A DNA stretch of 64,000 nt from Oscillospiraceae bacterium (lineage in GTDB: Bacteria > Bacillota > Clostridia > Oscillospirales > Oscillospiraceae), in contig JAFYHU010000037.1 in NCBI GenBank assembly GCA_017538965.1, positions 33,941-97,940 on the forward strand. Direction: 5' to 3'. Positions 1 through 64,000 of the stretch are shown here, piece by piece. Made by a program: the position numbers and the translations under genes. The notes under the pieces are model-generated. The model was not told the DNA's origin. It made no database searches and saw only the letters and a program-made list of their open reading frames with translations. Every line of letters starts with the position of its first letter. The stretch's first letter is position 1.

Positions 1-100
1 TGCCCAATTTACGGGCCTTCTCGTCCCTCAGACCCCGTTCGTGCAAGTTACCGGCAAGTTAAATCACGCCCAAATTGGAATATGTTTCATGTATCGAGAT

Positions 101-139
101 TTATTCATCGCGCTCGAAGACGGTTACTCCGTTCTTTAC
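101..139 (-). pseudogene. remnant of a nucleotidyltransferase C-terminus
   Basis: Read on the minus strand, this stretch encodes VKNGVTVFERDE and a stop. The intact nucleotidyltransferase at 907..1320 ends in VKNGVTVYERNV, and about 22 bases in the middle are identical. Only this tail is present; upstream the sequence is the end of the YgiT-type antitoxin gene. It is most simply a scar of recombination or duplication between nucleotidyltransferase genes. It has no start codon of its own. Confidence 0.55.
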
Positions 140-366
140 GCCGCCTGCGTATAGTCCATAACAAGAATTCTGGCTGCAATCTTCTGCACACTATCCAGAA
201 TCTCATCAATCTTTTCCATTACTGAGGCAGCATACACTACTTCCCCGCATTGCGTGCATTTTTTGCAGGGTACGTTCTCAATAATCACATAGCAATTATC
301 AAGCTGAGCAAAATAGGTGCTCGTATCGTCTTTCATCGTATCTGCTTTACAAAGAAGGCATTTCAT
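136..366 (-). CDS. YgiT-type zinc finger protein (putative antitoxin)
   Basis: This 76-residue protein has two CxxC pairs, CLLC at residues 3-6 and CKKC/CTQCG near 34-41. That is the pattern of the YgiT-type zinc finger found at the N-terminus of MqsA-like antitoxins. It lacks the C-terminal HTH of full MqsA, as many stand-alone YgiT proteins do. Its start overlaps the stop of the upstream DUF4258 gene by 4 bases (ATGA), so the two are probably translationally coupled. The arrangement DUF4258 then YgiT is a recognised toxin-antitoxin-like pair. The antitoxin role is inferred from context. Confidence 0.75.
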   Translation of the reverse strand: MKCLLCKADTMKDDTSTYFAQLDNCYVIIENVPCKKCTQCGEVVYAASVMEKIDEILDSVQKIAARILVMDYTQAA

Positions 367-683
367 TGTTCTTTCTCCTTTCTCGCGCTGTAATCATCAT
401 TCCATTTTGTACTGTCGGGATAATACGCTGTAATGATTCTGCCGGCGCTTCCCTCATCACTCATACATACGTGAATGCTTTGACCTCGCATATCTTTTCC
501 AAGTATCAGGCAGCTTGGATATGGGTAATCTTCCGGATATTGCTCTATTATGAAGCCGTTTTCAACTGCGCCTCGAATATCTCTTGCACGTATGCCTCTC
601 TGCCGGGCACGTTCCGCAGCGTGTTCTGTAACAAACACAGCATCTTCCTGATAGTATTTCCGTAACTGCTCAATATCTATCAC
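363..683 (-). CDS. DUF4258 domain protein (putative toxin)
   Basis: This 106-residue protein matches the DUF4258 pattern: an N-terminal helix followed by HAAERARQRGI, then a short beta-rich part with a terminal AYYPD motif around residues 86-90. DUF4258 proteins are distant relatives of RelE/BrnT-like small RNases and are often encoded next to YgiT zinc-finger proteins, as here. The gene is first in a two-gene unit and overlaps the antitoxin start by 4 bases. Toxicity and RNase activity are inferred from family and context. The start codon lies inside the end of the upstream DinD-like fragment. Confidence 0.7.
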   Translation of the reverse strand: MIDIEQLRKYYQEDAVFVTEHAAERARQRGIRARDIRGAVENGFIIEQYPEDYPYPSCLILGKDMRGQSIHVCMSDEGSAGRIITAYYPDSTKWNDDYSARKEKEQ

Positions 684-897
684 TTATTTTCCTCCCTTCT
701 GTTGGTATAAACAGAACCAGACAGTGGTCGTATCGGCTAAGCTCATGATCAGTGATTGCTTTCACAGTTGCACCAGCTTCCACGATTTTCCTAGCCTCAG
801 GAAAATCGTATTCTGGGTCATGGCCGCTGTTTTTGCAGGCAATTATACCTGCTCTTTTAGTGTCAACCGGTTTTAATGTCGGTCGCAAAAGAAGCAA
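670..897 (-). pseudogene. DinD-like (BRO-N family) protein fragment
   Basis: This open frame of about 75 codons starts at a TTG. It contains ACKNSG, then RKIVEAGA, then DHELSRY followed by a hydrophobic CLVLF. This order resembles the central part of DNA-damage-inducible protein D (AC..SG, K.v..G.Ga, D..LSRYACYLI). The normal continuation (NGDPRKE..A..YFA..TR) is missing: the frame runs into the DUF4258 gene and stops. I read it as a truncated DinD-like gene cut by the arrival of the toxin-antitoxin pair. Sequence alone cannot show whether any product is made. Confidence 0.45.
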
Positions 898-906
898 TAC
901 CGAGAT

Positions 907-1320
907 CTAGACATTGCGTTCATAGACGGTTACTCCGTTCTTTACCGCCTCTTCCACAATTGTGTTTCCGAGTTCCGAATAGTTCACAACATCTGCCATT
1001 CCTTTTGTCGCTCCGCTGATTGCTTTTCGCATGTTAGCAGTAAACGGCAACAGAACCCCATCCTCATCATAGCACGGAGACGCCCAGTCTATACAGATAT
1101 CCAGATCGCTTGTCATGTCACAATCGTACCTGGTAGCGCTCCCGAAGATGATTATTTTTCGAACTTCCGGATCGAGCCGAGCGGAGTCAACGATTTCTTT
1201 TACGATTTTCTGTTTAATCGGGTGAATCTTATTTGCCTGTAAAAAGGCGTCTTTCTGAACCACCGTATTGAATTTCCATTGCTTGCCTTTACGGGCTTGT
1301 AAATATTCTTCTGTCGTCAT
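907..1320 (-). CDS. nucleotidyltransferase domain protein (minimal NTase fold)
   Basis: This 137-residue protein has the signature GSATRYDCDMTSDLDI near residues 60-75. It is the G-S-x(n)-D-x-D metal-binding motif of the polymerase-beta-like minimal nucleotidyltransferases (MntA group). Relatives often pair with a HEPN protein as a toxin-antitoxin or AMPylating system. No HEPN partner is adjacent here; the neighbours are the DinD-like fragment and hsdR. A short copy of its 3' end lies at 101..139, suggesting that a second copy once existed. Substrate and partner are unknown. Confidence 0.75.
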   Translation of the reverse strand: MTTEEYLQARKGKQWKFNTVVQKDAFLQANKIHPIKQKIVKEIVDSARLDPEVRKIIIFGSATRYDCDMTSDLDICIDWASPCYDEDGVLLPFTANMRKAISGATKGMADVVNYSELGNTIVEEAVKNGVTVYERNV

Positions 1321-1384
1321 ATTTACACCTGCTTTCTTATTTCTTTACTAACAGCAATGTGTCAAGAACAGTTCTGTTGGCACA

Positions 1385-4300
1385 CTACGCAACAATCACC
1401 GCGTTGTCTTTCACCTGGTTGATGGCGGACATCAGGGCCGTTCTTGTTTTTGCATCAAACAGTTTCACAAAATTCACCGGCTTGTCAAAGGGCGGCTTCA
1501 TAAGTTCGGTAATGTTCTCCATATAGCCGTTCTGTTCCATATGATTGATAATCTTGTGGACAAACTCAATCTGCCGCTGGTTCAAGCCCTCATCATTGAT
1601 AAACTGGGAAAAAGCTTCCATCGCCGCCTGATGATCCAACTTGGCAATCCTGCGGATCAGCAGGCCGAAAGGCGTATCTCCGTACTCCCGCTCATAATCT
1701 TCCCTGCTGCCAAGCTCGGCGGTCAAAATTCGCTCCAGTTCGGAGTAGTCTCCGGGAGAGAGCCGGATATTGTGTGTCAGCTTGTAAATTGCCATGGTAT
1801 CCCCGTGCTCATTGATATAGCGGTTTACCTTTTCCCTGTACGCTTCATAATCATAGGGAGACTCCAGAACAACTCCCTCGCTCCTGGCAATGACCGGATC
1901 GGTCAGGCGCGTCACGATCGGATTTCTCAACGGATTGTCCAGAAACCTGATCAGGCCGCGCAGTTCCTCACGGACACGCTCAAAGGCCAGAATATCATTC
2001 GCCTCCCAGAAGGCATCGGTGTTGACTTCCCGAATCACCGGAAGCTTTGCCTGCACCTGTGGGATACTGGCCTTTTTCTCCAGTGCGGCAGCAATCCCGC
2101 ACAGCTGATTCTTTGACTTGCCAAGCAGGTACTCTTCCATGCCGGCAATCATCATGCCGTACATGAAATTGTCAAAGCGCAGCGCCATCTCATCGTCGTC
2201 CTGAATATGAATCACCGGAGCGATGTATCTGATGAGCTCTCCCTTGCTGCTGTCGCTGATATCGTCAAAGGCAGAGCGCTCCTTGTATTTCTCGACATAC
2301 TGCTTCCGGAGCCGCACTTCTACCAGATCATAGTTAAGAGCTGCTACCTCGGCATGGCATTCATCAACCAGCGCAGCCCGCCACTTCTGCACCTTTTTCG
2401 CCTGATAGCTGCTATCCTGGAGCATGGCCGCCAAGGTAATGCGTTTGCCGAAGATGCTCTCCGAAAGGGTCTTTGTCTCCCGGGTCTCATATCCTTCCTT
2501 ATGCTCCCGGAAGTATTCGAAGTTTCCGCAGTAGTCGAAAATCAGGAATCGCCGCTTACCGATATACTCTCCTTCGATCTGATCAAAGCAGGTAAGTGCC
2601 GGACATGTTCGCGTACCGCGCCCGATCATCTGCCAGAACTTGGTTTTCGAGCGCACTTTCTTGAAGAACACCAGGTTGACGCATTCCGGTACATCAATGC
2701 CGGTGTCCATCATATCGACGGATACTGCAATATGCGGCTCCTTCTCCGCGATCTTGAAGGCGTCAATGGCAGTCTGGGCGTAATCATCGTCGCATATGAT
2801 TCTCTGAGCAAAGGTTCCCTTATAGTTCGGGTACAGTTTGTTGAAGCGCTGGAGAATAAATTCCGCATGGCGCTTATTCTGCGCAAAGACAATCGTTTTG
2901 CCGATCCGCTCGCCGCCGGCAACCTTGATGCCGCTCTCCATCAGATCCTGCAGGACGGTGTCAACCGTCAGCTCGTTAAAAACGAATTTGTTCAGGTCGG
3001 ATGAAGGAATGAAGTCCGGCAGAACCTCATCCTCGACGAAGTCATCCTCATAGCGTTCCTTGTCCTCTTCGGACAAATCGTCATAGTGAATGCCTTCCTC
3101 CAGGAATCTGGTCTTCACTTCATAGTTGTAATACGGCACCAGGACATGATCCTTATAAACAGCCGTATCGTAATCATAGGCATAGGTCGGAACACCGTTT
3201 TCCATCTCGAAGAAATCATAGGTGTTCCGATCGACATCCGTTTTGGGCGTCGCCGTCAGGCCGACCAGGATCGCGTCAAAATAATCGAAGATGGCCCGGT
3301 ATTTCTTAAAGATGCTCCGGTGGCTTTCATCGATCACGATGATGTCAAAATGCGCGGGCGTAAACAGAACTCCCCCGTCCTTTGACTTCTCCGCATCGAT
3401 CGCGTTCAGCATCGTCGGATAGGTCGAAAAGACGATCCTGGCGTTGCGGTCGTCCTTATTGGAGCAGAGGTTGCAGAGCGACATATCCGGCAGATAGTCC
3501 TTGAAGGCATCCTTCGCCTGTTTGACGAGCGCGGTTCTGTCGGCGAGGAAGAGGATATTCGTGGCGTAGCCGCCGCGGCTCATAACATCGACCAGGCTCG
3601 CCGCGGTTCTGGTTTTCCCGGTACCGGTCGCCATGACAAGAAGGTGCTTCGTGAATCCCTGCGCGGTATGTTCGCAGACGGCACGAATAGCCTCTTTCTG
3701 ATAGACACGATTCGTGATTCTGTCATCGATCAGAATCTGAAGCAAGTCCTTCCGCTCGGTGCGGCGGTTCATCAGTTTCTGGAGATCATCCTTGCTGAAG
3801 ATGCCGCTGACCTGACGCTGCGGTGCGGTCTGATCATCCCAGAACCAGGTCTCAAAGCCGTTGGTATTGAAAATCATCGGCCTGCGCCCGAACCTCCGCT
3901 CGAGGCAGTCGGCATAAAGCCCGGCCTGAATCCGACCCTTGTTCGGATCCTTGCTGCTGCGCTTCGCCTCAACCACGGCCAGAGGAAGGCCGTCCCTGCC
4001 GAAGAGGACATAGTCGACATAGCCCGACTGCCCCGGGATGCCATTCATGTCATCGACCGGATATTCTTCCTGCACATCCGCGTCCACGCCAGCAAACTTC
4101 CAGCCCATGAGCTTCATATCGACATCGATATAAATCTTGCGGGTCTGATATTCGGTGATGTCTTCCGGCCGGAAGGTACGGGTCTGCTGATGCTCTTCCT
4201 TGTTTGCCGTGTACTGAGCAGACATGGCGGCAATCTGCTTCTGCAGGGATTCAATCACCGCATCTTTTTCGAACAGGAGGCTCTCCTGTTCTTTTATTTT

Positions 4301-4747
4301 TCTGGTATCGACAATGACCTTTTCGGCCGGGATCCGGGACTCGTCGAAATGGCGCTCCTGATAATCCGTTCCGTAGCAGTAGTCGATCCACTCGATGAAC
4401 TCGAAGAGGCCTTTCAGCGAAATCAGAGAATCCGCGGGTTGAACATTGCGCTCGGTATGGACGGCCACGTTGCCCAGCTTCACGATATAGGGAAGCTTGC
4501 CCCAGGTGTTGCGGTCCATGGCAAAGCGGAAAGTGGGCTCGTGGATCAGGGACTGGAGATTGTCCTTATAAGGCATCTGAATAGAATCGTCCGCGGAATA
4601 TACCCACTTCACGGCCAGCTCCAGGGCCTTGCGGCATCCTACCGCGCACATAGCCGGCGCAGAGGCATAGACCTTTTCGGCCTCGACCGCCGCCGCGGCA
4701 AACAGAGCATATTCACTTTTTCCGAGTAAGAACGCGAAATTGCTCAT
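1385..4747 (-). CDS. hsdR: type I restriction enzyme, R (restriction/translocase) subunit
   Basis: At 1120 residues this is a full-length HsdR. It opens with a DUF4145-like region (about 1-130), then a coiled linker and the nuclease domain with D245 and E260-A-K262 (VVEAKR). The SF2 helicase motor follows: Walker A ATGTGKT at 373-379, DESH at 473-476 and GLTATP at 496-501. The C-terminal region resembles EcoEI-type R subunits. In the HsdRMS complex it translocates DNA and cuts unmodified DNA at a distance. It lies 20 bp downstream of hsdS. All visible catalytic motifs are intact, so the subunit looks functional. Confidence 0.95.
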   Translation of the reverse strand: MSNFAFLLGKSEYALFAAAAVEAEKVYASAPAMCAVGCRKALELAVKWVYSADDSIQMPYKDNLQSLIHEPTFRFAMDRNTWGKLPYIVKLGNVAVHTERNVQPADSLISLKGLFEFIEWIDYCYGTDYQERHFDESRIPAEKVIVDTRKIKEQESLLFEKDAVIESLQKQIAAMSAQYTANKEEHQQTRTFRPEDITEYQTRKIYIDVDMKLMGWKFAGVDADVQEEYPVDDMNGIPGQSGYVDYVLFGRDGLPLAVVEAKRSSKDPNKGRIQAGLYADCLERRFGRRPMIFNTNGFETWFWDDQTAPQRQVSGIFSKDDLQKLMNRRTERKDLLQILIDDRITNRVYQKEAIRAVCEHTAQGFTKHLLVMATGTGKTRTAASLVDVMSRGGYATNILFLADRTALVKQAKDAFKDYLPDMSLCNLCSNKDDRNARIVFSTYPTMLNAIDAEKSKDGGVLFTPAHFDIIVIDESHRSIFKKYRAIFDYFDAILVGLTATPKTDVDRNTYDFFEMENGVPTYAYDYDTAVYKDHVLVPYYNYEVKTRFLEEGIHYDDLSEEDKERYEDDFVEDEVLPDFIPSSDLNKFVFNELTVDTVLQDLMESGIKVAGGERIGKTIVFAQNKRHAEFILQRFNKLYPNYKGTFAQRIICDDDYAQTAIDAFKIAEKEPHIAVSVDMMDTGIDVPECVNLVFFKKVRSKTKFWQMIGRGTRTCPALTCFDQIEGEYIGKRRFLIFDYCGNFEYFREHKEGYETRETKTLSESIFGKRITLAAMLQDSSYQAKKVQKWRAALVDECHAEVAALNYDLVEVRLRKQYVEKYKERSAFDDISDSSKGELIRYIAPVIHIQDDDEMALRFDNFMYGMMIAGMEEYLLGKSKNQLCGIAAALEKKASIPQVQAKLPVIREVNTDAFWEANDILAFERVREELRGLIRFLDNPLRNPIVTRLTDPVIARSEGVVLESPYDYEAYREKVNRYINEHGDTMAIYKLTHNIRLSPGDYSELERILTAELGSREDYEREYGDTPFGLLIRRIAKLDHQAAMEAFSQFINDEGLNQRQIEFVHKIINHMEQNGYMENITELMKPPFDKPVNFVKLFDAKTRTALMSAINQVKDNAVIVA

Positions 4748-4767
4748 ACGAACCGCTCCTGCATGTT

Positions 4768-5859
4768 TTATCCGAAATACTCCTGCATCAGGGAGTCAAA
4801 CAAAAGCTGCGTTTCTTCCAAAGACTTCTGAATGACAGATTTGGATTTGTCGATCTGAGCGACAAAGGCGGCGAACCGCTCCTGAAGCTCCACACTCGGC
4901 ACCATGATGTTTAGCTTTTTTAGCATTGCTATTGATAAATAAGCCACTGTTGACCCAGCCTGCAAGCTGTCAATCTGTTTCCTGAAGCCCGGCATATCGA
5001 ACAAATATTTAATATACAACGGACTTATTTCCCCTGAATAGTGACTAAGCCAGCTAATCATCCCATCCTGAAAATAGAAGCGATCGTTCTCGGAAATAAT
5101 GTAGCAACGGCCTAGCGTTCCCCTTGACGTTACAAGAATGTCTCCGGAATCTGGTACGAGGCCTTGTGCTTTTAACTCCTCATATCTGCTTTCCGGAATA
5201 AACAAACTACTATCTACATTTCCTGTGTCCATTTTCGCAACAAGGTCAGATATTCGCCAAAACGGAACACCTTCCAAAGATTGCTCTTCTTGATAAATCC
5301 GCTTACTTGAACCCACATCACATAAAGAACTCAACTTTTTGGTTGACCACCCTTTATCGTTGAACTCTGGATCCCCAAACATCTCGACAAATCGGACTTT
5401 GATGAGCTCGTCGAGTTGTTCGATCTGTTGCTTGCGTAAGCTTTTTATCCTTTCAATTCTAACAAGTTTATCAACTACCATTGCTTGCTTATCAAGAGGG
5501 GGCAGTTCCAATTCTATTTTTAAAAGATCGGCTTTTGTTAGGCTCGGAATTGTAACAGCTTTATTAAGTCGCTCAAAATCATATCTACAGCAAAAATAAT
5601 ACAGATAACGCGGCAGCAGTACATCTCTTTTAGCCTCGAGCCCGAAAGCGGTGTCAACGTTCCAGAATGGCTCTTCAACAAAAATGGGCTTATTGATATT
5701 TCCCTTGCGCCCTATTATAACCGTGTTCGCTTGGCAAATATAATCATTTGCATATCCCATAATGCCGCCGCTCCCATATATTGGAAACGTCCCCTTTGGA
5801 TCTTCAACACTTTTTTGGTTGCGGCCGTTTTTTATTACAAGGACATCATCGAATGTCAT
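4768..5859 (-). CDS. hsdS: type I restriction enzyme, S (specificity) subunit
   Basis: HsdS supplies DNA sequence recognition to the type I complex through two target recognition domains. Here TRD1 covers roughly residues 1-125, with the common IYGSGGIMGYAND and IGRKG stretches. A conserved coiled helix (PPLDKQ...KLRKQQIEQLDELI) follows, then TRD2 at about 180-320 and a second helix. I chose the ATG at 5857-5859, which starts MTFDDVLVIKNG. A TTG 42 bases upstream would overlap the previous gene and lacks a clear ribosome binding site. The start is not certain, but both half-sites appear complete. Confidence 0.9.
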   Translation of the reverse strand: MTFDDVLVIKNGRNQKSVEDPKGTFPIYGSGGIMGYANDYICQANTVIIGRKGNINKPIFVEEPFWNVDTAFGLEAKRDVLLPRYLYYFCCRYDFERLNKAVTIPSLTKADLLKIELELPPLDKQAMVVDKLVRIERIKSLRKQQIEQLDELIKVRFVEMFGDPEFNDKGWSTKKLSSLCDVGSSKRIYQEEQSLEGVPFWRISDLVAKMDTGNVDSSLFIPESRYEELKAQGLVPDSGDILVTSRGTLGRCYIISENDRFYFQDGMISWLSHYSGEISPLYIKYLFDMPGFRKQIDSLQAGSTVAYLSIAMLKKLNIMVPSVELQERFAAFVAQIDKSKSVIQKSLEETQLLFDSLMQEYFG

Positions 5860-5878
5860 CCCATCATCCCCATAAATA

Positions 5879-6166
5879 TCAATCTGACTTAGCAATAGCA
5901 AGATTTGAATGCTGAATCAATACCTGGTACCGGGAAATCTCTTCTTCAGTAAAGCCATGGATATCTTCCCAGCGATAGTCGGGCAGCCAGCAAATGGCAC
6001 TGTGAAAGCCGCCGATTACTGGCTTCTCTATGCAGACTTTTACGCATTCTTTTCCATCGTCTGTAAGGACCTCAGAATGTACGATTTCAGTTTCATCCGG
6101 TAAGGTCATAAATGGATACAGCATTTTTTCAGTCCTCGTAATCGAACCTTTTGGAATGATCGTCAA
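5879..6166 (-). CDS. small protein of unknown function
   Basis: A 95-residue protein that I do not recognise. It is mostly soluble in character, with a charged first half (LPDETEIVHSEV) and an aromatic segment (CWLPDYRWEDIHGF) followed by a predicted helix. Its start overlaps the end of the acetyltransferase gene by 4 bases (ATGA), and hsdS begins 20 bp further on. It therefore belongs to the tag-GNAT unit inserted in the restriction locus. No catalytic motif is evident. Confidence 0.65.
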   Translation of the reverse strand: MTIIPKGSITRTEKMLYPFMTLPDETEIVHSEVLTDDGKECVKVCIEKPVIGGFHSAICWLPDYRWEDIHGFTEEEISRYQVLIQHSNLAIAKSD

Positions 6167-6672
6167 TTGTCTGTCTCAGCCAAGGCAGAGAGCCGTCCCC
6201 CGTCTTGCAACTCACACGCCATAATGTATTCTTCAGCATTCTCATCAACTGTCATGAAACCGACAGCCTCATACATTCTAACTGCATAGTTGGCTTTCTG
6301 TACTGCAAGCGATGCCCTCTTGTACCCCTGACTCTTCAGCAGTTCCAGCATCTTTTGCATCATAGCAGTTCCGATGCCATGACCTCGGTATTCTTTGTAT
6401 AGTGAAATTGCAAAGGAAGGCGTGTCGTCATCCACATGGCCGTAGTCATACATGATCCGAGTCCAGACAGCGCCGACCACCTTACCGTCCACTTCTGCCA
6501 CATAGCAGTTGTCAGCAGGGCCGTCCCCAAACTTCTCATAATACAAAGAAAGCTCCGGTTGCGTTATGATCGATCTGTCAGGGGGCTCTGTACCATCTGG
6601 AATAAAGATCGCCTCGTACAAGAATTCTTTCAACAGTTCTGTTTCATCATCTCTGAGTTTTCGGATTGTCAT
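6163..6672 (-). CDS. GNAT family N-acetyltransferase
   Basis: This 169-residue protein has the GNAT acetyl-CoA signature YRGHGIGTAMM near residues 95-105 and the C-terminal pattern NYAVRMYEAVGF typical of the family. It should transfer an acetyl group to an amine; the substrate cannot be told from sequence. It lies 14 bp after tag and overlaps the next small gene by 4 bases, so the three are likely co-transcribed. They sit between hsdM and hsdS, which is not a usual place for such genes. Confidence 0.9.
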   Translation of the reverse strand: MTIRKLRDDETELLKEFLYEAIFIPDGTEPPDRSIITQPELSLYYEKFGDGPADNCYVAEVDGKVVGAVWTRIMYDYGHVDDDTPSFAISLYKEYRGHGIGTAMMQKMLELLKSQGYKRASLAVQKANYAVRMYEAVGFMTVDENAEEYIMACELQDGGRLSALAETDN

Positions 6673-6686
6673 CTATTATGGTCATC

Positions 6687-7292
6687 CTATTTCACTTCTT
6701 TATCCCGGCGCTTCCTTACCGTCGGATGCGCATCGTTGATCTTTTGATAGCACAGGCAATCCTTGTCGTGGTCATTGATGATCCCGCAGGCCTGCAGGTG
6801 GGAGTAGATCGTCACCGCACCCACGTACTTGAAACCGCGCTTCTTCAGATCTTTGCTGATCCTGTCGGAAAGACCGTTGCTGACCGGGATCGGGCCATTA
6901 TCGTGTCCGTTGTATAAAATCGTCTTCCCGCCGGAGAATCCCCAGATATAATCGCAGAAGCTCCCATACTCCTCGCGCACCGTCTGGTAGCACCGGGCAT
7001 TATTGATCACAGCCTGTACCTTGCGTGGGGAGCGGATCATACCCTCTGTATTCAAGATACGCTCCACATCAGCATCATCATAGTCGGCGATCTTATCATA
7101 GTCGAAGTTATCGAAGCACTCACGAAAGATTTCACGCTTCTTCAGCATCAGATCCCAACTCAGGCCGCATTGCAGGCATTCCAGCGTCAGGTGCTCAAAC
7201 ATGTGCCGGTCATCATGCACAGGAATGCCCCATTCGGTATCGTGGTATATTCTATTGGTCTCGTTCATACCAGCCCAAGTACAGTAGCCCAT
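6687..7292 (-). CDS. tag: DNA-3-methyladenine glycosylase I
   Basis: Tag removes 3-methyladenine from alkylated DNA, starting base excision repair. The protein is 201 residues, the usual length. It shows the N-terminal CTWAG with H17 in IYHDTEWG, the ECLQCGLSW region that recognises the base, and the C-terminal H-x3-C (INDHDKDCLCY). C4, H17 and this last pair form the family's zinc site. The start has an AAAGGAAA ribosome binding site about 7 bases upstream. It heads the tag-GNAT-unknown unit within the hsd locus. Confidence 0.95.
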   Translation of the reverse strand: MGYCTWAGMNETNRIYHDTEWGIPVHDDRHMFEHLTLECLQCGLSWDLMLKKREIFRECFDNFDYDKIADYDDADVERILNTEGMIRSPRKVQAVINNARCYQTVREEYGSFCDYIWGFSGGKTILYNGHDNGPIPVSNGLSDRISKDLKKRGFKYVGAVTIYSHLQACGIINDHDKDCLCYQKINDAHPTVRKRRDKEVK

Positions 7293-7810
7293 CCTTGACT
7301 TTCCTTTATTTGATCAGTTTGTCTCTATACGTCGATACCTAAAGATGCCACATCTCATCATTCTCATAAAACAGAAGGTTTGAAAAAAATCTAAAACTGA
7401 AAACATTTCAGGAAATGTCAGGAAATGTCGCTATATCTGTTTGCTATAATGTACATGACACCGTCACAGGGTGCAATCCCCAGGTCGCTCCCTACAGGAG
7501 AAGGAGACTCCCTCAGTCAGCTTTGCTGACAGCTCCCTCAGAGATGGAGCCAAAAACCCATTTCATCAGCAGAGGTTTTTCTGCCGCAGGGGGTCTGGGA
7601 TTCGTGATCAGGTTTCGAAATCAAAACGACCACTGCGGGAAAGCAGAAACCTGCTTTCCTTTGGGCGCCTGCGGGCGCGGGAATTACGGAGCGATCAGGG
7701 GATCGCTCCCTACGGGCGAAAAGGAGGAGATGCGGATTGCCACGACAATGTGGGCACCGTCTCGAAATGACAAATTGGGGGTAAACAGCTTATTTTATAT
7801 ACCGATAATG
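7293..7810. repeat. repeat pile-up between hsdM and tag
   Basis: These 518 bases hold no convincing gene. From 7393 to 7450 is a promoter-like module ending in an extended -10 (TGCTATAAT) that resembles 13254-13310. It is followed by a CTCCCTCAGTCAGC/GCTGAC hairpin element (about 7504-7552), a GGGCGCCTGCGGGCGC plus GGAGCGATC/GATCGCTCC composite (7663-7715), and a degenerate GGATTGCCAC...AATGACA element (about 7732-7772). A long + strand frame that runs from here into hsdM is a shadow. Confidence 0.7.
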
Positions 7811-9397
7811 TCAATCGCCCTTGCCGAGCAGAGCTTTCAGTTCGGCGAGTTCCTGCCGGATTTCGAATTCCAGATTCTCGATGTTTCGGAGAATCTCGGA
7901 AGTGGGCGGATATTCTACGGGTTTGTACTCCGTCTTCTTGTATTTGTTGATGGACAGGTCATAATCGTTGTCGACGATCTCCTGCTTGGGGACGAAGAAG
8001 CTCTGTTCGGTCCGGGCACGAGCGGATTCGTCATAGGGAGACGGATTGCCACGGGCTTCGCCCTCGCAATGACAGGAGAACGAGCGGAAACGGGCAATGA
8101 TATCGGGGATGTCGCTGTCCGGGAGCTCGCTGCGCTTATCGTCCAGAGAAAAGCCGTCCGACTTCATATCATAGAACCAGACCTGATCCGTACCGCCGGC
8201 GCCTGTCTTGGTAAAGACGAGGACCGCCGTCGAGACGCCGGCATAGGGTTTGAATACACCGGAGGGCATGGAAATGACCGCCCGGAGATGATGGTTTTCC
8301 ACAAGTTCCTTGCGGATGGCCTTATGGGCTGTCGAAGAGCCGAAGAGCACGCCGTCCGGCACGATGCAGGCACAGCGCCCGCCCTTCTTCAGCATGCGGA
8401 GAAACAGCGCCACAAACAGCAGCTCCGTTTTCTTCGTGTTGGTGATCGCCTTCAGATTGTCGTGGATACTCTCCGCGTCCACAGTGCCTTTAAACGGCGG
8501 ATTCGCCAGGCAGACCGTAAACTTGTCGCTGATCTGGTTCTGCTTGGAAACACTGTCCTTATAGTCGATATCCGGGGAACTGATGGAATGCAGCATCAGG
8601 TTCATAGCCGAAATACGCAGCATGGTCCGGTCGGTATCATAACCGGTAAAAGCGGGGCTGGAGAAATGCTCCCACTGTTCGGCGGTCATGGTGGTTTCAT
8701 AGTTACGGCGAATGTATTCCGACGCAGACACCAGGAAGCCCGCCGTGCCGCAGGCCGGATCGCAGATCACATCGTCCGGGGTCGGCTGCACCAGCTCTAC
8801 CATCATCTCGCGGATATGCTTCGGGGTGCGGAACTGACCGTTCTGGCCGGCTGTAGATAGCTTACCCAGCATGTATTCATACAGGTCGCCCTGCATGTCC
8901 AGATCGGCAATATCGTGCTCATACAGGTCATCCAGCCCGGTGATGATCTTCTGAAGCACCTGCGGCGTCGGGATCAGAAACATGGCGTCGCTCATGTAGC
9001 GGGCAAAGGCCGTGTTGCTGTCCACGGGTCTGTCCGGTTCGTCCGGAATTTCGATCATCTCCCCCTGGGGAGTGAAATCCGGCAGGCGGCCGTAACGGAG
9101 GTTTTTAATTGCAGGGAATACGTGCCGGGAAATGACTTCATAGATCTGACGGGGATCGTTGTTCTTGAATCGGCTCCAGCGCATATTCTGGCCGATCTCG
9201 GACTGGGGAAAGATTTTGGGCAGTTTTTCTCCCGTCATGTTTTCAAACTCTTCCGTCTCCAGTTCTTTCTCGTCCAGAGAACGGATAAACATCAGGTAGG
9301 TCAACTGTTCGATGACCGTCAGCGGATTGGTGATGCCGCCCGCCCAGATATCCGTCCAGATTTTGTCGACCTTATTCTTGATGACGCCCGTGATCAT
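7811..9397 (-). CDS. hsdM: type I restriction enzyme, M (methyltransferase) subunit
   Basis: HsdM methylates adenine at the site chosen by HsdS. The N-terminal HsdM_N helical domain is followed by the N6-adenine methylase core with the SAM motif DPACGTAGF and the catalytic NPPF. The ATG at 9395-9397 is chosen because a GGAGG ribosome binding site stands 7 bases before it; the upstream TTG would contain that site. Near residues 435-460 a palindromic repeat is read in frame as HCEGEARGNPSPYDES, between the methylase core and the C-terminal helices. hsdM is separated from hsdS by about 1.9 kb, which is atypical. Confidence 0.93.
   Translation of the reverse strand: MITGVIKNKVDKIWTDIWAGGITNPLTVIEQLTYLMFIRSLDEKELETEEFENMTGEKLPKIFPQSEIGQNMRWSRFKNNDPRQIYEVISRHVFPAIKNLRYGRLPDFTPQGEMIEIPDEPDRPVDSNTAFARYMSDAMFLIPTPQVLQKIITGLDDLYEHDIADLDMQGDLYEYMLGKLSTAGQNGQFRTPKHIREMMVELVQPTPDDVICDPACGTAGFLVSASEYIRRNYETTMTAEQWEHFSSPAFTGYDTDRTMLRISAMNLMLHSISSPDIDYKDSVSKQNQISDKFTVCLANPPFKGTVDAESIHDNLKAITNTKKTELLFVALFLRMLKKGGRCACIVPDGVLFGSSTAHKAIRKELVENHHLRAVISMPSGVFKPYAGVSTAVLVFTKTGAGGTDQVWFYDMKSDGFSLDDKRSELPDSDIPDIIARFRSFSCHCEGEARGNPSPYDESARARTEQSFFVPKQEIVDNDYDLSINKYKKTEYKPVEYPPTSEILRNIENLEFEIRQELAELKALLGKGD
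8042..8076. repeat. GGATTGCCAC-type palindromic element inside hsdM
   Basis: The element has conserved ends GGATTGCC and CGCAATGACA around an imperfect hairpin (GGGC, loop TTC, GCCC). The same ends, with a different inner stem, occur at 13409-13454 and 13466-13511, and in degenerate form near 7732. Here it lies in the hsdM reading frame without breaking it. Confidence 0.7.
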
Positions 9398-9484
9398 ATC
9401 TATTTCCTCCAACAGCAGGTGTCTTTACCGGATTCAAAAACAGGTTTTCCCATAATACTAATAATCCAAATTATAGTATAACAT

Positions 9485-9523
9485 AAAACCAACCCGGATG
9501 ATAGATATTCCGGGTTGGTTTTT
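9485..9523. terminator. bidirectional hairpin terminator
   Basis: A 13-bp stem (AAAACCAACCCGG with its complement ending in a T run) encloses a 12-base loop. On the minus strand it follows the esterase operon that ends at 9680 and precedes the AT-rich likely promoter of hsdM (TATACT/TATAAT around 9470-9480). It therefore separates the two units. The rest of the gap 9524-9679 shows no gene. Confidence 0.7.
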
Positions 9524-9679
9524 GAAGTTTTTTGCTGCGGCGGAGGTGGAACGGATTTGGGGCAGGTGCTCTCTTCGGGCCTGAGCGGGCGAAGAAAAAC
9601 CCCGGAGTTTTCCGGGGTGATGGGCGGTGTATGTCAATTCTGTCAGTTCTGAAAACGCGGGAGCTCCAGAAAGGCTCTC

Positions 9680-10678
9680 TCATCCATCGTTCTCTGTCCT
9701 GACAATAGCAGCCCAGATTTCTTTCTGAACCGGTTTCGCTTCCGGGATCGGGCAGATCGGATAGCAATGGATCATTCGCTCGCCAACGATCAGATGGCAG
9801 TCAACACCCGCCTGTTCCAGTTTTTCCGCAAAAAGCATGATGTCCGGGTACAGAATTTCCCAGGTGCCTGCCGTCAGGGTTACGCGGCCAAGACCGCTGA
9901 GGTCTCCATAGATGGGGCTGACCCGCGGGTCTTTCGTACTCAGTCCGTTTGCCCAGACTTCCCCCAGTCTCCGTATTCCGTCGATGCCCAGCATGGGGTC
10001 CAGAGCGACATAGTTCGGTATATCGGGGTTCGTCACGGTCATGTCAACACCAGGCGAAATCAGGATCAGTTCCTCAGGGCAGACTTCTCCCTGATCCCGC
10101 AGCACTTCCGCAAGGCCGAGGGCAAGTCCGCCGCCTGCGGAATCACCCATGAAGACGATTTTTCCGCAGTCATTCTCTTTCAGATAATTCAGGTAATACT
10201 CCACGCAAAGCTTATAGCAGGTCAGGCAGTCATAAACCGGCAGCTTCGGATATACCATGAGCACGACTTCGCACCCGGTCTCCTTCGCCGTTCGGGCGGC
10301 CATGGTCGTCTGCAGCGGATTCGGCTGATTGACATACCCACCTCCGTGGAAATAGAAGACCGTCTGCGCCGGATGCTCCTGATCATTGTAAATAAAAGCC
10401 TGCAGGGCATCAAGACGCTCCTCCCGGAGGCTGATGCCGAATTTCGCTTTATCGATAACAACCGGTTCTTTATTTGTCACCGCCGCCTGCTCGATATACG
10501 CATTGCAGGCGTCCAAATAGGTGAATTTGTCTTTTCGGTGCTGGAGAATCAAAGCCAGATCCACAACGCCGGCCATAAAGGAACGATGGTTGATGACTCT
10601 GCAGTAAAACCAGAAGCCGGCAACTGCCAGCAGAAGGACCACCAGGATAATAGCCAGAATTCTTTTTACTGTTTTCAT
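9680..10678 (-). CDS. membrane-anchored alpha/beta hydrolase (HSL-type esterase)
   Basis: This 332-residue protein starts with an uncleaved-looking hydrophobic helix (residues 7-26). It then carries the hormone-sensitive-lipase type esterase fold: oxyanion motif FHGGGYV, nucleophile GDSAGG, and a C-terminal Asp (YPDIMLF) and His (ERMIHCYP). It should hydrolyse short-chain esters at the outer face of the membrane. It overlaps the Sel1 gene by 4 bases and is the last gene of a three-gene unit that also opens with an esterase. The substrate is unknown. Confidence 0.88.
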   Translation of the reverse strand: MKTVKRILAIILVVLLLAVAGFWFYCRVINHRSFMAGVVDLALILQHRKDKFTYLDACNAYIEQAAVTNKEPVVIDKAKFGISLREERLDALQAFIYNDQEHPAQTVFYFHGGGYVNQPNPLQTTMAARTAKETGCEVVLMVYPKLPVYDCLTCYKLCVEYYLNYLKENDCGKIVFMGDSAGGGLALGLAEVLRDQGEVCPEELILISPGVDMTVTNPDIPNYVALDPMLGIDGIRRLGEVWANGLSTKDPRVSPIYGDLSGLGRVTLTAGTWEILYPDIMLFAEKLEQAGVDCHLIVGERMIHCYPICPIPEAKPVQKEIWAAIVRTENDG

Positions 10679-11910
10679 ACTGAAATCCCTCTTTCCTTTT
10701 TCAGCTCTTCAAGGGCGTCGGCGGCTTCCTGCAGGCCCGCGTCGGCTGCCTGCTGATAATACTCCGCCGCTTTCTCATACGACTGTTCCACGCCATGGCC
10801 GAGTTCATACATGTACCCCATACTGATGAGCCCATAGGCGCTGCCCATGCTGATTGCCTGCTGATAGTATTCCTCCGCCTTTTCATAGGACTGTTCCACG
10901 CCCTGTCCGTTCTCGTACATATTGCCGATGTCGTTGACCGCCTGGGCTTCTCCCTGTTCCGCCGCCATCTGCAGATATTCCATCGCTTTCTCATAGGACT
11001 GTTCAACGCCCGTTCCGTCACAATACATGTGCGCGAGCAGGTACTGCCCCGTACTGCTGCCCAGATCAGCCGCTTTTTGGAAGTATTCACATGCTTTCTC
11101 ATAGGATTGCTCAACGCCGCGGCCAAAATAATACAGCGTGCCGATATTGATAAAAGCTTCCGGGTTTTCCAGCTCAGCCGCTTTCTGATAGTACTCCAGA
11201 GCCTTTTCAGGAGACTCTTCAACCCCGAAGCCGTTGTCATACAACACGCCCAAATTGTTGAACGCGGCCTCGCTGCCCTGCTCTGCCGCGCGTTCAAAAT
11301 ACTCCCGCGCTTTCTCATAGGACTGTTCGACGACGCGGCCTTCCATATAAAAACAACCAAGCATCAGCAGGGCATCCTTATCGCCCTGGTCCGCCGCAAG
11401 CCGATAATATTCATAGGCTTTTTCGTCGGACTGCTCCACATACTCGCCATTAAAATACGTATCGCCAAGGCGGCACTGTGCGTCCGCCAGGCCCTGATCG
11501 GCTGCTTTTTCACAGTACTCCAGGCCCTTTTCAACGTCCTGCTCTGTTCCTTTGCCTGTCAGATAGGCATAGCCGAGATACATCTGTCCTCTTGCCGAAC
11601 CCTGATCCGCCGCCATCCGGTAGTACTCATTCGCCTTCTCAAAGGACAGCTCGACCCCTGCGCCATAATAATACAGATCTCCGATACCAACCAGCGCATC
11701 CACACTTCCCGCGTCCGCCGCCGCCTGATAGCATTCCATTGCTTTCTCATAGTCGCCCTGTGAAAACGCCTCCTGTGCCGCTTCAACCTGTTCTTCGGCA
11801 GTCACCGACTCTGCTTTGGAAACCTCTGCCTGATCGGCGGCCTGGGCAAAGGCCGCCCAGGGGGAAAGGATCATGCAGGCTGTTAAGATACAAACGATCG
11901 TTTTTTTCAT
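10675..11910 (-). CDS. secreted Sel1-repeat protein
   Basis: The start at 11908-11910 follows a perfect AGGAGG and gives a signal peptide (MKKTIVCILTACMILSPWAAFAQA). The 411-residue protein is then built of about nine or ten Sel1-like repeats of 36 residues, each close to A-x-x-G-x-x-x-A-x-x-x-L-G-x-x-Y-x-x-G-x-G-V-E-Q-S-Y-E-K. Such alpha-solenoids bind other proteins outside the membrane. The repeats are unusually uniform (VEQSYEKA recurs), which suggests recent internal duplication. It lies between two esterase genes and overlaps the downstream one by 4 bases, so it may scaffold or regulate them. Confidence 0.9.
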   Translation of the reverse strand: MKKTIVCILTACMILSPWAAFAQAADQAEVSKAESVTAEEQVEAAQEAFSQGDYEKAMECYQAAADAGSVDALVGIGDLYYYGAGVELSFEKANEYYRMAADQGSARGQMYLGYAYLTGKGTEQDVEKGLEYCEKAADQGLADAQCRLGDTYFNGEYVEQSDEKAYEYYRLAADQGDKDALLMLGCFYMEGRVVEQSYEKAREYFERAAEQGSEAAFNNLGVLYDNGFGVEESPEKALEYYQKAAELENPEAFINIGTLYYFGRGVEQSYEKACEYFQKAADLGSSTGQYLLAHMYCDGTGVEQSYEKAMEYLQMAAEQGEAQAVNDIGNMYENGQGVEQSYEKAEEYYQQAISMGSAYGLISMGYMYELGHGVEQSYEKAAEYYQQAADAGLQEAADALEELKKERGISV

Positions 11911-11923
11911 GGTTTCTCCTCCT

Positions 11924-13105
11924 TTACTTGTCCCCGGTGTTCCCCAGGTACTGCTCGAACCACCGGAGGGACAGATCCAGATAGGCATTGGTCGACATGT
12001 TGCCGTCCACGGCATCAAAGCCGTGATTTGCATACGGTATGGTGACGGTCTGGTGCGGGATCCCTGCCTTTTCCAGCGCAGCATCCAAGTCATAAGTATC
12101 TTTCGGGGGAACGATTACGTCACCCGCGCCGAGAACAATGTTCGTCGGGGGTGTGTTTGCAGAGATGGCGTTGGCAGGCGCCAGACTTTCATACAGCGCA
12201 GGGTTTTCTTCCGGCGAGCAACCGGTATAGCTGGCGGCCATATTATGTACTATGTTGCCGAGCACCAGGTCGTCGTTGTTGTACACCGCAACGACGCTGG
12301 CAGCCGGGAATGTGACGCTGGCGGCCCTGACGGTCGGAAGCTCGGTCCCATCTGCGGCGGTCTGATAGATTCCCGCGTTGATCTTATACGCCAGCTCAAG
12401 AGCCAGGTTTCCGCCTGCCGAGCCGCCGGCGACGCACAGCTGCGTGATATCCCCGCCGAAGTCTGCGGCGTGATTTTTCACCCAGGCAAAGGCTTCGGCA
12501 ATCTGCAGCTCCGTGCTCTCGGCCAGGTGGCGTTCCGGTGTGGACAGGTCATACTCCAGGGTGAAAGCAACATAGCCGTGGTTGGCAAAGACCTTGGGAT
12601 AATAGGCATGCGTCTCCCGAGAGCCCTGAATCCATCCGCCGCCGTGGATGTAGATCAAGACCGGCTTGTCAGTCTTCCCATCCTCCGTGTAATAGGCGTC
12701 CAGGTACACCGGGCCGTACTCGGACTGGGTGTATGGAAAAGTTTCGACCCGGACGGCGGAAAGATCCTCTTTTGACAGAAACACATTCGGCTTCACGCCG
12801 TATTGCTTCAATGCAGAGGCGTTTTGGCAGAGGAAGAAAACCGTAGCGGCCAGAGAAACGACGGACAGCGCAAGGATGACCCAGTGAACCGGCTTTTTCC
12901 GGTTGGCCAGGCACAGCCCGAGACCGATTAATGAGAGCACGACGCAAAGCGGCAGCCAGAGATGCAGCCAGCCGACCGTTATGATATTCGCAATGCTGCC
13001 GATATACGGAATGGCAGTGAAAACGGTTCCGATCGAAAAGAGAAATACAGCCGCCGCAAGCAAAAGAAGGATAATACAGCCTATCAGAGCAAGAGTTTTT
13101 TTCAT
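11924..13105 (-). CDS. membrane alpha/beta hydrolase (BD-FAE/lipase-like)
   Basis: This 393-residue protein has about three N-terminal transmembrane helices within the first 95 residues and an extracytoplasmic esterase domain. Visible are the oxyanion motif IHGGGWIQGS, the nucleophile GGSAGG, and a C-terminal GAGDVIVPP Asp with HGFDAV His. It is likely an ester hydrolase acting at the cell surface. It is first in the operon with the Sel1 protein and a second esterase. The two esterases differ in membrane topology and are not close copies. Confidence 0.88.
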   Translation of the reverse strand: MKKTLALIGCIILLLLAAAVFLFSIGTVFTAIPYIGSIANIITVGWLHLWLPLCVVLSLIGLGLCLANRKKPVHWVILALSVVSLAATVFFLCQNASALKQYGVKPNVFLSKEDLSAVRVETFPYTQSEYGPVYLDAYYTEDGKTDKPVLIYIHGGGWIQGSRETHAYYPKVFANHGYVAFTLEYDLSTPERHLAESTELQIAEAFAWVKNHAADFGGDITQLCVAGGSAGGNLALELAYKINAGIYQTAADGTELPTVRAASVTFPAASVVAVYNNDDLVLGNIVHNMAASYTGCSPEENPALYESLAPANAISANTPPTNIVLGAGDVIVPPKDTYDLDAALEKAGIPHQTVTIPYANHGFDAVDGNMSTNAYLDLSLRWFEQYLGNTGDK

Positions 13106-13551
13106 CAGACCATCCCCTTTATTATTTTTTACAAGGAAATATATGACAAATTTATTATAAAGCCTATTTTACAGGGTGTCAACGATCGTATTAAGCGATC
13201 GTTTTTTCGGTTTTGGCGGGGGGAGGACGGGAGCGGCAGAGAAAAAATTTTCCAAAACTGAAAGATGTATAAAAAAGTGGAAAAATGGCACTATCACTGT
13301 TTGGTATAATTGAGTTGAGAGTGGAGAGAGGAGAGACAGGAGGGCGCCGCGTGGCGGCGCAGAGTTGAGAGAAGAGAGTGGAGAGTGGAGAGTGGAGAGA
13401 CGGGAGAACGGATTGCCACACCAGTGACATCGGTCACTGGTTCGCAATGACAGGGAACGGGAGAGCGGATTGCCACACCAGTGACATCGGTCACTGGCTC
13501 GCAATGACAGGATAGAGGAAACCACCGCCGGGAGGGCAGAGCAAGGACGAT
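13106..13551. repeat. repeat-rich leader before the terminase gene
   Basis: The first 100 bases hold the promoter region of the esterase operon. At 13254-13310 is a promoter-like module with an extended -10 (TGGTATAAT, 13305-13310), similar to 7393-7450. From 13311 to about 13405 the sequence is an irregular GAGTTGAGAGTGGAGAG array also seen at 18020-18100. Two GGATTGCCAC...CGCAATGACA palindromic elements follow in tandem (13409-13454 and 13466-13511). No convincing gene is present. Confidence 0.7.
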
Positions 13552-15174
13552 ATGAAAAGAAAAATGGCACAGGCAAGTCTGGACAATCTGAAGAGTTGCG
13601 GAAGGCGCTTCACAAAAGAAAACGCCAGCGAATACGGAAAGAGAGGGCAGATCGCGTCCGCCGCGGCAAAAAGGCGCAAAAGAGAACTCGCAAGGACGGC
13701 CGCAATCCTCGGCAAGCTCCCTGTCTCAGAAGAAGACCGCAAGATGCTGGACGATGTCGGTTTTACGGATGAAAATGCCTGCAAGAACGACCTGATTGTC
13801 GCCGCCACCTTCCAAAAGGCCGTCCAGGGAGACATCCCCTCGGTCAACAAATGGGAATCCTGGGTGGATCGGGAAGAAGACGGGCTCGACGATGCGGAGG
13901 CCTTCGAGAGTATCAGGGCGCAAGTGCTGGCAGTGGTTTCGGCCAACTATCTGGAGAGCATCAACAGCAGCTTCGGGACGATGTCGGCCTGCGCGCTGAA
14001 GCACATTTACACCCATTATGAGGTCAGCGGCGGCAGAGGCAGTACAAAGTCAAGCTGGGTAAGCCTGACGGTGGTAAGGCTGATCATGGAGCATCCGGAA
14101 GTGCACGCGCTGGTGCTGCGCAAGGTGGCGAAAACGATGCGGTATTCCGTGTTTACGCAGTATCAGTGGGCAATCAAACAGCTGGGCGTGAGCGAACTCT
14201 GGGAATCGCGGAAGTCGCCGCTGGTGCTTTATTACAAGCCCACAAAGCAGAAGATCATGTTTATCGGCGCAGACGACCCGATGAAAATCAAGGGCCTGAG
14301 GCCCCGTTTCGGCTATGTCGGAATCACGCACTTCGAAGAAAAGGACCAGTTCTCTGGCAGAGAGGAGATCGACAGCATCCTGCAGTCCACGATGCGCGGC
14401 GGGGAGATGTTCTGGAACTTCGAGACATACAATCCGCCCCGATCCAAAGACAACTGGGTAAACAAAGACAGGCTGGAAGAACGGCCCAACCGTATCCAGC
14501 ATCACAGCACCTATCTGGAACTGGATCACAAGGAATGGCTGGGCGAAGCCTTTATCGAGGAAGCAGAGAATCTGAAGAAGCGGGATGAGAAGCGGTATCA
14601 GCATGAGTATCTCGGGATGCCGGTGGGCAACGGCGGAAGCGTGTTCGAAAACCTCGAACTGCGGGAGATCAGAGATGAAGAAATCCGGCACTTTGACCGG
14701 ATTTATCAGGGCGTCGACTGGGGATGGTTCCCGGATCCCTATGCCTTTATTCGGCTGCACTATGACAAGGCGCGGGAGACCATCTATCTGATCGACGAGC
14801 ACTACGGAAACAAGATTTCGAACGAGCAGAGCGCAAAGTGGATCCTGGAGCATGACTATGACGACGTGCCGACCATCTGCGACAGCGCCGAAGCGAAAAG
14901 CGTGTCGGACTACCGCAGTCTGGGCGTGAACGCGAAGGAGGCCATCAAGGGGCCGAACAGCGTGGAGTACGGGATGAAGTGGCTGCAGAGCAGGACCATC
15001 GTGATCGACAGGAAGAGAACGCCGCACGCTTACGAGGAATTCGTGAACTACGAGTTTGAGAAGAACAGGGCGGACGAGTGGATCAGCGGGTATCCGGACA
15101 GAAACAACCACACGATCGACGCGGTGAGATACGCATTAGAGCGGGTATCGAATAAATATCGGAGTCAGGCCTAA
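13552..15174 (+). CDS. orphan phage terminase: TerS-like domain fused to PBSX-type TerL
   Basis: TerL packages phage DNA by ATP-driven translocation and cleavage. Residues 1-105 look like a small terminase subunit of clostridial phages (EYGKRGQIASAAAKRRKR and a helical tail). The rest is a PBSX-family large subunit with Walker A GGRGSTKS (160-167), Walker B ending HFEE (260-263), and nuclease aspartates D389 (VDWG), D444 (CDSA) and D523 (TIDAVRY). All key residues are present, so the gene is not obviously decayed. No portal, capsid or integrase gene is near. The start has an AAGGA ribosome binding site; the gene end forms half of a hairpin shared with rpoD. Confidence 0.88.
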   Translation: MKRKMAQASLDNLKSCGRRFTKENASEYGKRGQIASAAAKRRKRELARTAAILGKLPVSEEDRKMLDDVGFTDENACKNDLIVAATFQKAVQGDIPSVNKWESWVDREEDGLDDAEAFESIRAQVLAVVSANYLESINSSFGTMSACALKHIYTHYEVSGGRGSTKSSWVSLTVVRLIMEHPEVHALVLRKVAKTMRYSVFTQYQWAIKQLGVSELWESRKSPLVLYYKPTKQKIMFIGADDPMKIKGLRPRFGYVGITHFEEKDQFSGREEIDSILQSTMRGGEMFWNFETYNPPRSKDNWVNKDRLEERPNRIQHHSTYLELDHKEWLGEAFIEEAENLKKRDEKRYQHEYLGMPVGNGGSVFENLELREIRDEEIRHFDRIYQGVDWGWFPDPYAFIRLHYDKARETIYLIDEHYGNKISNEQSAKWILEHDYDDVPTICDSAEAKSVSDYRSLGVNAKEAIKGPNSVEYGMKWLQSRTIVIDRKRTPHAYEEFVNYEFEKNRADEWISGYPDRNNHTIDAVRYALERVSNKYRSQA

Positions 15175-15190
15175 CCTGACTCCGATATTT
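15154..15190. terminator. bidirectional terminator between terminase and rpoD
   Basis: A perfect 16-bp stem (AAATATCGGAGTCAGG and its complement) closes a 5-base loop CCTAA. The left arm encodes the last residues of the terminase and the stop codon TAA is in the loop. A-rich and T-rich flanks allow it to stop transcription from both convergent genes. Confidence 0.85.
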
Positions 15191-15224
15191 ATATGGGCAC
15201 TATGCCCGTCTTTAACTTTCTTTC

Positions 15225-16283
15225 TTATTGAATATAGTCTTCTATTTCGATGCGGCGGCGGGGGCTTCTCAGCTTCCGCAGGGCTTTGGCTTCGATCTGG
15301 CGGATGCGCTCGCGGGTGACGTTGAATTCCTTCCCCACCTCTTCGAGCGTCTTGGGGCGGCCGTCGTCCAGGCCGTAACGCAGCTCCAGAACCCGCTTTT
15401 CCCGCGGGGTCAGCGTCTCCAGAACTTCTCTCAGCTTTTCATTCATCAGCATTTTGCTGGTGACATCGGCAGGGTCGGCGGCCTCCTCGGCCGGGATGAA
15501 GTCGCTCAGATGGCTGTCTTCCTCTTCCCCGATCGGGGTTTCCAGCGAAACCGGCTCCTGTGCGATTTTCAGAATATCGCGGACCTTATCCACCGGCATG
15601 CCCATCTCCCGGGCGATCTCTTCTGCACTCGGGTCATGGCCCAGCTTCTGCAGCAGTTCCCGCGAGGTGCGGATGACCTTGTTGATGGTCTCGACCATAT
15701 GCACAGGGATACGGATGGTTCTGGCCTGGTCGGCAACGGCCCGCGTAATGGACTGGCGGATCCACCAGGTGGCATAGGTGGAGAACTTATAGCCTTTGGT
15801 GCCGTCGAACTTATCGACCGCCTTCATCAGGCCGAGGTTGCCCTCCTGAATCAGATCAAGAAGCTGCATGCCCCGCCCCATATACCGCTTGGCGATGGAC
15901 ACAACCAGACGCAGGTTGGCCTCGGTCATCTGGCGCTTGGCCTCTTCATCGCCGTTTCGCATTCTCTCGGCAAGCGCCATCTCTTCCTCCGGGGTCAGAA
16001 GGGCGTAACCGCCGATCTCCTTCAGATACATCCGTACGGGGTCGTCCGTGGAGACGCTTTCGATCAGTCCGGAAAGGTCTTTGACCTCTTCAACCGGGAC
16101 TTCTTCAATTTTGCTCAAATCCTCCGGCTCGTCGGACAGGTCGAGATCCTCGTCGGGCAGAAGCAGGTCGTCGCCGATCTCAATCTCTTCCTGATCGGCC
16201 AGGCTTTCTTCATCGACAGCCTTCACGATGCTGTCCGCCATGTTTTCCAGGTCTTCTTCCGTCATCAGCTGATCAACGCTCAT
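15225..16283 (-). CDS. rpoD: RNA polymerase primary sigma factor
   Basis: This 352-residue protein is the housekeeping sigma-70/SigA. After a short acidic N-terminus come region 1.2 ([14 protein letters not shown]), region 2 with the -10 binding [12 protein letters not shown] helix, region 3, and region 4.2 ([23 protein letters not shown]) for the -35 box. The classic region 1.1 is replaced by an acidic stretch rich in Asp and Glu. A GGAGGT ribosome binding site precedes the ATG. dnaG, often its neighbour in Firmicutes, is not adjacent; upstream is an HD-GYP sensor gene. Confidence 0.97.
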
Positions 16284-16344
16284 ACAGGTACCTCCTTCGG
16301 AAAAATGAGAGTGCGCCCATTATACACCCCTTGTCAAGAGCGTG

Positions 16345-18009
16345 TTAGCAATCGGTGGTGAGATAGTATTCTTCGAGTTTGGGGCGGGCGCGGAGATAGG
16401 CGTCGAGGAGGCCCGGGTCGAACTGGGTTCCCATCCCTTCGCGGATGATGCGGTCGGCGTCCTCGAAGGACATTTTGTCCTTATAGACGCGCTTGCTGAC
16501 CAGGGCATCATAGACATCGGCGATGGCCATGATGCGGGCTTCCAGCGGAATCTCCTCCCCTTTCAGCCCGTCGGGATAGCCCTTCCCGTCCCAGCGTTCG
16601 TGGTGGTAATGGGCAACGTTGACGGCGATGCGCTTGAAGTCCTCGTCATCCATATCCTTCAGGATTTCACGAAGAATACGCGCACCCTCATGCGAGTGTT
16701 TCTTCATCTGTTCAAACTCTTCGGGCGTAAAGCGGCCGGGCTTGCGGAGAATCGCGTCGTCAACGGCGATCTTGCCGATGTCGTGCATAGGCGCCGCCTT
16801 GGTGAGATTCTCCCGGAAGTCGGGATCAAGGTCCATCTCGTTCACCAGAATCCGGATGCCCTGGCTGGTGCGGCGGATGTGGCCGCCGGTCGAGTTGTCG
16901 CGGCTTTCCACCATGGTCGCCATGTCGAGGATGAGGTTGTCCTGCATCTCGAGGATGTGCTTTGTCTTGTTTTTGACGTCTTGCTCGAGCTCGTCGTTAT
17001 AGTGCTGAACCAGAGCGAGATACTTCTGGTTCTTTGTATCATCGCGGATGAAGAACTGATAGCCGTGCGCCTGGCCGCCGCTGACAAGGTCGGCCGTCTC
17101 GACGACATAGAAGTGCTCGTCGTCGCCCTCGCCGACCCGGTAAACATCCGCATCGGGGGTATCCAGCCAGGTCTGGAACAGGGTTTGCAGCTCCGGCGTA
17201 ATCGGATGGTCAACTTCGAGTTCCCCGAGCGCCGGGATCATGCGGCGGGCTGTTCTGTTGCTGCCCAGATAGCAGAAGTCAAGATCGACCGAGACAAAGC
17301 CGGTATCGCCGTTCTGGACGAGCGAATCGATCACGGTGTCGCTGACATTGTAGAGACTGATGCGCCGGGCGATCAGCAGATACATGACTTCGGCAAGGAT
17401 GTAGGTCGAGGTGATGATCTCGACCCGCCGGCCGACGACCAGGTTTCCGAAAAAGCCCAGGGCGGTTATGGCGATCGGCAGGAAGAGCAGGCCCAGGGTG
17501 GTTTTGGAGACCTGCTTCTGCGAGCGGATCGTGTAGATGATGGCCCCGACGCCCATCAGGATATAGACCACGACCATCGGGTAGAACAGCGTATGCATCG
17601 GGCCGTAGGTGCGGATCAGGCCTGTCGCGCCGCCCAAGGACGTGAGCTCGAGATTGCTGTAGAACAGCGGAAAATAGCCGATCGAGAGCACGGAGGCAAA
17701 CAGCAGAACCGGCAACGCAAAGAGCAGAATGCGAACAAGCTTGCTGATCTTGATGCGGCAGATGTTGAAGAGCCCCATGGTTACGAAAAACGGCATGAAG
17801 CAGGCGCCGATATAGATGATCTTGACAGCCGTGGCGGCCTCCTGCTGGGTTTGGGCGGCAGCCATGAACACATGGCCCAGGTTGGCAATCGGCACCAGCA
17901 TAAAGATAGCCGTAATGTTGACGTCAAAGCGCCGGTCCCAGATCCAGACATAGATCAAAGTGAGCAGGAACGACACAGCAAATGCAATTTTGTAGTAAAT
18001 GAGGAGCAT
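16345..18009 (-). CDS. 7TM sensor with HD-GYP phosphodiesterase domain
   Basis: The first roughly 215 residues contain about seven transmembrane helices, like the HisKA_7TM-type sensor region. A PAS-like linker and a short coiled segment follow, then an HD-GYP domain with HDIGK, HYHHERWDGKGYP and IADVYDAL. HD-GYP enzymes hydrolyse cyclic di-GMP. The protein is 554 residues with an AGGAG ribosome binding site, and lies just upstream of rpoD on the same strand, separated by 61 bp. Together with the GGDEF gene at 20757 it suggests local c-di-GMP signalling. Confidence 0.92.
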   Translation of the reverse strand: MLLIYYKIAFAVSFLLTLIYVWIWDRRFDVNITAIFMLVPIANLGHVFMAAAQTQQEAATAVKIIYIGACFMPFFVTMGLFNICRIKISKLVRILLFALPVLLFASVLSIGYFPLFYSNLELTSLGGATGLIRTYGPMHTLFYPMVVVYILMGVGAIIYTIRSQKQVSKTTLGLLFLPIAITALGFFGNLVVGRRVEIITSTYILAEVMYLLIARRISLYNVSDTVIDSLVQNGDTGFVSVDLDFCYLGSNRTARRMIPALGELEVDHPITPELQTLFQTWLDTPDADVYRVGEGDDEHFYVVETADLVSGGQAHGYQFFIRDDTKNQKYLALVQHYNDELEQDVKNKTKHILEMQDNLILDMATMVESRDNSTGGHIRRTSQGIRILVNEMDLDPDFRENLTKAAPMHDIGKIAVDDAILRKPGRFTPEEFEQMKKHSHEGARILREILKDMDDEDFKRIAVNVAHYHHERWDGKGYPDGLKGEEIPLEARIMAIADVYDALVSKRVYKDKMSFEDADRIIREGMGTQFDPGLLDAYLRARPKLEEYYLTTDC

Positions 18010-18193
18010 GGTCTTTCTCCTGAGAGTTGAGAGTGGAGAGTGGAGAGTTGAGAGACGGGAGGAGGGGCGCCGTGGTGCGGCGCAGAGTTGAGAGTGGAGA
18101 GACGGGGGGAGGGCGCCTGCGGGCGCTGGATTTGCGGAGCGATCTGGGGATCGCTCCCTACGGAAGAGAGGGACGGGAAGGCATGGGCGGGGG
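18010..18193. repeat. repeat cluster between tex and the HD-GYP gene
   Basis: A GAGAGTTGAGAGTGGAGAG array (18022-18100) with a GGCGCCGTGGTGCGGCGC hairpin is followed by the composite GGGCGCCTGCGGGCGC plus GGAGCGATC/GATCGCTCC element at 18111-18163. Both occur elsewhere in the window. No gene is present. Confidence 0.75.
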
Positions 18194-20356
18194 TTAGTCG
18201 GCTTGTTTGATGGAGAGGGCGATGCGCTTTTTCTTTTCGTCTACGTCGAGGACGACGACCTCGACGACATCGCCCACGGAGAGCACCTCGGAGGGATGGC
18301 GGATGAAGCGGTCAGCGATCTCCGAGATGTGGACCAGACCGTCCTGATGCACACCGATATCGACGAAGGCACCGAAGTCGATCACGTTGCGCACGGTGCC
18401 GGAGAGCTTCATGCCGGGTTTGAGATCCTTCATTTCCAGCACATCGGTGCGGAGGATGGGCTTGGGAAGGCTGTCGCGGATGTCACGGCCGGGCTTTAAA
18501 AGCTCCTGCACGATATCGTTCAGGGTCGGGAGCCCGATGCCCAGCTCGGCGGCCGCCTTTTCGCTGCCGTAGGCTTTCAGGCGGGCAGGCAGCTCGGAAA
18601 GGCGCGAGGCCTTCACGTCCGCCTCGGTGTAGCCCGTCAGATTGAGCAGGCCTTCCGCCGCCGCATAGGACTCGGGGTGGACGGCAGTATTGTCAAGCAC
18701 ACGGCGGCTTTCGGGCACGCGCAGGAAGCCCGCGCACTGCTGGTAGGCCTTGGGGCCGAGCTTGGGCACCTTCTGCACCTGGCTGCGCGTCGGGAAGGGG
18801 CCGTTTTCTTCGCGGTAAGCAACGATGTTGCGGGCGGTCGCGGTCGTCAGGCCGGAGACGCGCTGCAGCAGAGAGGGCGAAGCGGTGTTGACGTCCACAC
18901 CCACGGCATTGACGCAGTCCTCGACCACCGCGTCGAGAGCCGAGCTAAGCTGTTTTTCAGGCATGTCGTGCTGATACTGGCCGACGCCGATGGCCTTCGG
19001 CTCGATCTTGACGAGCTCGGCCAGCGGATCCTGCAGGCGGCGGGCAATCGAGACGGCCGAGCGGAGGTTGACATCGAACTGCGGGAACTCCTCGGCGCCG
19101 AGCGGGCTCGCGGAATAGACCGAGGCCCCGGCCTCGGAGACGATCATGTAACTCAGCGACCTGCCCTTTGCGGCTTCCTCGGCGATCAGCTCGACCGTCA
19201 TCTGTTCCGTTTCGCGGCTGGCGGTACCGTTGCCGATGGCGATATGCTCGACACCCCAGCGGCGGACCATGGACGAGAGCTTCGCGATGGCCTCGCGCTT
19301 CTGCTTCTCGCCGTAGGTGGGATAGACGACGGCGGTGTCCAGCACCTTGCCGGTGCCGTCGACGACGGCCACCTTGCAGCCCATGCGGTAGCCCGGGTCC
19401 AAGCCCATGGTCACCTTGCCCTTGACGGGCGGCTGCATCAGCAGGGGGCGGAGGTTCAGGGCGAACTGGCCGATCGCGCCTTCGCAGGCCGTATCGGTCA
19501 GGTCCGAGCGCAGTTCGCGCTCCAAGGAGGGGAAGATCAGGCGGTCATAGGCATCCTCGGCCGCCGCCTTGATGAAGGCCATCGCGCGCGTACCGGGCAT
19601 GACCACGGCGCGGAAAACCGTCTGCAGGGCGCGGTCGCGATCCAAAACGACCGAGACCTTCAGCATCTTCTCCTTCTCCCCGCGGTTGATGGCAAGGATC
19701 TGATGCCCCTGCAGGCGCGAGACGGACTGGGTAAAATCGTAATAGAGGCGATAGACCGAGTCCTCCTCCGTGGCCGCTTTCGAGACCAGACGGCCTTCGC
19801 GCTGCAGCAGCGCCCGCAGCGATTTGCGCAGGGAGGCGTCGTCGCTGATCTGCTCGGCAATGATGTCGGAGGCGCCGGCGAGGGCGTCTTCGGCGGTCTC
19901 GACGCCTTTTTCGGGATCGACGTAATTCGCCGCCTCGGTGATGGGATCGGGGCAGTCGCGCTTCTGGGCGAACAGGATTTCGGCCAGGGGCTCCAGGCCT
20001 TTTTCCTTCGCCATGGTCGCGCGGGTGCGGCGCTTGGGCTTATAGGGGCGATAGAGATCCTCGAGTTCGGCGAGGGTGCGGACCGCGGCGATGGAGGCCG
20101 CGAGTTCGTCCGTCAGCTTGCCCTGCTCGGAAATGGCCGCAAGGACCGTCTCGCGGCGCTCCTGCAGCGAGCGAAGATACTGCAGCCGCGTCTCGAGCGT
20201 GCGCAGGACCGTGTCGTCCATGGCGCCGTGGAGCTCTTTGCGGTAGCGCGCGATAAAGGGGATCGTGTTCCCCTCGTCCAGCAGGCGGACGACGTTTTCA
20301 ACATATTCTGCTTTCTGTCCCAGCTCTTCCGCCAGAACCTCAATCATAGAATCCAT
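18194..20356 (-). CDS. tex: Tex family RNA-binding transcription accessory protein
   Basis: At 720 residues this has the full Tex architecture: an N-terminal helical domain (FIARYRKE), a YqgF/RuvC-like domain (TMGLDPGYRMGCKVAVVDGTG), helix-hairpin-helix motifs (VDVNTASPSLLQRVSGL), and a C-terminal S1 domain (GTVRNVIDFGAFVDIGVHQDG). Tex binds nucleic acid and affects transcription and RNA turnover. It is a core gene with a GGAGG ribosome binding site before the ATG at 20356. Short repeat clusters on both sides set it apart from its neighbours. Confidence 0.96.
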   Translation of the reverse strand: MDSMIEVLAEELGQKAEYVENVVRLLDEGNTIPFIARYRKELHGAMDDTVLRTLETRLQYLRSLQERRETVLAAISEQGKLTDELAASIAAVRTLAELEDLYRPYKPKRRTRATMAKEKGLEPLAEILFAQKRDCPDPITEAANYVDPEKGVETAEDALAGASDIIAEQISDDASLRKSLRALLQREGRLVSKAATEEDSVYRLYYDFTQSVSRLQGHQILAINRGEKEKMLKVSVVLDRDRALQTVFRAVVMPGTRAMAFIKAAAEDAYDRLIFPSLERELRSDLTDTACEGAIGQFALNLRPLLMQPPVKGKVTMGLDPGYRMGCKVAVVDGTGKVLDTAVVYPTYGEKQKREAIAKLSSMVRRWGVEHIAIGNGTASRETEQMTVELIAEEAAKGRSLSYMIVSEAGASVYSASPLGAEEFPQFDVNLRSAVSIARRLQDPLAELVKIEPKAIGVGQYQHDMPEKQLSSALDAVVEDCVNAVGVDVNTASPSLLQRVSGLTTATARNIVAYREENGPFPTRSQVQKVPKLGPKAYQQCAGFLRVPESRRVLDNTAVHPESYAAAEGLLNLTGYTEADVKASRLSELPARLKAYGSEKAAAELGIGLPTLNDIVQELLKPGRDIRDSLPKPILRTDVLEMKDLKPGMKLSGTVRNVIDFGAFVDIGVHQDGLVHISEIADRFIRHPSEVLSVGDVVEVVVLDVDEKKKRIALSIKQAD

Positions 20357-20709
20357 CCATTTTCCTCCAAAGTTTTTCTCCTGTTATAAGCGCCTGCAGG
20401 CGCGGGGACCTCATCCGACCTCGCTTCGCTCGGCCACCTTCCCCAAAGGGGAAGGCAAGGGCGCCTGCGGGCGCGGGGATTTTCCGCTGCGGCGGGGAAC
20501 ACCTCATCCGCCCCAGTGTGCGCACTGGGGCACCTTCCCCATGAGGGGAAGGGCGCCTGCGGGCGCGGGGATTGCGGAGCGATCTGGGGCAGCAAGCTTG
20601 GATCGTCGCACGCTTCCCGCGCGTCAGGATGCTCCCTACGGGCTCGCGCGTCAGGATGCTCCCTACGGGTTTTTTATTCTATCCATTTGCGGTCGTCATA
20701 CGCAACAAA
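20357..20709. repeat. tandem stack of dispersed palindromic elements
   Basis: No gene is seen. Two ACCTCATCCG...CACCTTCCCC/GGGGAAGG elements (20408-20455 and 20501-20552) alternate with GGGCGCCTGCGGGCGC hairpins. A third composite (from 20551) has its GATCGCTCC arm interrupted by CAGCAAGCTTGGATCG and twin CGCGTCAGGATGCTCCCTAC units (about 20620-20670). The same families occur at 7.6, 18.1, 34.2, 41.6, 56.3 and 57.8 kb. Confidence 0.7.
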
Positions 20710-20738
20710 AGAACGGTCCTGCGGGGCAGAACCGTTCT
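20710..20738 (-). terminator. terminator of the diguanylate cyclase gene
   Basis: The arms AGAACGGT and ACCGTTCT with extra CTG/CAG pairs form a hairpin just downstream of the stop codon at 20757 (minus strand), followed by TTTTGTT. This fits an intrinsic terminator. Confidence 0.6.
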
Positions 20739-20756
20739 GTGTTCTGTATTCCGGGA

Positions 20757-21782
20757 TCAGGAATAGAAGCGGCAGCCGCGCCCTCCGGCCTGCTTGACCT
20801 GATACATGCACTGATCGGCATGATTGAACATCGTTTTCCAGTCTTTTTCGTTCACGCCGTAGGCGATGCCGCAGCTGAGCGAAATAATCGGGAGCTTGTC
20901 ATCATTATGGGAGAGCTCGCGGTTGATGCGGCTGACCTTGCGAACAATCTGCTCCTGCTCCAGCATTTCATTCCCCAGCATGAGGACAACAAACTCGTCG
21001 CCGCCGATGCGGCAAACGCAGTCGCGCAGACGGAAGTTCTGCTTCAGCACCCGGGCAATCTTCTTCAGAACGAGGTCGCCGACCTCATGGCCGTATGTAT
21101 CGTTCACGACTTTGAATTTGTCCGCGTCAAAAACAAGCAGCGTAGTGGTCTTGATGTTGATGTGCGTGAGAAGCTGATCATATCCGGCGCGGTTGATCAG
21201 GCCGGTCAGCTTGTCGGTATTGGCCTGGTCGGTCAGGATGCGTTCGGAATAGGTCACCAGATGAACCATGAGATAGACCCCGCCGCCGGCGAACAGGAAC
21301 ATCGGGATGTCCCAGACCAAGTGCAGGGCCATCGTCATCTTTTCCGGAAGCGGCGCGACACCCTCTTCATAGAAGCCGAGCTTCAGGAAGAGAATATAGA
21401 CGGCGGCGCAGATCCCCGCTGCCCAGATCGAGGGCAGATAGTCATATTCCAGCGTACGGCCGACATATTCGCAGAAAAAGATGAACAGCGTCAGCGCGAG
21501 AAGCGGAACCTGAAGGCCGCCGGTGAAGCCGGTGAAGATCGCCGTAAAGATAAGCTCAACCAGCTGCGCAGCGTAAATCGTCACGGACCAGTGAAGCAGC
21601 TTTTCCTGTTTGGCAAAACGAAAGCTGACAACGACGGCAATGACGGTGACCAGGCTGACAACGATCATCACATAGGAGCCGCACACGAAGAACAGGAACA
21701 GCAATATCAGATGAAGCGCCAGGAAGGCACGGGAAATCACATCCATGCCCATCTGCACCTGATCCCGATCCAGATTGTCCAA
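20757..21782 (-). CDS. membrane diguanylate cyclase (GGDEF)
   Basis: After five or six transmembrane helices comes a GGDEF domain with DKLTGL, DADKFKVVNDTYGHEVGD and CRIGGDEF near the C-terminus. The active site is intact. It should make cyclic di-GMP from GTP. I prefer the TTG at 21780-21782: an AAAGGAAG ribosome binding site precedes it, and a sigma-A promoter (TTTACT, 17 bp, TAGAAT) lies at 21830-21858, inside the longer frame that extends to 21899. An ATG ten codons further in is possible. It is the synthesising counterpart of the HD-GYP proteins in the window. Confidence 0.9.
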   Translation of the reverse strand: MDNLDRDQVQMGMDVISRAFLALHLILLFLFFVCGSYVMIVVSLVTVIAVVVSFRFAKQEKLLHWSVTIYAAQLVELIFTAIFTGFTGGLQVPLLALTLFIFFCEYVGRTLEYDYLPSIWAAGICAAVYILFLKLGFYEEGVAPLPEKMTMALHLVWDIPMFLFAGGGVYLMVHLVTYSERILTDQANTDKLTGLINRAGYDQLLTHINIKTTTLLVFDADKFKVVNDTYGHEVGDLVLKKIARVLKQNFRLRDCVCRIGGDEFVVLMLGNEMLEQEQIVRKVSRINRELSHNDDKLPIISLSCGIAYGVNEKDWKTMFNHADQCMYQVKQAGGRGCRFYS

Positions 21783-21829
21783 CGCCTCACTTCCTTTCCG
21801 TCGGATGATCTGCCAATACACCAACGTAT

Positions 21830-21858
21830 ATTCTATCATACCAAAACGCTGAAGTAAA
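21830..21858 (-). promoter_or_regulatory. sigma-A promoter of the GGDEF gene
   Basis: On the minus strand, -35 TTTACT (21853-21858) and -10 TAGAAT (21830-21835) are separated by 17 bp. Its position argues that translation starts downstream of it, near 21782. Confidence 0.6.
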
Positions 21859-22018
21859 GTCCGGAAAGAAAGTTTATTCCTATCGTCGGCGAACAACAAA
21901 TGCGATCCGTCAAAGGTCCGGAAAGGGCTATTGCCTCCTTCTCTCAGGCGTGCTAATATGGATGAAAGCAGAAATCGTGAAAAACATGAAAATGCGTCAG
22001 AGCAAGGAGGGCAAGGAA

Positions 22019-23290
22019 ATGCGATTCATGAAAAAAACGATGTGCTGTCTTCTCGTGACGGTTTTGGCCTTTGGGTTTTTGAGGGCTTCCAGCTACGCGC
22101 TTGAAGCCGGGAATGATCCGGCGGTTGATCGTCTGAACGAGTTCGCAGACATGGTAATGGAGGAGAAAGGGCAGAGCTTCGGATATCCGGGCAATCAGAA
22201 TGTGCAGCTGACCGGGTTTTACGAATGGCTCATCGAGAGCGGACTTGATACGGCAATCGTAAACAACGCGGGAGATCCGTTCAACAACACGGATCCGTCT
22301 CTGAACGCGCTGGACTTTGAACGGGAAGTCATTGAATTCTTCGGGCCTCTGTATGGCTTTGATCCGGATAATTTATGGGGAATCGTCACGTTCAGCGGCA
22401 CGGACGGAAATAATCACGGCATCTATTTCGGATCAAAGTATCTTGAGAAAAAGACACAGCAGCAGCCCGTTGTATACGTGTCCGATGCGGCTCATTATTC
22501 CAACATGCGTCTTGCCGACCTGCAAAACCTCGACCTCGTGCTTATTCCGTCGGATGAGCACGGGTGCATGATCCCGGAGGAATTTGAGAAGCTGCTTGTG
22601 AAGGACCGCCCGGCTCTGATCATCTATGCGATGGGCACCACGTTCAAAGGCGGGATCGACGATCAGGAGGCAATCAATGCCGTGCTTGCAAAGTATCCCT
22701 CCATCGAGGTTTACCGCCATGTGGATGCTGCGCTTTTCGGCGGATTTCTTCCCTATACGGAATATCGGGATGCTGTGAACCGCAACGTGCAGCCCTACGA
22801 TTCCATCGCAATCAGCGGACACAAATTTTTCGGCATGGATGAACCTGCGGGTCTTTTCCTGACTACGATGGAGATAAAGGAGAATCAAAATCCGTACAAT
22901 GTCACGTATCTGAACGGAAGCATGCCGATGATCAACTGCTCGCGCTCGGCGATTGCGCCGCTCAAGTTCTGGTGGATGATCCAGCATATCGGCATAGAGG
23001 GATTCACGGAGCAGGCGAACGGAATGCTGGAGCGAGCCGCCTGGCTGAAAGGCGAACTCGACAAGCTTGGCTGGAGAGCTTGGCTGGAACCGATGTCGAA
23101 CACGGTATATTTTGAGCGCCCGCCGGAAGAGATCGCAGAAAAATACATGCTGGCGCCTGATTATGACGAAAGACTTGGCGGCGAACTGTCTCATATCGTT
23201 GTCATGCAGCATGTAACGGAAGAGGGACTGCAGGGATTTCTTGACGATCTTGCCGACTATATGGAAGAAAGCACTGCCGCTGCAGCCTGA
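22019..23290 (+). CDS. exported PLP-dependent histidine-decarboxylase-like enzyme
   Basis: The fold is that of group II PLP decarboxylases, closest in pattern to bacterial PLP-type histidine decarboxylase: SGTDGNNHG near 126-134, H159 that would stack on PLP, D236 in HVDAALFGG, and the Schiff-base lysine K269 in ISGHKFFG. Unusually, the 424-residue protein begins with a clear signal peptide (MRFMKKTMCCLLVTVLAFGF, likely cleavage after SYA). The start ATG at 22019 follows AAGGAGGGCAAGGA. It could make an amine such as histamine outside the membrane. The substrate is inferred only from resemblance. No amino acid/amine antiporter is adjacent. Confidence 0.85.
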   Translation: MRFMKKTMCCLLVTVLAFGFLRASSYALEAGNDPAVDRLNEFADMVMEEKGQSFGYPGNQNVQLTGFYEWLIESGLDTAIVNNAGDPFNNTDPSLNALDFEREVIEFFGPLYGFDPDNLWGIVTFSGTDGNNHGIYFGSKYLEKKTQQQPVVYVSDAAHYSNMRLADLQNLDLVLIPSDEHGCMIPEEFEKLLVKDRPALIIYAMGTTFKGGIDDQEAINAVLAKYPSIEVYRHVDAALFGGFLPYTEYRDAVNRNVQPYDSIAISGHKFFGMDEPAGLFLTTMEIKENQNPYNVTYLNGSMPMINCSRSAIAPLKFWWMIQHIGIEGFTEQANGMLERAAWLKGELDKLGWRAWLEPMSNTVYFERPPEEIAEKYMLAPDYDERLGGELSHIVVMQHVTEEGLQGFLDDLADYMEESTAAAA

Positions 23291-23314
23291 GACGACAGAA
23301 ACATGGAGTTGTCA

Positions 23315-23383
23315 AGTTGTCAGGAGAATCTCTTGACAACTGACACGCAAAAAGTTGTCAGGAGAACCGTCCCCTTGACAACT
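23315..23383. repeat. RAYT-associated hairpin pair (3' side of transposase)
   Basis: Two hairpins lie side by side: AGTTGTCA/TGACAACT around GGAGAATCTCT (23315-23341), and AGTTGTCAGG/CCTTGACAACT around AGAACCGTCC (23353-23383). The second abuts the stop codon of the transposase gene. This is the arrangement expected of REP sequences beside their transposase. Confidence 0.8.
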
Positions 23384-23384
23384 T

Positions 23385-24122
23385 TTATGCTTTCAGAATC
23401 ACACCTCGATTGATCCCGGTGAGCCTCGCAATCTGCCGGACAGAAAGATGGTGTTCTTTGAGAAGCCGGATCGCAGCATCTCTTTCGGCTCTTCCCATTC
23501 TCTGAAGCTGTGTCCCGCTTTCCAGATGCAACTCTTTTCTTATGATGTTCTGCGCTTCGTTGTCCGACACGCCGGCCTTCTCCGCGATGTCCAGCGCTTC
23601 CAGATCTTCGTTGCTTCTGCTCAGTTCGAGAAACCCATCTATTCCATCAGTAATGGATAATACGATATCCGTTGAAACGAGATCCGGTTGTTCTACATAT
23701 TCATGCCAGCTGCTCCACGGGTATCCCTCCCGGCTGCAAATGCCTGCTTTCATTGGGTTATTGTGAATATACCGCACTGCAGCAAGAAGATAAGAATCAT
23801 CCGTAATCGGTTCGCTGCGGAAACGATCCTGAAACAGATGACCTTCCCTTTCATACTTCTCGTTGAAATAATGGGCATAGCTGCAGGAGAGCCGCTTCAT
23901 GATCCTTTCAAGGTTATCTTCGGCATGAAGCAGCAGATGAAAATGGTTCTCCATCAGGCAGTAAGCGATCAGTTCAAAAGGCTCTTCTTTCAGATACCGT
24001 CTCAAAGTATCCAGAAAGCGCACATAATCTTCTTTGTCCTCAAAGAGGATCTGTCTGCCGACACCACGATTTACAACATGATAATAGCCACTCTCAGAAA
24101 GGATTCTTGCGCATCTTGGCAT
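23385..24122 (-). CDS. REP-associated tyrosine transposase (RAYT, IS200-like)
   Basis: This 245-residue Y1-type HUH protein has the metal-binding HFH at residues 60-62 (MENHFHLLLH) and the likely nucleophile Y118 in RYIHNNP, the usual RAYT signature. A C-terminal HTH (SVRQIARLTGINRGVI) is present. RAYTs process single-stranded hairpins at REP sequences and are normally single-copy residents rather than jumping elements. Hairpins of the same type flank it (23315-23383 and 24162-24192) and recur between genes elsewhere in the window. The gene looks intact. Confidence 0.9.
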   Translation of the reverse strand: MPRCARILSESGYYHVVNRGVGRQILFEDKEDYVRFLDTLRRYLKEEPFELIAYCLMENHFHLLLHAEDNLERIMKRLSCSYAHYFNEKYEREGHLFQDRFRSEPITDDSYLLAAVRYIHNNPMKAGICSREGYPWSSWHEYVEQPDLVSTDIVLSITDGIDGFLELSRSNEDLEALDIAEKAGVSDNEAQNIIRKELHLESGTQLQRMGRAERDAAIRLLKEHHLSVRQIARLTGINRGVILKA

Positions 24123-24161
24123 GATTCATCACCTCAGAACCATCATACACGACATTTTAAA

Positions 24162-24192
24162 AGTTGTCAAGAGAACCGTCCCCTTGACAACT
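24162..24192. repeat. RAYT-associated hairpin (5' side of transposase)
   Basis: AGTTGTCAAG pairs with CTTGACAACT around GAACCGTCC. It lies 40 bp upstream of the transposase start and matches the copy on its 3' side apart from a paired stem change. Confidence 0.8.
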
Positions 24193-24318
24193 TAACTATC
24201 CGCTTGGGACGGTTTTTCGACCGTTTACGCCAAAGCGCTTGCAATTGTGCCGCTTCTCCGATAAGATCAGATGCAGAAGAAACAGAAGCTCAAGCATCGG
24301 CAGAGACAGGAGGACGGC

Positions 24319-24519
24319 ATGGACGAAAGCATGAGCATCATCCATAGCGGCTGCCCGCTCTACAGCTGCCGTGTCTGCCGGACGAAGACCGGCTGGCGGC
24401 ATCAGCCCTGGTGCGAACTGAAGGAACTCACGGTTCCCGGCTGTACGGAATGCCGCTATCATGATATTGCCGGCGGCAGCTGTGTCCATCCTGCGATGAA
24501 GAAAGGCGGTGCGGTGTAG
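24319..24519 (+). CDS. Cys-rich microprotein of unknown function
   Basis: The 66-residue product from the ATG at 24319 has seven cysteines and several histidines, arranged CPLYSCRVC, HQPWC, GCTECRYH and GGSC, and therefore may bind zinc. I chose this start because AGGAGG precedes it; an in-frame upstream ATG at 24271 lacks such a site. It ends 4 bp before the LytTR gene and is probably its operon partner. I do not recognise the family. Confidence 0.55.
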   Translation: MDESMSIIHSGCPLYSCRVCRTKTGWRHQPWCELKELTVPGCTECRYHDIAGGSCVHPAMKKGGAV

Positions 24520-24523
24520 AGGA

Positions 24524-24994
24524 ATGAAGAATATCCGTATTCGCTTTGAACAGGTTCCCTCGCTTTCCGATATCGAGATCACGGTGCGCGCCTCCGAGCA
24601 GGACGCCGCGGTCACCGCGCTGATGGAGCGGATCGCCGGCGAAGAGCCGCATACCCTGACCGTTCTCGACGGCTCCGGCAACCTCCGCCTGCTCTCGGAA
24701 TCCGAGATCATCCTGGCCTCCGTGGACGGCAAGACCGTCCGCATCATCACCTCCGACGGCATCTGGTATTCCCGCCAGACCCTGCAGAGTCTGGAAGACG
24801 CGCTCGACAGCCGATTCTTCATTCGGATTTCGCGCTATGAGATCGTCAACCTACGCAAGGTCTCGCGCTATGACTTCACGATCAGCGGCACCCTGCGGCT
24901 CGAACTGGAGGGCGGCATGGAGACCTGGGCCTCCCGCCGCTGTATCCCGGAGATTCGCCGCCGGCTGAAAGGAAAGGGGGCTTCGGCATGCTGA
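24524..24994 (+). CDS. LytTR family DNA-binding regulator
   Basis: A 156-residue protein whose C-terminal 100 residues form a LytTR domain (LASVDGKTVRIITSDGIWYSRQTLQSLEDAL...FIRISRYEIVNL). There is no receiver domain. It is followed with a 7-base overlap by a DUF3021 membrane protein. This is the known LytTR regulatory system layout in which the membrane partner inhibits the regulator. The likely ATG is at 24524; a GTG at 24509 is possible. Targets may include the genes that follow on the same strand. Confidence 0.9.
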   Translation: MKNIRIRFEQVPSLSDIEITVRASEQDAAVTALMERIAGEEPHTLTVLDGSGNLRLLSESEIILASVDGKTVRIITSDGIWYSRQTLQSLEDALDSRFFIRISRYEIVNLRKVSRYDFTISGTLRLELEGGMETWASRRCIPEIRRRLKGKGASAC

Positions 24995-25446
24995 TGAAAG
25001 CTCTGCGCAGATGCGCGATCGGCTTCCCGATCGGCATTCTTGTGTCGCTCGCCATCTCCTTGCTCAGCTATGACGGGAAGCTGGTCTCCGACGTCCTGGT
25101 CGCCCGCGTCGGCAGCGAGACGGGCGCTCTGGTGCTGGATCTCGTTTTGTCCGGGATTTTTGGCGCTATCTGCATGGCCGGAACCGTGTTCTATGAGATT
25201 GAGCACTGGTCGCTGGCAAAGGCAACCTTCCTGCACTACGTGCTTATCATTCTCAGTTTCCCGCCCCTGGCGCTTTTCCTGGGATGGGTGTCGAAGCCGT
25301 CGGAAATCCTGATCATGACCGCTTCCCAGACCATCTGCTTTTTCCTGATCTGGCTCTTCATGTATCTGCGCTACCGGGCCGAGGTCAGGGAACTGAACGA
25401 GCTGAACGCGCGGCAGGAGCAGAAACAGAAGGACGGAACAGAATAA
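24988..25446 (+). CDS. DUF3021 membrane protein, partner of LytTR
   Basis: A 152-residue protein with four transmembrane helices and a charged C-terminal tail (RYRAEVRELNELNARQEQKQ), matching DUF3021. Such proteins accompany LytTR regulators and hold them inactive at the membrane. It overlaps the LytTR gene by 7 bases. The signal it senses is unknown. Confidence 0.88.
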   Translation: MLMKALRRCAIGFPIGILVSLAISLLSYDGKLVSDVLVARVGSETGALVLDLVLSGIFGAICMAGTVFYEIEHWSLAKATFLHYVLIILSFPPLALFLGWVSKPSEILIMTASQTICFFLIWLFMYLRYRAEVRELNELNARQEQKQKDGTE

Positions 25447-25503
25447 ACTCTGTCAACATAAAGCAAAACAAGAAAGAGATCAAAATTTGAAAGGAGAACC
25501 AAT

Positions 25504-25836
25504 ATGAGCACAAATTACGTCGACCTTGCAAAGCTTTACCGGGAAAAAATGGCCGGTCAGAGCATCACCCCGCTCTCCGATGAGGCAGTTGAGGAGGTCT
25601 CCGGCGGCCTCGGCGGCGCCGATGAGGCCACCTGCCCCTACTGCCACGGCAATATCACCATGACCAAGGTCAGCAGCCCCTACAGCGACGACTACTGGAC
25701 CTGCCCGAATTGCGGCGGGATGCAGATCCTCTCGGACGCGGAAACCATCGAGATGATCCACTGCCTCGAGGCCATGGGCTACACCGAATTCGATTACCCG
25801 GTCTGGTGGTCTCAGATTCAGAAGAACTTAAGGTGA
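25504..25836 (+). CDS. double-glycine-leader protein with zinc ribbon
   Basis: The first 35 residues read like a RiPP/bacteriocin leader ending PLSDEAVEEVSGG|LGG, the L-x-E-x-V-x-GG pattern cut by C39 peptidases. The remaining 70 residues contain CPYCH...CPNCG, a zinc ribbon, not a typical bacteriocin core. A strong AAAGGAG ribosome binding site precedes the ATG. It sits between the LytTR/DUF3021 pair and a lipoprotein gene. Related leaders occur at 35141..35362 and 54610..54816. No export ABC transporter with a peptidase domain is in the window. Confidence 0.75.
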   Translation: MSTNYVDLAKLYREKMAGQSITPLSDEAVEEVSGGLGGADEATCPYCHGNITMTKVSSPYSDDYWTCPNCGGMQILSDAETIEMIHCLEAMGYTEFDYPVWWSQIQKNLR

Positions 25837-25841
25837 TACGG

Positions 25842-26804
25842 ATGAAGAGGAAAACTCTACTTCCCGCCGTTCTGGCGCTCTGCTTCTGCCTGCTGCTCGC
25901 GGGCTGCGGTAAGGCCACACAGGATCTCCCTGCCGTCGAGACGACGCCCGCGGCGGAAGCGGCTCCCTCGGCCGAGCCTGCGGCTTCCGCGCCCAAAGAA
26001 GAGGTCGCGGCCCCCTCGGCCGAGCCGGAGGTCAAAGCGGCGGAAGAAAGCGCAGCGCCCGCTCCTGCCCCCGAACCGGAGCCGGAACCGGAAGAGGAAG
26101 TCTCCCCCTTCCTGGGCACCTGGAAGCCCTACTCCCAAGAGGGCAGCATCAGCATCAGCCACGACCAGCTCGTAGAGATGGGCTATGCCGACCAGATGTC
26201 GATCACTTTTGACGCGGACGGGACCAGCACGCTTTACATGTTCGGCATGACCAGCCGGGAATCCTGGACCGACAGCGGCGACGGCAGCGGTACCGCCACC
26301 GTCTCGGGCGAAACCTATCCCATTACCATCGAAAACGGCATGCTCGCGATGGATATGGGCACCTATGTCGCCTACTATGAAAATGCCGAGCGCCCCTCCG
26401 GCGGCGTTCCGGTTCCTGAGCCGAAGGCCGTCGAAAACGATACTGTCAAGCTGCCTTTGAAGTCTGAGGCGCCGGCCCTCCCCTTCACGCTCTCCAACGG
26501 TCTCAAGATTGACGAGCTGAGCGTCGTCCTTGCCGGCGGCAGGATGTGGAGCTTCGGGTACGCGCTTGAGAATTCCACCGGATCGGTGCAATCCTTCGAT
26601 CCCTCGAAGTTTGTGCTGAGAAATGCCGACGGGACCGCCGTCAGCACCTATGCCTCCTACTTGTCGGCCGACGAGGTGAAGCCCGGCGTCCCGCTGCGGA
26701 CTTCAGTCAACATCGGAACAAAAGACGCCCTGAACCTGGGCGATGAGATTTACTTCTTCTATGACGGCATCTTCCTCGGAACCGCCGTCGCAAGAGAGTT
26801 TTAA
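25842..26804 (+). CDS. lipoprotein with one lipocalin-like domain
   Basis: The start at 25842 has an AAGGTGA ribosome binding site and gives a lipoprotein signal with lipobox LLAGC. A Pro/Ala/Glu-rich linker (about 25-85) follows, then a 95-residue beta-rich domain with FLGTW...ESWTDSGDGSGT, and a second C-terminal beta domain of a DUF5067-like kind. The FxGxW and W(T/S)DxGxG domain also occurs twice in the exported protein at 27907..29376. It starts 5 bp after the leader gene, so the two are probably co-translated. Function unknown. Confidence 0.8.
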   Translation: MKRKTLLPAVLALCFCLLLAGCGKATQDLPAVETTPAAEAAPSAEPAASAPKEEVAAPSAEPEVKAAEESAAPAPAPEPEPEPEEEVSPFLGTWKPYSQEGSISISHDQLVEMGYADQMSITFDADGTSTLYMFGMTSRESWTDSGDGSGTATVSGETYPITIENGMLAMDMGTYVAYYENAERPSGGVPVPEPKAVENDTVKLPLKSEAPALPFTLSNGLKIDELSVVLAGGRMWSFGYALENSTGSVQSFDPSKFVLRNADGTAVSTYASYLSADEVKPGVPLRTSVNIGTKDALNLGDEIYFFYDGIFLGTAVAREF

Positions 26805-26855
26805 GATTCAGAAGAACCTGAGATAAAACAACGGCAATTTTCCCAGTGTTTCAAA

Positions 26856-26886
26856 AGTTGTCAGGAGAACCGTCCCCCTGACAACC
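26856..26886. repeat. RAYT-type hairpin between lipoprotein and TIR unit
   Basis: AGTTGTCAGG/CCTGACAAC around AGAACCGTCC. It lies just upstream of the promoter at 26889 and so separates the lipoprotein unit from the TIR unit. Confidence 0.8.
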
Positions 26887-26888
26887 TA

Positions 26889-26917
26889 TTGCAAGAGCGG
26901 CTGAAGTATGTTAGAAT
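26889..26917 (+). promoter_or_regulatory. promoter of the TIR pair
   Basis: -35 TTGCAA (26889-26894) and -10 TAGAAT (26912-26917) with 17 bp spacing, then AAGGAG 8 bases before the ATG at 26933. The TIR unit can therefore be expressed independently of the upstream genes. Confidence 0.65.
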
Positions 26918-26932
26918 ACAAGGAGCATCACC

Positions 26933-27130
26933 ATGGATAAAAAAACGCTGACCGCAATCATCCCGACCGTATCGCTGATCATCTTCTTCGTATGGGGCTG
27001 GCTGGACAGTTTCTCACACAGCTGGATCATCTTCCTTGTCTCCGGCGCGGCCATGGCCTACGTCTCGAACATGGACAAAGACGGGAAAGCCGATGAGAAG
27101 AAGCCCGAGAAAAAGGACGAGGACGAATAA
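26933..27130 (+). CDS. 65-residue two-helix membrane protein paired with TIR
   Basis: Two transmembrane helices (about 7-24 and 29-45) are followed by a charged Lys/Glu/Asp tail. The membrane part aligns along its length with the N-terminus of the next gene (TxxAxIPxVSxIIxFxWxxL, then a W-rich turn, a small-residue helix and S-x-M-[DE]-K). It looks like the anchor of the TIR protein without the effector domain. Good AAGGAG ribosome binding site. It may form mixed oligomers with, or restrain, its TIR partner; that is inference. Confidence 0.75.
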   Translation: MDKKTLTAIIPTVSLIIFFVWGWLDSFSHSWIIFLVSGAAMAYVSNMDKDGKADEKKPEKKDEDE

Positions 27131-27184
27131 GCCCCGGAAAGATCGGAATGTCTGCATCAGGCCGCAAAGGAGCTGCATACCATC

Positions 27185-27853
27185 ATGAACATGAAAACCG
27201 TCAGAGCTTTCATCCCCGGTGTCTCCGTGATCATCATGTTTCTCTGGGCTTATCTCGAGGGAAACTGGGAGCATGCCTGGCTGGCTGTTGTAGTCGGCGG
27301 CGTTATCATGACGACTCTGTCAAGGATGGAGAAAAACAAAAAGGAAGAGGAGGCCGCGGTGGCGGCGAAGGCAAAAGAGGAAGCCGAAGAGGCAGAGCAG
27401 GCCGCCGGGCCGGATACGCCGCACGACATCTTCATCAGCTATCGCCGTGACGGCGGCGAGATGCCCGCCATGCTGATCTTCCAAGCTCTGCAGGAGCGCG
27501 GCTACCGTGTGTTCTGCGATGTGGAAGTGCTGAACGCGGGGAAGTTCAACGAAGCCCTGCTGAACAGCATACGGGCCTGCAAGGACTTCCTGCTGGTATG
27601 CTCGCCGCACGCGCTGGACCGCTGCAGCGACCCGGAGGACTGGGTGCGTCAGGAGATCGCCGAGGCGATTCGGGACGAAAAGAACATCGTGCCGATCATG
27701 ATGAAGGACTTTCAGTTTCCCGAGACGCTTCCCGAGGAGATCGACTCCCTGCGCTTCTACCACGGTCTGACTCCGCAGCGGGAATTCTTCCGCGAGAGCA
27801 TCGACCGCCTGTGCGAGAAATACCTGCAGTCCAAACCGATCAAAAAGTCATAA
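27185..27853 (+). CDS. membrane-anchored TIR-domain protein
   Basis: Residues 9-23 and 31-44 form two membrane helices, 45-75 a charged, probably helical linker, and 78-215 a TIR domain: HDIFISYRRDGG (80-91), the alphaA and BB-loop region, and DWVRQEIAEAI (152-162). E157 in DWVRQE sits where catalytic TIR NADases have their glutamate. NAD cleavage and a defence or signalling role are family-based inferences. It lies 54 bp after a 65-residue protein homologous to its own membrane anchor and is followed by a strong terminator, so the two form a unit. Confidence 0.88.
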   Translation: MNMKTVRAFIPGVSVIIMFLWAYLEGNWEHAWLAVVVGGVIMTTLSRMEKNKKEEEAAVAAKAKEEAEEAEQAAGPDTPHDIFISYRRDGGEMPAMLIFQALQERGYRVFCDVEVLNAGKFNEALLNSIRACKDFLLVCSPHALDRCSDPEDWVRQEIAEAIRDEKNIVPIMMKDFQFPETLPEEIDSLRFYHGLTPQREFFRESIDRLCEKYLQSKPIKKS

Positions 27854-27862
27854 GCAACAAAC

Positions 27863-27890
27863 AAAACCGCCGGCGTGTGCCGGCGGTTTT
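27863..27890. terminator. bidirectional terminator after the TIR gene
   Basis: A perfect 12-bp stem AAAACCGCCGGC with loop GTGT and complement ending TTTT. It serves the TIR unit and the convergent exported-protein gene. Confidence 0.85.
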
Positions 27891-27906
27891 ACTGTCCGTA
27901 TTTGCT

Positions 27907-29376
27907 TCAGATATCGATCGGGCCGGCGGATGTCAGGACCGGTTCCGTCGTTTCCGTCACGTCCGTCGATCCGAAATCAAACGCCGCCCAGGGATCTTCC
28001 AGTTCGATCTCCCAGCCGCTGCCCCGCACGGAAAGAACAACTTCGGTATCCGGCGCGAGGTCCTCGAAGCCGAAATAGTACTCGGCTTCATAGAGCTCTC
28101 CGTCGTTCCCGCGTACCAGATAGCGGTCGGGGTAGGAATACCCTTTCAGCTTCTCCACGATGACCCCGTGAACATCTTCCGGTTCCGGCGCCCTGTAGAA
28201 AAGGCTCCCAAGAATCTGCTCGGCCACATTCGGCGCATCCTCGCCGTCCATCCAGAAGGACAGCTCGCCGAAGTCGTCCCCGGCAGCAAACAGGCAGTTT
28301 ACCACCCGGTAATCGATGCCGTCATACTGTTCTTTGGAGGTGTAGAAGCAGACGGGAATGCCGTTTATCTCGGTGCTTTCAAAGCGGTCCGAGCCGTACT
28401 GCTTTGCCTCAATCGCCACATACTCCGTCAGCGTGCGCCCGTTCGACCCGTACTGATAGACGTCAAAGTCCAGCAGATGCTCGCTGCTGCGATAATAGGC
28501 AATCATGTCGTCCTGCCGCTGCTCCTTGGTGACCTCTCCCTGAACATAGTCCCCGGGAACCACAACACAGTATCCGGTCGTGCCAACGGGCACGATCTTT
28601 TCATAGCGCATCACGCGGTCGGAGCCTTTGAGAATCAGGAGCCCGTCTTCCATGGAGCAGTCCCACTTCTCGCCGTCGGCAAAAATCGTGGCGGTGCCGC
28701 TGCCGCTGTCGCTCCAGTTGTTCTGTTCGAAACCGTAGAAGTTGCAGAATTTGAACCATCCGTCGTCCATGAAGGTCAGGGTGTATTTGCCAGCGTAGTC
28801 ACGCCCCTTCTCCAGCTGCTCCGGGAGCGCATCGTGCGGGATGTCCAGCTCGGACTTCTCGCTCTCCATGGAATAGAAACGCCACTCGCCCACAAGCGGA
28901 GAAACGATGGCTTGCTGTTCGGGCATCTCAAACTGCGAGGCGTACTCCTCCAGGATCGGCGGAATGCCCGCGGTCGAATCGTCGGCGCTCGTATCGGAGG
29001 GTTCGAACACGCCGACGCCGTTCCCCAGATCCATCCGCAGGAAGCCGTCCTGCACGCTCATGGGATAGGACTCGCCCTCCACGCCGAAGACGCCGGTGCC
29101 GTCGCCGTTATCCGTCCACGTGCCCTCGGCGATCGCGCCGAAGACATTCATGCTGAAGCTGCCGTCGCCGCGGAAGCTGGTAATCATCCCGTTTGCCATG
29201 TCGAATCCCATCTCCGCCATGGCCAGGATCTCTTCATGGCTCATCGGAGCTTCGCCTTCCTGGGCATAGAACTTCCAGTTCCCGACAAAGGGAGAGGCGT
29301 CGTCCGCCGCGGAAGCCGGGGCCGCCAGAAGCAGGCAGAGGCAGACCGCCAGCATCAGAGTGATGATCTTTTTCAT
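27907..29376 (-). CDS. exported protein with two lipocalin-like domains
   Basis: A 489-residue protein with a classical signal peptide (MKKIITLMLAVCLCLLLAAP, cut after ASA). Two beta-rich domains follow: FVGNWKFYAQEG...GTWTDNGDGTG (about 28-120) and LVGEWRFYSMES...NNWSDSGSGT (about 160-260), then a third unrelated part. The first two are homologous to the domain in the lipoprotein at 25842. AGGAGG precedes the ATG. It converges on the TIR gene across a shared terminator. Function unknown; ligand binding is plausible for a lipocalin-like fold. Confidence 0.8.
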   Translation of the reverse strand: MKKIITLMLAVCLCLLLAAPASAADDASPFVGNWKFYAQEGEAPMSHEEILAMAEMGFDMANGMITSFRGDGSFSMNVFGAIAEGTWTDNGDGTGVFGVEGESYPMSVQDGFLRMDLGNGVGVFEPSDTSADDSTAGIPPILEEYASQFEMPEQQAIVSPLVGEWRFYSMESEKSELDIPHDALPEQLEKGRDYAGKYTLTFMDDGWFKFCNFYGFEQNNWSDSGSGTATIFADGEKWDCSMEDGLLILKGSDRVMRYEKIVPVGTTGYCVVVPGDYVQGEVTKEQRQDDMIAYYRSSEHLLDFDVYQYGSNGRTLTEYVAIEAKQYGSDRFESTEINGIPVCFYTSKEQYDGIDYRVVNCLFAAGDDFGELSFWMDGEDAPNVAEQILGSLFYRAPEPEDVHGVIVEKLKGYSYPDRYLVRGNDGELYEAEYYFGFEDLAPDTEVVLSVRGSGWEIELEDPWAAFDFGSTDVTETTEPVLTSAGPIDI

Positions 29377-29460
29377 GTTTAACCTCCTGTTTTTTCATGG
29401 TGATTGATCCTATCTGTTTTCAATTTACCAGAAAAAACACAATGCTTCAATAGGATTTTT

Positions 29461-29570
29461 CCAAGCGGCAGATTTTCCGTCCCAAGCGGTAATCGCACAG
29501 CAAGCCCCTGCCGAGCGGCAGGGGCTTGCCTGTCAGGAAAGTTGTCAGGAGAACCGTCCCCCTGACAACT
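29461..29570. repeat. 110-bp composite repeat, left copy
   Basis: It combines a CCAAGCGGCAG...CCGTCCCAAGCGG module, an AAGCCCCTGCC/GGCAGGGGCTT hairpin and, at 29540-29570, a RAYT-type hairpin. A second copy at 32714-32823 has the same orientation and differs at only about six positions. The two copies bracket the reductase and lysR genes. Confidence 0.85.
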
Positions 29571-29585
29571 CGTGGAAGATCTCTC

Positions 29586-31649
29586 TCAGATGCCGTTGAC
29601 GGCGTTGTTGCCGGCGACATAGCCATAATACATGGCCAGGGAGTGCGACACACCCTTCAGGGTGATCGGATACTCATGCGAGAAGCGGTCGCCCTGGACG
29701 TTGCCCGCCACATACAGACCCGGAATCACGTTGCGGTCCTCATCGAAGGTGTGGCAGTCTTCATCCGACTCGAGGCCGCCGCAGATGACGAGCAGCAGCG
29801 CGCAGACAAACTGGTCGGCATAGAAGGGGCCGTTCTCCAGCGCCCACATGCGGCTTGCTTTCTTGCCGAAGTCCTCGTCAACACCCTTCCTGGCCAGCTC
29901 GTTGTAGCGCTCGATCGACTTGAGCGCCGTCTCCTGGGCGGTCTTGTCGTCCGGATACATCATCGCAACCAGCTCTTCCAGCGTATCGGCCTTGAGAGCG
30001 CGGCCGTCCTCGACGGCGGCTTCAAGCTGATAGGGGCTCTTATAGTTGCGGTAGGTCTGGTTGTTCTTCGGGCCTTCGTCGGCGCTGGCATAGTCTTCGA
30101 AGTAGCAGGCGCCGCCGTGTTCGGCCGGCATGAAGGGCAGCTGCTCGGGCCAGTTGCTGTCAAAGATCTGCCAGGTCTTCTGACCTTTCTGAATCTCAAT
30201 CTGGTTTTCAATCTGCTGTCCCGGCAGGTCTTCGTTCATGAAGCGCTTGCCGTTCATGTCGAGGTTCAGGAAGCCGGCGATGCCCATGACACCGACACCG
30301 GCGAGGTCCGCGCCGCCGCCCATGTGGTGGATCATCGGGGCATGGTCCTTCTGGACGCGGGCGCCGGCCCACATGCCGAGCTTGATGCCGTCGCCGGTAT
30401 TGGTCATGTTGCCTTCCACGTCGACGTTGGTGAACAGGCGGACGATGCCGTTGGCGATGACGTCGGGGCAGAAGTGCTGAACCATGGCTTCATTCTGCGA
30501 ATAGTCGCCGGTCGCCAGAATCACGCCCTTGTTTGCCAGGCACTTGATGTAATTGCCGGTCTCCGCGTTGCGGGCATAGACGCCGACGCAGCGGCCGTCT
30601 TCCATGATCAGCTTCGCGCCGAAGCAGCCGTACTTCTCGGTTACGTTGCCGGTGGCAACGGCGGCTTCCATGTTCTTGTTGACATTGACGCCCTGATTCG
30701 GAAGGAACTCGACCGTCGTGGGATAGCAGGGGAATTCTTCCTTCGTCCAGTCGTATGCCTCGGGCAGCGGATGGAAAATGGGAATCAGGAAGTTGTTCGC
30801 GTTCTCATCGGGAATGGGAGAGCGGGTCTCTTCGGCATAATAGAGCTCGGTATTCGGCTCAACCCACCAGTCGAAAACGTCGCCGATGTTGTTGGCCCAC
30901 TTGGAGATGATGGCGCGCTTGACCTTGTAGCTGGATTCCGCCATGTGCGAATCAACCATCGCGTTGATCTGCTCAGGCGTCCAGGTGTCACGGCCCCAGC
31001 GGTGCTGCACCTTGCCGTTGATGACGGCGTACTCGCCCGAACGGCACTGCGGGCCGTTGGCCTTGTCGATGGCGATGACCGTTGCGCCGGCCTCTGCCGC
31101 GGCACGCACAGCGGCAACGCCCGCGACGCCGCAGCCGACCACAACCACGTCGGCCTCCAGGGTCTCTTCCACATCGGCCTCGTTGATCTCGGGGGCTTCG
31201 CCGAGCCAGTCGTCCCCCGCGGGGGCGGCGGCTTCTTCCGCGGCGGCAGCCGCTGCGGGAGCGGCGCCCCTGGCCTGCGCAATGCAGTCATTGGCAGCCG
31301 CGCTGACGGCCTTGCTGGAAATCGATGCGCCGGCAACCGCGTCCACGTCGCCGGACTGGGCAGCCAGAATGGCTTTCTCCATCTGTTCGCCGATGACGCC
31401 GCCGATCGCGGGCGTCTCGCCGGAGACATCGACCGTGACGTCGATGATGCTGGTCTCGTCAAAGGTCATGGTGACGGTGATATCGCTTTCCAGGCCCTTC
31501 GCGGTGGCGGAATAGGTGCCGGGGGTGTAGATGGCTGCGGCATCGTCGGCAAACGCAATGCCCTGGCCGAGGACGCTTGCCGCAGCAAAGCTGAATGCGC
31601 CGGCTGCGGTCCCCTTCAGGAATTCTCTGCGGGAAATCAATTTTGCCAT
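29586..31649 (-). CDS. Tat-exported FMN/FAD fumarate-reductase-like flavoprotein
   Basis: The twin-arginine signal SRREFLKGTAAGAF opens a 687-residue protein. An FMN-binding domain (about 40-115) has the covalent attachment motif DAVAGASIS. A Pro/Ala-rich linker leads to an FAD_binding_2 domain with VVVGCGVAGVAAVRAAAEAG, homologous to fumarate and urocanate reductases. Outside the membrane it would pass electrons to an organic acceptor in anaerobic respiration; the acceptor is unknown. It has a GGAGG ribosome binding site and is transcribed away from a LysR regulator that probably controls it. Confidence 0.92.
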   Translation of the reverse strand: MAKLISRREFLKGTAAGAFSFAAASVLGQGIAFADDAAAIYTPGTYSATAKGLESDITVTMTFDETSIIDVTVDVSGETPAIGGVIGEQMEKAILAAQSGDVDAVAGASISSKAVSAAANDCIAQARGAAPAAAAAAEEAAAPAGDDWLGEAPEINEADVEETLEADVVVVGCGVAGVAAVRAAAEAGATVIAIDKANGPQCRSGEYAVINGKVQHRWGRDTWTPEQINAMVDSHMAESSYKVKRAIISKWANNIGDVFDWWVEPNTELYYAEETRSPIPDENANNFLIPIFHPLPEAYDWTKEEFPCYPTTVEFLPNQGVNVNKNMEAAVATGNVTEKYGCFGAKLIMEDGRCVGVYARNAETGNYIKCLANKGVILATGDYSQNEAMVQHFCPDVIANGIVRLFTNVDVEGNMTNTGDGIKLGMWAGARVQKDHAPMIHHMGGGADLAGVGVMGIAGFLNLDMNGKRFMNEDLPGQQIENQIEIQKGQKTWQIFDSNWPEQLPFMPAEHGGACYFEDYASADEGPKNNQTYRNYKSPYQLEAAVEDGRALKADTLEELVAMMYPDDKTAQETALKSIERYNELARKGVDEDFGKKASRMWALENGPFYADQFVCALLLVICGGLESDEDCHTFDEDRNVIPGLYVAGNVQGDRFSHEYPITLKGVSHSLAMYYGYVAGNNAVNGI

Positions 31650-31693
31650 GGTTTTTTCCTCCGAATATTCAGTATTTGTGATATGCTGATAAC

Positions 31694-31740
31694 ATTATAT
31701 CCGGATAGTTGTTGAAAAACTATACCGGATATCTTATAAT
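31694..31740. promoter_or_regulatory. divergent promoter and LysR operator
   Basis: For lysR, TTGAAA (31712-31717) and TATAAT (31735-31740) are 17 bp apart. For the reductase, TATAAT on the minus strand (31694-31699) lacks a good -35. An inverted repeat ATATCCGG (31697-31704) and CCGGATAT (31725-31732) overlaps both. This fits LysR repressing itself and activating the reductase. Confidence 0.65.
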
Positions 31741-31789
31741 AGTATTCAGTTATCCTTAATACCGAAATCACCGGGAGGGAGAGACTGCC

Positions 31790-32680
31790 ATGCTGCGTCC
31801 CCATCTGAAAACCTTTCTGACCGTCTGTGAAAGCGGCAGCTTCAACAAGGCGGCAGCCGAACTGTATATCACACCGAGCGCCGTTCTTCAGCAGATTCAC
31901 ACACTGGAATCCGAACTGGGCGCGACGCTTTTTGCGCGCAGCAGCAAAGGGGTCACGCTGACGGCAGAGGGCGAGTATCTGCGGCAGACGGGCAAAGCGC
32001 TTGTGCAGATGGACGAACAGATTCACCGGGAAATACGCCATGTCGGCGCAGAGAACAGAACGATCTGCATCGGTACCTCCATCATGGAAAAAGTCCGCCT
32101 GCTTTACGAACTCTGGGTTCTGTTTTCCGCCGAAAACGGACACTGTGATATCCAGATGCTGAACATCGATGCCATGCACAACATCCCAGAGCGGACCGAT
32201 CTGATCGAGAGTGTCAACGGCGATATCGGCTGGCAGCAGGCGTGGGAGTTCTTCGAAATCTGCAAGGTTCCCTTCGGCTTCGCCGTAGCCGGCAATCATC
32301 CGCTGGCAGACCGCAGTCTTCTCACGGTTCAGGACCTGAAGGATCAGACCGTACTCTCTCTGACCAGCGGCAACAATGAGACCATGCAGGAGCTTCTCCG
32401 CTTCCTGCGGAATGAAAAGATCCGCGTCAGCATTCACAGCGGAGCGGAAGTCAACCCGCTGTGGAGCTCCGGATTCAGCAGAAATATCCTTCTGGTCCCC
32501 CTCTGTTGGAAGGATATCCTGATCAACGCGGTGACCATCCCATTTGAAAAGGAATTTCTGATTCCCTATGGGGTGTTTTACCGTCCGGAACCGCAGCCGG
32601 CAGTCCGGCAGTTCCTGGAATTCATCTTTGCCACATACGGCGCGGGAAACACCAGCGGCATCGTCCCGGTTCTGGAATAA
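31790..32680 (+). CDS. LysR family transcriptional regulator
   Basis: A 296-residue protein with the N-terminal winged HTH (LKTFLTVCESGSFNKAAAEL, TPSAVLQQIHTLE) and a C-terminal periplasmic-binding-like effector domain. It is divergent from the Tat-exported flavoprotein, the normal layout for a LysR regulator and its target. Both share the intergenic inverted repeat at 31697-31732. The effector is probably the substrate of the reductase. Immediately after the stop codon is a RAYT-type hairpin that may act as terminator. Confidence 0.92.
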   Translation: MLRPHLKTFLTVCESGSFNKAAAELYITPSAVLQQIHTLESELGATLFARSSKGVTLTAEGEYLRQTGKALVQMDEQIHREIRHVGAENRTICIGTSIMEKVRLLYELWVLFSAENGHCDIQMLNIDAMHNIPERTDLIESVNGDIGWQQAWEFFEICKVPFGFAVAGNHPLADRSLLTVQDLKDQTVLSLTSGNNETMQELLRFLRNEKIRVSIHSGAEVNPLWSSGFSRNILLVPLCWKDILINAVTIPFEKEFLIPYGVFYRPEPQPAVRQFLEFIFATYGAGNTSGIVPVLE

Positions 32681-32712
32681 AGCTGTCACGGAGAACCGTC
32701 TCCGTGACAGCT
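32681..32712. repeat. variant RAYT-type hairpin after lysR
   Basis: AGCTGTCACGGAG pairs with CTCCGTGACAGCT around AACCGT. The stem differs from the AGTTGTCAGG type by paired changes on both arms. It begins at the base after the lysR stop codon. Confidence 0.75.
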
Positions 32713-32713
32713 T

Positions 32714-32823
32714 CCAAGCGGCAGATTTTCCGTCCCAAACGGTAATAGCACAGCAAGCCCCTGCCAGACGGCAGGGGCTTGCCTGTCAGAAAAGTTGTCA
32801 GGAGAACCGTCCCCCTGACAACT
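32714..32823. repeat. 110-bp composite repeat, right copy
   Basis: Same order and orientation as 29461-29570: CCAAGCGGCAG module, AAGCCCCTGCC hairpin, RAYT-type hairpin (32793-32823). Its last part is also coding sequence: it supplies the final seven codons and the stop of the anti-sigma gene on the minus strand. Confidence 0.85.
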
Positions 32824-33541
32824 TTTTCGCGATCGCATAGATCACGAAGCCGACGCCGGCAATCACGGCGATCGAGAACAGCAGGCTGTTGAGGGTGAGA
32901 TGGCCCTGCGTGCTGACCATGTTCAGCAGGTTCACGAACAGGGCCAGGTCGACGCCGATCACGATGAGCCAGCGGTTGGTATTGCCGATCAGCTTCTTCA
33001 TGGGCTTTGTGCGGAGCAGGAAGGGCAGGAAGATCGCGGACAGGCCGAAGAGCACGCCGGCGGAAGAGACCCAGAACCAGTCGCCCTTATCATAGATGCA
33101 GGTCACGCCCAGCAGCAGGAGAAGCGCCGCCGTGAAGGCGCAGAAGGTCCAGAAGAACTTATCCTCGGGCACCAGCAGGGGCACCGCGATCAGCGCTGCC
33201 GGGACGCAGAGCGCTGCCAGCACCACCGACACCCAGCTCATTCTGGGACCGGTAAACATGATCGCCAGCGCGATCAGGACCGGAATCAGCACGGCGCCGG
33301 ACACCGCCGAGCCCACCGCGGCCGATCGGCGGCGGAAGCGCCGGACGGCATAGGAAATCACCGATTCCTTCTCTTCCAGAAGGTCGGTCTCGATCTCGTC
33401 CTCCCGCAGCCGCTGCAACATGCTGCTGCATTCGGGGCATTCGCCCAGGTGTTCTTCTACCAGAGCACGGCTCTGCAGGCTGCAGGCTTCGTCGGCGTAC
33501 AGCGGGAGCAGGTCGCGAATCACATCACATTCTGTCTTCAT
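32798..33541 (-). CDS. membrane anti-sigma factor (zf-HC2)
   Basis: A 247-residue protein with an N-terminal zinc-binding anti-sigma domain (EEHLGECPECSSML, H-x3-C-x2-C) and about six transmembrane helices. It overlaps the upstream ECF sigma gene by 4 bases and should hold that sigma inactive at the membrane. The last residues LSGGRFS and the stop codon are encoded by a RAYT-type hairpin (32793-32823), so the original C-terminus was probably replaced when the repeat arrived. Confidence 0.85.
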   Translation of the reverse strand: MKTECDVIRDLLPLYADEACSLQSRALVEEHLGECPECSSMLQRLREDEIETDLLEEKESVISYAVRRFRRRSAAVGSAVSGAVLIPVLIALAIMFTGPRMSWVSVVLAALCVPAALIAVPLLVPEDKFFWTFCAFTAALLLLLGVTCIYDKGDWFWVSSAGVLFGLSAIFLPFLLRTKPMKKLIGNTNRWLIVIGVDLALFVNLLNMVSTQGHLTLNSLLFSIAVIAGVGFVIYAIAKKLSGGRFS

Positions 33542-34026
33542 TTGACATCCATCCTTTCCTGGAGTTTGAGTCGGGCACGGTGGTAAGTGACCCGGGCCCA
33601 GTTTTCGGTCTTCGAGAAGATGAGGCCGATCTCTCGGAAGCTGAGTTCGCCGAAAATGCGCAGTTCGAACACTTCGCGATACGGTTCCTCCAGATCGTGC
33701 AGCGCCATATGGATGCGAAAGGAGGAATCGCGGTCCACAGCGCTCTGCTCGACACCCTTGCCCGTATCCGGCCGGTCTTCTTCCGGCATCGGCTCGGTGC
33801 GGCTTCCGCGGCGCTTTTCATCGAGGAAATAATTCTTCGCGATGGCGCACAGCCAGGTCACCTCGCTCGACTCGCCGCGGAACTCGTTCTTCTTCGAAAT
33901 CGCCCGGAAGAAGGTTTCCTGTGTAATCTCTTCCGCTTCGTTTCGATCGCCCGTCAGCGTCATCGCATAGGAGAACACGCGCATGTAATAGGCTTCGTAC
34001 AGTTTTTCGCTTTGCTCGGGGGTCAC
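33538..34026 (-). CDS. ECF-type RNA polymerase sigma factor
   Basis: A 162-residue sigma-70 family protein with region 2 (YAMTLTGDRNEAEEITQETFFRAI, TWLCAIAKNYFLDEKRR) and region 4 (LEEPYREVFELRIFGELSFREIGLIF). It starts with GTG behind AAAGGAGGTGA. It is coupled to the anti-sigma gene by a 4-base overlap. A typical ECF promoter (TGTAAC, 16 bp, CGTCTA) just upstream suggests autoregulation, and a sigma-A promoter lies further upstream. Confidence 0.92.
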   Translation of the reverse strand: MTPEQSEKLYEAYYMRVFSYAMTLTGDRNEAEEITQETFFRAISKKNEFRGESSEVTWLCAIAKNYFLDEKRRGSRTEPMPEEDRPDTGKGVEQSAVDRDSSFRIHMALHDLEEPYREVFELRIFGELSFREIGLIFSKTENWARVTYHRARLKLQERMDVK

Positions 34027-34056
34027 GGTCTCACCTCCTTTCTGTCCGACTCGTGG

Positions 34057-34086
34057 ATTAGACGGAGAACCATGAGATTCGTTACA
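34057..34086 (-). promoter_or_regulatory. putative ECF-dependent promoter
   Basis: On the minus strand TGTAAC (34081-34086) and CGTCTA (34059-34064) are 16 bp apart, resembling ECF promoters of Firmicutes. The gene product is probably the sigma that reads it. Confidence 0.5.
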
Positions 34087-34126
34087 AAAAATTTGAAATA
34101 TTTTTTCTCCATTTTATTACAGATAG

Positions 34127-34155
34127 ATTATAGCTTTGCTTTTGCTTTCTGTAAA
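34127..34155 (-). promoter_or_regulatory. sigma-A promoter of the ECF operon
   Basis: TTTACA (34150-34155) and TATAAT (34127-34132) on the minus strand, 17 bp apart. It would give basal expression of the sigma/anti-sigma operon. The gap 34027-34343 otherwise contains only the repeat at 34189-34218 and the promoter at 34279. Confidence 0.65.
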
Positions 34156-34188
34156 GCATAAAGCGTTCTTCTATGTTGAGGCAGGAAC

Positions 34189-34218
34189 GCGGAGCGATCT
34201 GGGGATCGCTCCCTACGG
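34189..34218. repeat. GGAGCGATC/GATCGCTCC palindrome
   Basis: A 9-bp perfect stem GGAGCGATC, loop TGGG, GATCGCTCC, then CTACGG. Same core as 7663-7715 and 18111-18163 but without the GGGCGCC hairpin. Confidence 0.75.
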
Positions 34219-34278
34219 AGTTAACTGCGGGGTGATGATGGCATTATGCTTTTGGGGAAAGATTTTTGTAAAATATAC

Positions 34279-34307
34279 TTGACATATTGTTTGACATGTG
34301 ATACATT
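34279..34307 (+). promoter_or_regulatory. promoter of the membrane protein/XRE pair
   Basis: TTGACA (34279-34284) and TACATT (34302-34307) with 17 bp spacing. A second TTGACA at 34291 may be an operator half-site. The promoter rules out an ATG at 34308 as start, leaving 34344. Confidence 0.65.
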
Positions 34308-34343
34308 ATGTCCAGATCACAAGACGAAAGGAAGTACACTCTC

Positions 34344-34886
34344 ATGGAACTCTCTGAAAAATACGAACTCGGGCGCTCGGTCGGTCTGGCCATCGGCGTG
34401 CTCGTCGGCCTGCTCCTCGCGGTGATTCTGCTGCGCTATATGAATCGGGACCACAAGGTCAGGACGGAATACGATGAAATGCAGAAAAGCATCCGGAATC
34501 AAGGCGCTGCGTACGCCTTCTACACGGTGCTCATCTTTGAAGCGCTGCTCAGCCTTCTCCCGTCTTTTCTGCAGATCCCGGCCGTGCCCATTGTCATTCA
34601 TTTCCTGCCGATCTTTGTCGGGATCACGGTGCATGCCTGCTACTGCATCTGGAAAAAGGCGTATGTCGGCCTCAACACGAACATGAAGCGCTATCTGATC
34701 GTTGCGGTCGTCGCCTCGCTCATCAACTTTCTCAGTTTCTTCATGGCCTGGAAGAACCAGTCCCTGATCATCGACGGTGTCCTGCAGGCTCCGTTTGTGA
34801 ATCTTCTCTGCGCCCTGCTGTTTGCCATCCTGGGCATCGTCGGGCTGCTGCGGAAGGCGGCGGACAGCCGGGAGTCGGAAGAATGA
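34344..34886 (+). CDS. four- to five-helix membrane protein paired with XRE
   Basis: A 180-residue protein with one N-terminal transmembrane helix (about 12-32), a basic/acidic loop (NRDHKVRTEYDEMQKSIRNQG) and further helices. The loop resembles DUF2178-type proteins that pair with small XRE regulators in Firmicutes. It overlaps the XRE gene by 4 bases. AAAGGAAG lies 9 bases before the ATG at 34344. It may sense a membrane signal or be regulated by its partner; function unknown. Confidence 0.75.
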   Translation: MELSEKYELGRSVGLAIGVLVGLLLAVILLRYMNRDHKVRTEYDEMQKSIRNQGAAYAFYTVLIFEALLSLLPSFLQIPAVPIVIHFLPIFVGITVHACYCIWKKAYVGLNTNMKRYLIVAVVASLINFLSFFMAWKNQSLIIDGVLQAPFVNLLCALLFAILGIVGLLRKAADSRESEE

Positions 34887-35080
34887 AAAACCTGAGACTG
34901 AAAGCGGCCAGAGCCGGCAGAGATCTCTCCCAGGACGATCTGGCAAAGCTGACCGGGGTCTCGCGCCAGACGATCAGCGCAATTGAAAAGGGCGACTACA
35001 ACCCGACGATCAACCTGTGCATCAGCATCTGCAGAGTGCTGGGCAAGACTCTGGACGAGCTCTTCTGGCCGGAAGACTGA
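34883..35080 (+). CDS. XRE family HTH regulator (65 residues)
   Basis: A single Cro/CI-type HTH domain: LSQDDLAKLTGVSRQTISAIEKG and NPTINLCISICRVLGKTLDELF. It is the small repressor type usually encoded next to membrane proteins, as here (4-base overlap). It probably regulates its own operon at the promoter at 34279. Confidence 0.9.
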   Translation: MKNLRLKAARAGRDLSQDDLAKLTGVSRQTISAIEKGDYNPTINLCISICRVLGKTLDELFWPED

Positions 35081-35093
35081 CTCCCGACATAGA

Positions 35094-35124
35094 AAAAACA
35101 CGCCTCACCGCGAGGCGTGTTTTT
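35094..35124. terminator. bidirectional terminator
   Basis: A perfect 13-bp stem AAAAACACGCCTC, loop ACCGC, complement ending TTTTT. It serves the XRE gene and the convergent leader-LysM gene. Confidence 0.85.
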
Positions 35125-35140
35125 CGTGTCAGCAAATGAA

Positions 35141-35362
35141 TCAGATGAAGATCTGCAGATCGGTGCCGACGGGCAGCTCCGCAGTCGCGTCCATGTTGCC
35201 CAGATTGTTCCACTTTGCCAGATCGGCAGGGCTGACGTTGAATTTCTGGAACTGAGCTGCAATGCTGCCCAGGGTCTCGCCCTGCGTGGTCTTATGGGGA
35301 ATCATCGAACCGCCGGTGACCTGATCCAGCTTTTCTTCAGTCATAGCTTCCTTGTTTTTCAT
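35141..35362 (-). CDS. double-glycine-leader protein with LysM domain
   Basis: The ATG at 35360-35362 follows GGAGG; the ATG 15 bases upstream is part of that site. The 73-residue product has a leader-like start (MTEEKLDQVTGG, cut expected after GG) and a core that is a LysM domain (TTQGETLGSIAAQF...DLAKWNNL...LPVGTDLQIFI). LysM binds peptidoglycan or chitin-like glycans. A leader of the bacteriocin type on a LysM core is unusual. It shares the leader pattern with the proteins at 25504 and 54610. Confidence 0.78.
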   Translation of the reverse strand: MKNKEAMTEEKLDQVTGGSMIPHKTTQGETLGSIAAQFQKFNVSPADLAKWNNLGNMDATAELPVGTDLQIFI

Positions 35363-35587
35363 GTTTATATCCTCCATTCATTTTGGGTTTCCTGTGGGTA
35401 CAGCGTATCACAGCGTCCGTCACACAACTGTCACACAGGATCGAAGCTTATTCGGTAAGTCATTATCCGGATTTATTAAAACGCCGCATGTCCAACAGAT
35501 GTCCAGCAAAGCAGACGCTCATTTTTGAATGATTCTTTAATATTTCACAGACCATGCCGGATCCGGATTCCGCCCCCTGCCCGTGAA

Positions 35588-35618
35588 AAATGCACGCCCC
35601 GCGATGAGGCGTGCATTT
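35588..35618 (-). terminator. terminator of ppdK
   Basis: The arms AAATGCACGCC and GGCGTGCATTT flank a short loop downstream of the ppdK stop codon. The rest of 35363-35587 holds no gene; it contains the promoter region of the leader-LysM gene. Confidence 0.65.
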
Positions 35619-35644
35619 CTGTATTCGAGGGTTTCCCCCGGATT

Positions 35645-38503
<2,859 letters not shown>

Positions 38504-38719
38504 TGTGATTATCCTTTCCTCATTTCAAATTCAATATAAAATAGACTTCTCAAAACCATCGCATAATTTAACACAGACAGGGCGGAAAATGCAATGCATT
38601 TTCCCTACAAATCGCAGGCTTTCAAAACGCAAAAATCGTTGCCGAATCTTGCATTTTGACCAAGTTACCCCTGCTCATGCCCGGAAAATGTGTTCTGTTT
38701 TTGAAGATTGCGAATTCTT

Positions 38720-39592
38720 TCACAGAGAAGGGGCGATGCCGGCGCCAAGCGCGTCCGCCAGAGCGGCAAAGGCGGCGAGGTCCAGCACTTCCCCGCGGCA
38801 GTTCGGATCGATGCCGCAGGCCTCGGCGGCGGCGCGGCAGCCGTCTTTTCCCAGCTCGGGAAAGGAAGCGGCAAGCGCGTTGACAAGCGTCTTCCGGCGC
38901 TGACCGAAGGCGGCCCGAACGGTACGGAAGAGCAGCGCTTCGTCCTTCACCGCAAAGGGGGGCTCTTTTCTTCCCGTCATGCGCACGACGGCCGAGGTCA
39001 CCTTCGGCTGCGGCATGAAGGCGTGGGGCGGAACGGAGAAGAGCAGCTCCGGCTGCGTGTACCACTGCACCAGCAGGCTGAAGGCACCGTAGTCCTTCCC
39101 CCCGGGCGAAGCGCAGAGGCGCTCGGCGACTTCGCGCTGGATCATGACCACGATCCGGTCGAAAAGGCCGGACTCCAGAACTTTGGTCAGGACCGGCGTG
39201 GTGATGTTATAAGGAAGATTGGCGCAGAAAAGGCGGGGCTGGGAAGGGAGCTTTTCTGCGGCGAGCGCAGGGAGATCCTGCTTCATGATATCGGCATACA
39301 GGACCTCGGCGTTGGGAAAACCGGCAAGGGTTTCCCGCAGAATCGGCTCCAGACTGCGGTCCTTTTCCACCGAAAGAACCTTTCCCGCGCGAAGAGCCAG
39401 ATGCCCGGTCAGGCAGCCGATGCCGGGGCCGACCTCGAGCACGGAGCAGCTTTGATCCGCCTGCAGGGCGTCGGCGATGCGGGCAGGCACGCTCGGGTCG
39501 ATCAGAAAGTTCTGGCCCAAGGCTTTGGAGAAGTGAAAGCCATGGCGTTCCAGCAGGCCACGGATCCAGACCGGATCCGTCAGGCTGTTCAT
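38720..39592 (-). CDS. rsmA: 16S rRNA dimethyladenosine transferase
   Basis: RsmA (KsgA) dimethylates two adjacent adenines near the 3' end of 16S rRNA. Seen are HFSKALGQNFLIDPS, the SAM motif LEVGPGIGCLTGHLA, and the catalytic NLPYNITTPVL. I set the start at the ATG 39590-39592, which overlaps the stop of the small membrane ORF as ATGA; an ATG 15 bases earlier has no ribosome binding site. Length is 290 residues. It ends a chain that includes trmD. In the 216 bp before ppdK there is only a GGAAAATGC palindrome (about 38583-38605). Confidence 0.95.
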   Translation of the reverse strand: MNSLTDPVWIRGLLERHGFHFSKALGQNFLIDPSVPARIADALQADQSCSVLEVGPGIGCLTGHLALRAGKVLSVEKDRSLEPILRETLAGFPNAEVLYADIMKQDLPALAAEKLPSQPRLFCANLPYNITTPVLTKVLESGLFDRIVVMIQREVAERLCASPGGKDYGAFSLLVQWYTQPELLFSVPPHAFMPQPKVTSAVVRMTGRKEPPFAVKDEALLFRTVRAAFGQRRKTLVNALAASFPELGKDGCRAAAEACGIDPNCRGEVLDLAAFAALADALGAGIAPSL

Positions 39593-39765
39593 CGGGTGCG
39601 CATCCATCGCATCCAGTTCAGGACAATGGCCGCGAGGGCCAGCGCGATCAGCAGAACGCTCTTTGCGTTCAGTCCGCCGCCCCGCAGGGCGTACAGGATG
39701 ATGGCAGCGCCGATCAGCGTCCAGACGATGGCCATGATAAAGGTAAACACTTGGGTGCGTTTCAT
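39589..39765 (-). CDS. 58-residue membrane protein, coupled to rsmA
   Basis: The minus strand encodes MKRTQVFTFIMAIVWTLIGA followed by an IILYAL stretch, a GGGLNAK turn and a second hydrophobic helix, ending NWMRWMRTR. It has two transmembrane helices and a basic C-terminus. AAAGGAG lies 10 bases before the ATG, the trmD stop is 15 bp upstream, and its own stop overlaps the rsmA ATG (ATGA). These signs support a real gene although it is short. Function unknown; it resembles generic DUF-type two-helix microproteins. Confidence 0.7.
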   Translation of the reverse strand: MKRTQVFTFIMAIVWTLIGAAIILYALRGGGLNAKSVLLIALALAAIVLNWMRWMRTR

Positions 39766-39780
39766 GGTGGCATGCTCCTT

Positions 39781-41079
39781 TCAGGCGCGGGGTTTGAGGA
39801 TCTTCTCGTAGCAGCGGCGCAGGGGGTCGTGGCCCGGCTCGCCCGCAATGTCGATGTTGCCGCGGTAGCGGAACCCGTTCTCGCTCAGCAGGCGCAGCAT
39901 GCTCCTGTTTTTCGGATGCGTATCGGTGCGCAGGCAGCGTCTGCCCTTCTCCAGACAGGCCTTTTCAGCAAAGCGAATCATCCTGTCGGCCATGCCGGTG
40001 CCGTACCAGCGGGCGCGGACCGCGCAGCGGTGAAGCACGCAGGCCTCGATGTCGGGCGTCCATTTGCCGTCGCGGATGGCGTCGTACTCGGGCTCGGGAA
40101 GCGAGGACACCGTAAAGACGGCGGTGATTTCGTCACCGTGCTGGATTACGCGGCATTCGCCTCGTAACATATCCCGCAGGAAATCCATTTCCGAGGGATA
40201 GAGGCCCTGCCACTGGTCCACCTTTTTGCTCTTCAGAAACGCCTGAGCCTCTTCCACGATGGACAGAATCGCGGGCAGGTCGCCCTCCTGCGCGTCGCGG
40301 CAAACGAGCTCCTTGGTGATGCGGGGGCGGCCTTCCTCTTTTCTCAGCTCCTCAAGCAGGGCGCGGTCCTCGTCGCTGTCCGCGCGAAAGACCCCGAACA
40401 GGTCCGGCCTGCGGTCGCGGGTGCGCCGCAGCTGCTGCGCACGCCGCCAGCGGGCAATCTTCTCATGATCGCCGGAGAGCAGCACCGCGGGCACTTCCCT
40501 GCCCTCCCAGATCTCGGGCCGGGTGTACTGCGGATACTCCAGCAGCCCGTCCCAGTGGCTTTCGCCGATATAGCACTCCGGATCGGAGAGAACGCCCGGA
40601 ACCAGACGGGAGACCGCATCGCAGACCGCCATGGCGGCAAGCTCGCCGCCGGTGAGGACAAAATCACCCAGGGAGAGCTCTTCATCCACGCATTCTTCAA
40701 GAAAGCGCTCGTCTATGCCTTCATAGTGGCCGCAGACCAGGACAAGACGGTCATAATCGTGCTGCAGGCGGCGCGCGGTCTCCTGACGGAAGAGCGTGCC
40801 TTGCGGCGTCATGGCAATCACGCGGGTCTTTTCCCGCGGGATTTCTCCGTTGGCAAGAACCGCTTCCACGCAGCTTTTCAGCGGCTGCGCCATCATCACG
40901 CAGCCAAAGCCTCCGCCGTAGGGATAGTCGTCCACCTGATTCTGGCGGTTATCGGTATATTCGCGGATCTGGACGCAGCGCAGATCCAGCAGACCTTTCC
41001 GGCAGGCACGCCCGAGAATGCTCTCATGCAGCATGCGGTCCATGTTGTCCGGAAAGAGAGTGAGAATATCAATACGCAT
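39781..41079 (-). CDS. trmD: tRNA (guanine37-N1)-methyltransferase fused to GNAT acetyltransferase
   Basis: Residues 1-248 are a complete TrmD: the SAM-binding trefoil-knot motifs VCGHYEGIDER (115-125) and SLGDFVLTGGELAAM (136-150), plus DYPYGGGFGCVMM. TrmD makes m1G37 and prevents frameshifting. Residues 256-430 add a GNAT domain (RDAQEGDLPAILSIVEEAQ, ARWYGTGMADRMIRFAE, NRSMLRLLSENGF). The fusion is in frame and uninterrupted. The start overlaps the rimM stop by one base (TAATG), as expected for the rimM-trmD pair. The acetyl acceptor is unknown. Confidence 0.93.
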   Translation of the reverse strand: MRIDILTLFPDNMDRMLHESILGRACRKGLLDLRCVQIREYTDNRQNQVDDYPYGGGFGCVMMAQPLKSCVEAVLANGEIPREKTRVIAMTPQGTLFRQETARRLQHDYDRLVLVCGHYEGIDERFLEECVDEELSLGDFVLTGGELAAMAVCDAVSRLVPGVLSDPECYIGESHWDGLLEYPQYTRPEIWEGREVPAVLLSGDHEKIARWRRAQQLRRTRDRRPDLFGVFRADSDEDRALLEELRKEEGRPRITKELVCRDAQEGDLPAILSIVEEAQAFLKSKKVDQWQGLYPSEMDFLRDMLRGECRVIQHGDEITAVFTVSSLPEPEYDAIRDGKWTPDIEACVLHRCAVRARWYGTGMADRMIRFAEKACLEKGRRCLRTDTHPKNRSMLRLLSENGFRYRGNIDIAGEPGHDPLRRCYEKILKPRA

Positions 41080-41570
41080 TACATGCCTCCGATGAGACGA
41101 ACCGTGATTACGCCCGCTACCGGGTCGCTGTCAAGAATAAAGGCGGGAACGGCAGGGATCAGATGCTCCCCGCCCGCGGCATCCGTGACGACATAGATGT
41201 CGGAAGCCGGGCGTTCCAGAATATCGGTCAGGGTTCCGACCGGGGAACCGTCCTCGGTTCTGACGGCGGCGCCCAGCAGGTCCTGCAGAAAGAAGCTCCC
41301 CGGCGGGAGGACGGCGTCGGCACGGAAGATGCGGACGGTTTTGCCCTTCAGCGTCATGGCCGCGTTCAGGTCTTCGATTCCCTCGAGGGCGGCAATCAGA
41401 AACTTCTGATGCACCCGGGACGAGAGAAGCTTCCGTTCGCAGCCGCCGATGAAAAGGCGCGGGAAGGAGGCCAGCATCCGCGGGCTGTCCAGCCAGACTT
41501 CGATTTTCACTTCGCCGCGCACACCGTGCGTATTCACGATGCGTCCGGCGTCGATATAGTCCTGAATCAT
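41079..41570 (-). CDS. rimM: ribosome maturation factor RimM
   Basis: RimM assists maturation of the 30S head by binding S19. The 163-residue protein has the N-terminal barrel (AGRIVNTHGVRGEVKIEVW) and the C-terminal PRC barrel (FFLQDLLGAAVRTEDG, HLIPAVPAFI). The ATG at 41568-41570 is chosen from its AGGTGG site and the family N-terminus; the frame extends nine codons upstream. It is followed by trmD with a one-base overlap. Confidence 0.95.
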   Translation of the reverse strand: MIQDYIDAGRIVNTHGVRGEVKIEVWLDSPRMLASFPRLFIGGCERKLLSSRVHQKFLIAALEGIEDLNAAMTLKGKTVRIFRADAVLPPGSFFLQDLLGAAVRTEDGSPVGTLTDILERPASDIYVVTDAAGGEHLIPAVPAFILDSDPVAGVITVRLIGGM

Positions 41571-41595
41571 TTTCCACCTGTGCCTGCAGGCAAGC

Positions 41596-41638
41596 ACCTC
41601 ATCCGGCGCTGTGCGCCGCCTTCTTCGGAGGAGAAGGC
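41596..41638. repeat. ACCTCATCCG-type palindromic element upstream of rimM
   Basis: ACCTCATCCGGCGCTGTGCGCCGCC, then TTCTTCGGAGGAGAAGG. It is a diverged copy of the family at 20408, 20501, 56345 and 57763. A larger hairpin, GTTCATCCCG/CGGGATGAAC at about 41668-41703, follows between it and khpA and may be the terminator of the ffh-rpsP-khpA unit. Confidence 0.65.
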
Positions 41639-41724
41639 AAAGATGCAGATAATAAAAATCGGAAAGCGCCGTTCATCCCGCAGTTCCGCTGCCGGGATGA
41701 ACGCTGTCTTTCCGCTCTTCCGTC

Positions 41725-41955
41725 TCAGTCGAGAATTTCGACCGAGACCTTCTCGCCCCTTCTCTGGGCGACGGTACGCATCAGGATTCGAATCTGCTTG
41801 ACAATCCTTCCCTGACGGCCGATGACCTTGCCCATGTCACCGTCGGCGACCCGGACCTCGAGGACCGTTTCGTCGTCAACGACGCGCTCGGTCACGGATA
41901 CCTCGTCCGGATGATCGACAAGGTTCTGTACCAGGTAGGTCAGTAGATCTTTCAT
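41725..41955 (-). CDS. khpA: KH-domain RNA-binding protein KhpA
   Basis: A 76-residue single KH domain with the GxxG loop (GKVIGRQGRIVKQIR). KhpA with KhpB binds RNA and influences cell division and elongation in Firmicutes. Its place between rpsP and rimM is the standard one. It starts 17 bp after rpsP. Confidence 0.95.
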   Translation of the reverse strand: MKDLLTYLVQNLVDHPDEVSVTERVVDDETVLEVRVADGDMGKVIGRQGRIVKQIRILMRTVAQRRGEKVSVEILD

Positions 41956-41972
41956 GGGAACTCCTTACTTGT

Positions 41973-42209
41973 TCAGGCTTCGACCTTCTTGATCAGGCCG
42001 CGTACGGTATCGGTGGGCTGGGCGCCGTTGGAAATCCAGTACTGCACGCGCTCCAGATCGACCTTCAGCTTTTCGCTATCCGCTGCCGGGTTGTAGGTCC
42101 CGAGCTCCTCGATGAAGCGTCCGTCACGCGGTGCGCGCGAGTCGGCAACAACGATGCGGTAATAAGGGGCCTTCTTGGCGCCCACTCTGCGAAGTCTGAT
42201 TTTAACCAT
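41973..42209 (-). CDS. rpsP: 30S ribosomal protein S16
   Basis: The 78-residue protein begins [20 protein letters not shown], the S16 N-terminus, and contains [19 protein letters not shown]. The ATG at 42207-42209 has GGAGGTGA in front; an upstream ATG in the same frame overlaps that site and is not used here. It lies between ffh and khpA as usual. Confidence 0.97.
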
Positions 42210-42310
42210 CCTGTTCACCTCCATGCTTTTCTTCCGCAACTGCGGGTTTTCCTGTTTTTGCTTAATCTATTACAGGGCGGACCAAGCCGCCGTTGTAAAC
42301 GCTTTTGTAC

Positions 42311-43684
42311 TCAGAAGCGGCCGGGGAAGCCGCCGCCGAAACCGGGGAAGCCGCCGCCCATGCGCCCCATTTTCTTCTGCATCTTGCGCATGTTCTTGCC
42401 GGAGAGCTGCTTGACCATCTGCTGCATGGCGTCGTACTGCTTCAGCAGACGGTTGACGTCCACGACCTGGGTGCCCGAACCGGCGGCAATACGCTTTTTC
42501 CGGCTGGAGTTCAGCATCGCGGGGTTGGCGCGCTCGGCCGGGGTCATGGAGAGGATGATCGCCTCCTGCCGGGAGAGCGCCTTCTCGTCCATCTTCGCGC
42601 CCTTCAGCGCCTTGGAATCCATGCCCGGGATCATCCCGGCCAGATCGCCCAGATCGCCCATGCCGCGCAGCTGATTCATCTGGTCCAGATAATCGGAGAG
42701 CGTGAAGCGGTTCTGCAGCAGCTTCTCCGCCGTCTCACGGGCCTTTTTCTCGTCAAAGCTCTGTTCGGCTTTTTCGATCAGGGTCAGCACATCGCCCATG
42801 CCCAGAATGCGGGAAGCCATGCGGTCGGGGTGGAAGGCCTCGATCATGTCAAGCTTTTCGCCGGTGCCGATGAACTTGATGGGCTTGCCCGTCGCCGCCC
42901 GGATGGACAGCGCGGCACCGCCGCGCGCATCGCCGTCGAGCTTGGTAAGCATGACACCGGTCACGCCCAGCTTTTCATCAAAGGCGGTGGCGGCATTGAC
43001 GGCGTCCTGACCGGTCATCGCGTCGACAACGAGAAGAATCTCGGCCGGTTCGACGGCATCGCGGATCGCGCAGAGCTCATTCATCAGGTCTTCATCGATG
43101 TGCAGACGGCCGGCCGTATCGAGGAAGACAAGGTCGTTGCCGTGCTTCTTCGCATGATCGATCGCGGCTTTGGCAATCTCGACCGGATCGGTCTGGCCCA
43201 TCTGGAAGACCGGGATATCCAGCTGTGCGCCGACGGTTTCGAGCTGCTTGATCGCGGCGGGACGGTAAATGTCACAGGCAACCAGCAGCGGGCGCTTGCC
43301 CTGCTTGCGCATCATCGCGGCGAGCTTGGCGCCGTTCGTGGTCTTGCCCGCGCCCTGCAGGCCGACCAGCATGACCACGCTCGGGCTTTTGGACGAGATG
43401 TTCAGCTTCTGATTCTCGCCGCCCATGAGAGAGCAGAGCTCTTCATTGACGATCTTGACAACCATCTGCGCCGGAGAGAGAGCTTCCAGCACCTCGGCGC
43501 CGCTGGCGCGCTCGGTCACGGTCCTGGTAAAGTCCTTCACGACCTTGTAGCTGACATCGGCCTCCAGGAGCGCCAGACGCACTTCGCGCATGACTTCCTT
43601 GATGTCACCGGCCGTCAGCCTTCCCTTGCCGCGGAGCCTTTTGAAGGCGGCGTTCAGTTTGTCGGACAGATTCTCAAATGCCAT
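42311..43684 (-). CDS. ffh: signal recognition particle protein Ffh (SRP54)
   Basis: Ffh binds signal sequences and SRP RNA and delivers ribosomes to FtsY. The 457-residue protein has the N helical bundle, the G domain (GLQGAGKTT, DTAGRLHID, TKLDGDARGG) and a methionine-rich M domain. It ends with a Gly/Phe-rich tail (GGGFPGFGGGFPGRF). It overlaps ylxM by 11 bases, as in other Firmicutes. Confidence 0.97.
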   Translation of the reverse strand: MAFENLSDKLNAAFKRLRGKGRLTAGDIKEVMREVRLALLEADVSYKVVKDFTRTVTERASGAEVLEALSPAQMVVKIVNEELCSLMGGENQKLNISSKSPSVVMLVGLQGAGKTTNGAKLAAMMRKQGKRPLLVACDIYRPAAIKQLETVGAQLDIPVFQMGQTDPVEIAKAAIDHAKKHGNDLVFLDTAGRLHIDEDLMNELCAIRDAVEPAEILLVVDAMTGQDAVNAATAFDEKLGVTGVMLTKLDGDARGGAALSIRAATGKPIKFIGTGEKLDMIEAFHPDRMASRILGMGDVLTLIEKAEQSFDEKKARETAEKLLQNRFTLSDYLDQMNQLRGMGDLGDLAGMIPGMDSKALKGAKMDEKALSRQEAIILSMTPAERANPAMLNSSRKKRIAAGSGTQVVDVNRLLKQYDAMQQMVKQLSGKNMRKMQKKMGRMGGGFPGFGGGFPGRF

Positions 43685-44060
43685 CGGTCTCTTCTCCGTC
43701 TGAAGTCTTCAGCAGACCCGTCAGTTCCTGTTCGGCTTCCTGCAGCAGCGCGTCGAGATTCTGATTGCCCGCCGCGCGGGATTTCATCTCCTTCAGCAGC
43801 AGCCGCAGATGCCGCAGATGCCGCTCGGTCTCGGAAAGGCGCCGGATCAGGCCCGTTTTCTCTTCCATCTCCTCCAGCGCCTCGGTGGCGCGGCGGATGT
43901 TGTCCCAGGCACCCTGGCGGCTGATCCCGCACTGCTCGGCAATTTCGGAAAGGGACAGGTCGTCGTTATAATGCAGTTCATAACACTCGCGCTGCCGCGG
44001 GGTCAGAAGCTCGCCGTAATAGTCCAGCAGCATGCTCCGTTTCAGCCTGTCTTCGGGCAT
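43674..44060 (-). CDS. ylxM: YlxM/p13-type SRP-associated HTH protein
   Basis: A 128-residue protein with a sigma-region-4-like HTH (LTPRQRECYELHYNDDLSLSEIAEQCGISRQGAWDNIRRA). YlxM precedes ffh in Firmicutes and associates with the SRP pathway. The last 11 bases overlap ffh. Its promoter (TTGACA/TATGAT) is at 44094-44122. The tail is longer and more acidic than in Bacillus. Confidence 0.93.
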   Translation of the reverse strand: MPEDRLKRSMLLDYYGELLTPRQRECYELHYNDDLSLSEIAEQCGISRQGAWDNIRRATEALEEMEEKTGLIRRLSETERHLRHLRLLLKEMKSRAAGNQNLDALLQEAEQELTGLLKTSDGEETDGI

Positions 44061-44093
44061 GCCCTCGCCTCCCTTTCCTTCAGAGCATCGGCA

Positions 44094-44122
44094 TCATAGC
44101 ACAGCCGGCAACGCCTGTCAAG
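44094..44122 (-). promoter_or_regulatory. sigma-A promoter of ylxM-ffh
   Basis: TTGACA (44117-44122), 17 bp, TATGAT (44094-44099) on the minus strand. The -35 lies in one arm of a long hairpin (about 44103-44150; GCCGGCA and TGCCGGC arms) that probably terminates the upstream ABC/XRE operon. Confidence 0.75.
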
Positions 44123-44180
44123 TGTTTTTTCTTGTCAGACGCTGCCGGCGTTTTTCTTTTCTGTTTTCCGTGTCGGAATG

Positions 44181-44612
44181 TCAGTCGTTCTGAGAGATCA
44201 TATCCATGACTTCGCGCATCTTGCTCTCGAAAAACTCTGCCGGAAAGAGCGCGATCCCGATCTCATCGCTTGCCACGATCAGACGCTCTCCGCACTTCAG
44301 GTCAAGCTGATCCCGGGCGGCCTTGGGAATGACAATCTGCCCGCGGTCTCCGAGCGTGACCGTTCCCCAGATTTTCTTTCCCTGCGGCGCGGGAGGGATC
44401 ACGCCGACACCGTCAGCGGTTTCGGTTTTCATCAGGCTGTCGAGGCTTACGCCGTATGCCTGCGCAAGCAGAGCCGCCCTGTCGATGTCGGGAACCGTCG
44501 CGCCGCTCTCCCACTTGGCATAGGCCTGACGGGAGATGCCGATCTTTTCCGCGATCTGCTCCTGCGAGAAACCGCTCATCTTTCTGAGCATTACGAGATT
44601 ATCCTTCAGCAT
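44181..44612 (-). CDS. XRE HTH fused to AbrB/SpoVT-type domain
   Basis: A 143-residue regulator. Residues 1-60 are a Cro/CI HTH (FSQEQIAEKIGISRQAYAKWESG) and residues 80-125 an AbrB-like swapped-hairpin domain (WGTVTLGDRGQIVIPKAARDQL). Two DNA-binding folds in one chain are uncommon but known in Clostridia. The ATG at 44610-44612 has AGAGGTG upstream. It is third in an operon with an ABC ATPase and permease and is likely their regulator. Confidence 0.88.
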   Translation of the reverse strand: MLKDNLVMLRKMSGFSQEQIAEKIGISRQAYAKWESGATVPDIDRAALLAQAYGVSLDSLMKTETADGVGVIPPAPQGKKIWGTVTLGDRGQIVIPKAARDQLDLKCGERLIVASDEIGIALFPAEFFESKMREVMDMISQND

Positions 44613-44624
44613 TCCGCGCACCTC

Positions 44625-45278
44625 TCACAGATCGATTTTCTCGAAGTTTTCACAGGCTTTCTTATAGGACAGCCAGGTCAGGGCGGCATAGAGCAGGGCT
44701 CCGCCGAGCAGGAGGAGCATCTGCAGGGCAAAATGGTCAAAGCCGAAGGCGTTCAGGGCCTGCAGCCCCGGGACGTGATGCAGGGCTTCCGCGGCGCAGA
44801 TCGTCAGGAAGCATACAATTATATAGGAAACAAAAGGCTTGCCGAAATTATACGCCGTTTTGAAGAAGCCGCCGATGAAAACGGCATTGAACAAGCCGAA
44901 AATCAGGAGGGCAACGCCGAGGAAGAAGGGGTTTGCATTCATCAGGGCGTTCTGGAGATAGACGGAAGAGTCCGCCAGCACCGTCATGCGAAGGAGGGTT
45001 ATCAGCGCCATCAGAAGAAAGGCGGACAGCTCGATCAGCATGGAAAACTGGTACTTCCCCTTGACCACATCGTGCTTGGCGACGGGCAGCAGGGCGGAAA
45101 AGACGATGTCGTTTGCCTCCCGGGCGCTCTGGAAGCTCTGGAAAAGGCCCAGCGTCACGAAGAACACGCCGCAGAGAATCGGATATCCCGGCAGCAGCGT
45201 CATCAGGCCAAAGCCGATAAACAGATAGGACAGGATGGATGCACTCAGGCGCATCTCTTTATTCAGCAGCGCATTCAT
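44625..45278 (-). CDS. ABC-2 type transporter permease
   Basis: A 217-residue protein with six predicted transmembrane helices, beginning MNALLNKEMRLSASILSYLF. It resembles ABC-2 permeases (bacitracin or BcrB-like, lantibiotic-immunity-like). It overlaps the ATPase gene by 4 bases (ATGA) and is followed by the XRE/AbrB regulator. It probably exports or removes a hydrophobic compound; substrate unknown. Confidence 0.85.
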   Translation of the reverse strand: MNALLNKEMRLSASILSYLFIGFGLMTLLPGYPILCGVFFVTLGLFQSFQSAREANDIVFSALLPVAKHDVVKGKYQFSMLIELSAFLLMALITLLRMTVLADSSVYLQNALMNANPFFLGVALLIFGLFNAVFIGGFFKTAYNFGKPFVSYIIVCFLTICAAEALHHVPGLQALNAFGFDHFALQMLLLLGGALLYAALTWLSYKKACENFEKIDL

Positions 45279-45994
45279 GACTTTGCCTCCCTCTCCAGCC
45301 TCAGGAAAATCTCTTCCAGCGTTTCGCCGGGGTTTCCGTAATTCTTCAGGAAATCCGCCTTTGAGCATTCCGCACGAATCTCTCCCTGACTGATATAAAT
45401 AATGTTGTCTGCGCAGCGCTCCAGATCCGAAGTGATATGCGTGGAAAAGAGAATCGTCACGCCGTGCTCTCTCAGCGTCTGAAAGAGCCCGAGCAGCTCG
45501 TCCCGCGAAAAGGGATCCAGACCGCTTGTCGGCTCGTCGAGGATCAGGACTTCCGCCCGGTGGGAGAGCGCCAGCAGCAGATTGAACTTCACTTTCATCC
45601 CTTCGGACAATTCCATCGGCTTTTTGCTTTCATCCAGCCCGAACAGGGTCATGTATTTCCGATAGGCGTCCTCGTCCCAGCTCCGGTAGAAGGTTCTGGT
45701 CACGTCCACGATCTGCCGGATCGTCTTTCGCGGGTACCAGCTGACCGTGCCGGTTGAATAGCCGATGCGCTGCTTGATCTCGGTTTCGTGTCCGGAAAGC
45801 GGCATGCCGAAATAGGAGATTTCCCCGCCGTCCGTGTGGATCAGATTCAGCATGGATTTGATCGTGGTGGTCTTGCCGGCGCCGTTTCGCCCGATGAATC
45901 CGGTAATCTTCCCGCTTTCCAGCGAGAAGGAAACGTCATGCAGACGAAATGCCGGGTAGGTCTTGCAGACGTCTTTCAGCTCTACAATGCTCAT
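45275..45994 (-). CDS. ABC transporter ATP-binding protein
   Basis: A 239-residue ATPase with Walker A GRNGAGKTT, a degenerate ABC signature (LSEGMKVKFNLLLAL, where LSGGQ is usual) and Walker B LILDEPTSGLD. The LSEGM signature is typical of YhcH/YtrB-like drug or antibiotic exporters. It forms an exporter with the permease encoded next to it. The gap upstream to 46130 carries its promoter and a TTGCAA-type operator of the next operon. Confidence 0.93.
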   Translation of the reverse strand: MSIVELKDVCKTYPAFRLHDVSFSLESGKITGFIGRNGAGKTTTIKSMLNLIHTDGGEISYFGMPLSGHETEIKQRIGYSTGTVSWYPRKTIRQIVDVTRTFYRSWDEDAYRKYMTLFGLDESKKPMELSEGMKVKFNLLLALSHRAEVLILDEPTSGLDPFSRDELLGLFQTLREHGVTILFSTHITSDLERCADNIIYISQGEIRAECSKADFLKNYGNPGETLEEIFLRLEREAKS

Positions 45995-46130
45995 GGCAGT
46001 CTCCCTGTTGTGTGATTTGTTTGATTTGTGGGATTATTGTAACATCCGGTTGCCTGATTATCAACCAACCAAAGATAACACAGTCTGCCAAATTTTGTTG
46101 CCTGCCGCTTTACATGTTTTTACTTTCTGC

Positions 46131-46169
46131 TTGCAATTGCTTGCAATTTCTGCAGCGGTAGGGTATACT
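46131..46169 (+). promoter_or_regulatory. promoter/operator of the RelB-RelE operon
   Basis: TTGCAA (46141-46146) and TATACT (46164-46169) are 17 bp apart. A second TTGCAA at 46131-46136, 10 bp before the first, forms a repeated palindromic site suited to autorepression by the antitoxin. Confidence 0.6.
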
Positions 46170-46193
46170 GTGAAACAAAGGAGCGTGATCGGA

Positions 46194-46499
46194 ATGGCAA
46201 ACACTACTGCTGTCTATGCCCGTATTGATACAAGTTTAAAAGATTCCGCAGAAGAGATTCTCGCACAGCTCGGTATTTCTCCTTCTTCTGCAATCCAGAT
46301 GCTGTACAGCCAGATCATTCTGCAGCGGGGCATGCCGTTTGAATCGAAACTTCCCGTCAGAAAGCCGGTCGCAATCGGCTCTTTGAACAGAGAGCAGCTT
46401 GACGCGGAAATAAAAAGAGGATTTGATTCGGCAAATACCGGCAAAGTCTATTCCGAAGAGGAAGTCGACCGAATTTTCGCTGAGGAATTCGGTATATGA
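46194..46499 (+). CDS. RelB/DinJ family antitoxin
   Basis: A 101-residue protein with an N-terminal ribbon-helix-helix of RelB/DinJ type (VYARIDTSLKDSAEEILAQLGISPSSAIQMLYSQI) and an acidic C-terminus (YSEEEVDRIFAEEFGI) that would wrap the toxin. AAAGGAG precedes the ATG. It overlaps the toxin gene by 4 bases. It should neutralise the toxin and repress the operon. Confidence 0.92.
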   Translation: MANTTAVYARIDTSLKDSAEEILAQLGISPSSAIQMLYSQIILQRGMPFESKLPVRKPVAIGSLNREQLDAEIKRGFDSANTGKVYSEEEVDRIFAEEFGI

Positions 46500-46831
46500 G
46501 CAGGAAATATAAGATAACATATTCTCCGGATGCTCTGGACGATCTGAAGGATGTCTACTCGTATATCGCCTACAATTTGCTGGAAAAGAATACCGCACGC
46601 GATCTTGTTATTCGTATACGTGCGGAAATAAAGACACTGAATCGTTTCCCCGAACGATACCCCCTTGTTGCGTGGGAGCCGTGGCATTCGCATAATGTCC
46701 GCACCCTGCTCGTGGGGAATTTCACTGCTTACTACTCTGTCAATAATGAAACGGATACCGTTCTGATCGGCAGGGTCATGTATGCCGGAAGAGATGTTGA
46801 AGGAATGGTTCATGAAGGGCGGCTGTATTAG
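46496..46831 (+). CDS. RelE/ParE family toxin
   Basis: A 111-residue protein with the RelE/ParE fold pattern: KITYSPDALDDLKDVYSYIA, a helical hairpin, NRFPERYPLV, then VRTLLVGNFTAYYSVNNETDTVLIGRVMYAGRD. RelE members cleave mRNA on the ribosome and ParE members poison gyrase; I cannot decide which from sequence. It follows the RelB-like antitoxin with a 4-base overlap. Confidence 0.9.
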   Translation: MSRKYKITYSPDALDDLKDVYSYIAYNLLEKNTARDLVIRIRAEIKTLNRFPERYPLVAWEPWHSHNVRTLLVGNFTAYYSVNNETDTVLIGRVMYAGRDVEGMVHEGRLY

Positions 46832-46900
46832 CTGTCCTTATTATCGACAATCGCTTGATCATGTTGAAAAGGATTTCGTTCTTTATTCAGAGTGCAAAAT

Positions 46901-46927
46901 GCGTCAAGGAAGCTGTTCCCTTGACGC
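46901..46927. repeat. variant RAYT-type hairpin upstream of hslO
   Basis: GCGTCAAGG pairs with CCTTGACGC around AAGCTGTTC. It keeps the GTCA/TGAC and GTCCC-like features but differs in the outer stem from the 23-33 kb copies. It lies 6 bases before the hslO ribosome binding site, where it could affect translation. Confidence 0.55.
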
Positions 46928-46942
46928 CTGTGGGAGGTTCAT

Positions 46943-47815
46943 ATGGGACAAATACTGCGTGTCATTGCGGAAGATGAACAGATCAAAATGGCGGTTATTA
47001 CCGCTCCCGATATGGTTGAGGAAGCGCGGAAGATTCATGACCTCAGTCCGACGGCATGTGCCGCGCTGGGCAGACTGATGCTGGGTGCTTCCCTGCTTGG
47101 CAACGCCCTGAAGGGGGAAAAGGATTCTCTGACGCTTCGGCTTAACGGCGGCGGACCGATCGGCAACGTCATTGCCGTCTCGGACAGCAGCGGGAACGTA
47201 CGCGGGTATGCGGATGAGCCTCAGGCCGATCTTCCGACCCGTGCGGACGGCAAGCTGGATGTCGGGGGGCTTGTCGGAAGAGACGGAACCCTGACAGTCA
47301 GCCGTGATCTCGGTCTTCGCGAACCGTACATCGGAAGCGTCGAACTGGTATCCGGAGAGGTCGCGGAGGATCTGACGGCCTATCTTGTCGAGAGCGAACA
47401 GATTCCCTCCGCCTGCGGGCTCGGCGTCCTGGTGGGTACAGACCGGCATATTCTGGCAGCAGGAGGATTTCTGGTACAGCTTCTTCCCGGCGCACCGGAT
47501 GAACTGATTCAGAAGATTGAAGACAATCTGTTCCTGATGGACCAGCTCACGACTATTCTTCACGAAGACGGCGCGGAGGAGGTCATCAGGCAGGTACTCA
47601 AAGGATTCAAGCCCGAAATTCTCTCGAGAGAAGAGGTTTTCTGGCGCTGTCCGTGCAGCCGTGAGCGCGTTTCCGACGCACTCAGAAGCACGGGCGAGGA
47701 AACCCTGCGCGAACTTGCAGCCGAGGGGAAAGAAACGGAAGTCTGCTGCCAGTTCTGCAAAAAAGAATACCGCTTTTCTCCGGAAGATCTGACGGAGATG
47801 GCGGAAGCACTGTAA
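46943..47815 (+). CDS. hslO: redox-regulated chaperone Hsp33
   Basis: Hsp33 binds unfolding proteins when oxidised. The 290-residue protein has the N-terminal core (LSPTACAALGRLMLGASLLG, GGGPIGN) and the C-terminal zinc/redox switch CPCS (236-239 region) and CQFC (about 268-271). Both cysteine pairs are intact. GGGAGG precedes the ATG. Confidence 0.96.
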   Translation: MGQILRVIAEDEQIKMAVITAPDMVEEARKIHDLSPTACAALGRLMLGASLLGNALKGEKDSLTLRLNGGGPIGNVIAVSDSSGNVRGYADEPQADLPTRADGKLDVGGLVGRDGTLTVSRDLGLREPYIGSVELVSGEVAEDLTAYLVESEQIPSACGLGVLVGTDRHILAAGGFLVQLLPGAPDELIQKIEDNLFLMDQLTTILHEDGAEEVIRQVLKGFKPEILSREEVFWRCPCSRERVSDALRSTGEETLRELAAEGKETEVCCQFCKKEYRFSPEDLTEMAEAL

Positions 47816-47868
47816 GATTTTCCCTCCGTTTCCGTGTTACAGGGTGAGGCGGAAAGGAAGTGACGCAA

Positions 47869-48426
47869 ATGGAGGACAGCAGAATTCTCAGCCTGTTTTT
47901 TGAGCGCTCAGAGCAGGCTGTCGAGGAACTGAACCGAAAATACGGAGCTGCCGTAAAGAAAACGGCGGCCAACATTCTGTCCGACCGGCTGGATGTGGAA
48001 GAATGTGTCGACGATACTTACCTGAGGGTCTGGAACAGCATTCCGCCTCAGAAGCCGAACCCCCTGGCAAGCTATGTCTGCAAGATCGCCCGCAATCTGG
48101 CCATCGACCGATACCGCGCCAACAGCGCAGAAAAAAGAAACGGAAACTTCGATCTGGTTCTCGAAGAGATGGAAGAGTGCATTCCTTCGACCATGAATGT
48201 GGAAACAGAATTTGAAGCGAAGGAACTGACCGCTGCAATCAACCGCTTTCTCTCAACGCTGAAGCAGGAAGACCGTTTTCTCTTCGTCCGCCGGTATTGG
48301 TACGGGGACTCTGTCGCGGATCTTGCCGCCATGACAGGCAGCAGCATCGATCGGATTTCCGTGCGTCTCTTCCGCATCAGGAAAAACCTGAAGGAATCAT
48401 TGATGAAGGAGGGCTATCTCACATGA
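47869..48426 (+). CDS. ECF-type RNA polymerase sigma factor
   Basis: A 185-residue sigma factor with region 2 (ANILSDRLDVEECVDDTYLRVWNSIP, SYVCKIARNLAIDRYR) and region 4 (FLSTLKQEDRFLFVRRYWYGDSVADLAAMTGSSIDRISVRLFRIR). The ATG at 47869 follows AAAGGAAG; a GTG nine bases upstream is less likely. It overlaps the next gene by 4 bases, giving a sigma/anti-sigma-like pair. Signal and regulon are unknown. Confidence 0.9.
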   Translation: MEDSRILSLFFERSEQAVEELNRKYGAAVKKTAANILSDRLDVEECVDDTYLRVWNSIPPQKPNPLASYVCKIARNLAIDRYRANSAEKRNGNFDLVLEEMEECIPSTMNVETEFEAKELTAAINRFLSTLKQEDRFLFVRRYWYGDSVADLAAMTGSSIDRISVRLFRIRKNLKESLMKEGYLT

Positions 48427-49019
48427 AACGGGAACTGGTTTTAAAAGCATTCGGCGACATTGATGAAAGCTATATTGCGGAAGCGTACCGTCCCATTCCG
48501 GAGGAGTTCCCTTCCTCGGAAAGGGTCGTACACATGAAAAAGAAACGGATCTTAACCTATGCACTGGCTGCCGCACTTCTGCTGTCTCTCGGAATCGTTG
48601 CCTACTCCGCAGGCAGAGTATTTTTCGGATGGGGCGGCAATATGGAAATCCAGTCTGTGGAAACGGAAGGCGGCATCAGGAACACCGTCTATGTCCATAC
48701 GGAGAATCTGACAGAACCGGTGCGTTTTGAGAACGGACGCATGATTTTCATCGTCAATGACGAGCAGATTGATATCACGGACCTGGTCTCCGAAACGCAG
48801 CCGTATATCTATCAGTATACCGATGAAGAGAGAACCACTCACTACTGGATCATCGGGAAAAACGGACCGGAACCGGAACACTACGGTTTTGCGGAATATC
48901 TTCAGCCTGCGGAAGGAGGCTGGACGACCGGATACGTCGCACGCACGAACAACAATGAGGCCCCATGGCTGTTTCAGGCCTGGAAAGGCCTCGGCTTTGA
49001 CTTCGAGGCGAGCTCGTAA
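48423..49019 (+). CDS. membrane protein, probable anti-sigma partner
   Basis: A 198-residue protein with about 40 cytosolic residues, one transmembrane helix (about 44-63, TYALAAALLLSLGIVAYSAG) and an extracytoplasmic domain of 135 residues. It overlaps the sigma gene by 4 bases. The cytosolic part (LVLKAFGDIDESYIAEAY) lacks a zinc-binding anti-sigma motif. Its position and topology match the small anti-sigma proteins of Clostridia that follow this sigma type. Role inferred. Confidence 0.75.
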   Translation: MKRELVLKAFGDIDESYIAEAYRPIPEEFPSSERVVHMKKKRILTYALAAALLLSLGIVAYSAGRVFFGWGGNMEIQSVETEGGIRNTVYVHTENLTEPVRFENGRMIFIVNDEQIDITDLVSETQPYIYQYTDEERTTHYWIIGKNGPEPEHYGFAEYLQPAEGGWTTGYVARTNNNEAPWLFQAWKGLGFDFEASS

Positions 49020-49040
49020 GACAGATTCGGAACAAAAAAT

Positions 49041-49067
49041 GAGTCAAGGAACCTGTCCCCGTGACTC
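49041..49067. repeat. variant RAYT-type hairpin
   Basis: GAGTCA and TGACTC arms with an AAGGAACCTGTCCCC centre. It lies after the anti-sigma gene and before the terminator at 49076. It is the most diverged member seen. Confidence 0.5.
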
Positions 49068-49075
49068 ATAAGAAG

Positions 49076-49101
49076 GGCGGCAAGCCGGGTGGCTTGCCGC
49101 C
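49076..49101. terminator. terminator between convergent genes
   Basis: An 11-bp perfect stem GGCGGCAAGCC, loop GGGT, then TTATT. It ends immediately before the stop codon of the HD-GYP/GGDEF gene on the other strand. Confidence 0.75.
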
Positions 49102-51741
49102 TTATTCGGTTTCCGTATTCCCGGCGGCGCTGCCGTCCATTTCCGCGACGAAGTAGGAGGGCGTATAGGCGCTGCTGCCGTTCATCTTGTAGTAGCCTCT
49201 GAAAATCCGGTCGACCGCGATTTTTGCCCCTTCGGGATCGGTGCCGATCATGATGATCAAAAACTGCTGCCGGCCGTATCTCGTAAGGACGTCCACGTTG
49301 CGGATGGTCTGCCGGATGGACTGTTCCATATAGAACATGCCTTTTTCCAGCTCTTCCGTCTGCGGAGGCACTCCCCCGGCCGTATCCAGCGAGATCATGA
49401 TCAGCTCGAAAGGATGGTCGAAACGCCTCTGCAAATTGGAGATGTATTCATAGAATTTCGCAAACTGCCGGTATTCCACATCCAGGGCGCCGTCATAGCT
49501 TCCGCTGTTTCGGATGCCGTTGACAAGCTTGTTGACATTCACCGGCTCGTCAGCAGACGCATCGCTGTCTTCCTCATAAAAGCAGAAACCGTTTTTGCCT
49601 TTCTGCTTGACATGATAAAGCGCCTTGTCCGCCTTGCCGTAGGCTTTCGCATAGGGTTCGCCGGCCGCGCACATCACCAGGCCCGCGGAGAGCGAGGCAA
49701 TGGCAGTGCTCAGGTCTTCGTTCTTTTTCTCTTCAAACTCGCGGATGATCTTCCGGACCCTGGCTTCCGCCTCTTCCCGGGAAGCCTCTTTCATGAAGAC
49801 GAGGAACTCATCGCCTCCGAGCCTGCAGCACAGCGTTCTTTCGCTGTTTTCGGTAAGCGTCGCGCCCATCAGTCGGAGAACCCTGTCTCCTGCTTCATGG
49901 CCGTTGGTGTCGTTGATTTTTTTGAGGTTGTCCACATCGAAGAACACGAAGCAGCCGCCCGTTTCCTGCATGGTCTTCGCAATGACGGTCTCTCCGGCCG
50001 TCCGGGTCATGATGCCGGTCGTGACATCGATATCGTCCGCCGCACTCTGCGACACAAAGGCTTCGACAACTTCCTGCAGAAGAACGGAGGGCACTTCCAC
50101 GTTCTCCTTCTCTTCCCCGGGCTCGTTTTCCATGATCGGATCCAGAAGGCCCTGATCCCACAGGCCGAGGAAGACATCCACAAGCTCGGGGTCAAACTGT
50201 TTGCCCTTTCCCTCTTCCAGTTCATGCCGGATATGGCTGCGGTCGCAGGCTTTCCGGTAAACACGGTTGGAGCTCATCGCATCGAAAGCATCGGCGATGG
50301 CGACAATCCTTGCCTCGATCGAGATCTCCTCTCCCTTGAGGCCGAGCGGATATCCTTTGCCGTCATACCGTTCATGATGGCTTCTGGCCACTTCTTCCGC
50401 CGTCTCGATCATAATGCGGTTCCTGAGGATGTCGGCACCCATGACGGTGTGGGACTTGATGATTCCGTACTCCACATCCGTCAGGCGGCGGGGATTGTTC
50501 AGGATGGAATCGGGCACGCCGATCTTTCCGATATCGTGCAGCAGCGCCGCATAGCGGAGATCGTTCACCCGTTCCTTTTCCCAGCCCAGCGCCTCGGCCA
50601 TCATGACCGAGTACTGGGCGACCCGCGTAGAATGGCCTCTTGTATACGGGTCTTTCGCGTCGATGGCGTGGGCGAGCGCCTGCATGGTCTGAAACGACAT
50701 CTGCTCGATCTTTCGGCTCCGCTCCTCGGCGACCGCCGTCTGTTTTGCCACCTCTTTGTTCAGCTCTTCCGTATGAACGCTCAGGCGCATCAGCTCCATC
50801 TGTTTCCTGTTGGAGCGGATGATGATCAGCAACAGAATAGCAACGACCACCAACGACACGACAATCGTGAACAGCAGCGTCTGTCTCAGCTGGCTGAATA
50901 CGGAGGTCGTATCGTAGACGGAAAGGCAGAGCCAGTCGTTTGACACCGAAACCCTGTAGACGATATATTCCGCGCCTTCATAGCGCAGCGAAAAATAGCT
51001 TTCGTCGGAAACGCGCAGCTGATTGACCAGCGCATTGCCGAAGCTTCCTTTCTCCGTGAGGTAGCTTTTCCCGACCTCCGACTTGTCCGAATGGGCGATG
51101 ACCTGATATTTGCGGTCAAGAACGATCTCGCTGATCCCGCCTCCCTGAGCGGCAACCTCCTCCGCGATGGTCTGCAGAGGATCGATGGAAAAGTCCATCG
51201 CGGCAACGCTCTGGGCGTCGCAGAGCGTTTTCGAGAAGGTGATCATCAGCGTGTTCGTCTCGGCATCCACGTAGGGATCCACGACGGCGACGCGCCCGAC
51301 GTTTGCCATGGCGTCTATATACCACGGGCGCTCGGTGGGAACATAGTCCGCGTCCGGGACCCAGTCGGTTCCGTCAAGATATTCGCCGCAGATGTAGCCG
51401 TATACGCCAGTGGAGTTCTCCATGGTCGTATTCTGGACAGCCCTGGACTGGTTCTCGAGAAAGTCATGGATTTCGTCCTGCGTTTTTTCCGACCGGATCA
51501 TTTTATCCAGCGTGTAGCAGGCCAGCTTCATCGTGTCGATGCCCTTGGAAAGGTATTTGTCGATCTGCTCGGCGGTGGTTACGGCGCTCAGTTCTCCGCT
51601 TTTGATAATTCTCTCCCGTGTTTCGGAAACCAGCATGGCATAGTAGGTCAGAATCACGCTCAGAAAGAACAGGATCACAAAAGCGGAGATCGCGGCCCGC
51701 TGCAGAACGGCTTTTTTTCTGTCTTTTTTCTCCTTCATCAT
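49102..51741 (-). CDS. dCache sensor with HD-GYP and GGDEF domains
   Basis: An 879-residue receptor. TM1 (about 18-38) and TM2 (289-308) bracket an extracytoplasmic dCache sensor. Inside are an HD-GYP domain (HDIGK 402-406, GYP 463-465), a GGDEF domain with intact GGDEF at 642-646, and a C-terminal degenerate GGDEF-like domain (RYGRQQF). It may both make and break cyclic di-GMP under control of a small ligand. It follows an orphan solute-binding protein gene by 28 bp in one operon; that protein may present the ligand. Confidence 0.92.
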   Translation of the reverse strand: MMKEKKDRKKAVLQRAAISAFVILFFLSVILTYYAMLVSETRERIIKSGELSAVTTAEQIDKYLSKGIDTMKLACYTLDKMIRSEKTQDEIHDFLENQSRAVQNTTMENSTGVYGYICGEYLDGTDWVPDADYVPTERPWYIDAMANVGRVAVVDPYVDAETNTLMITFSKTLCDAQSVAAMDFSIDPLQTIAEEVAAQGGGISEIVLDRKYQVIAHSDKSEVGKSYLTEKGSFGNALVNQLRVSDESYFSLRYEGAEYIVYRVSVSNDWLCLSVYDTTSVFSQLRQTLLFTIVVSLVVVAILLLIIIRSNRKQMELMRLSVHTEELNKEVAKQTAVAEERSRKIEQMSFQTMQALAHAIDAKDPYTRGHSTRVAQYSVMMAEALGWEKERVNDLRYAALLHDIGKIGVPDSILNNPRRLTDVEYGIIKSHTVMGADILRNRIMIETAEEVARSHHERYDGKGYPLGLKGEEISIEARIVAIADAFDAMSSNRVYRKACDRSHIRHELEEGKGKQFDPELVDVFLGLWDQGLLDPIMENEPGEEKENVEVPSVLLQEVVEAFVSQSAADDIDVTTGIMTRTAGETVIAKTMQETGGCFVFFDVDNLKKINDTNGHEAGDRVLRLMGATLTENSERTLCCRLGGDEFLVFMKEASREEAEARVRKIIREFEEKKNEDLSTAIASLSAGLVMCAAGEPYAKAYGKADKALYHVKQKGKNGFCFYEEDSDASADEPVNVNKLVNGIRNSGSYDGALDVEYRQFAKFYEYISNLQRRFDHPFELIMISLDTAGGVPPQTEELEKGMFYMEQSIRQTIRNVDVLTRYGRQQFLIIMIGTDPEGAKIAVDRIFRGYYKMNGSSAYTPSYFVAEMDGSAAGNTETE

Positions 51742-51769
51742 GTGTCTCCCGATGCCTGCCGGGCAAGGC

Positions 51770-52597
51770 TTATCTTACCGTTGTGATGTCACTTCCAAAC
51801 CACTTTTTTGAGATGACGCCGAGCGTCCCGTCCGCCTTCATCTCACTGAGGATCTCCTGCACTCTGTCCCGCAGCGCCTGATCGCCTTTTCGGAAGCCGA
51901 TCGCATACTCTTCCTCGTCAAGACTGTCGGGAAGGACATAATACTTCCTGTCGCTTGAAAAGATGAAATGATACGCAACCACCGAGTCGACAAGGGCGGC
52001 GTCCACTTCTTCCTGCTCCAGCTTTTTCAGAAGCTCCATATTGTCGTCAAATGTCACGATGCTGATGTCGCTGACTTTGTCGGAGGTTTCGAGCACGTCC
52101 TGCGCCGTCGACCCGGACTGCACGCCCACCTTTCTGCCCGCCAGATCCCGCAGGACTTCTATGTCGCTGCTGCCCAGAACCACCACGATCACTTCGTTTT
52201 TCATATACGGCTCCGACAGATTCATCTCTTCGGCCCGTGCAGGCGTCACCGACATCCCGTTCCAGATGCAGTCTATGTTCCCTTTGTTCAGGTCATCCTC
52301 CTTGGTGTCCCAGTCGATGCCCTGCTTGACCAGAGTCACCCCGAGTCTGTCACAGACTTCCTGCGCCACATCGATGTCAAAGCCGACGATCTCTCCCGTC
52401 TCATCGATATAGCCCATGGGCGGGAATTCCGTGTCAAGGCCGAGGACAAGCTGTCCTGCGTCGAGGATTTTCTGCAGGGAACCGTCGCTGCGGTTATTTC
52501 CCGTCTGCGCGCTGCCGCAGCCTGCCGCCGTCAGCGCCAGCACTGCCGCAAACAGCAGCGCCAGGCCTTTTCCGAGCTTTGCATGTTTCATGTTCAT
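51770..52597 (-). CDS. orphan amino-acid-type solute-binding lipoprotein
   Basis: A 275-residue SBP_bac_3 protein with a lipoprotein signal (lipobox TAAGC) and the family patterns LVLGLDTEFPPMGYIDE, GFDIDVAQEVCDRLG and WNGMSVTPARAEEMNLSEPY. Such proteins bind polar amino acids. No ABC permease or ATPase is adjacent; the flanking genes are a Na/Pi-type transporter (one-base overlap) and a dCache signalling enzyme. A sensory rather than transport role is plausible. Confidence 0.92.
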   Translation of the reverse strand: MNMKHAKLGKGLALLFAAVLALTAAGCGSAQTGNNRSDGSLQKILDAGQLVLGLDTEFPPMGYIDETGEIVGFDIDVAQEVCDRLGVTLVKQGIDWDTKEDDLNKGNIDCIWNGMSVTPARAEEMNLSEPYMKNEVIVVVLGSSDIEVLRDLAGRKVGVQSGSTAQDVLETSDKVSDISIVTFDDNMELLKKLEQEEVDAALVDSVVAYHFIFSSDRKYYVLPDSLDEEEYAIGFRKGDQALRDRVQEILSEMKADGTLGVISKKWFGSDITTVR

Positions 52598-54384
52598 CAG
52601 CCGTCCTTTTCGTCTGAAAAGCTGTCCAGCGCCTCGAACTTGTCCCGGAAGATCTCGTGGATCTGCTTCCGCGTCAGTTCACTGTCTCCGGCTTCGGTAC
52701 GGGGCCTCTCCCCGCAGTCTCTGTCATAACGGATCAGCGCGTCCGCGATCATGTCGCAGTAATCGATCAGCTGTTCCTCCGTATAGCAGATGTCGGTAAA
52801 CAGCGTGCTCCCGCTTCTCTGACTTCCTTCTTCGTGGACTCTCTGAATAAAGCGGCTCTTCATGGTGTTTCCGAGCGCCATGATTTCTTCCGTATAGTAT
52901 TGGATCGCGTGGGAAACATTCGGTATTCTCGCGTTGTATCCCTTGATGGTGAGCTGGATGATCTCAAAGATCGCCTGGCCGAGGATTTGGATCTCCCTGC
53001 GATCCTTTGCCGTCAGCTTATCTTCCGAATTGTCGATGTCATGAATCATCCCGAGGAGTTTCCCGGCCACCTTCCCCATCCGGCCGAAAGCGGTGCTGCC
53101 CGCGGAGAGAAGAGATACCGCCGCCTTGTCCTTCTGTCCGAGCTCCTCACCCGTGATCCGGAGCAGATAGGCGTCAATCTGTTCCTGATACTGGCGCGAG
53201 CGCTCACACAGAAGATGCACCTGATCGACCAGCTCCGGATCCTCCCGGATGGCAACCGCCGCAAGGAACGCCTCTCCGACGGTTTCGGACAGAAGCTTGA
53301 CCGCCCTGTCTGTCTGCTCGAGGGCAATCCCCGGCGTTGCCAGGAGGTTTTCGTCGAGCATGGTCAGTCTGTTGGCCTCTTCCTGTTTCTCCTCTTCGCT
53401 CATCGGGATCGTCCGCTGCGCCATGCGCACGATGATGTCGGACAGCGGCAGCCATACGATGATTCCGCAGATGTTGATGAAGGAGTGGAAGAACGGAACG
53501 CCGATTCCTCCGACAGTTTTCTCGAGAAATGCAAAGCCGAGAAAATGATTCAGCAGGTAGAAAACCACCATGAACGAGATCGTTTTCAGCAGGTTATAGT
53601 ACAGCGCCATAAACGCCGTACGCTTGGCATTGTTGGAGGTGCCGAGGGAAGACATCAGCGCGGTGATGCAGGTTCCCACCTGTGCGCCGCAGATCAGCGG
53701 GATCGCCATGCCGAAGGTGATCCCGACGGAGAGCGCAAAGGCCTGTACGATGCCGATAAAGGCATCCGCGCTCTGGATGAGCATGGTAAAGATGCAGGCA
53801 AACAGGAATCCCACGATCGGGTTCGTGAAGCTGTTCAGGACATCCTGAATGACGGGGATCTCTTTCAGCGGCGCAACCGCCTGGCTCATGAGGTTCATCC
53901 CGATCATCATGACGGCAAAGCCGAGCAGGGCGGAGCCGATGGTTTTCTTTTTCTGCGAACGGCAGAACATCGTCATGCCCACGCCGACAATCGCCACGAA
54001 GGGCGAGAAGTTGGCGGGCTTGATGATCGTCATGAAAAAGGACTGGCCGTCGATCGCGTTTAAGGCCAGGAGCCATGCCGTGATCGTCGTTCCCAGATTT
54101 GCGCCGATGATCATACCGAGTGCTCCGGTCAGCTGGATCAGACCGGAATTCACCAGGCCTACCACGAGAACCGTGATCGCGGAGGCGGACTGCACCACGC
54201 AGGTCACGGCAAGGCCGAACAGGAACGCGAGAAAGCGGTTCTTCGTTGCCTTGTTGATCAGGGTATTCAGGCTTCCTCCCGTCATCGTGCTGAGGGACGC
54301 GCTCATGGTGTTCATGCCGGTGAGAAACAGCGCGAGGCCGCCCAGCATGGAGGCTATGAGCAGAAAAATATCCAATGCAGTCAT
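52597..54384 (-). CDS. Na/Pi cotransporter family protein with PhoU-like tail
   Basis: A 595-residue protein. The first 330 residues hold the two inverted Na_Pi_cotrans repeats with QSASA and QSADA motifs (QSSSA in the family) and about nine transmembrane helices. The rest is a PhoU-like helical domain. The ATG at 54382-54384 has AAGGGAAG upstream; the frame extends 37 codons further without a start signal. It should move phosphate with sodium. It heads an operon with a solute-binding protein and a c-di-GMP enzyme. Confidence 0.92.
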   Translation of the reverse strand: MTALDIFLLIASMLGGLALFLTGMNTMSASLSTMTGGSLNTLINKATKNRFLAFLFGLAVTCVVQSASAITVLVVGLVNSGLIQLTGALGMIIGANLGTTITAWLLALNAIDGQSFFMTIIKPANFSPFVAIVGVGMTMFCRSQKKKTIGSALLGFAVMMIGMNLMSQAVAPLKEIPVIQDVLNSFTNPIVGFLFACIFTMLIQSADAFIGIVQAFALSVGITFGMAIPLICGAQVGTCITALMSSLGTSNNAKRTAFMALYYNLLKTISFMVVFYLLNHFLGFAFLEKTVGGIGVPFFHSFINICGIIVWLPLSDIIVRMAQRTIPMSEEEKQEEANRLTMLDENLLATPGIALEQTDRAVKLLSETVGEAFLAAVAIREDPELVDQVHLLCERSRQYQEQIDAYLLRITGEELGQKDKAAVSLLSAGSTAFGRMGKVAGKLLGMIHDIDNSEDKLTAKDRREIQILGQAIFEIIQLTIKGYNARIPNVSHAIQYYTEEIMALGNTMKSRFIQRVHEEGSQRSGSTLFTDICYTEEQLIDYCDMIADALIRYDRDCGERPRTEAGDSELTRKQIHEIFRDKFEALDSFSDEKDG

Positions 54385-54545
54385 AAGTACTTCCCTTTTC
54401 CTCCGGATTCGGCAGTGATCATGATTCCTGCTGCCAGGGGCATCCGCCCCTGCCCGGAATCTCCGGAGACTACTATAACACAAGTATTCGCGCAATGGTA
54501 GTATTAAATATCAGTATCCATCCGGAAAACCGTGCGCCTGTGTGC

Positions 54546-54574
54546 TTGTTTTGTGACAGAAGCTGTGCTATCAT
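54546..54574 (+). promoter_or_regulatory. promoter of the second leader-peptide gene
   Basis: TTGTTT (54546-54551), 17 bp, TATCAT (54569-54574), followed by GGGAGGAG before the ATG at 54610. The gene is thus a single-gene unit closed by the terminator at 54843. Confidence 0.6.
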
Positions 54575-54609
54575 GATGTCGGAAAAACAAACGGGGAGGA
54601 GAAAAATCC

Positions 54610-54816
54610 ATGGAAAACAAAAAGAATAAACTGAACCGTGACGAGCTTGAGAGCGTCAGCGGAGGCACATATGGTCAATACGACTATGTCGGCAGCTATA
54701 CCTGCCCGTACTGCGGAAAAATCAATACCATCGGCCGTTATTGCTACTCCGGCAAGACCACATGGGTCTGCGAGAACTACGGCCTCTGCGGAAAGACTTT
54801 TACCATCATATTCTGA
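54610..54816 (+). CDS. double-glycine-leader Cys-rich peptide
   Basis: The 68-residue product begins with a short leader MENKKNKLNRDELESVSGG, matching the class II bacteriocin / RiPP pattern (L-x-x-x-E-L-x-x-V-x-GG). The core of about 49 residues is aromatic and has cysteines in CPYCGK, YCYSG, CENYG and LCGK, a probable zinc ribbon. It has its own promoter, a strong ribosome binding site and a near-perfect terminator, so expression seems real. No processing or export gene is nearby. Confidence 0.8.
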   Translation: MENKKNKLNRDELESVSGGTYGQYDYVGSYTCPYCGKINTIGRYCYSGKTTWVCENYGLCGKTFTIIF

Positions 54817-54842
54817 TGAATGCCGTCCCGGCAGGAGATCAG

Positions 54843-54889
54843 AAACCGGAAATCCGGGAAGATTCTGTGTCTTCCCGGATTTCCGGTTT
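54843..54889 (+). terminator. strong intrinsic terminator
   Basis: A perfect 20-bp stem (AAACCGGAAATCCGGGAAGA and its complement), a 7-base loop and a run of eight T. It closes the leader-peptide gene. Confidence 0.9.
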
Positions 54890-55048
54890 TTTTTACGGAA
54901 CTCTGCAGGCTCTGCCGTCCCCTTCCGCTTTGCTTTCAGCAGCAGACAAAAATGCTGATCTTGGTCTACCATTTTCGGCGGAATTATGTTATACTGTTTT
55001 ATTATTGTAAACGGCCGAAATACAGGCCAGGCAGGAGGTGCGCCGCGT

Positions 55049-56431
55049 ATGGAATATTCCAGAGTCGAAGTACGCCCCGGCGTATGGCTTACGCATCTGC
55101 GGGAGAAGAAATTCAAGACTGCGTGTTTCAGCGTCAGTCTTCTTTCCCAGCTCAACAGGCAGACCGTATCCATGAACGCACTGATTCCCTTTGTTCTGCA
55201 CCGCGGAACCAAGCTCTATCCGGACATGCAGGCGCTGAGCGAGCGACAGGAAGAGCTGTACGGCACGGTGGTTGAGCCCATCGTCCGGCGAATCGGAGAG
55301 ATACACTGCAGCGGCTTCTATGCCAGTTTCCCGGAGGATGACTATCTGCCCGGGGACGAGTCGGTTCTGCAGGAGGCGATCGGTCTGACGCTCGGGCTGC
55401 TGCTCGACCCGGTCACGCGCGGCGGGCTGCTGCTTCCGGATTACGTGGACAGCGAGCGGGAGAAGCTGCTGGACCTGATTGCCGCACGGGTCAACAACAA
55501 GCGCAGCTATGCCGTGCTCCGGTGCATGGAAGAGATGTGCGCCTTTGAGGATTATTCCGCCGGGCGCCTCGGCGACGAAGCCAGCGCCCGCGCCATCAAC
55601 TACAAGAAGCTCAGCAAGCATTACCGCTCGCTCCTGCAGACCTGCCCGATCGAGCTTTTCTACTGCGGGCATGCTAGCACGGAAAAAGTCCGGGCGATTC
55701 TGCGGGATCAGCTGGCAACCCTCCCCCGCGGGGAAATCAACTTTGACATCGGCACCGAAATCCGCATGAACGCGGTGGAGGAGCAGCCGCGCCTGACGGT
55801 GGAAGAGATGGACGTCGCGCAGGTGAATCTGGTCATCGGCTGGCGTCTCGGCGAATGCATGGAGGATCCGGACTTCCCGGCCCTGTACGTATTCAACGAG
55901 CTCTTCGGGGGAAGCCCGAGTTCGAAGCTTTTCCTCAACGTACGCGAGAAGCACTCGCTCTGCTACTATGTGAGCTCTCTCGTTGACATCCGCAAGGGCC
56001 TGCTGCTGGTCTCGTCGGGCGTCCGCGAAGAGGACGTCGAGGCTGCGAAGAGCGAGATCTTCGCGCAGCTGGAAGCCTTGAAAAAGGGAGAATTTTCGGA
56101 AGAGGAACTGGAAACCGCCAAAGCCGGCGCCGCCTCGGATCTGCGGTCGGTCCCGGATTCACAGGGAGCGCTGGAAGGCTTTTTCGTATCGCAGGCGCTG
56201 GCCGGCACCGATTACGGCCCGAAGGAGCTGGCCGAACTGATCGGCGAGGTCACTGCCGAGCGCGTCATCGCGATCGCGGCCAGCACGGTCTGCGACCAGA
56301 TTTATCTGCTGAAGGCACCGGAAGAAGAGACCGCTGCGGCGGAGACCTCATCCGGCGCTGACGCGCCACCTTCCCCAGAGGGGAAGGCTGAGGGGAAGGC
56401 AGCAGACGCGGAAGGGGGCGAGGAGGCGTGA
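55049..56431 (+). CDS. M16 family peptidase-like protein, YmfF/YfmF type (inactive subunit)
   Basis: A 460-residue M16 protein without the HxxEH zinc motif, so probably the non-catalytic partner of the next gene. Firmicutes encode such pairs together (ymfF and ymfH in Bacillus; some annotations link them to EF-P modification). The ATG at 55049 follows AGGAGG. The last 30 residues (ETSSGADAPPSPEGKAEGKA and on) are low-complexity and are encoded by a dispersed repeat at 56345-56388, added in frame. It overlaps the next gene by 4 bases. Confidence 0.9.
   Translation: MEYSRVEVRPGVWLTHLREKKFKTACFSVSLLSQLNRQTVSMNALIPFVLHRGTKLYPDMQALSERQEELYGTVVEPIVRRIGEIHCSGFYASFPEDDYLPGDESVLQEAIGLTLGLLLDPVTRGGLLLPDYVDSEREKLLDLIAARVNNKRSYAVLRCMEEMCAFEDYSAGRLGDEASARAINYKKLSKHYRSLLQTCPIELFYCGHASTEKVRAILRDQLATLPRGEINFDIGTEIRMNAVEEQPRLTVEEMDVAQVNLVIGWRLGECMEDPDFPALYVFNELFGGSPSSKLFLNVREKHSLCYYVSSLVDIRKGLLLVSSGVREEDVEAAKSEIFAQLEALKKGEFSEEELETAKAGAASDLRSVPDSQGALEGFFVSQALAGTDYGPKELAELIGEVTAERVIAIAASTVCDQIYLLKAPEEETAAAETSSGADAPPSPEGKAEGKAADAEGGEEA
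56345..56388. repeat. ACCTCATCCG-type element inside the first M16 gene
   Basis: ACCTCATCCGGCGCTGACGC, then GCCACCTTCCCC-AGA-GGGGAAGG. It is in frame and encodes the TSSGADAPPSPEGKA segment. A nearly identical copy is at 57763-57806 in the next gene. Confidence 0.8.
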
Positions 56432-57861
56432 TGACAAGGCAGGAATACTCCGCCACGGGAGATGTCCTATACAGCGCCACAGCAAAAAACGGTCTGCGCA
56501 TCCGCGTGCTTCCCAAAACGGGCTTTTCCGGGTTCTATGCCGTGTTCGCGACGGATTACGGCGGGACCTACCGGCGCTTTGCTCTCAACGGCACGGATTA
56601 TGACACGCCGGCCGGCGTCGCGCACTACCTCGAGCACAAGATGTTCGATCTGCCGGACGGCGACAGCGCGCTGAGCCTGCTTTCGAAAAACGGGGCCGAT
56701 CCGAACGCCTTTACCTCGTCGGATGTCACCTGCTATTATTTCCGCTGCACACATCTGTTTGAAGAGAATCTGCGGCTTCTGCTGCATTTTGTCTCCACCC
56801 CGTATTTTACGGAGGAGACGGTGCAGAAGGAGCAGGGCATTATCGGCCAGGAAATCCGCATGGGCGACGACAGCCCCGGAAACGCCAACTATTACAGTCT
56901 GCTGAAGCTGCTGTACAAAACCCACCCGATCCGCGAAAAGATCATCGGCACCGCAGAAAGCATCGCCGAAATCACGGCCGAGACGCTCTATACCTGTCAC
57001 AGGGCTTTCTATATTCCGGCGAACATGGTGCTGTGCGTGGCCGGAGACGTGGATCCCGAGCACATTCTGGCCGTTGCGGAAGAAGTGCTGCCGCAGGAAG
57101 CGGGCACGATCCCGACGGTGGACTTCGGCGAGAAGGAGGATCTGCTGCCCGTCGGGACACGCGCCTCGCTCGAGATGCCGGTCTCGATTCCGCAGTTTCT
57201 GATCGGGGCCAAGCTGCATCCCGAAGAGAAAGGCCCTGCCCTTTTCCGTCAGCAGCTGACCGCGTCGCTGGCTCTCCGGCTGCTGGCCGGACCCTCTTCG
57301 CCTTTTTACAACAGGCTGTATGCCGAGGGGCTGATCAACCGGAGCTTTGACGCGGATGCGGACTTCTCGACCGGGATCGGAACCGTCATCGTCGGCGGGG
57401 AAAGCCGGGATCCCGAAGCGGTGTATGACGCGCTGCTGAAGGAACTGAAACGTCTTGACAAAGAGGGAATCGACCGAAAGCTCTTCGAGCGGGCTCACCG
57501 CTCCAGCATCGGCGGCGCGCTGCGGGCCATGGAGGAGTTTGACGATGTGTGCGTCAATCTCGCACTTGACGAATTTGACGGCTTCTGCTATCTTGACTAT
57601 CCGGCTATCATGGCGTCGATCAGCAAGGAGGAGTGCGAGGTCTTCCTGAGGGAGACGCTGAAGCCGGAACGGCTGGCCATGAGCGTGGTCACGGCGGGGA
57701 CCTCTTCTGCCGAGGCGGGGACCTCTTCTGCCGAGGCGGGGACCTCTTCTGCCGAGGCGGAGACCTCATCCGGCGCTGACGCGCCACCTTCCCCAGAGGG
57801 AAAGGCAGAGGAGAATGCCGCCGAGGCGGAGATTTCATCCGATGCTGAGGGGGATGTATGA
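56428..57861 (+). CDS. M16 family zinc peptidase, YmfH/YfmH type
   Basis: A 477-residue M16 peptidase with the inverted zinc motif HYLEH (in VAHYLEHKMFDLPDGDS) and the downstream ligand glutamate in QEIRMGDDSPGNANY. It pairs with the inactive YmfF-like protein upstream (4-base overlap). The C-terminus carries three tandem GTSSAEA units from a 21-bp repeat (57694-57756), then a dispersed element encoding TSSGADAPPSPEGKA. These tails are not part of the M16 fold. It overlaps lgt by 4 bases. Confidence 0.92.
   Translation: MMTRQEYSATGDVLYSATAKNGLRIRVLPKTGFSGFYAVFATDYGGTYRRFALNGTDYDTPAGVAHYLEHKMFDLPDGDSALSLLSKNGADPNAFTSSDVTCYYFRCTHLFEENLRLLLHFVSTPYFTEETVQKEQGIIGQEIRMGDDSPGNANYYSLLKLLYKTHPIREKIIGTAESIAEITAETLYTCHRAFYIPANMVLCVAGDVDPEHILAVAEEVLPQEAGTIPTVDFGEKEDLLPVGTRASLEMPVSIPQFLIGAKLHPEEKGPALFRQQLTASLALRLLAGPSSPFYNRLYAEGLINRSFDADADFSTGIGTVIVGGESRDPEAVYDALLKELKRLDKEGIDRKLFERAHRSSIGGALRAMEEFDDVCVNLALDEFDGFCYLDYPAIMASISKEECEVFLRETLKPERLAMSVVTAGTSSAEAGTSSAEAGTSSAEAETSSGADAPPSPEGKAEENAAEAEISSDAEGDV
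57694..57806. repeat. 21-bp tandem repeat plus ACCTCATCCG-type element in the second M16 gene
   Basis: Three identical copies of a 21-base unit start at 57694, 57715 and 57736 and encode GTSSAEA. The dispersed element at 57763-57806 follows directly; the tandem unit resembles its first bases (ACCTCTTC for ACCTCATC). The whole is in frame. Confidence 0.85.
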
Positions 57862-58721
57862 CGGCGGCATTTGAAACCATGCAGCGGGAAAGCGCCATCA
57901 GCTTTCCCCTTTTCGGAGACGGGAGCATCAATCCGCCCGCCTATATCCAGGTTTTCGGGAGAAACATTTATCTCTACGGCATGCTGGTCGCCCTGGGCTT
58001 TATTCTGGCGATCGTGATCTGCGCGCGGATCGCGCCGAAATTCGGCATCAGCTCCGACAGCTTTTACGATCTGGCGATCTGGATGATCCCGCTGACCATT
58101 CTCGGAGCGCGGCTGTATTTCGTGGCTTTCCGCTGGGACTATTACGGGACGCACCCGACGGAAATCCTCGCCATCTGGGAAGGCGGCCTCGCCATCTACG
58201 GCGGCATCATCGCGGGTGTTCTCACCTGTTATGTCTTCTGCAGGATTAAGAAGATCTCCTTCCCCGCCATGCTGGACGTCATCTCGTTCGGCCTGCTGAT
58301 CGGGCAGATTCTGGGCCGCTGGGGAAACTTCTTCAACCGCGAGGCCTTCGGCGCACAGACCGACATTTTCTGCCGCATGGGGCTGATTTCGCCGGACGGC
58401 AGCACCATTTACGTTCATCCGACCTTTCTGTATGAAAGCCTGTGGAATCTCGCAGGGCTCATCTTTCTGATCCTGTTCGTCCGGAGCGGGAAGCGCCGCT
58501 ACGACGGGCAGTGCATCCTGATTTACTTTTTCTGGTACGGTCTGGGAAGGGCCTGGATCGAAGGCCTGCGTACAGACAGCCTTTATATCAGTTCCACGGG
58601 CATTCGCGTCTCGCAGCTGCTGAGCATAGTGATCGTACTGGTTTCGGGCGCTCTGCTGCTGAAGAACAGAAACAATCACAGCCTGCAGGCGCAGGAGGAG
58701 AAACAGGATGGCAAAGGATAA
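57858..58721 (+). CDS. lgt: prolipoprotein diacylglyceryl transferase
   Basis: Lgt transfers diacylglycerol to the lipobox cysteine of prolipoproteins. The 287-residue protein has seven transmembrane helices and the Lgt signature GRWGNFFNREAFG, plus YGGIIAG and HPTFLYESLWNL. It overlaps the M16 gene by 4 bases and the next gene by 14. It serves the lipoproteins encoded at 25842, 51770 and 61686 among others. Confidence 0.96.
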   Translation: MTAAFETMQRESAISFPLFGDGSINPPAYIQVFGRNIYLYGMLVALGFILAIVICARIAPKFGISSDSFYDLAIWMIPLTILGARLYFVAFRWDYYGTHPTEILAIWEGGLAIYGGIIAGVLTCYVFCRIKKISFPAMLDVISFGLLIGQILGRWGNFFNREAFGAQTDIFCRMGLISPDGSTIYVHPTFLYESLWNLAGLIFLILFVRSGKRRYDGQCILIYFFWYGLGRAWIEGLRTDSLYISSTGIRVSQLLSIVIVLVSGALLLKNRNNHSLQAQEEKQDGKG

Positions 58722-60300
58722 ACGGGGCGGGCTTCTTCTGCTCGCCGTCAGCCTTCTGCTGGTTCTGGGGATCAGTCTGCACTTCTGTCTGTGGAAAAGC
58801 GGCATGTTCATTGACGAGATCTACACCTACGGTCTCTCCAACAGCCACTACCAGCCCTTCATCGGCCACGGTGAGGGAGAATGGATTCAGGAGCAGACGC
58901 TCACACGGGCGGATTTCTTCGACTATCTGGCCGTGACGGGAGAAGACCGCTTTGATTTCGGATCGGTCTACTCGAATCAGGAGCTGGACGTCCATCCCCC
59001 GCTGCATTACTGGATCATCAACATCTGTTCCTCGCTGGCGGAAAACCAGTTCAGCAAGTGGATCGGTCTGATCCCCGACCTGCTGATCTATCTCGGGACG
59101 CTGGCGCTGCTCTTTTCCCTGTGCCGGGAACTGCATTTCGGGGATGCCGTCTCGGCGCTCTGCGTTCTGTTCTACGGGCTCAGCCGGGTCGGCCTCAGCA
59201 CGGTGCTGATGATCCGGATGTATGTGCTGATGGGCTTTTTCACGGTTCTGCTGGCACTGCTGGTCCTTCGGGAAATGCGAAAGCCCTCCCTGCGGAAAGA
59301 GATCGGGATCGGACTGTGCATCTTTCTCGGGCTGCTGACGCAGTACTACTTCGTGTTTTACGCCTTCTTCCTCTGCGCCTTCTATGTACTGTGGCGCCTG
59401 GGGCGGAAGGAGTGGAAGGACGCGCTTCGGTTTTCGCTCTGCGCCTTTGCCGGCGTCGGGCTGATGCTGCTGTGTTTTCCGGCAGCCATCGCCCAGCTGA
59501 CGGCAGACAAGCTGGTCTCGGGCGGAAACGCGATGGAGAATCTGGAGAACGTCACGGCCTGGCCCGGGCGGCTGCGCTATTACTTCGGTCAGATTCGTCA
59601 GGGTCTGTGGGCGGCGGTTCTCTCCGCTCTGGCGGCGCTTGTCTGCGCCGGACTTGTTTCGCTCAGGCACCGCCGGGCGCTGCCGATCAGAAAAGACGAG
59701 CTCGGGCCGCTGGTTCTGCTGCTGCTTCCGGTTCTGCCGACGGTGTTCATCGCGGCGGTCATCGCCCCGGTCGTGGAAGGGCGCTATATCTACAACATCA
59801 TGCCGATCTGCGCTCTGGCGGCGGGCTATGCCGTCCATCTGGCGCTGCAGAGCATCGGGAAGGACGGGAAGAACAGCCGTTTGGCCGCGTATGTGCTGCT
59901 CGGCTTCTGCGCCTGCCTGACGATCGCGCTGTCTCTGCGCACGGTGCCGGAATACATCTATGACGAGCACCGCGGATATAACGAGCTGGTCGCCGAACAC
60001 GCGGAAGATCCCTGCGTCTATCTGACGGGCTATTATGCTCCGGTCACGCAGGACATGCTGCAGCTGATGCAGTTTGAGACCGTCTATGTGACCGAGGATC
60101 CCGCATCGGCCGGTCTTCAGCGCTATCTCAGAAACGCGGACCGTCCGGAGTGCGTGGTATATATTGACGTCAGCGGTTTCTGGGGCAGCGGATTTGATCC
60201 GGACGAAATGCTGCCGGCGCTGATGAGAGAGACCGGTTATACCGAAGCGGAACACCTGTATCAATACGCATTAAGCGACACCTACCTGCTGAGGAGATAA
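58708..60300 (+). CDS. GT-C fold membrane glycosyltransferase
   Basis: A 530-residue protein with about eleven transmembrane helices. After TM1 comes an acidic motif (MFIDEIYTYG) and DVHPPLHYWI, the pattern of GT39/ArnT/PMT-like transferases that use polyprenyl-phosphate sugars. It overlaps lgt by 14 bases and precedes a GT2 enzyme and a GtrA flippase. With them it makes a three-component glycosylation set of the CsbB/GtcA/YfhO kind, which decorates wall or lipoteichoic acid. The acceptor is not known. Confidence 0.85.
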   Translation: MAKDKRGGLLLLAVSLLLVLGISLHFCLWKSGMFIDEIYTYGLSNSHYQPFIGHGEGEWIQEQTLTRADFFDYLAVTGEDRFDFGSVYSNQELDVHPPLHYWIINICSSLAENQFSKWIGLIPDLLIYLGTLALLFSLCRELHFGDAVSALCVLFYGLSRVGLSTVLMIRMYVLMGFFTVLLALLVLREMRKPSLRKEIGIGLCIFLGLLTQYYFVFYAFFLCAFYVLWRLGRKEWKDALRFSLCAFAGVGLMLLCFPAAIAQLTADKLVSGGNAMENLENVTAWPGRLRYYFGQIRQGLWAAVLSALAALVCAGLVSLRHRRALPIRKDELGPLVLLLLPVLPTVFIAAVIAPVVEGRYIYNIMPICALAAGYAVHLALQSIGKDGKNSRLAAYVLLGFCACLTIALSLRTVPEYIYDEHRGYNELVAEHAEDPCVYLTGYYAPVTQDMLQLMQFETVYVTEDPASAGLQRYLRNADRPECVVYIDVSGFWGSGFDPDEMLPALMRETGYTEAEHLYQYALSDTYLLRR

Positions 60301-60304
60301 GATC

Positions 60305-61216
60305 ATGCTGTCTGTCATTCTGCCAGCCTACAACGAAGAAAAAATGATTCCCGTCGCAGCGGAGACGCTGGCCGGCATTCTGGACGAAGCGGGCATCGCG
60401 TTCGAACTGCTGTTCGTCAACGACGGCTCGAGAGACGGGACCTGGGACGCCATCTGCCGGGCGAGAGAAAAGGACCCGCGGGTCTGCGGGATCTGCTTCA
60501 GCCGGAACTTCGGCAAGGAGGCGGCCATGTTCGCCGGGCTCGAAAAGGCCCGCGGCGACTGCTGCGTGGTTCTGGACTGCGACCTGCAGCATCCGCCCGA
60601 GAAGATCGTCGAGATGTACCGGCTCTGGGAGCAGGGCTATGAGGTCGTCGAGGGCATCAAAGAGGACCGCGGCCAGGAGAGCGGACTCCACCGTTTTGCC
60701 GCGAACAGCTTCTACGGACTGATCAGCCGGGCGACCGGCATGGATATGGCTTCGTCCTCGGACTTCAAGCTGCTGGACCGCAAGGTGGTCGACACGCTGA
60801 ACGCCATGCCCGAGCGCAATGTCTTTTTCCGGGCGCTGAGCTTCTGGGTCGGTTTCAAGCGCGCGGAGGTAAAATACGATGTGCGGGAGCGCGTCGCCGG
60901 GGAAAGCAAATGGTCCACCCGCTCGCTCATCAAATATGCCATCAACAACATCGGTTCCTTTTCCTCCGCACCGCTGCACCTGATCACCGTGATGGGCATC
61001 ATCGCGCTGATAATCGCGCTGGTGTTCTCGGTGGTTTCGCTGGTACAGAAGCTGATGGGCGTTGCGCTGGGCGGCTTCACGACCGTGATCATTCTGCTGC
61101 TGCTGTTCGGCAGCCTCATCATGATCAGCCTCGGCATCATCGGCTATTATATCGCGCGGATCTATGAAGAGATCAAAGGCCGGCCGCGGTATGTCATCGA
61201 GGAATATCTCGGCTGA
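60305..61216 (+). CDS. GT2 polyprenyl-phosphate glycosyltransferase (DPM1/GtrB-like)
   Basis: A 303-residue protein with the GT2 domain (SVILPAYNEEKMIP, NDGSRDGTW, LDCDLQHPPE) and two C-terminal transmembrane helices, matching GtrB/CsbB. It would charge undecaprenyl phosphate with a sugar from a nucleotide donor. It starts 4 bp after the GT-C gene and precedes GtrA. Confidence 0.92.
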   Translation: MLSVILPAYNEEKMIPVAAETLAGILDEAGIAFELLFVNDGSRDGTWDAICRAREKDPRVCGICFSRNFGKEAAMFAGLEKARGDCCVVLDCDLQHPPEKIVEMYRLWEQGYEVVEGIKEDRGQESGLHRFAANSFYGLISRATGMDMASSSDFKLLDRKVVDTLNAMPERNVFFRALSFWVGFKRAEVKYDVRERVAGESKWSTRSLIKYAINNIGSFSSAPLHLITVMGIIALIIALVFSVVSLVQKLMGVALGGFTTVIILLLLFGSLIMISLGIIGYYIARIYEEIKGRPRYVIEEYLG

Positions 61217-61239
61217 GCCCTCTGCAAGGAGTATTGGTA

Positions 61240-61689
61240 ATGATAGAAAAAATCAAGGCCCTCTGCATCAAATATCGGGAACTCATCGTCTATATCATCG
61301 TCGGCGGGATGACCACCGTGGTCGCCTGGGGCTGCAAGTTCCTCTGGAACTTCCTCTTCTTCGGCGGAACCGCGCTGCCGACGGTCGGGCAGAACACCGT
61401 GCTGTCGGTGGTTGAAAACGTCTCGGGCATTGCGTTTGCCTATCCGGCCAACCGTAAATGGGTGTTTCAGAGCAAGAACCCAAACATCCTGGCTGAACTG
61501 ATCAGCTTCATCGGCTCGCGCGCGGCGACCTGGATCCTCGGCTGGCTGCTGAACATGCTGATGGTCAATGTGCTGGGAATCAGCGTGTTTATTTCGACGA
61601 TGGTCGTCAGCGTTTTCGTCATTGTCGGCAACTATGTCTTCGCGAAGCTGCTGGTCTTCCGCAAAAAGAAGCCGGAGGCCGAACCGTGA
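61240..61689 (+). CDS. GtrA family flippase-like protein
   Basis: A 149-residue protein with four transmembrane helices and GtrA motifs (YIIVGGMTTVVAWG, FAYPANRKWVFQS, VIVGNYVFAKLLVF). GtrA proteins are thought to flip polyprenyl-phosphate sugars. The ATG at 61240 has AAGGAG 8 bases before it. Its stop overlaps the GTG start of the lipoprotein gene (4 bases). Confidence 0.92.
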   Translation: MIEKIKALCIKYRELIVYIIVGGMTTVVAWGCKFLWNFLFFGGTALPTVGQNTVLSVVENVSGIAFAYPANRKWVFQSKNPNILAELISFIGSRAATWILGWLLNMLMVNVLGISVFISTMVVSVFVIVGNYVFAKLLVFRKKKPEAEP

Positions 61690-62690
61690 TCCGGCAGCAG
61701 ATCATCGCCCTGTTTTTGGCCGGGTCCGTCGCGCTGCCCTCCTGCGGTCTGGTCAAGACGCCGGCCGAGAAGGTTTCGGAGCAGATCGCGGCGCTTTCGG
61801 ATCTCTCGCCGATCACCGAATTCTCCATTCTCGAAGCGGAAGAGGCCTATGAAGCTCTGTCGGACGACGAGAAAGAAGAAGTGAAAAATGCGGAAGGAAT
61901 CGCCGAGGCAAGAGAGCGGCTGGAAGAACAGCGGGCCGAATCCCGCCGGATGAACGCCAGACAGCTCTATGCCGGAAAATGGGTGGAGCTTGCCGAAGTG
62001 CTGGGGATCAACCGCCCGATCGTCTATTGGTTCGGGCCCCTGACGCTGAGCGAGCCGGGCATCGGGGAATCCGACGGTTCGGAATGGAAATGGGACGTCA
62101 GCGAAGACGGAAAAGAGCTCACTCTCAGCGGAAACCGCGGAAAGGTCACGCTGGAAGCCGTCCGGGACGGGGCCTTTACCGAACTGCGCGACCCGAAAGG
62201 CCGGTACGTCCTCCTGCGCGAGGAAGAGGCGGAGAGCTATGTGAAGGCCCGCTTTGTCAAGTTTGACGTCAGCGCCGACAACATCGGCGACATCATGGGC
62301 TTGCCCGTCTGTGCCGGCCCCATTCTGGACGAGAAGGACAAGCCGACCGGAAACAGCGCCTGGATCCAGCCGAGCCGGAAGATTGACGATGGTCTCGTCT
62401 ATTACGGGCGCAGTGAAGACTTTTATTACACCCTGGTCGTCAACGGGAACACCGCCGAGGAATGGCGGCTGGACTATCCCTTTGATTCTCTGTCCGCGCC
62501 GGAATGGACGCAGTTTCGCCGCGGCAGCAGCGCCGGCGGCACGCTGGTCTTCATCCGCCAGGCCTTTGTCACCGACAACCACATGACCGACGGACGGACG
62601 AGAACCCTGACCCTGTCCGACGGCATGAAATACACCACCTCCCAGAACTGGTACGTGGACGTCGTAGACTATCAGGGAAGAGAGTATTAA
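61686..62690 (+). CDS. lipoprotein of unknown function
   Basis: A 334-residue protein with a lipoprotein signal (ALPSC, Cys at about 20), a helical region (LEAEEAYEALSDDEKEEVKNAEG, a pattern common in exported proteins of Clostridia) and a beta-rich C-terminal domain. It starts with GTG and overlaps the GtrA gene by 4 bases. It belongs to the lgt/glycosylation operon and may sit at the surface with the modified polymer. Function unknown. Confidence 0.8.
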   Translation: MIRQQIIALFLAGSVALPSCGLVKTPAEKVSEQIAALSDLSPITEFSILEAEEAYEALSDDEKEEVKNAEGIAEARERLEEQRAESRRMNARQLYAGKWVELAEVLGINRPIVYWFGPLTLSEPGIGESDGSEWKWDVSEDGKELTLSGNRGKVTLEAVRDGAFTELRDPKGRYVLLREEEAESYVKARFVKFDVSADNIGDIMGLPVCAGPILDEKDKPTGNSAWIQPSRKIDDGLVYYGRSEDFYYTLVVNGNTAEEWRLDYPFDSLSAPEWTQFRRGSSAGGTLVFIRQAFVTDNHMTDGRTRTLTLSDGMKYTTSQNWYVDVVDYQGREY

Positions 62691-62695
62691 CACAA

Positions 62696-62716
62696 CCCCC
62701 CGCCGCCGGCGGGGGG
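62696..62716 (+). terminator. GC-rich hairpin after the lipoprotein gene
   Basis: CCCCCCGCC, loop GCC, GGCGGGGGG. It lacks a long T tract, so it may attenuate rather than end transcription before the CmpB-like gene. Confidence 0.45.
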
Positions 62717-62746
62717 CGTGGTTTGTAAGAGGAGTACAGATACACG

Positions 62747-63673
62747 ATGCCTGAAAAACTCATCAATCTGGTTCTGCTGTTCTTTGCCTATGCCTTTCTC
62801 GGCTGGTGCATCGAGGTCACGCTGAAATACTTTCAGTTTCACCGCTTCATCAACCGCGGCTTTCTGGCCGGTCCGTGGCTGCCGATCTACGGCTCGGGCG
62901 CCGTGCTGATCACGGTTGCGGTCCGGGCAGTTTCCCCTCTGGAATCGTCGATCGGAACGACCTTTCTGATCGCTTTCCTGCTGTGCGGCACGCTGGAGTA
63001 CCTGACCAGCTATATTATGGAAAAGCGGTTTCATGCGCGCTGGTGGGATTACAGCCAGAAACCCATGAATCTGCACGGCCGCATCTGGATCGGAAATCTG
63101 ATTCTCTTCGGGCTGGGCGGGGTTCTGATTGTCAACGTATTCAATCCCCTGCTGGCGCGTCTCGCGGAGCACATGTCGCTGCAGCTGCGGGAAAGTCTCG
63201 CGCTTGTGATCTCGATTCTTTTCGCCGCAGACTGTGCGGTGTCCCACTTCGTGCTGAAGCTGGTCAAGACCGGTGTGGAGAACAGCAAAGCGGACGACAC
63301 CGAGGAAATCAACAGGGAAATCAGGCTGCTGCTGACGAATCGCTCGGTCTTCCACCGCCGCTTTGCGGAGGCCTATCCGGAGGTTATCTATAAAACTGAA
63401 CGCATTACGGCCCGCATGGACGCAATCAAGGCCGAGACGGAGAAGCTGCGCGGAGAGGCGGAGCTGCGCGTTGCCGAGATGAAGCAGGAACTCGGCACCA
63501 ATCTGGAGCCCACCATCCTCGTAAAGAACGACATCATTGAAAAGCAGGATGCCATCATCCGGCAGCTGTACCATGAAGACAGCGCGAGCGAGGAGACAAA
63601 GGCGCTCATGCGCGAGCTGGAAAGCAAGAAAGCCGTGCTGCAGAAACGCCGCTCTCTGCTTCCGAAACGATAA
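62747..63673 (+). CDS. CmpB-family putative ABC transporter permease
   Basis: A 308-residue protein. The first 180 residues hold about five transmembrane helices with the family pattern FAYAFLGWCIEVTLK, NRGFLAGPWLPIYGSGA, TLEYLTSYIMEKRFHARWWDYS and NLHGRIW. The rest is a cytosolic coiled coil with heptad-like Lys/Glu content. The family (PF06541) is named for an ABC link but has no proven transport role. AAGAGGAG precedes the ATG. Confidence 0.88.
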   Translation: MPEKLINLVLLFFAYAFLGWCIEVTLKYFQFHRFINRGFLAGPWLPIYGSGAVLITVAVRAVSPLESSIGTTFLIAFLLCGTLEYLTSYIMEKRFHARWWDYSQKPMNLHGRIWIGNLILFGLGGVLIVNVFNPLLARLAEHMSLQLRESLALVISILFAADCAVSHFVLKLVKTGVENSKADDTEEINREIRLLLTNRSVFHRRFAEAYPEVIYKTERITARMDAIKAETEKLRGEAELRVAEMKQELGTNLEPTILVKNDIIEKQDAIIRQLYHEDSASEETKALMRELESKKAVLQKRRSLLPKR

Positions 63674-64000
63674 AAAAGCACAGGAACAGCGCAGGGGCTG
63701 TATCATAATATTGAGTTTAGCTCCCAATCAGGTTGTTCCGCCTTGCGGTGCCCGAAAAACACTGCGGGCTTACGCTGATCCTTGTGTTTTTCGACCGCTG
63801 CGGTAATCGCGCATCGCCTTCTTCTGCCTCCGGCAGCGGCGTTGCGCGATTCCATTTCGCGGCCAGGGAAAATGCAGCCCCTGACTGACCAACTTCTGCC
63901 GCGAATGAAAAAACCGATGGAAAGCCCAACAAAGTGGGTTTCCATCGGCAGCGACGAGCAGCGAAATGAGCGAGCTTTCCCGACACTTCGGGGAAGCGAG
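63674..64000. other. non-coding, hairpin-rich window end
   Basis: Two overlapping minus-strand open frames here (about 80-90 codons) have no ribosome binding site and a composition unlike proteins, so I do not call them. The stretch holds several inverted repeats, the clearest being CCGATGGAAA and TTTCCATCGG around a CCCA/TGGG inner stem at about 63919-63953. The sequence looks like a dispersed element cut by the window end, but I see no second copy here. Confidence 0.4.

Follow-up and report, generated by a model that had tools for sequence, protein, structure and literature searches.

The window, the whole stretch of 64,000 nucleotides of an Oscillospiraceae genome that we have analyzed, carries a gene for a TIR protein with a predicted membrane hairpin at the end of a run of genes that resembles a LytTR Regulatory System (LRS). 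Direct repeats mediate the positive feedback of an LRS, which consists of a LytTR regulator and a membrane inhibitor (PMC6193735, in the parts of that paper considered here). We give roughly even chances to the reading that the TIR gene was added to an LRS locus specifically in this lineage, and that the LRS would control the expression of a membrane-held TIR enzyme. The anatomy of the locus is well supported; its function is what we infer.

The initial annotation described a unit of two genes, a microprotein followed by a TIR protein, and both reading frames are found where it placed them (26933–27130 and 27185–27853, 54 bp apart). What it did not describe is that these are the last genes of a run, all on the + strand, that starts near 24271. 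The run opens with a small Cys-rich ORF (24271–24519, with an uncertain start codon that could be at 24319), which has no Pfam match at 0.01 and lies upstream of LytTR in 9 of the 20 relatives tested. The Cys-rich protein is perhaps an undescribed LRS component. Next is a LytTR DNA-binding regulator (24527–24994, scanned as 24509–24994; Pfam LytTR at 1.7e-17), in which no receiver domain is found, LytTR at residues 60–153 of 161 being its sole Pfam entry at E-values up to 1. The regulator gene overlaps by 7 bases the gene for a DUF3021 membrane protein (24988–25446; Pfam DUF3021 at 2.4e-24), the putative LRS membrane inhibitor. Then come a peptide with a zinc-ribbon-like CxxC...CxxC part (25504–25836; weak zinc-ribbon Pfam matches, below cut-off) and what we take to be a double-glycine leader, and a lipoprotein with a lipocalin-like domain (25836–26804; Lipocalin_4 at 0.0012, below cut-off). 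The peptide, with its two CxxC motifs, could be exported or modified. The last two genes encode the 65-residue microprotein, a two-helix membrane protein of subfamily A, and the 222-residue TIR protein, in which a hairpin anchor of subfamily B (residues ~1–62) is followed by a charged linker and a SARM1-like TIR domain (~81–210). Convergent to the run is a gene for a secreted lipocalin-like protein (27907–29376, - strand; Lipocalin_4 at 0.00031, just below cut-off).

The two genes had also been credited with their own promoter and a strong terminator. A promoter-like site, TTGCAA-17-TAGAAT, is indeed present (26889–26917, + strand, 9 of 12 consensus matches), and no LRS-type direct repeat accompanies it at up to 3 mismatches. 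It starts 3 bases past a REP-like palindrome (26857–26885). The 128-bp gap before the microprotein gene, with a palindrome and a possible internal promoter, allows separate transcription. The terminator holds up less well. A terminator-like stem of 15 pairs lies between the TIR gene and the convergent gene (27860–27893), but it comes out of the scan as a - strand feature only; read on the + strand, its stem includes the T run, and a role for the TIR gene is therefore a reading by eye. Allowing 3 mismatches, the window has 5 copies of the REP-like palindrome, GTTGTCAGGAGAACCGTCCCCCTGACAAC (at 23354, 24163, 26857, 29541 and 32794); allowing 2, the genome has 11 matches to a related pattern. A Y1 transposase gene (23385–24122, - strand; Pfam Y1_Tnp) sits beside REP-like copies, as in REP-associated transposases.

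The microprotein belongs to a family with a limited distribution. Matches better than 1e-20, using an alignment that includes the window sequences, are found in 10 of 102 genomes of the genus, own genome included, and the own genome is the only one of the 102 with two family matches. Beyond the genus, the order (245 genomes) and the class (391 genomes) add one clear match each, G324 and G843 respectively, and further matches come from Lachnospiraceae and Eubacterium MAG contigs, some of them titled rumen. We compared 22 microprotein loci from 21 genomes, window included. Weak hairpin matches were left out, as were L131–L135, which are on the same contigs as L092–L096; L137 and L141 are one isolate. 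The microprotein is partial in L141, and in L094 it lies inside a longer frame. Genes for LytTR and DUF3021 are both present at 15 of the 22 loci, among them those of G324 and G843, outside the family of the window; in G843 the microprotein is divergent from the LytTR-DUF3021 genes. At the other 7 loci no such pair is found by tblastn at 1e-3, with contig ends close by in L092 and L140. Since the fetched loci differ in length, distant neighbours may go unseen. The microprotein is followed, in G292 and G228, by a gene (L014:1009–1359 and L016:1005–1355, both - strand) that resembles by eye a MazF-type toxin.

LRS direct repeats are mostly 12 bp apart and biased to lie 10 bp upstream of the -35 box (PMC6193735, in the parts considered). 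The window has this hallmark in front of the run: a direct repeat TCCGCTTGG-12 bp-ACCGTTTAC (24199–24228, + strand), and exactly 10 bp past it the -35 box of a promoter TTGCAA-17-TAAGAT (24239–24267). This repeat is weak when taken alone, as it is imperfect (6 of 9 positions) and 12 of 200 shuffles reach it. Perfect repeats occur at the same place in relatives, ACCGTTTAA twice in both G296 and G251, and CCGCTTGCG twice in G292. When the 102 genomes of the genus are searched with the repeat-plus-TTG pattern, there are 11 matches with zero mismatches, the window repeat being one of them. Ten of the 11 are at LytTR-DUF3021 loci and the remaining one is at a contig end in G228. Among those ten, 8 precede a LytTR run on its strand, one precedes the lipocalin-like gene of the window, and one is divergent from the run, in G204. 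Both zero-mismatch matches of the own genome are at the window locus. At up to one mismatch, the genus has 28 matches to the pattern and also 28 to the reversed control, counted likewise at up to one mismatch, so that only the 11 zero-mismatch matches carry weight.

The second of the two own-genome matches, ACCGCTTGG-12-GCCGCTTGG (29461–29490, - strand), is followed after 10 bp by TTGAAG-17-TAAATT. It sits 84 bases upstream of the convergent lipocalin-like gene, so this gene probably belongs to the same regulon. The window has one more LRS-like repeat pair, its third (32714–32743, - strand), which is near a REP copy and has, by eye, no promoter at the right spacing.

The signal is uneven among relatives. 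The rule of a repeat plus promoter gives a hit at only 7 of 13 LytTR loci, and shuffles reach it in 4 of 200 cases for L101 and in 19 of 200 for L137. Under that rule nothing is found in L095, L096, L097, L098, L122 and L142; the repeat itself is seen at up to 2 mismatches in all of these except L142. The five Lachnospiraceae loci with LytTR have the repeat pattern at 2–3 mismatches only. In G280 and G269, the repeat is ~1.5 kb upstream of LytTR, and not 0.31–0.34 kb; a 457-residue ORF between the two is seen in G280.

We now turn to the two hairpins. In the microprotein, two hydrophobic stretches are followed by a charged tail, and the TIR protein opens with a similar hairpin. When the microprotein is used to search the own genome (3.39 Mb, 94% complete), the TIR anchor comes out at an E-value of 1.7e-10, and besides the microprotein itself this is the only match up to E 10, with 3 candidates scored. 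A hairpin profile built from 16 relatives, both window sequences excluded, was run against the 470 ORFs of the window, and gives 94.5 bits for the microprotein, 77.7 for the TIR ORF, and 3.0 for the next. The anchor alone scores 79.2 bits; among 2000 shuffles that preserve composition segment by segment, the best reaches 27.2. The search and the shuffle control rule out generic hydrophobicity as the source of the similarity. By these sequence comparisons the microprotein and the TIR anchor are true homologues, as had been proposed.

Whether one is a copy of the other is a different matter. The microprotein had been described as an effector-less copy of the anchor of the TIR protein, and a tree of 23 hairpins does not clearly bear this out. 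The tree has two supported halves. The own microprotein groups with that of G293 (83/88), and the TIR anchor, flagged as a long branch, falls in the other half (97/96), where its companions are microproteins from G280, G324 and some Lachnospiraceae. A tree constrained to group the anchor with the own microprotein is worse by 12.3 log units and is not rejected (AU p 0.072; also 0.088). This split suggests that the anchor is of the same family and perhaps not copied from the neighbouring microprotein, and it makes a recent tandem duplication of the own microprotein less likely.

The TIR domain itself (Pfam TIR_2 at 5.1e-14) is closest to NAD hydrolases of known structure: its best PDB match is SARM1, at 4.9e-27, and of the 20 distinct solved sequences that match at up to 0.01, 19 are SARM1 or tir-1 NAD hydrolases and the remaining one is 8qlo, at 0.0081. 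In the first alignment block 49 of 98 residues are identical to SARM1, with the motifs FISYRR, DVE.L.AGKF and DWV.xE kept. The glutamate of NADase TIRs, for which residue E157 had been proposed, is in place: E157 aligns with the Glu of SARM1 DWVHKE, which we take to be the catalytic glutamate of the SARM1 TIR. The description of a membrane-anchored TIR with the NADase glutamate position is therefore supported at the level of sequence, and NADase activity would be the expectation. A SARM1-like bacterial TIR is no surprise, given that the SARM1 TIR branches within a mainly bacterial clade (PMC13142454, in the part consulted).

TIR domains are abundant in the genus, with TIR_2 matches in 68 of 102 genomes, up to 10 per genome, many of them in long frames, and 7 in the own genome; a single TIR neighbour could thus be due to chance. 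One of the own-genome paralogues, G000:C38 (L002:1441–3063), has a TIR 68% identical to that of the window; behind it come what by eye is probably a membrane helix and then a Peripla_BP_4 sugar-binding domain, in a receptor-like TIR architecture. The window TIR ends, by eye, just where the helix of this paralogue starts. Compared with the window protein, the paralogue lacks the hairpin anchor, and it has no LRS repeat match at up to one mismatch.

A second TIR gene appears at the syntenic locus of G293. This locus has the Cys-rich ORF, LytTR, DUF3021, the zinc-ribbon peptide, the microprotein and the convergent lipocalin-like gene, and it lacks the TIR gene of the window. Upstream of the lipocalin-like gene and on its strand there is instead an 884-residue ORF (G293:C106, L095:3450–6104, + strand) with a TIR_2 domain (1e-10) and after it a likely membrane helix (by eye). 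It starts ~310 bp past ACCGCCTGC-12-ACCGCTTAG-10-TTGCAA-17-TACAAT, the repeat being a one-mismatch match, and is ~1.6 kb from the microprotein gene. The lipocalin-like ORF lies 7 bases past its end, so that both may be co-transcribed. The tblastn comparison of loci missed this gene, which became visible in the ORF listing and in the TIR profile scan. That scan, with the TIR profile and single seeds, covered 24 loci, namely the window, the 21 loci of relatives that have a microprotein and two that have LytTR but no microprotein, and it found a TIR ORF in only two of them, the window and G293. With a uniform placement of TIRs in the ten genus genomes with a microprotein, at 12 kb each, ~0.13 such cases would be expected, and the probability of two or more is ~0.008, a value calculated after the observation and that ignores the kinship between the two genomes.

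Taken at its strongest, this second case would make LRS loci a recurrent landing site for TIR genes, with a membrane-sensing transcription switch under positive feedback that arms a SARM1-like NADase, and a family hairpin that ties the TIR to the switch. As a proposal, a TIR tied to the switch by a hairpin of the microprotein family would assemble with the microprotein in one shared membrane complex. We hold this extended version as tentative, and rather improbable as a whole. We consider equally doubtful a rival reading, in which the hairpin is a plain, interchangeable anchor, and the TIR an unrelated insertion that happens to sit at an LRS locus, is expressed constitutively, and is controlled elsewhere. 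The number of TIRs in the genus favors such a view, and so do weaker matches of the same hairpin pattern across the class, which are C-termini of HTH-type regulators (named by eye) and other membrane proteins. But the anchor is matched at 79 bits by a profile specific to the family, which is not what any hairpin would give, and the finding of a different TIR gene at this locus in each of two genomes also speaks against unrelated insertion, with the reservations made above about that probability. The hairpins with a W-rich pattern at C-termini of HTH-type regulators (L148–L160) suggest a wider regulatory membrane module.

Considerably less probable is the original proposal of a self-contained two-gene defence unit, in which the microprotein senses or restrains the TIR, and the pair acts from its own promoter by abortive infection. 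The short distance between the two genes and the promoter-like site fit with it, homologous hairpins could hetero-oligomerise, and the TIR resembles parts of Thoeris and retron TIR models, far below the cut-off where one is given. However, the anchored TIR is next to the microprotein at only 1 of the 22 loci, that of the window, and elsewhere the microprotein is kept at LRS loci without it. The initial annotation had named the lack of conservation of the microprotein beside a TIR in relatives as a result that would refute the unit, and this is the result obtained. We reject a dedicated TIR-microprotein pair, and conclude from these comparisons that the microprotein did not arise to serve the TIR as its partner. 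Moreover, the TIR protein has no match in phage records, and neither the TIR domain nor the microprotein family has matches in viral contigs. The four plasmid matches are each below 40% identity. A phage or plasmid origin appears less likely for these reasons. A search of genome contigs with the TIR gave no relative.

Finally, a bacteriocin-like cassette, with the double-glycine-leader zinc-ribbon peptide as the exported product, the microprotein as immunity, and the TIR as a suicide or immunity add-on, is very unlikely: homologues of the peptide are found at 8 of the 22 microprotein loci, window included, and LRS govern bacteriocins in S. mutans (PMC6193735, in the parts considered), but the full peptide is not detected at the other 14 (L094 has a partial match).

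The reading that we prefer, a TIR gene added to an LRS locus and controlled by it, draws on the LytTR and DUF3021 matches in overlapping genes, their co-occurrence with the microprotein, the zero-mismatch repeats, the SARM1-like TIR with its glutamate position, and the TIR gene of G293. Against it count the rare carriage of TIR genes (window type at 1 of 22 loci, any TIR at 2 of 24), the weakness of the repeat, the abundance of TIRs in the genus, and the possible separate promoter. According to this preferred reading, the conserved core would have three parts: a LytTR activator, the DUF3021 membrane protein by which this activator is presumably restrained, and the two-helix membrane microprotein as a protein of its own. 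Through its hairpin, the TIR protein would keep the SARM1-like TIR on the cytosolic side of the membrane. At rest, the DUF3021 protein would hold LytTR. An envelope or extracellular signal would release LytTR, the freed activator would bind both direct repeats (24199 and 29461), and the whole run, TIR included, would rise through positive feedback. The TIR would then consume NAD+, arresting or killing the cell, or make a nucleotide signal. A possible pairing of the microprotein with the TIR hairpin would either keep the TIR inactive or place it at the switch complex. The outcome may be phage defence, competition, or death by envelope stress.

If the extended version given earlier, with its shared membrane complex, were true, TIR-driven cell death would have a sensory route that does without a nucleotide second messenger. 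LRS are widespread and hardly characterised (PMC6193735, in the parts considered), and a TIR enzyme within an LRS run would give a directly testable output. It would also suggest that transcriptional control together with assembly in the membrane can gate TIRs in bacteria. The conserved microprotein at LRS loci goes unmentioned in the parts of PMC6193735 considered here, and no TIR is seen in their LRS description. No paper with both "LytTR" and "TIR domain" was found, which is weak evidence of absence since only the open-access literature was searched. In that literature, judged by title and start of abstract, nothing was on the topic of a TIR-microprotein pair, and "membrane-anchored TIR" matched a survey only.

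How does the locus compare with known systems? With Thoeris ThsB and other defence TIRs it shares the TIR domain, with partial matches to ThcB4 (3.9e-11, 42 bits, for a cut-off of 220) and to ThsB models. No ThsA effector gene is present among the 7 genes scanned in 24509–29376, and these 7 list no match to SIR2, SLOG or macro domains either. With no ThsA found there and the TIR far below the model cut-offs, membership in Thoeris is rejected. Compared to SARM1, the window protein is without ARM or SAM domains, and has instead the two-helix membrane hairpin at its N-terminus. Among LRS, the comparison is with HdrRM and BrsRM of S. mutans, which control bacteriocins and a suicide-like death pathway, and with the LytTR-DUF3021 operon of S. 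aureus, a named LRS example (all from the parts of PMC6193735 considered). LRS and SARM1-like TIRs are each already known. The window has the same order of LytTR and then a membrane protein, and the same repeat spacing as the described LRS, with membrane inhibition and positive autoregulation putative by analogy; to the LRS as described in those parts it adds the Cys-rich ORF, the double-glycine-leader zinc-ribbon peptide and the microprotein, which are shared with relatives, and the hairpin-anchored TIR, which is in the window only.
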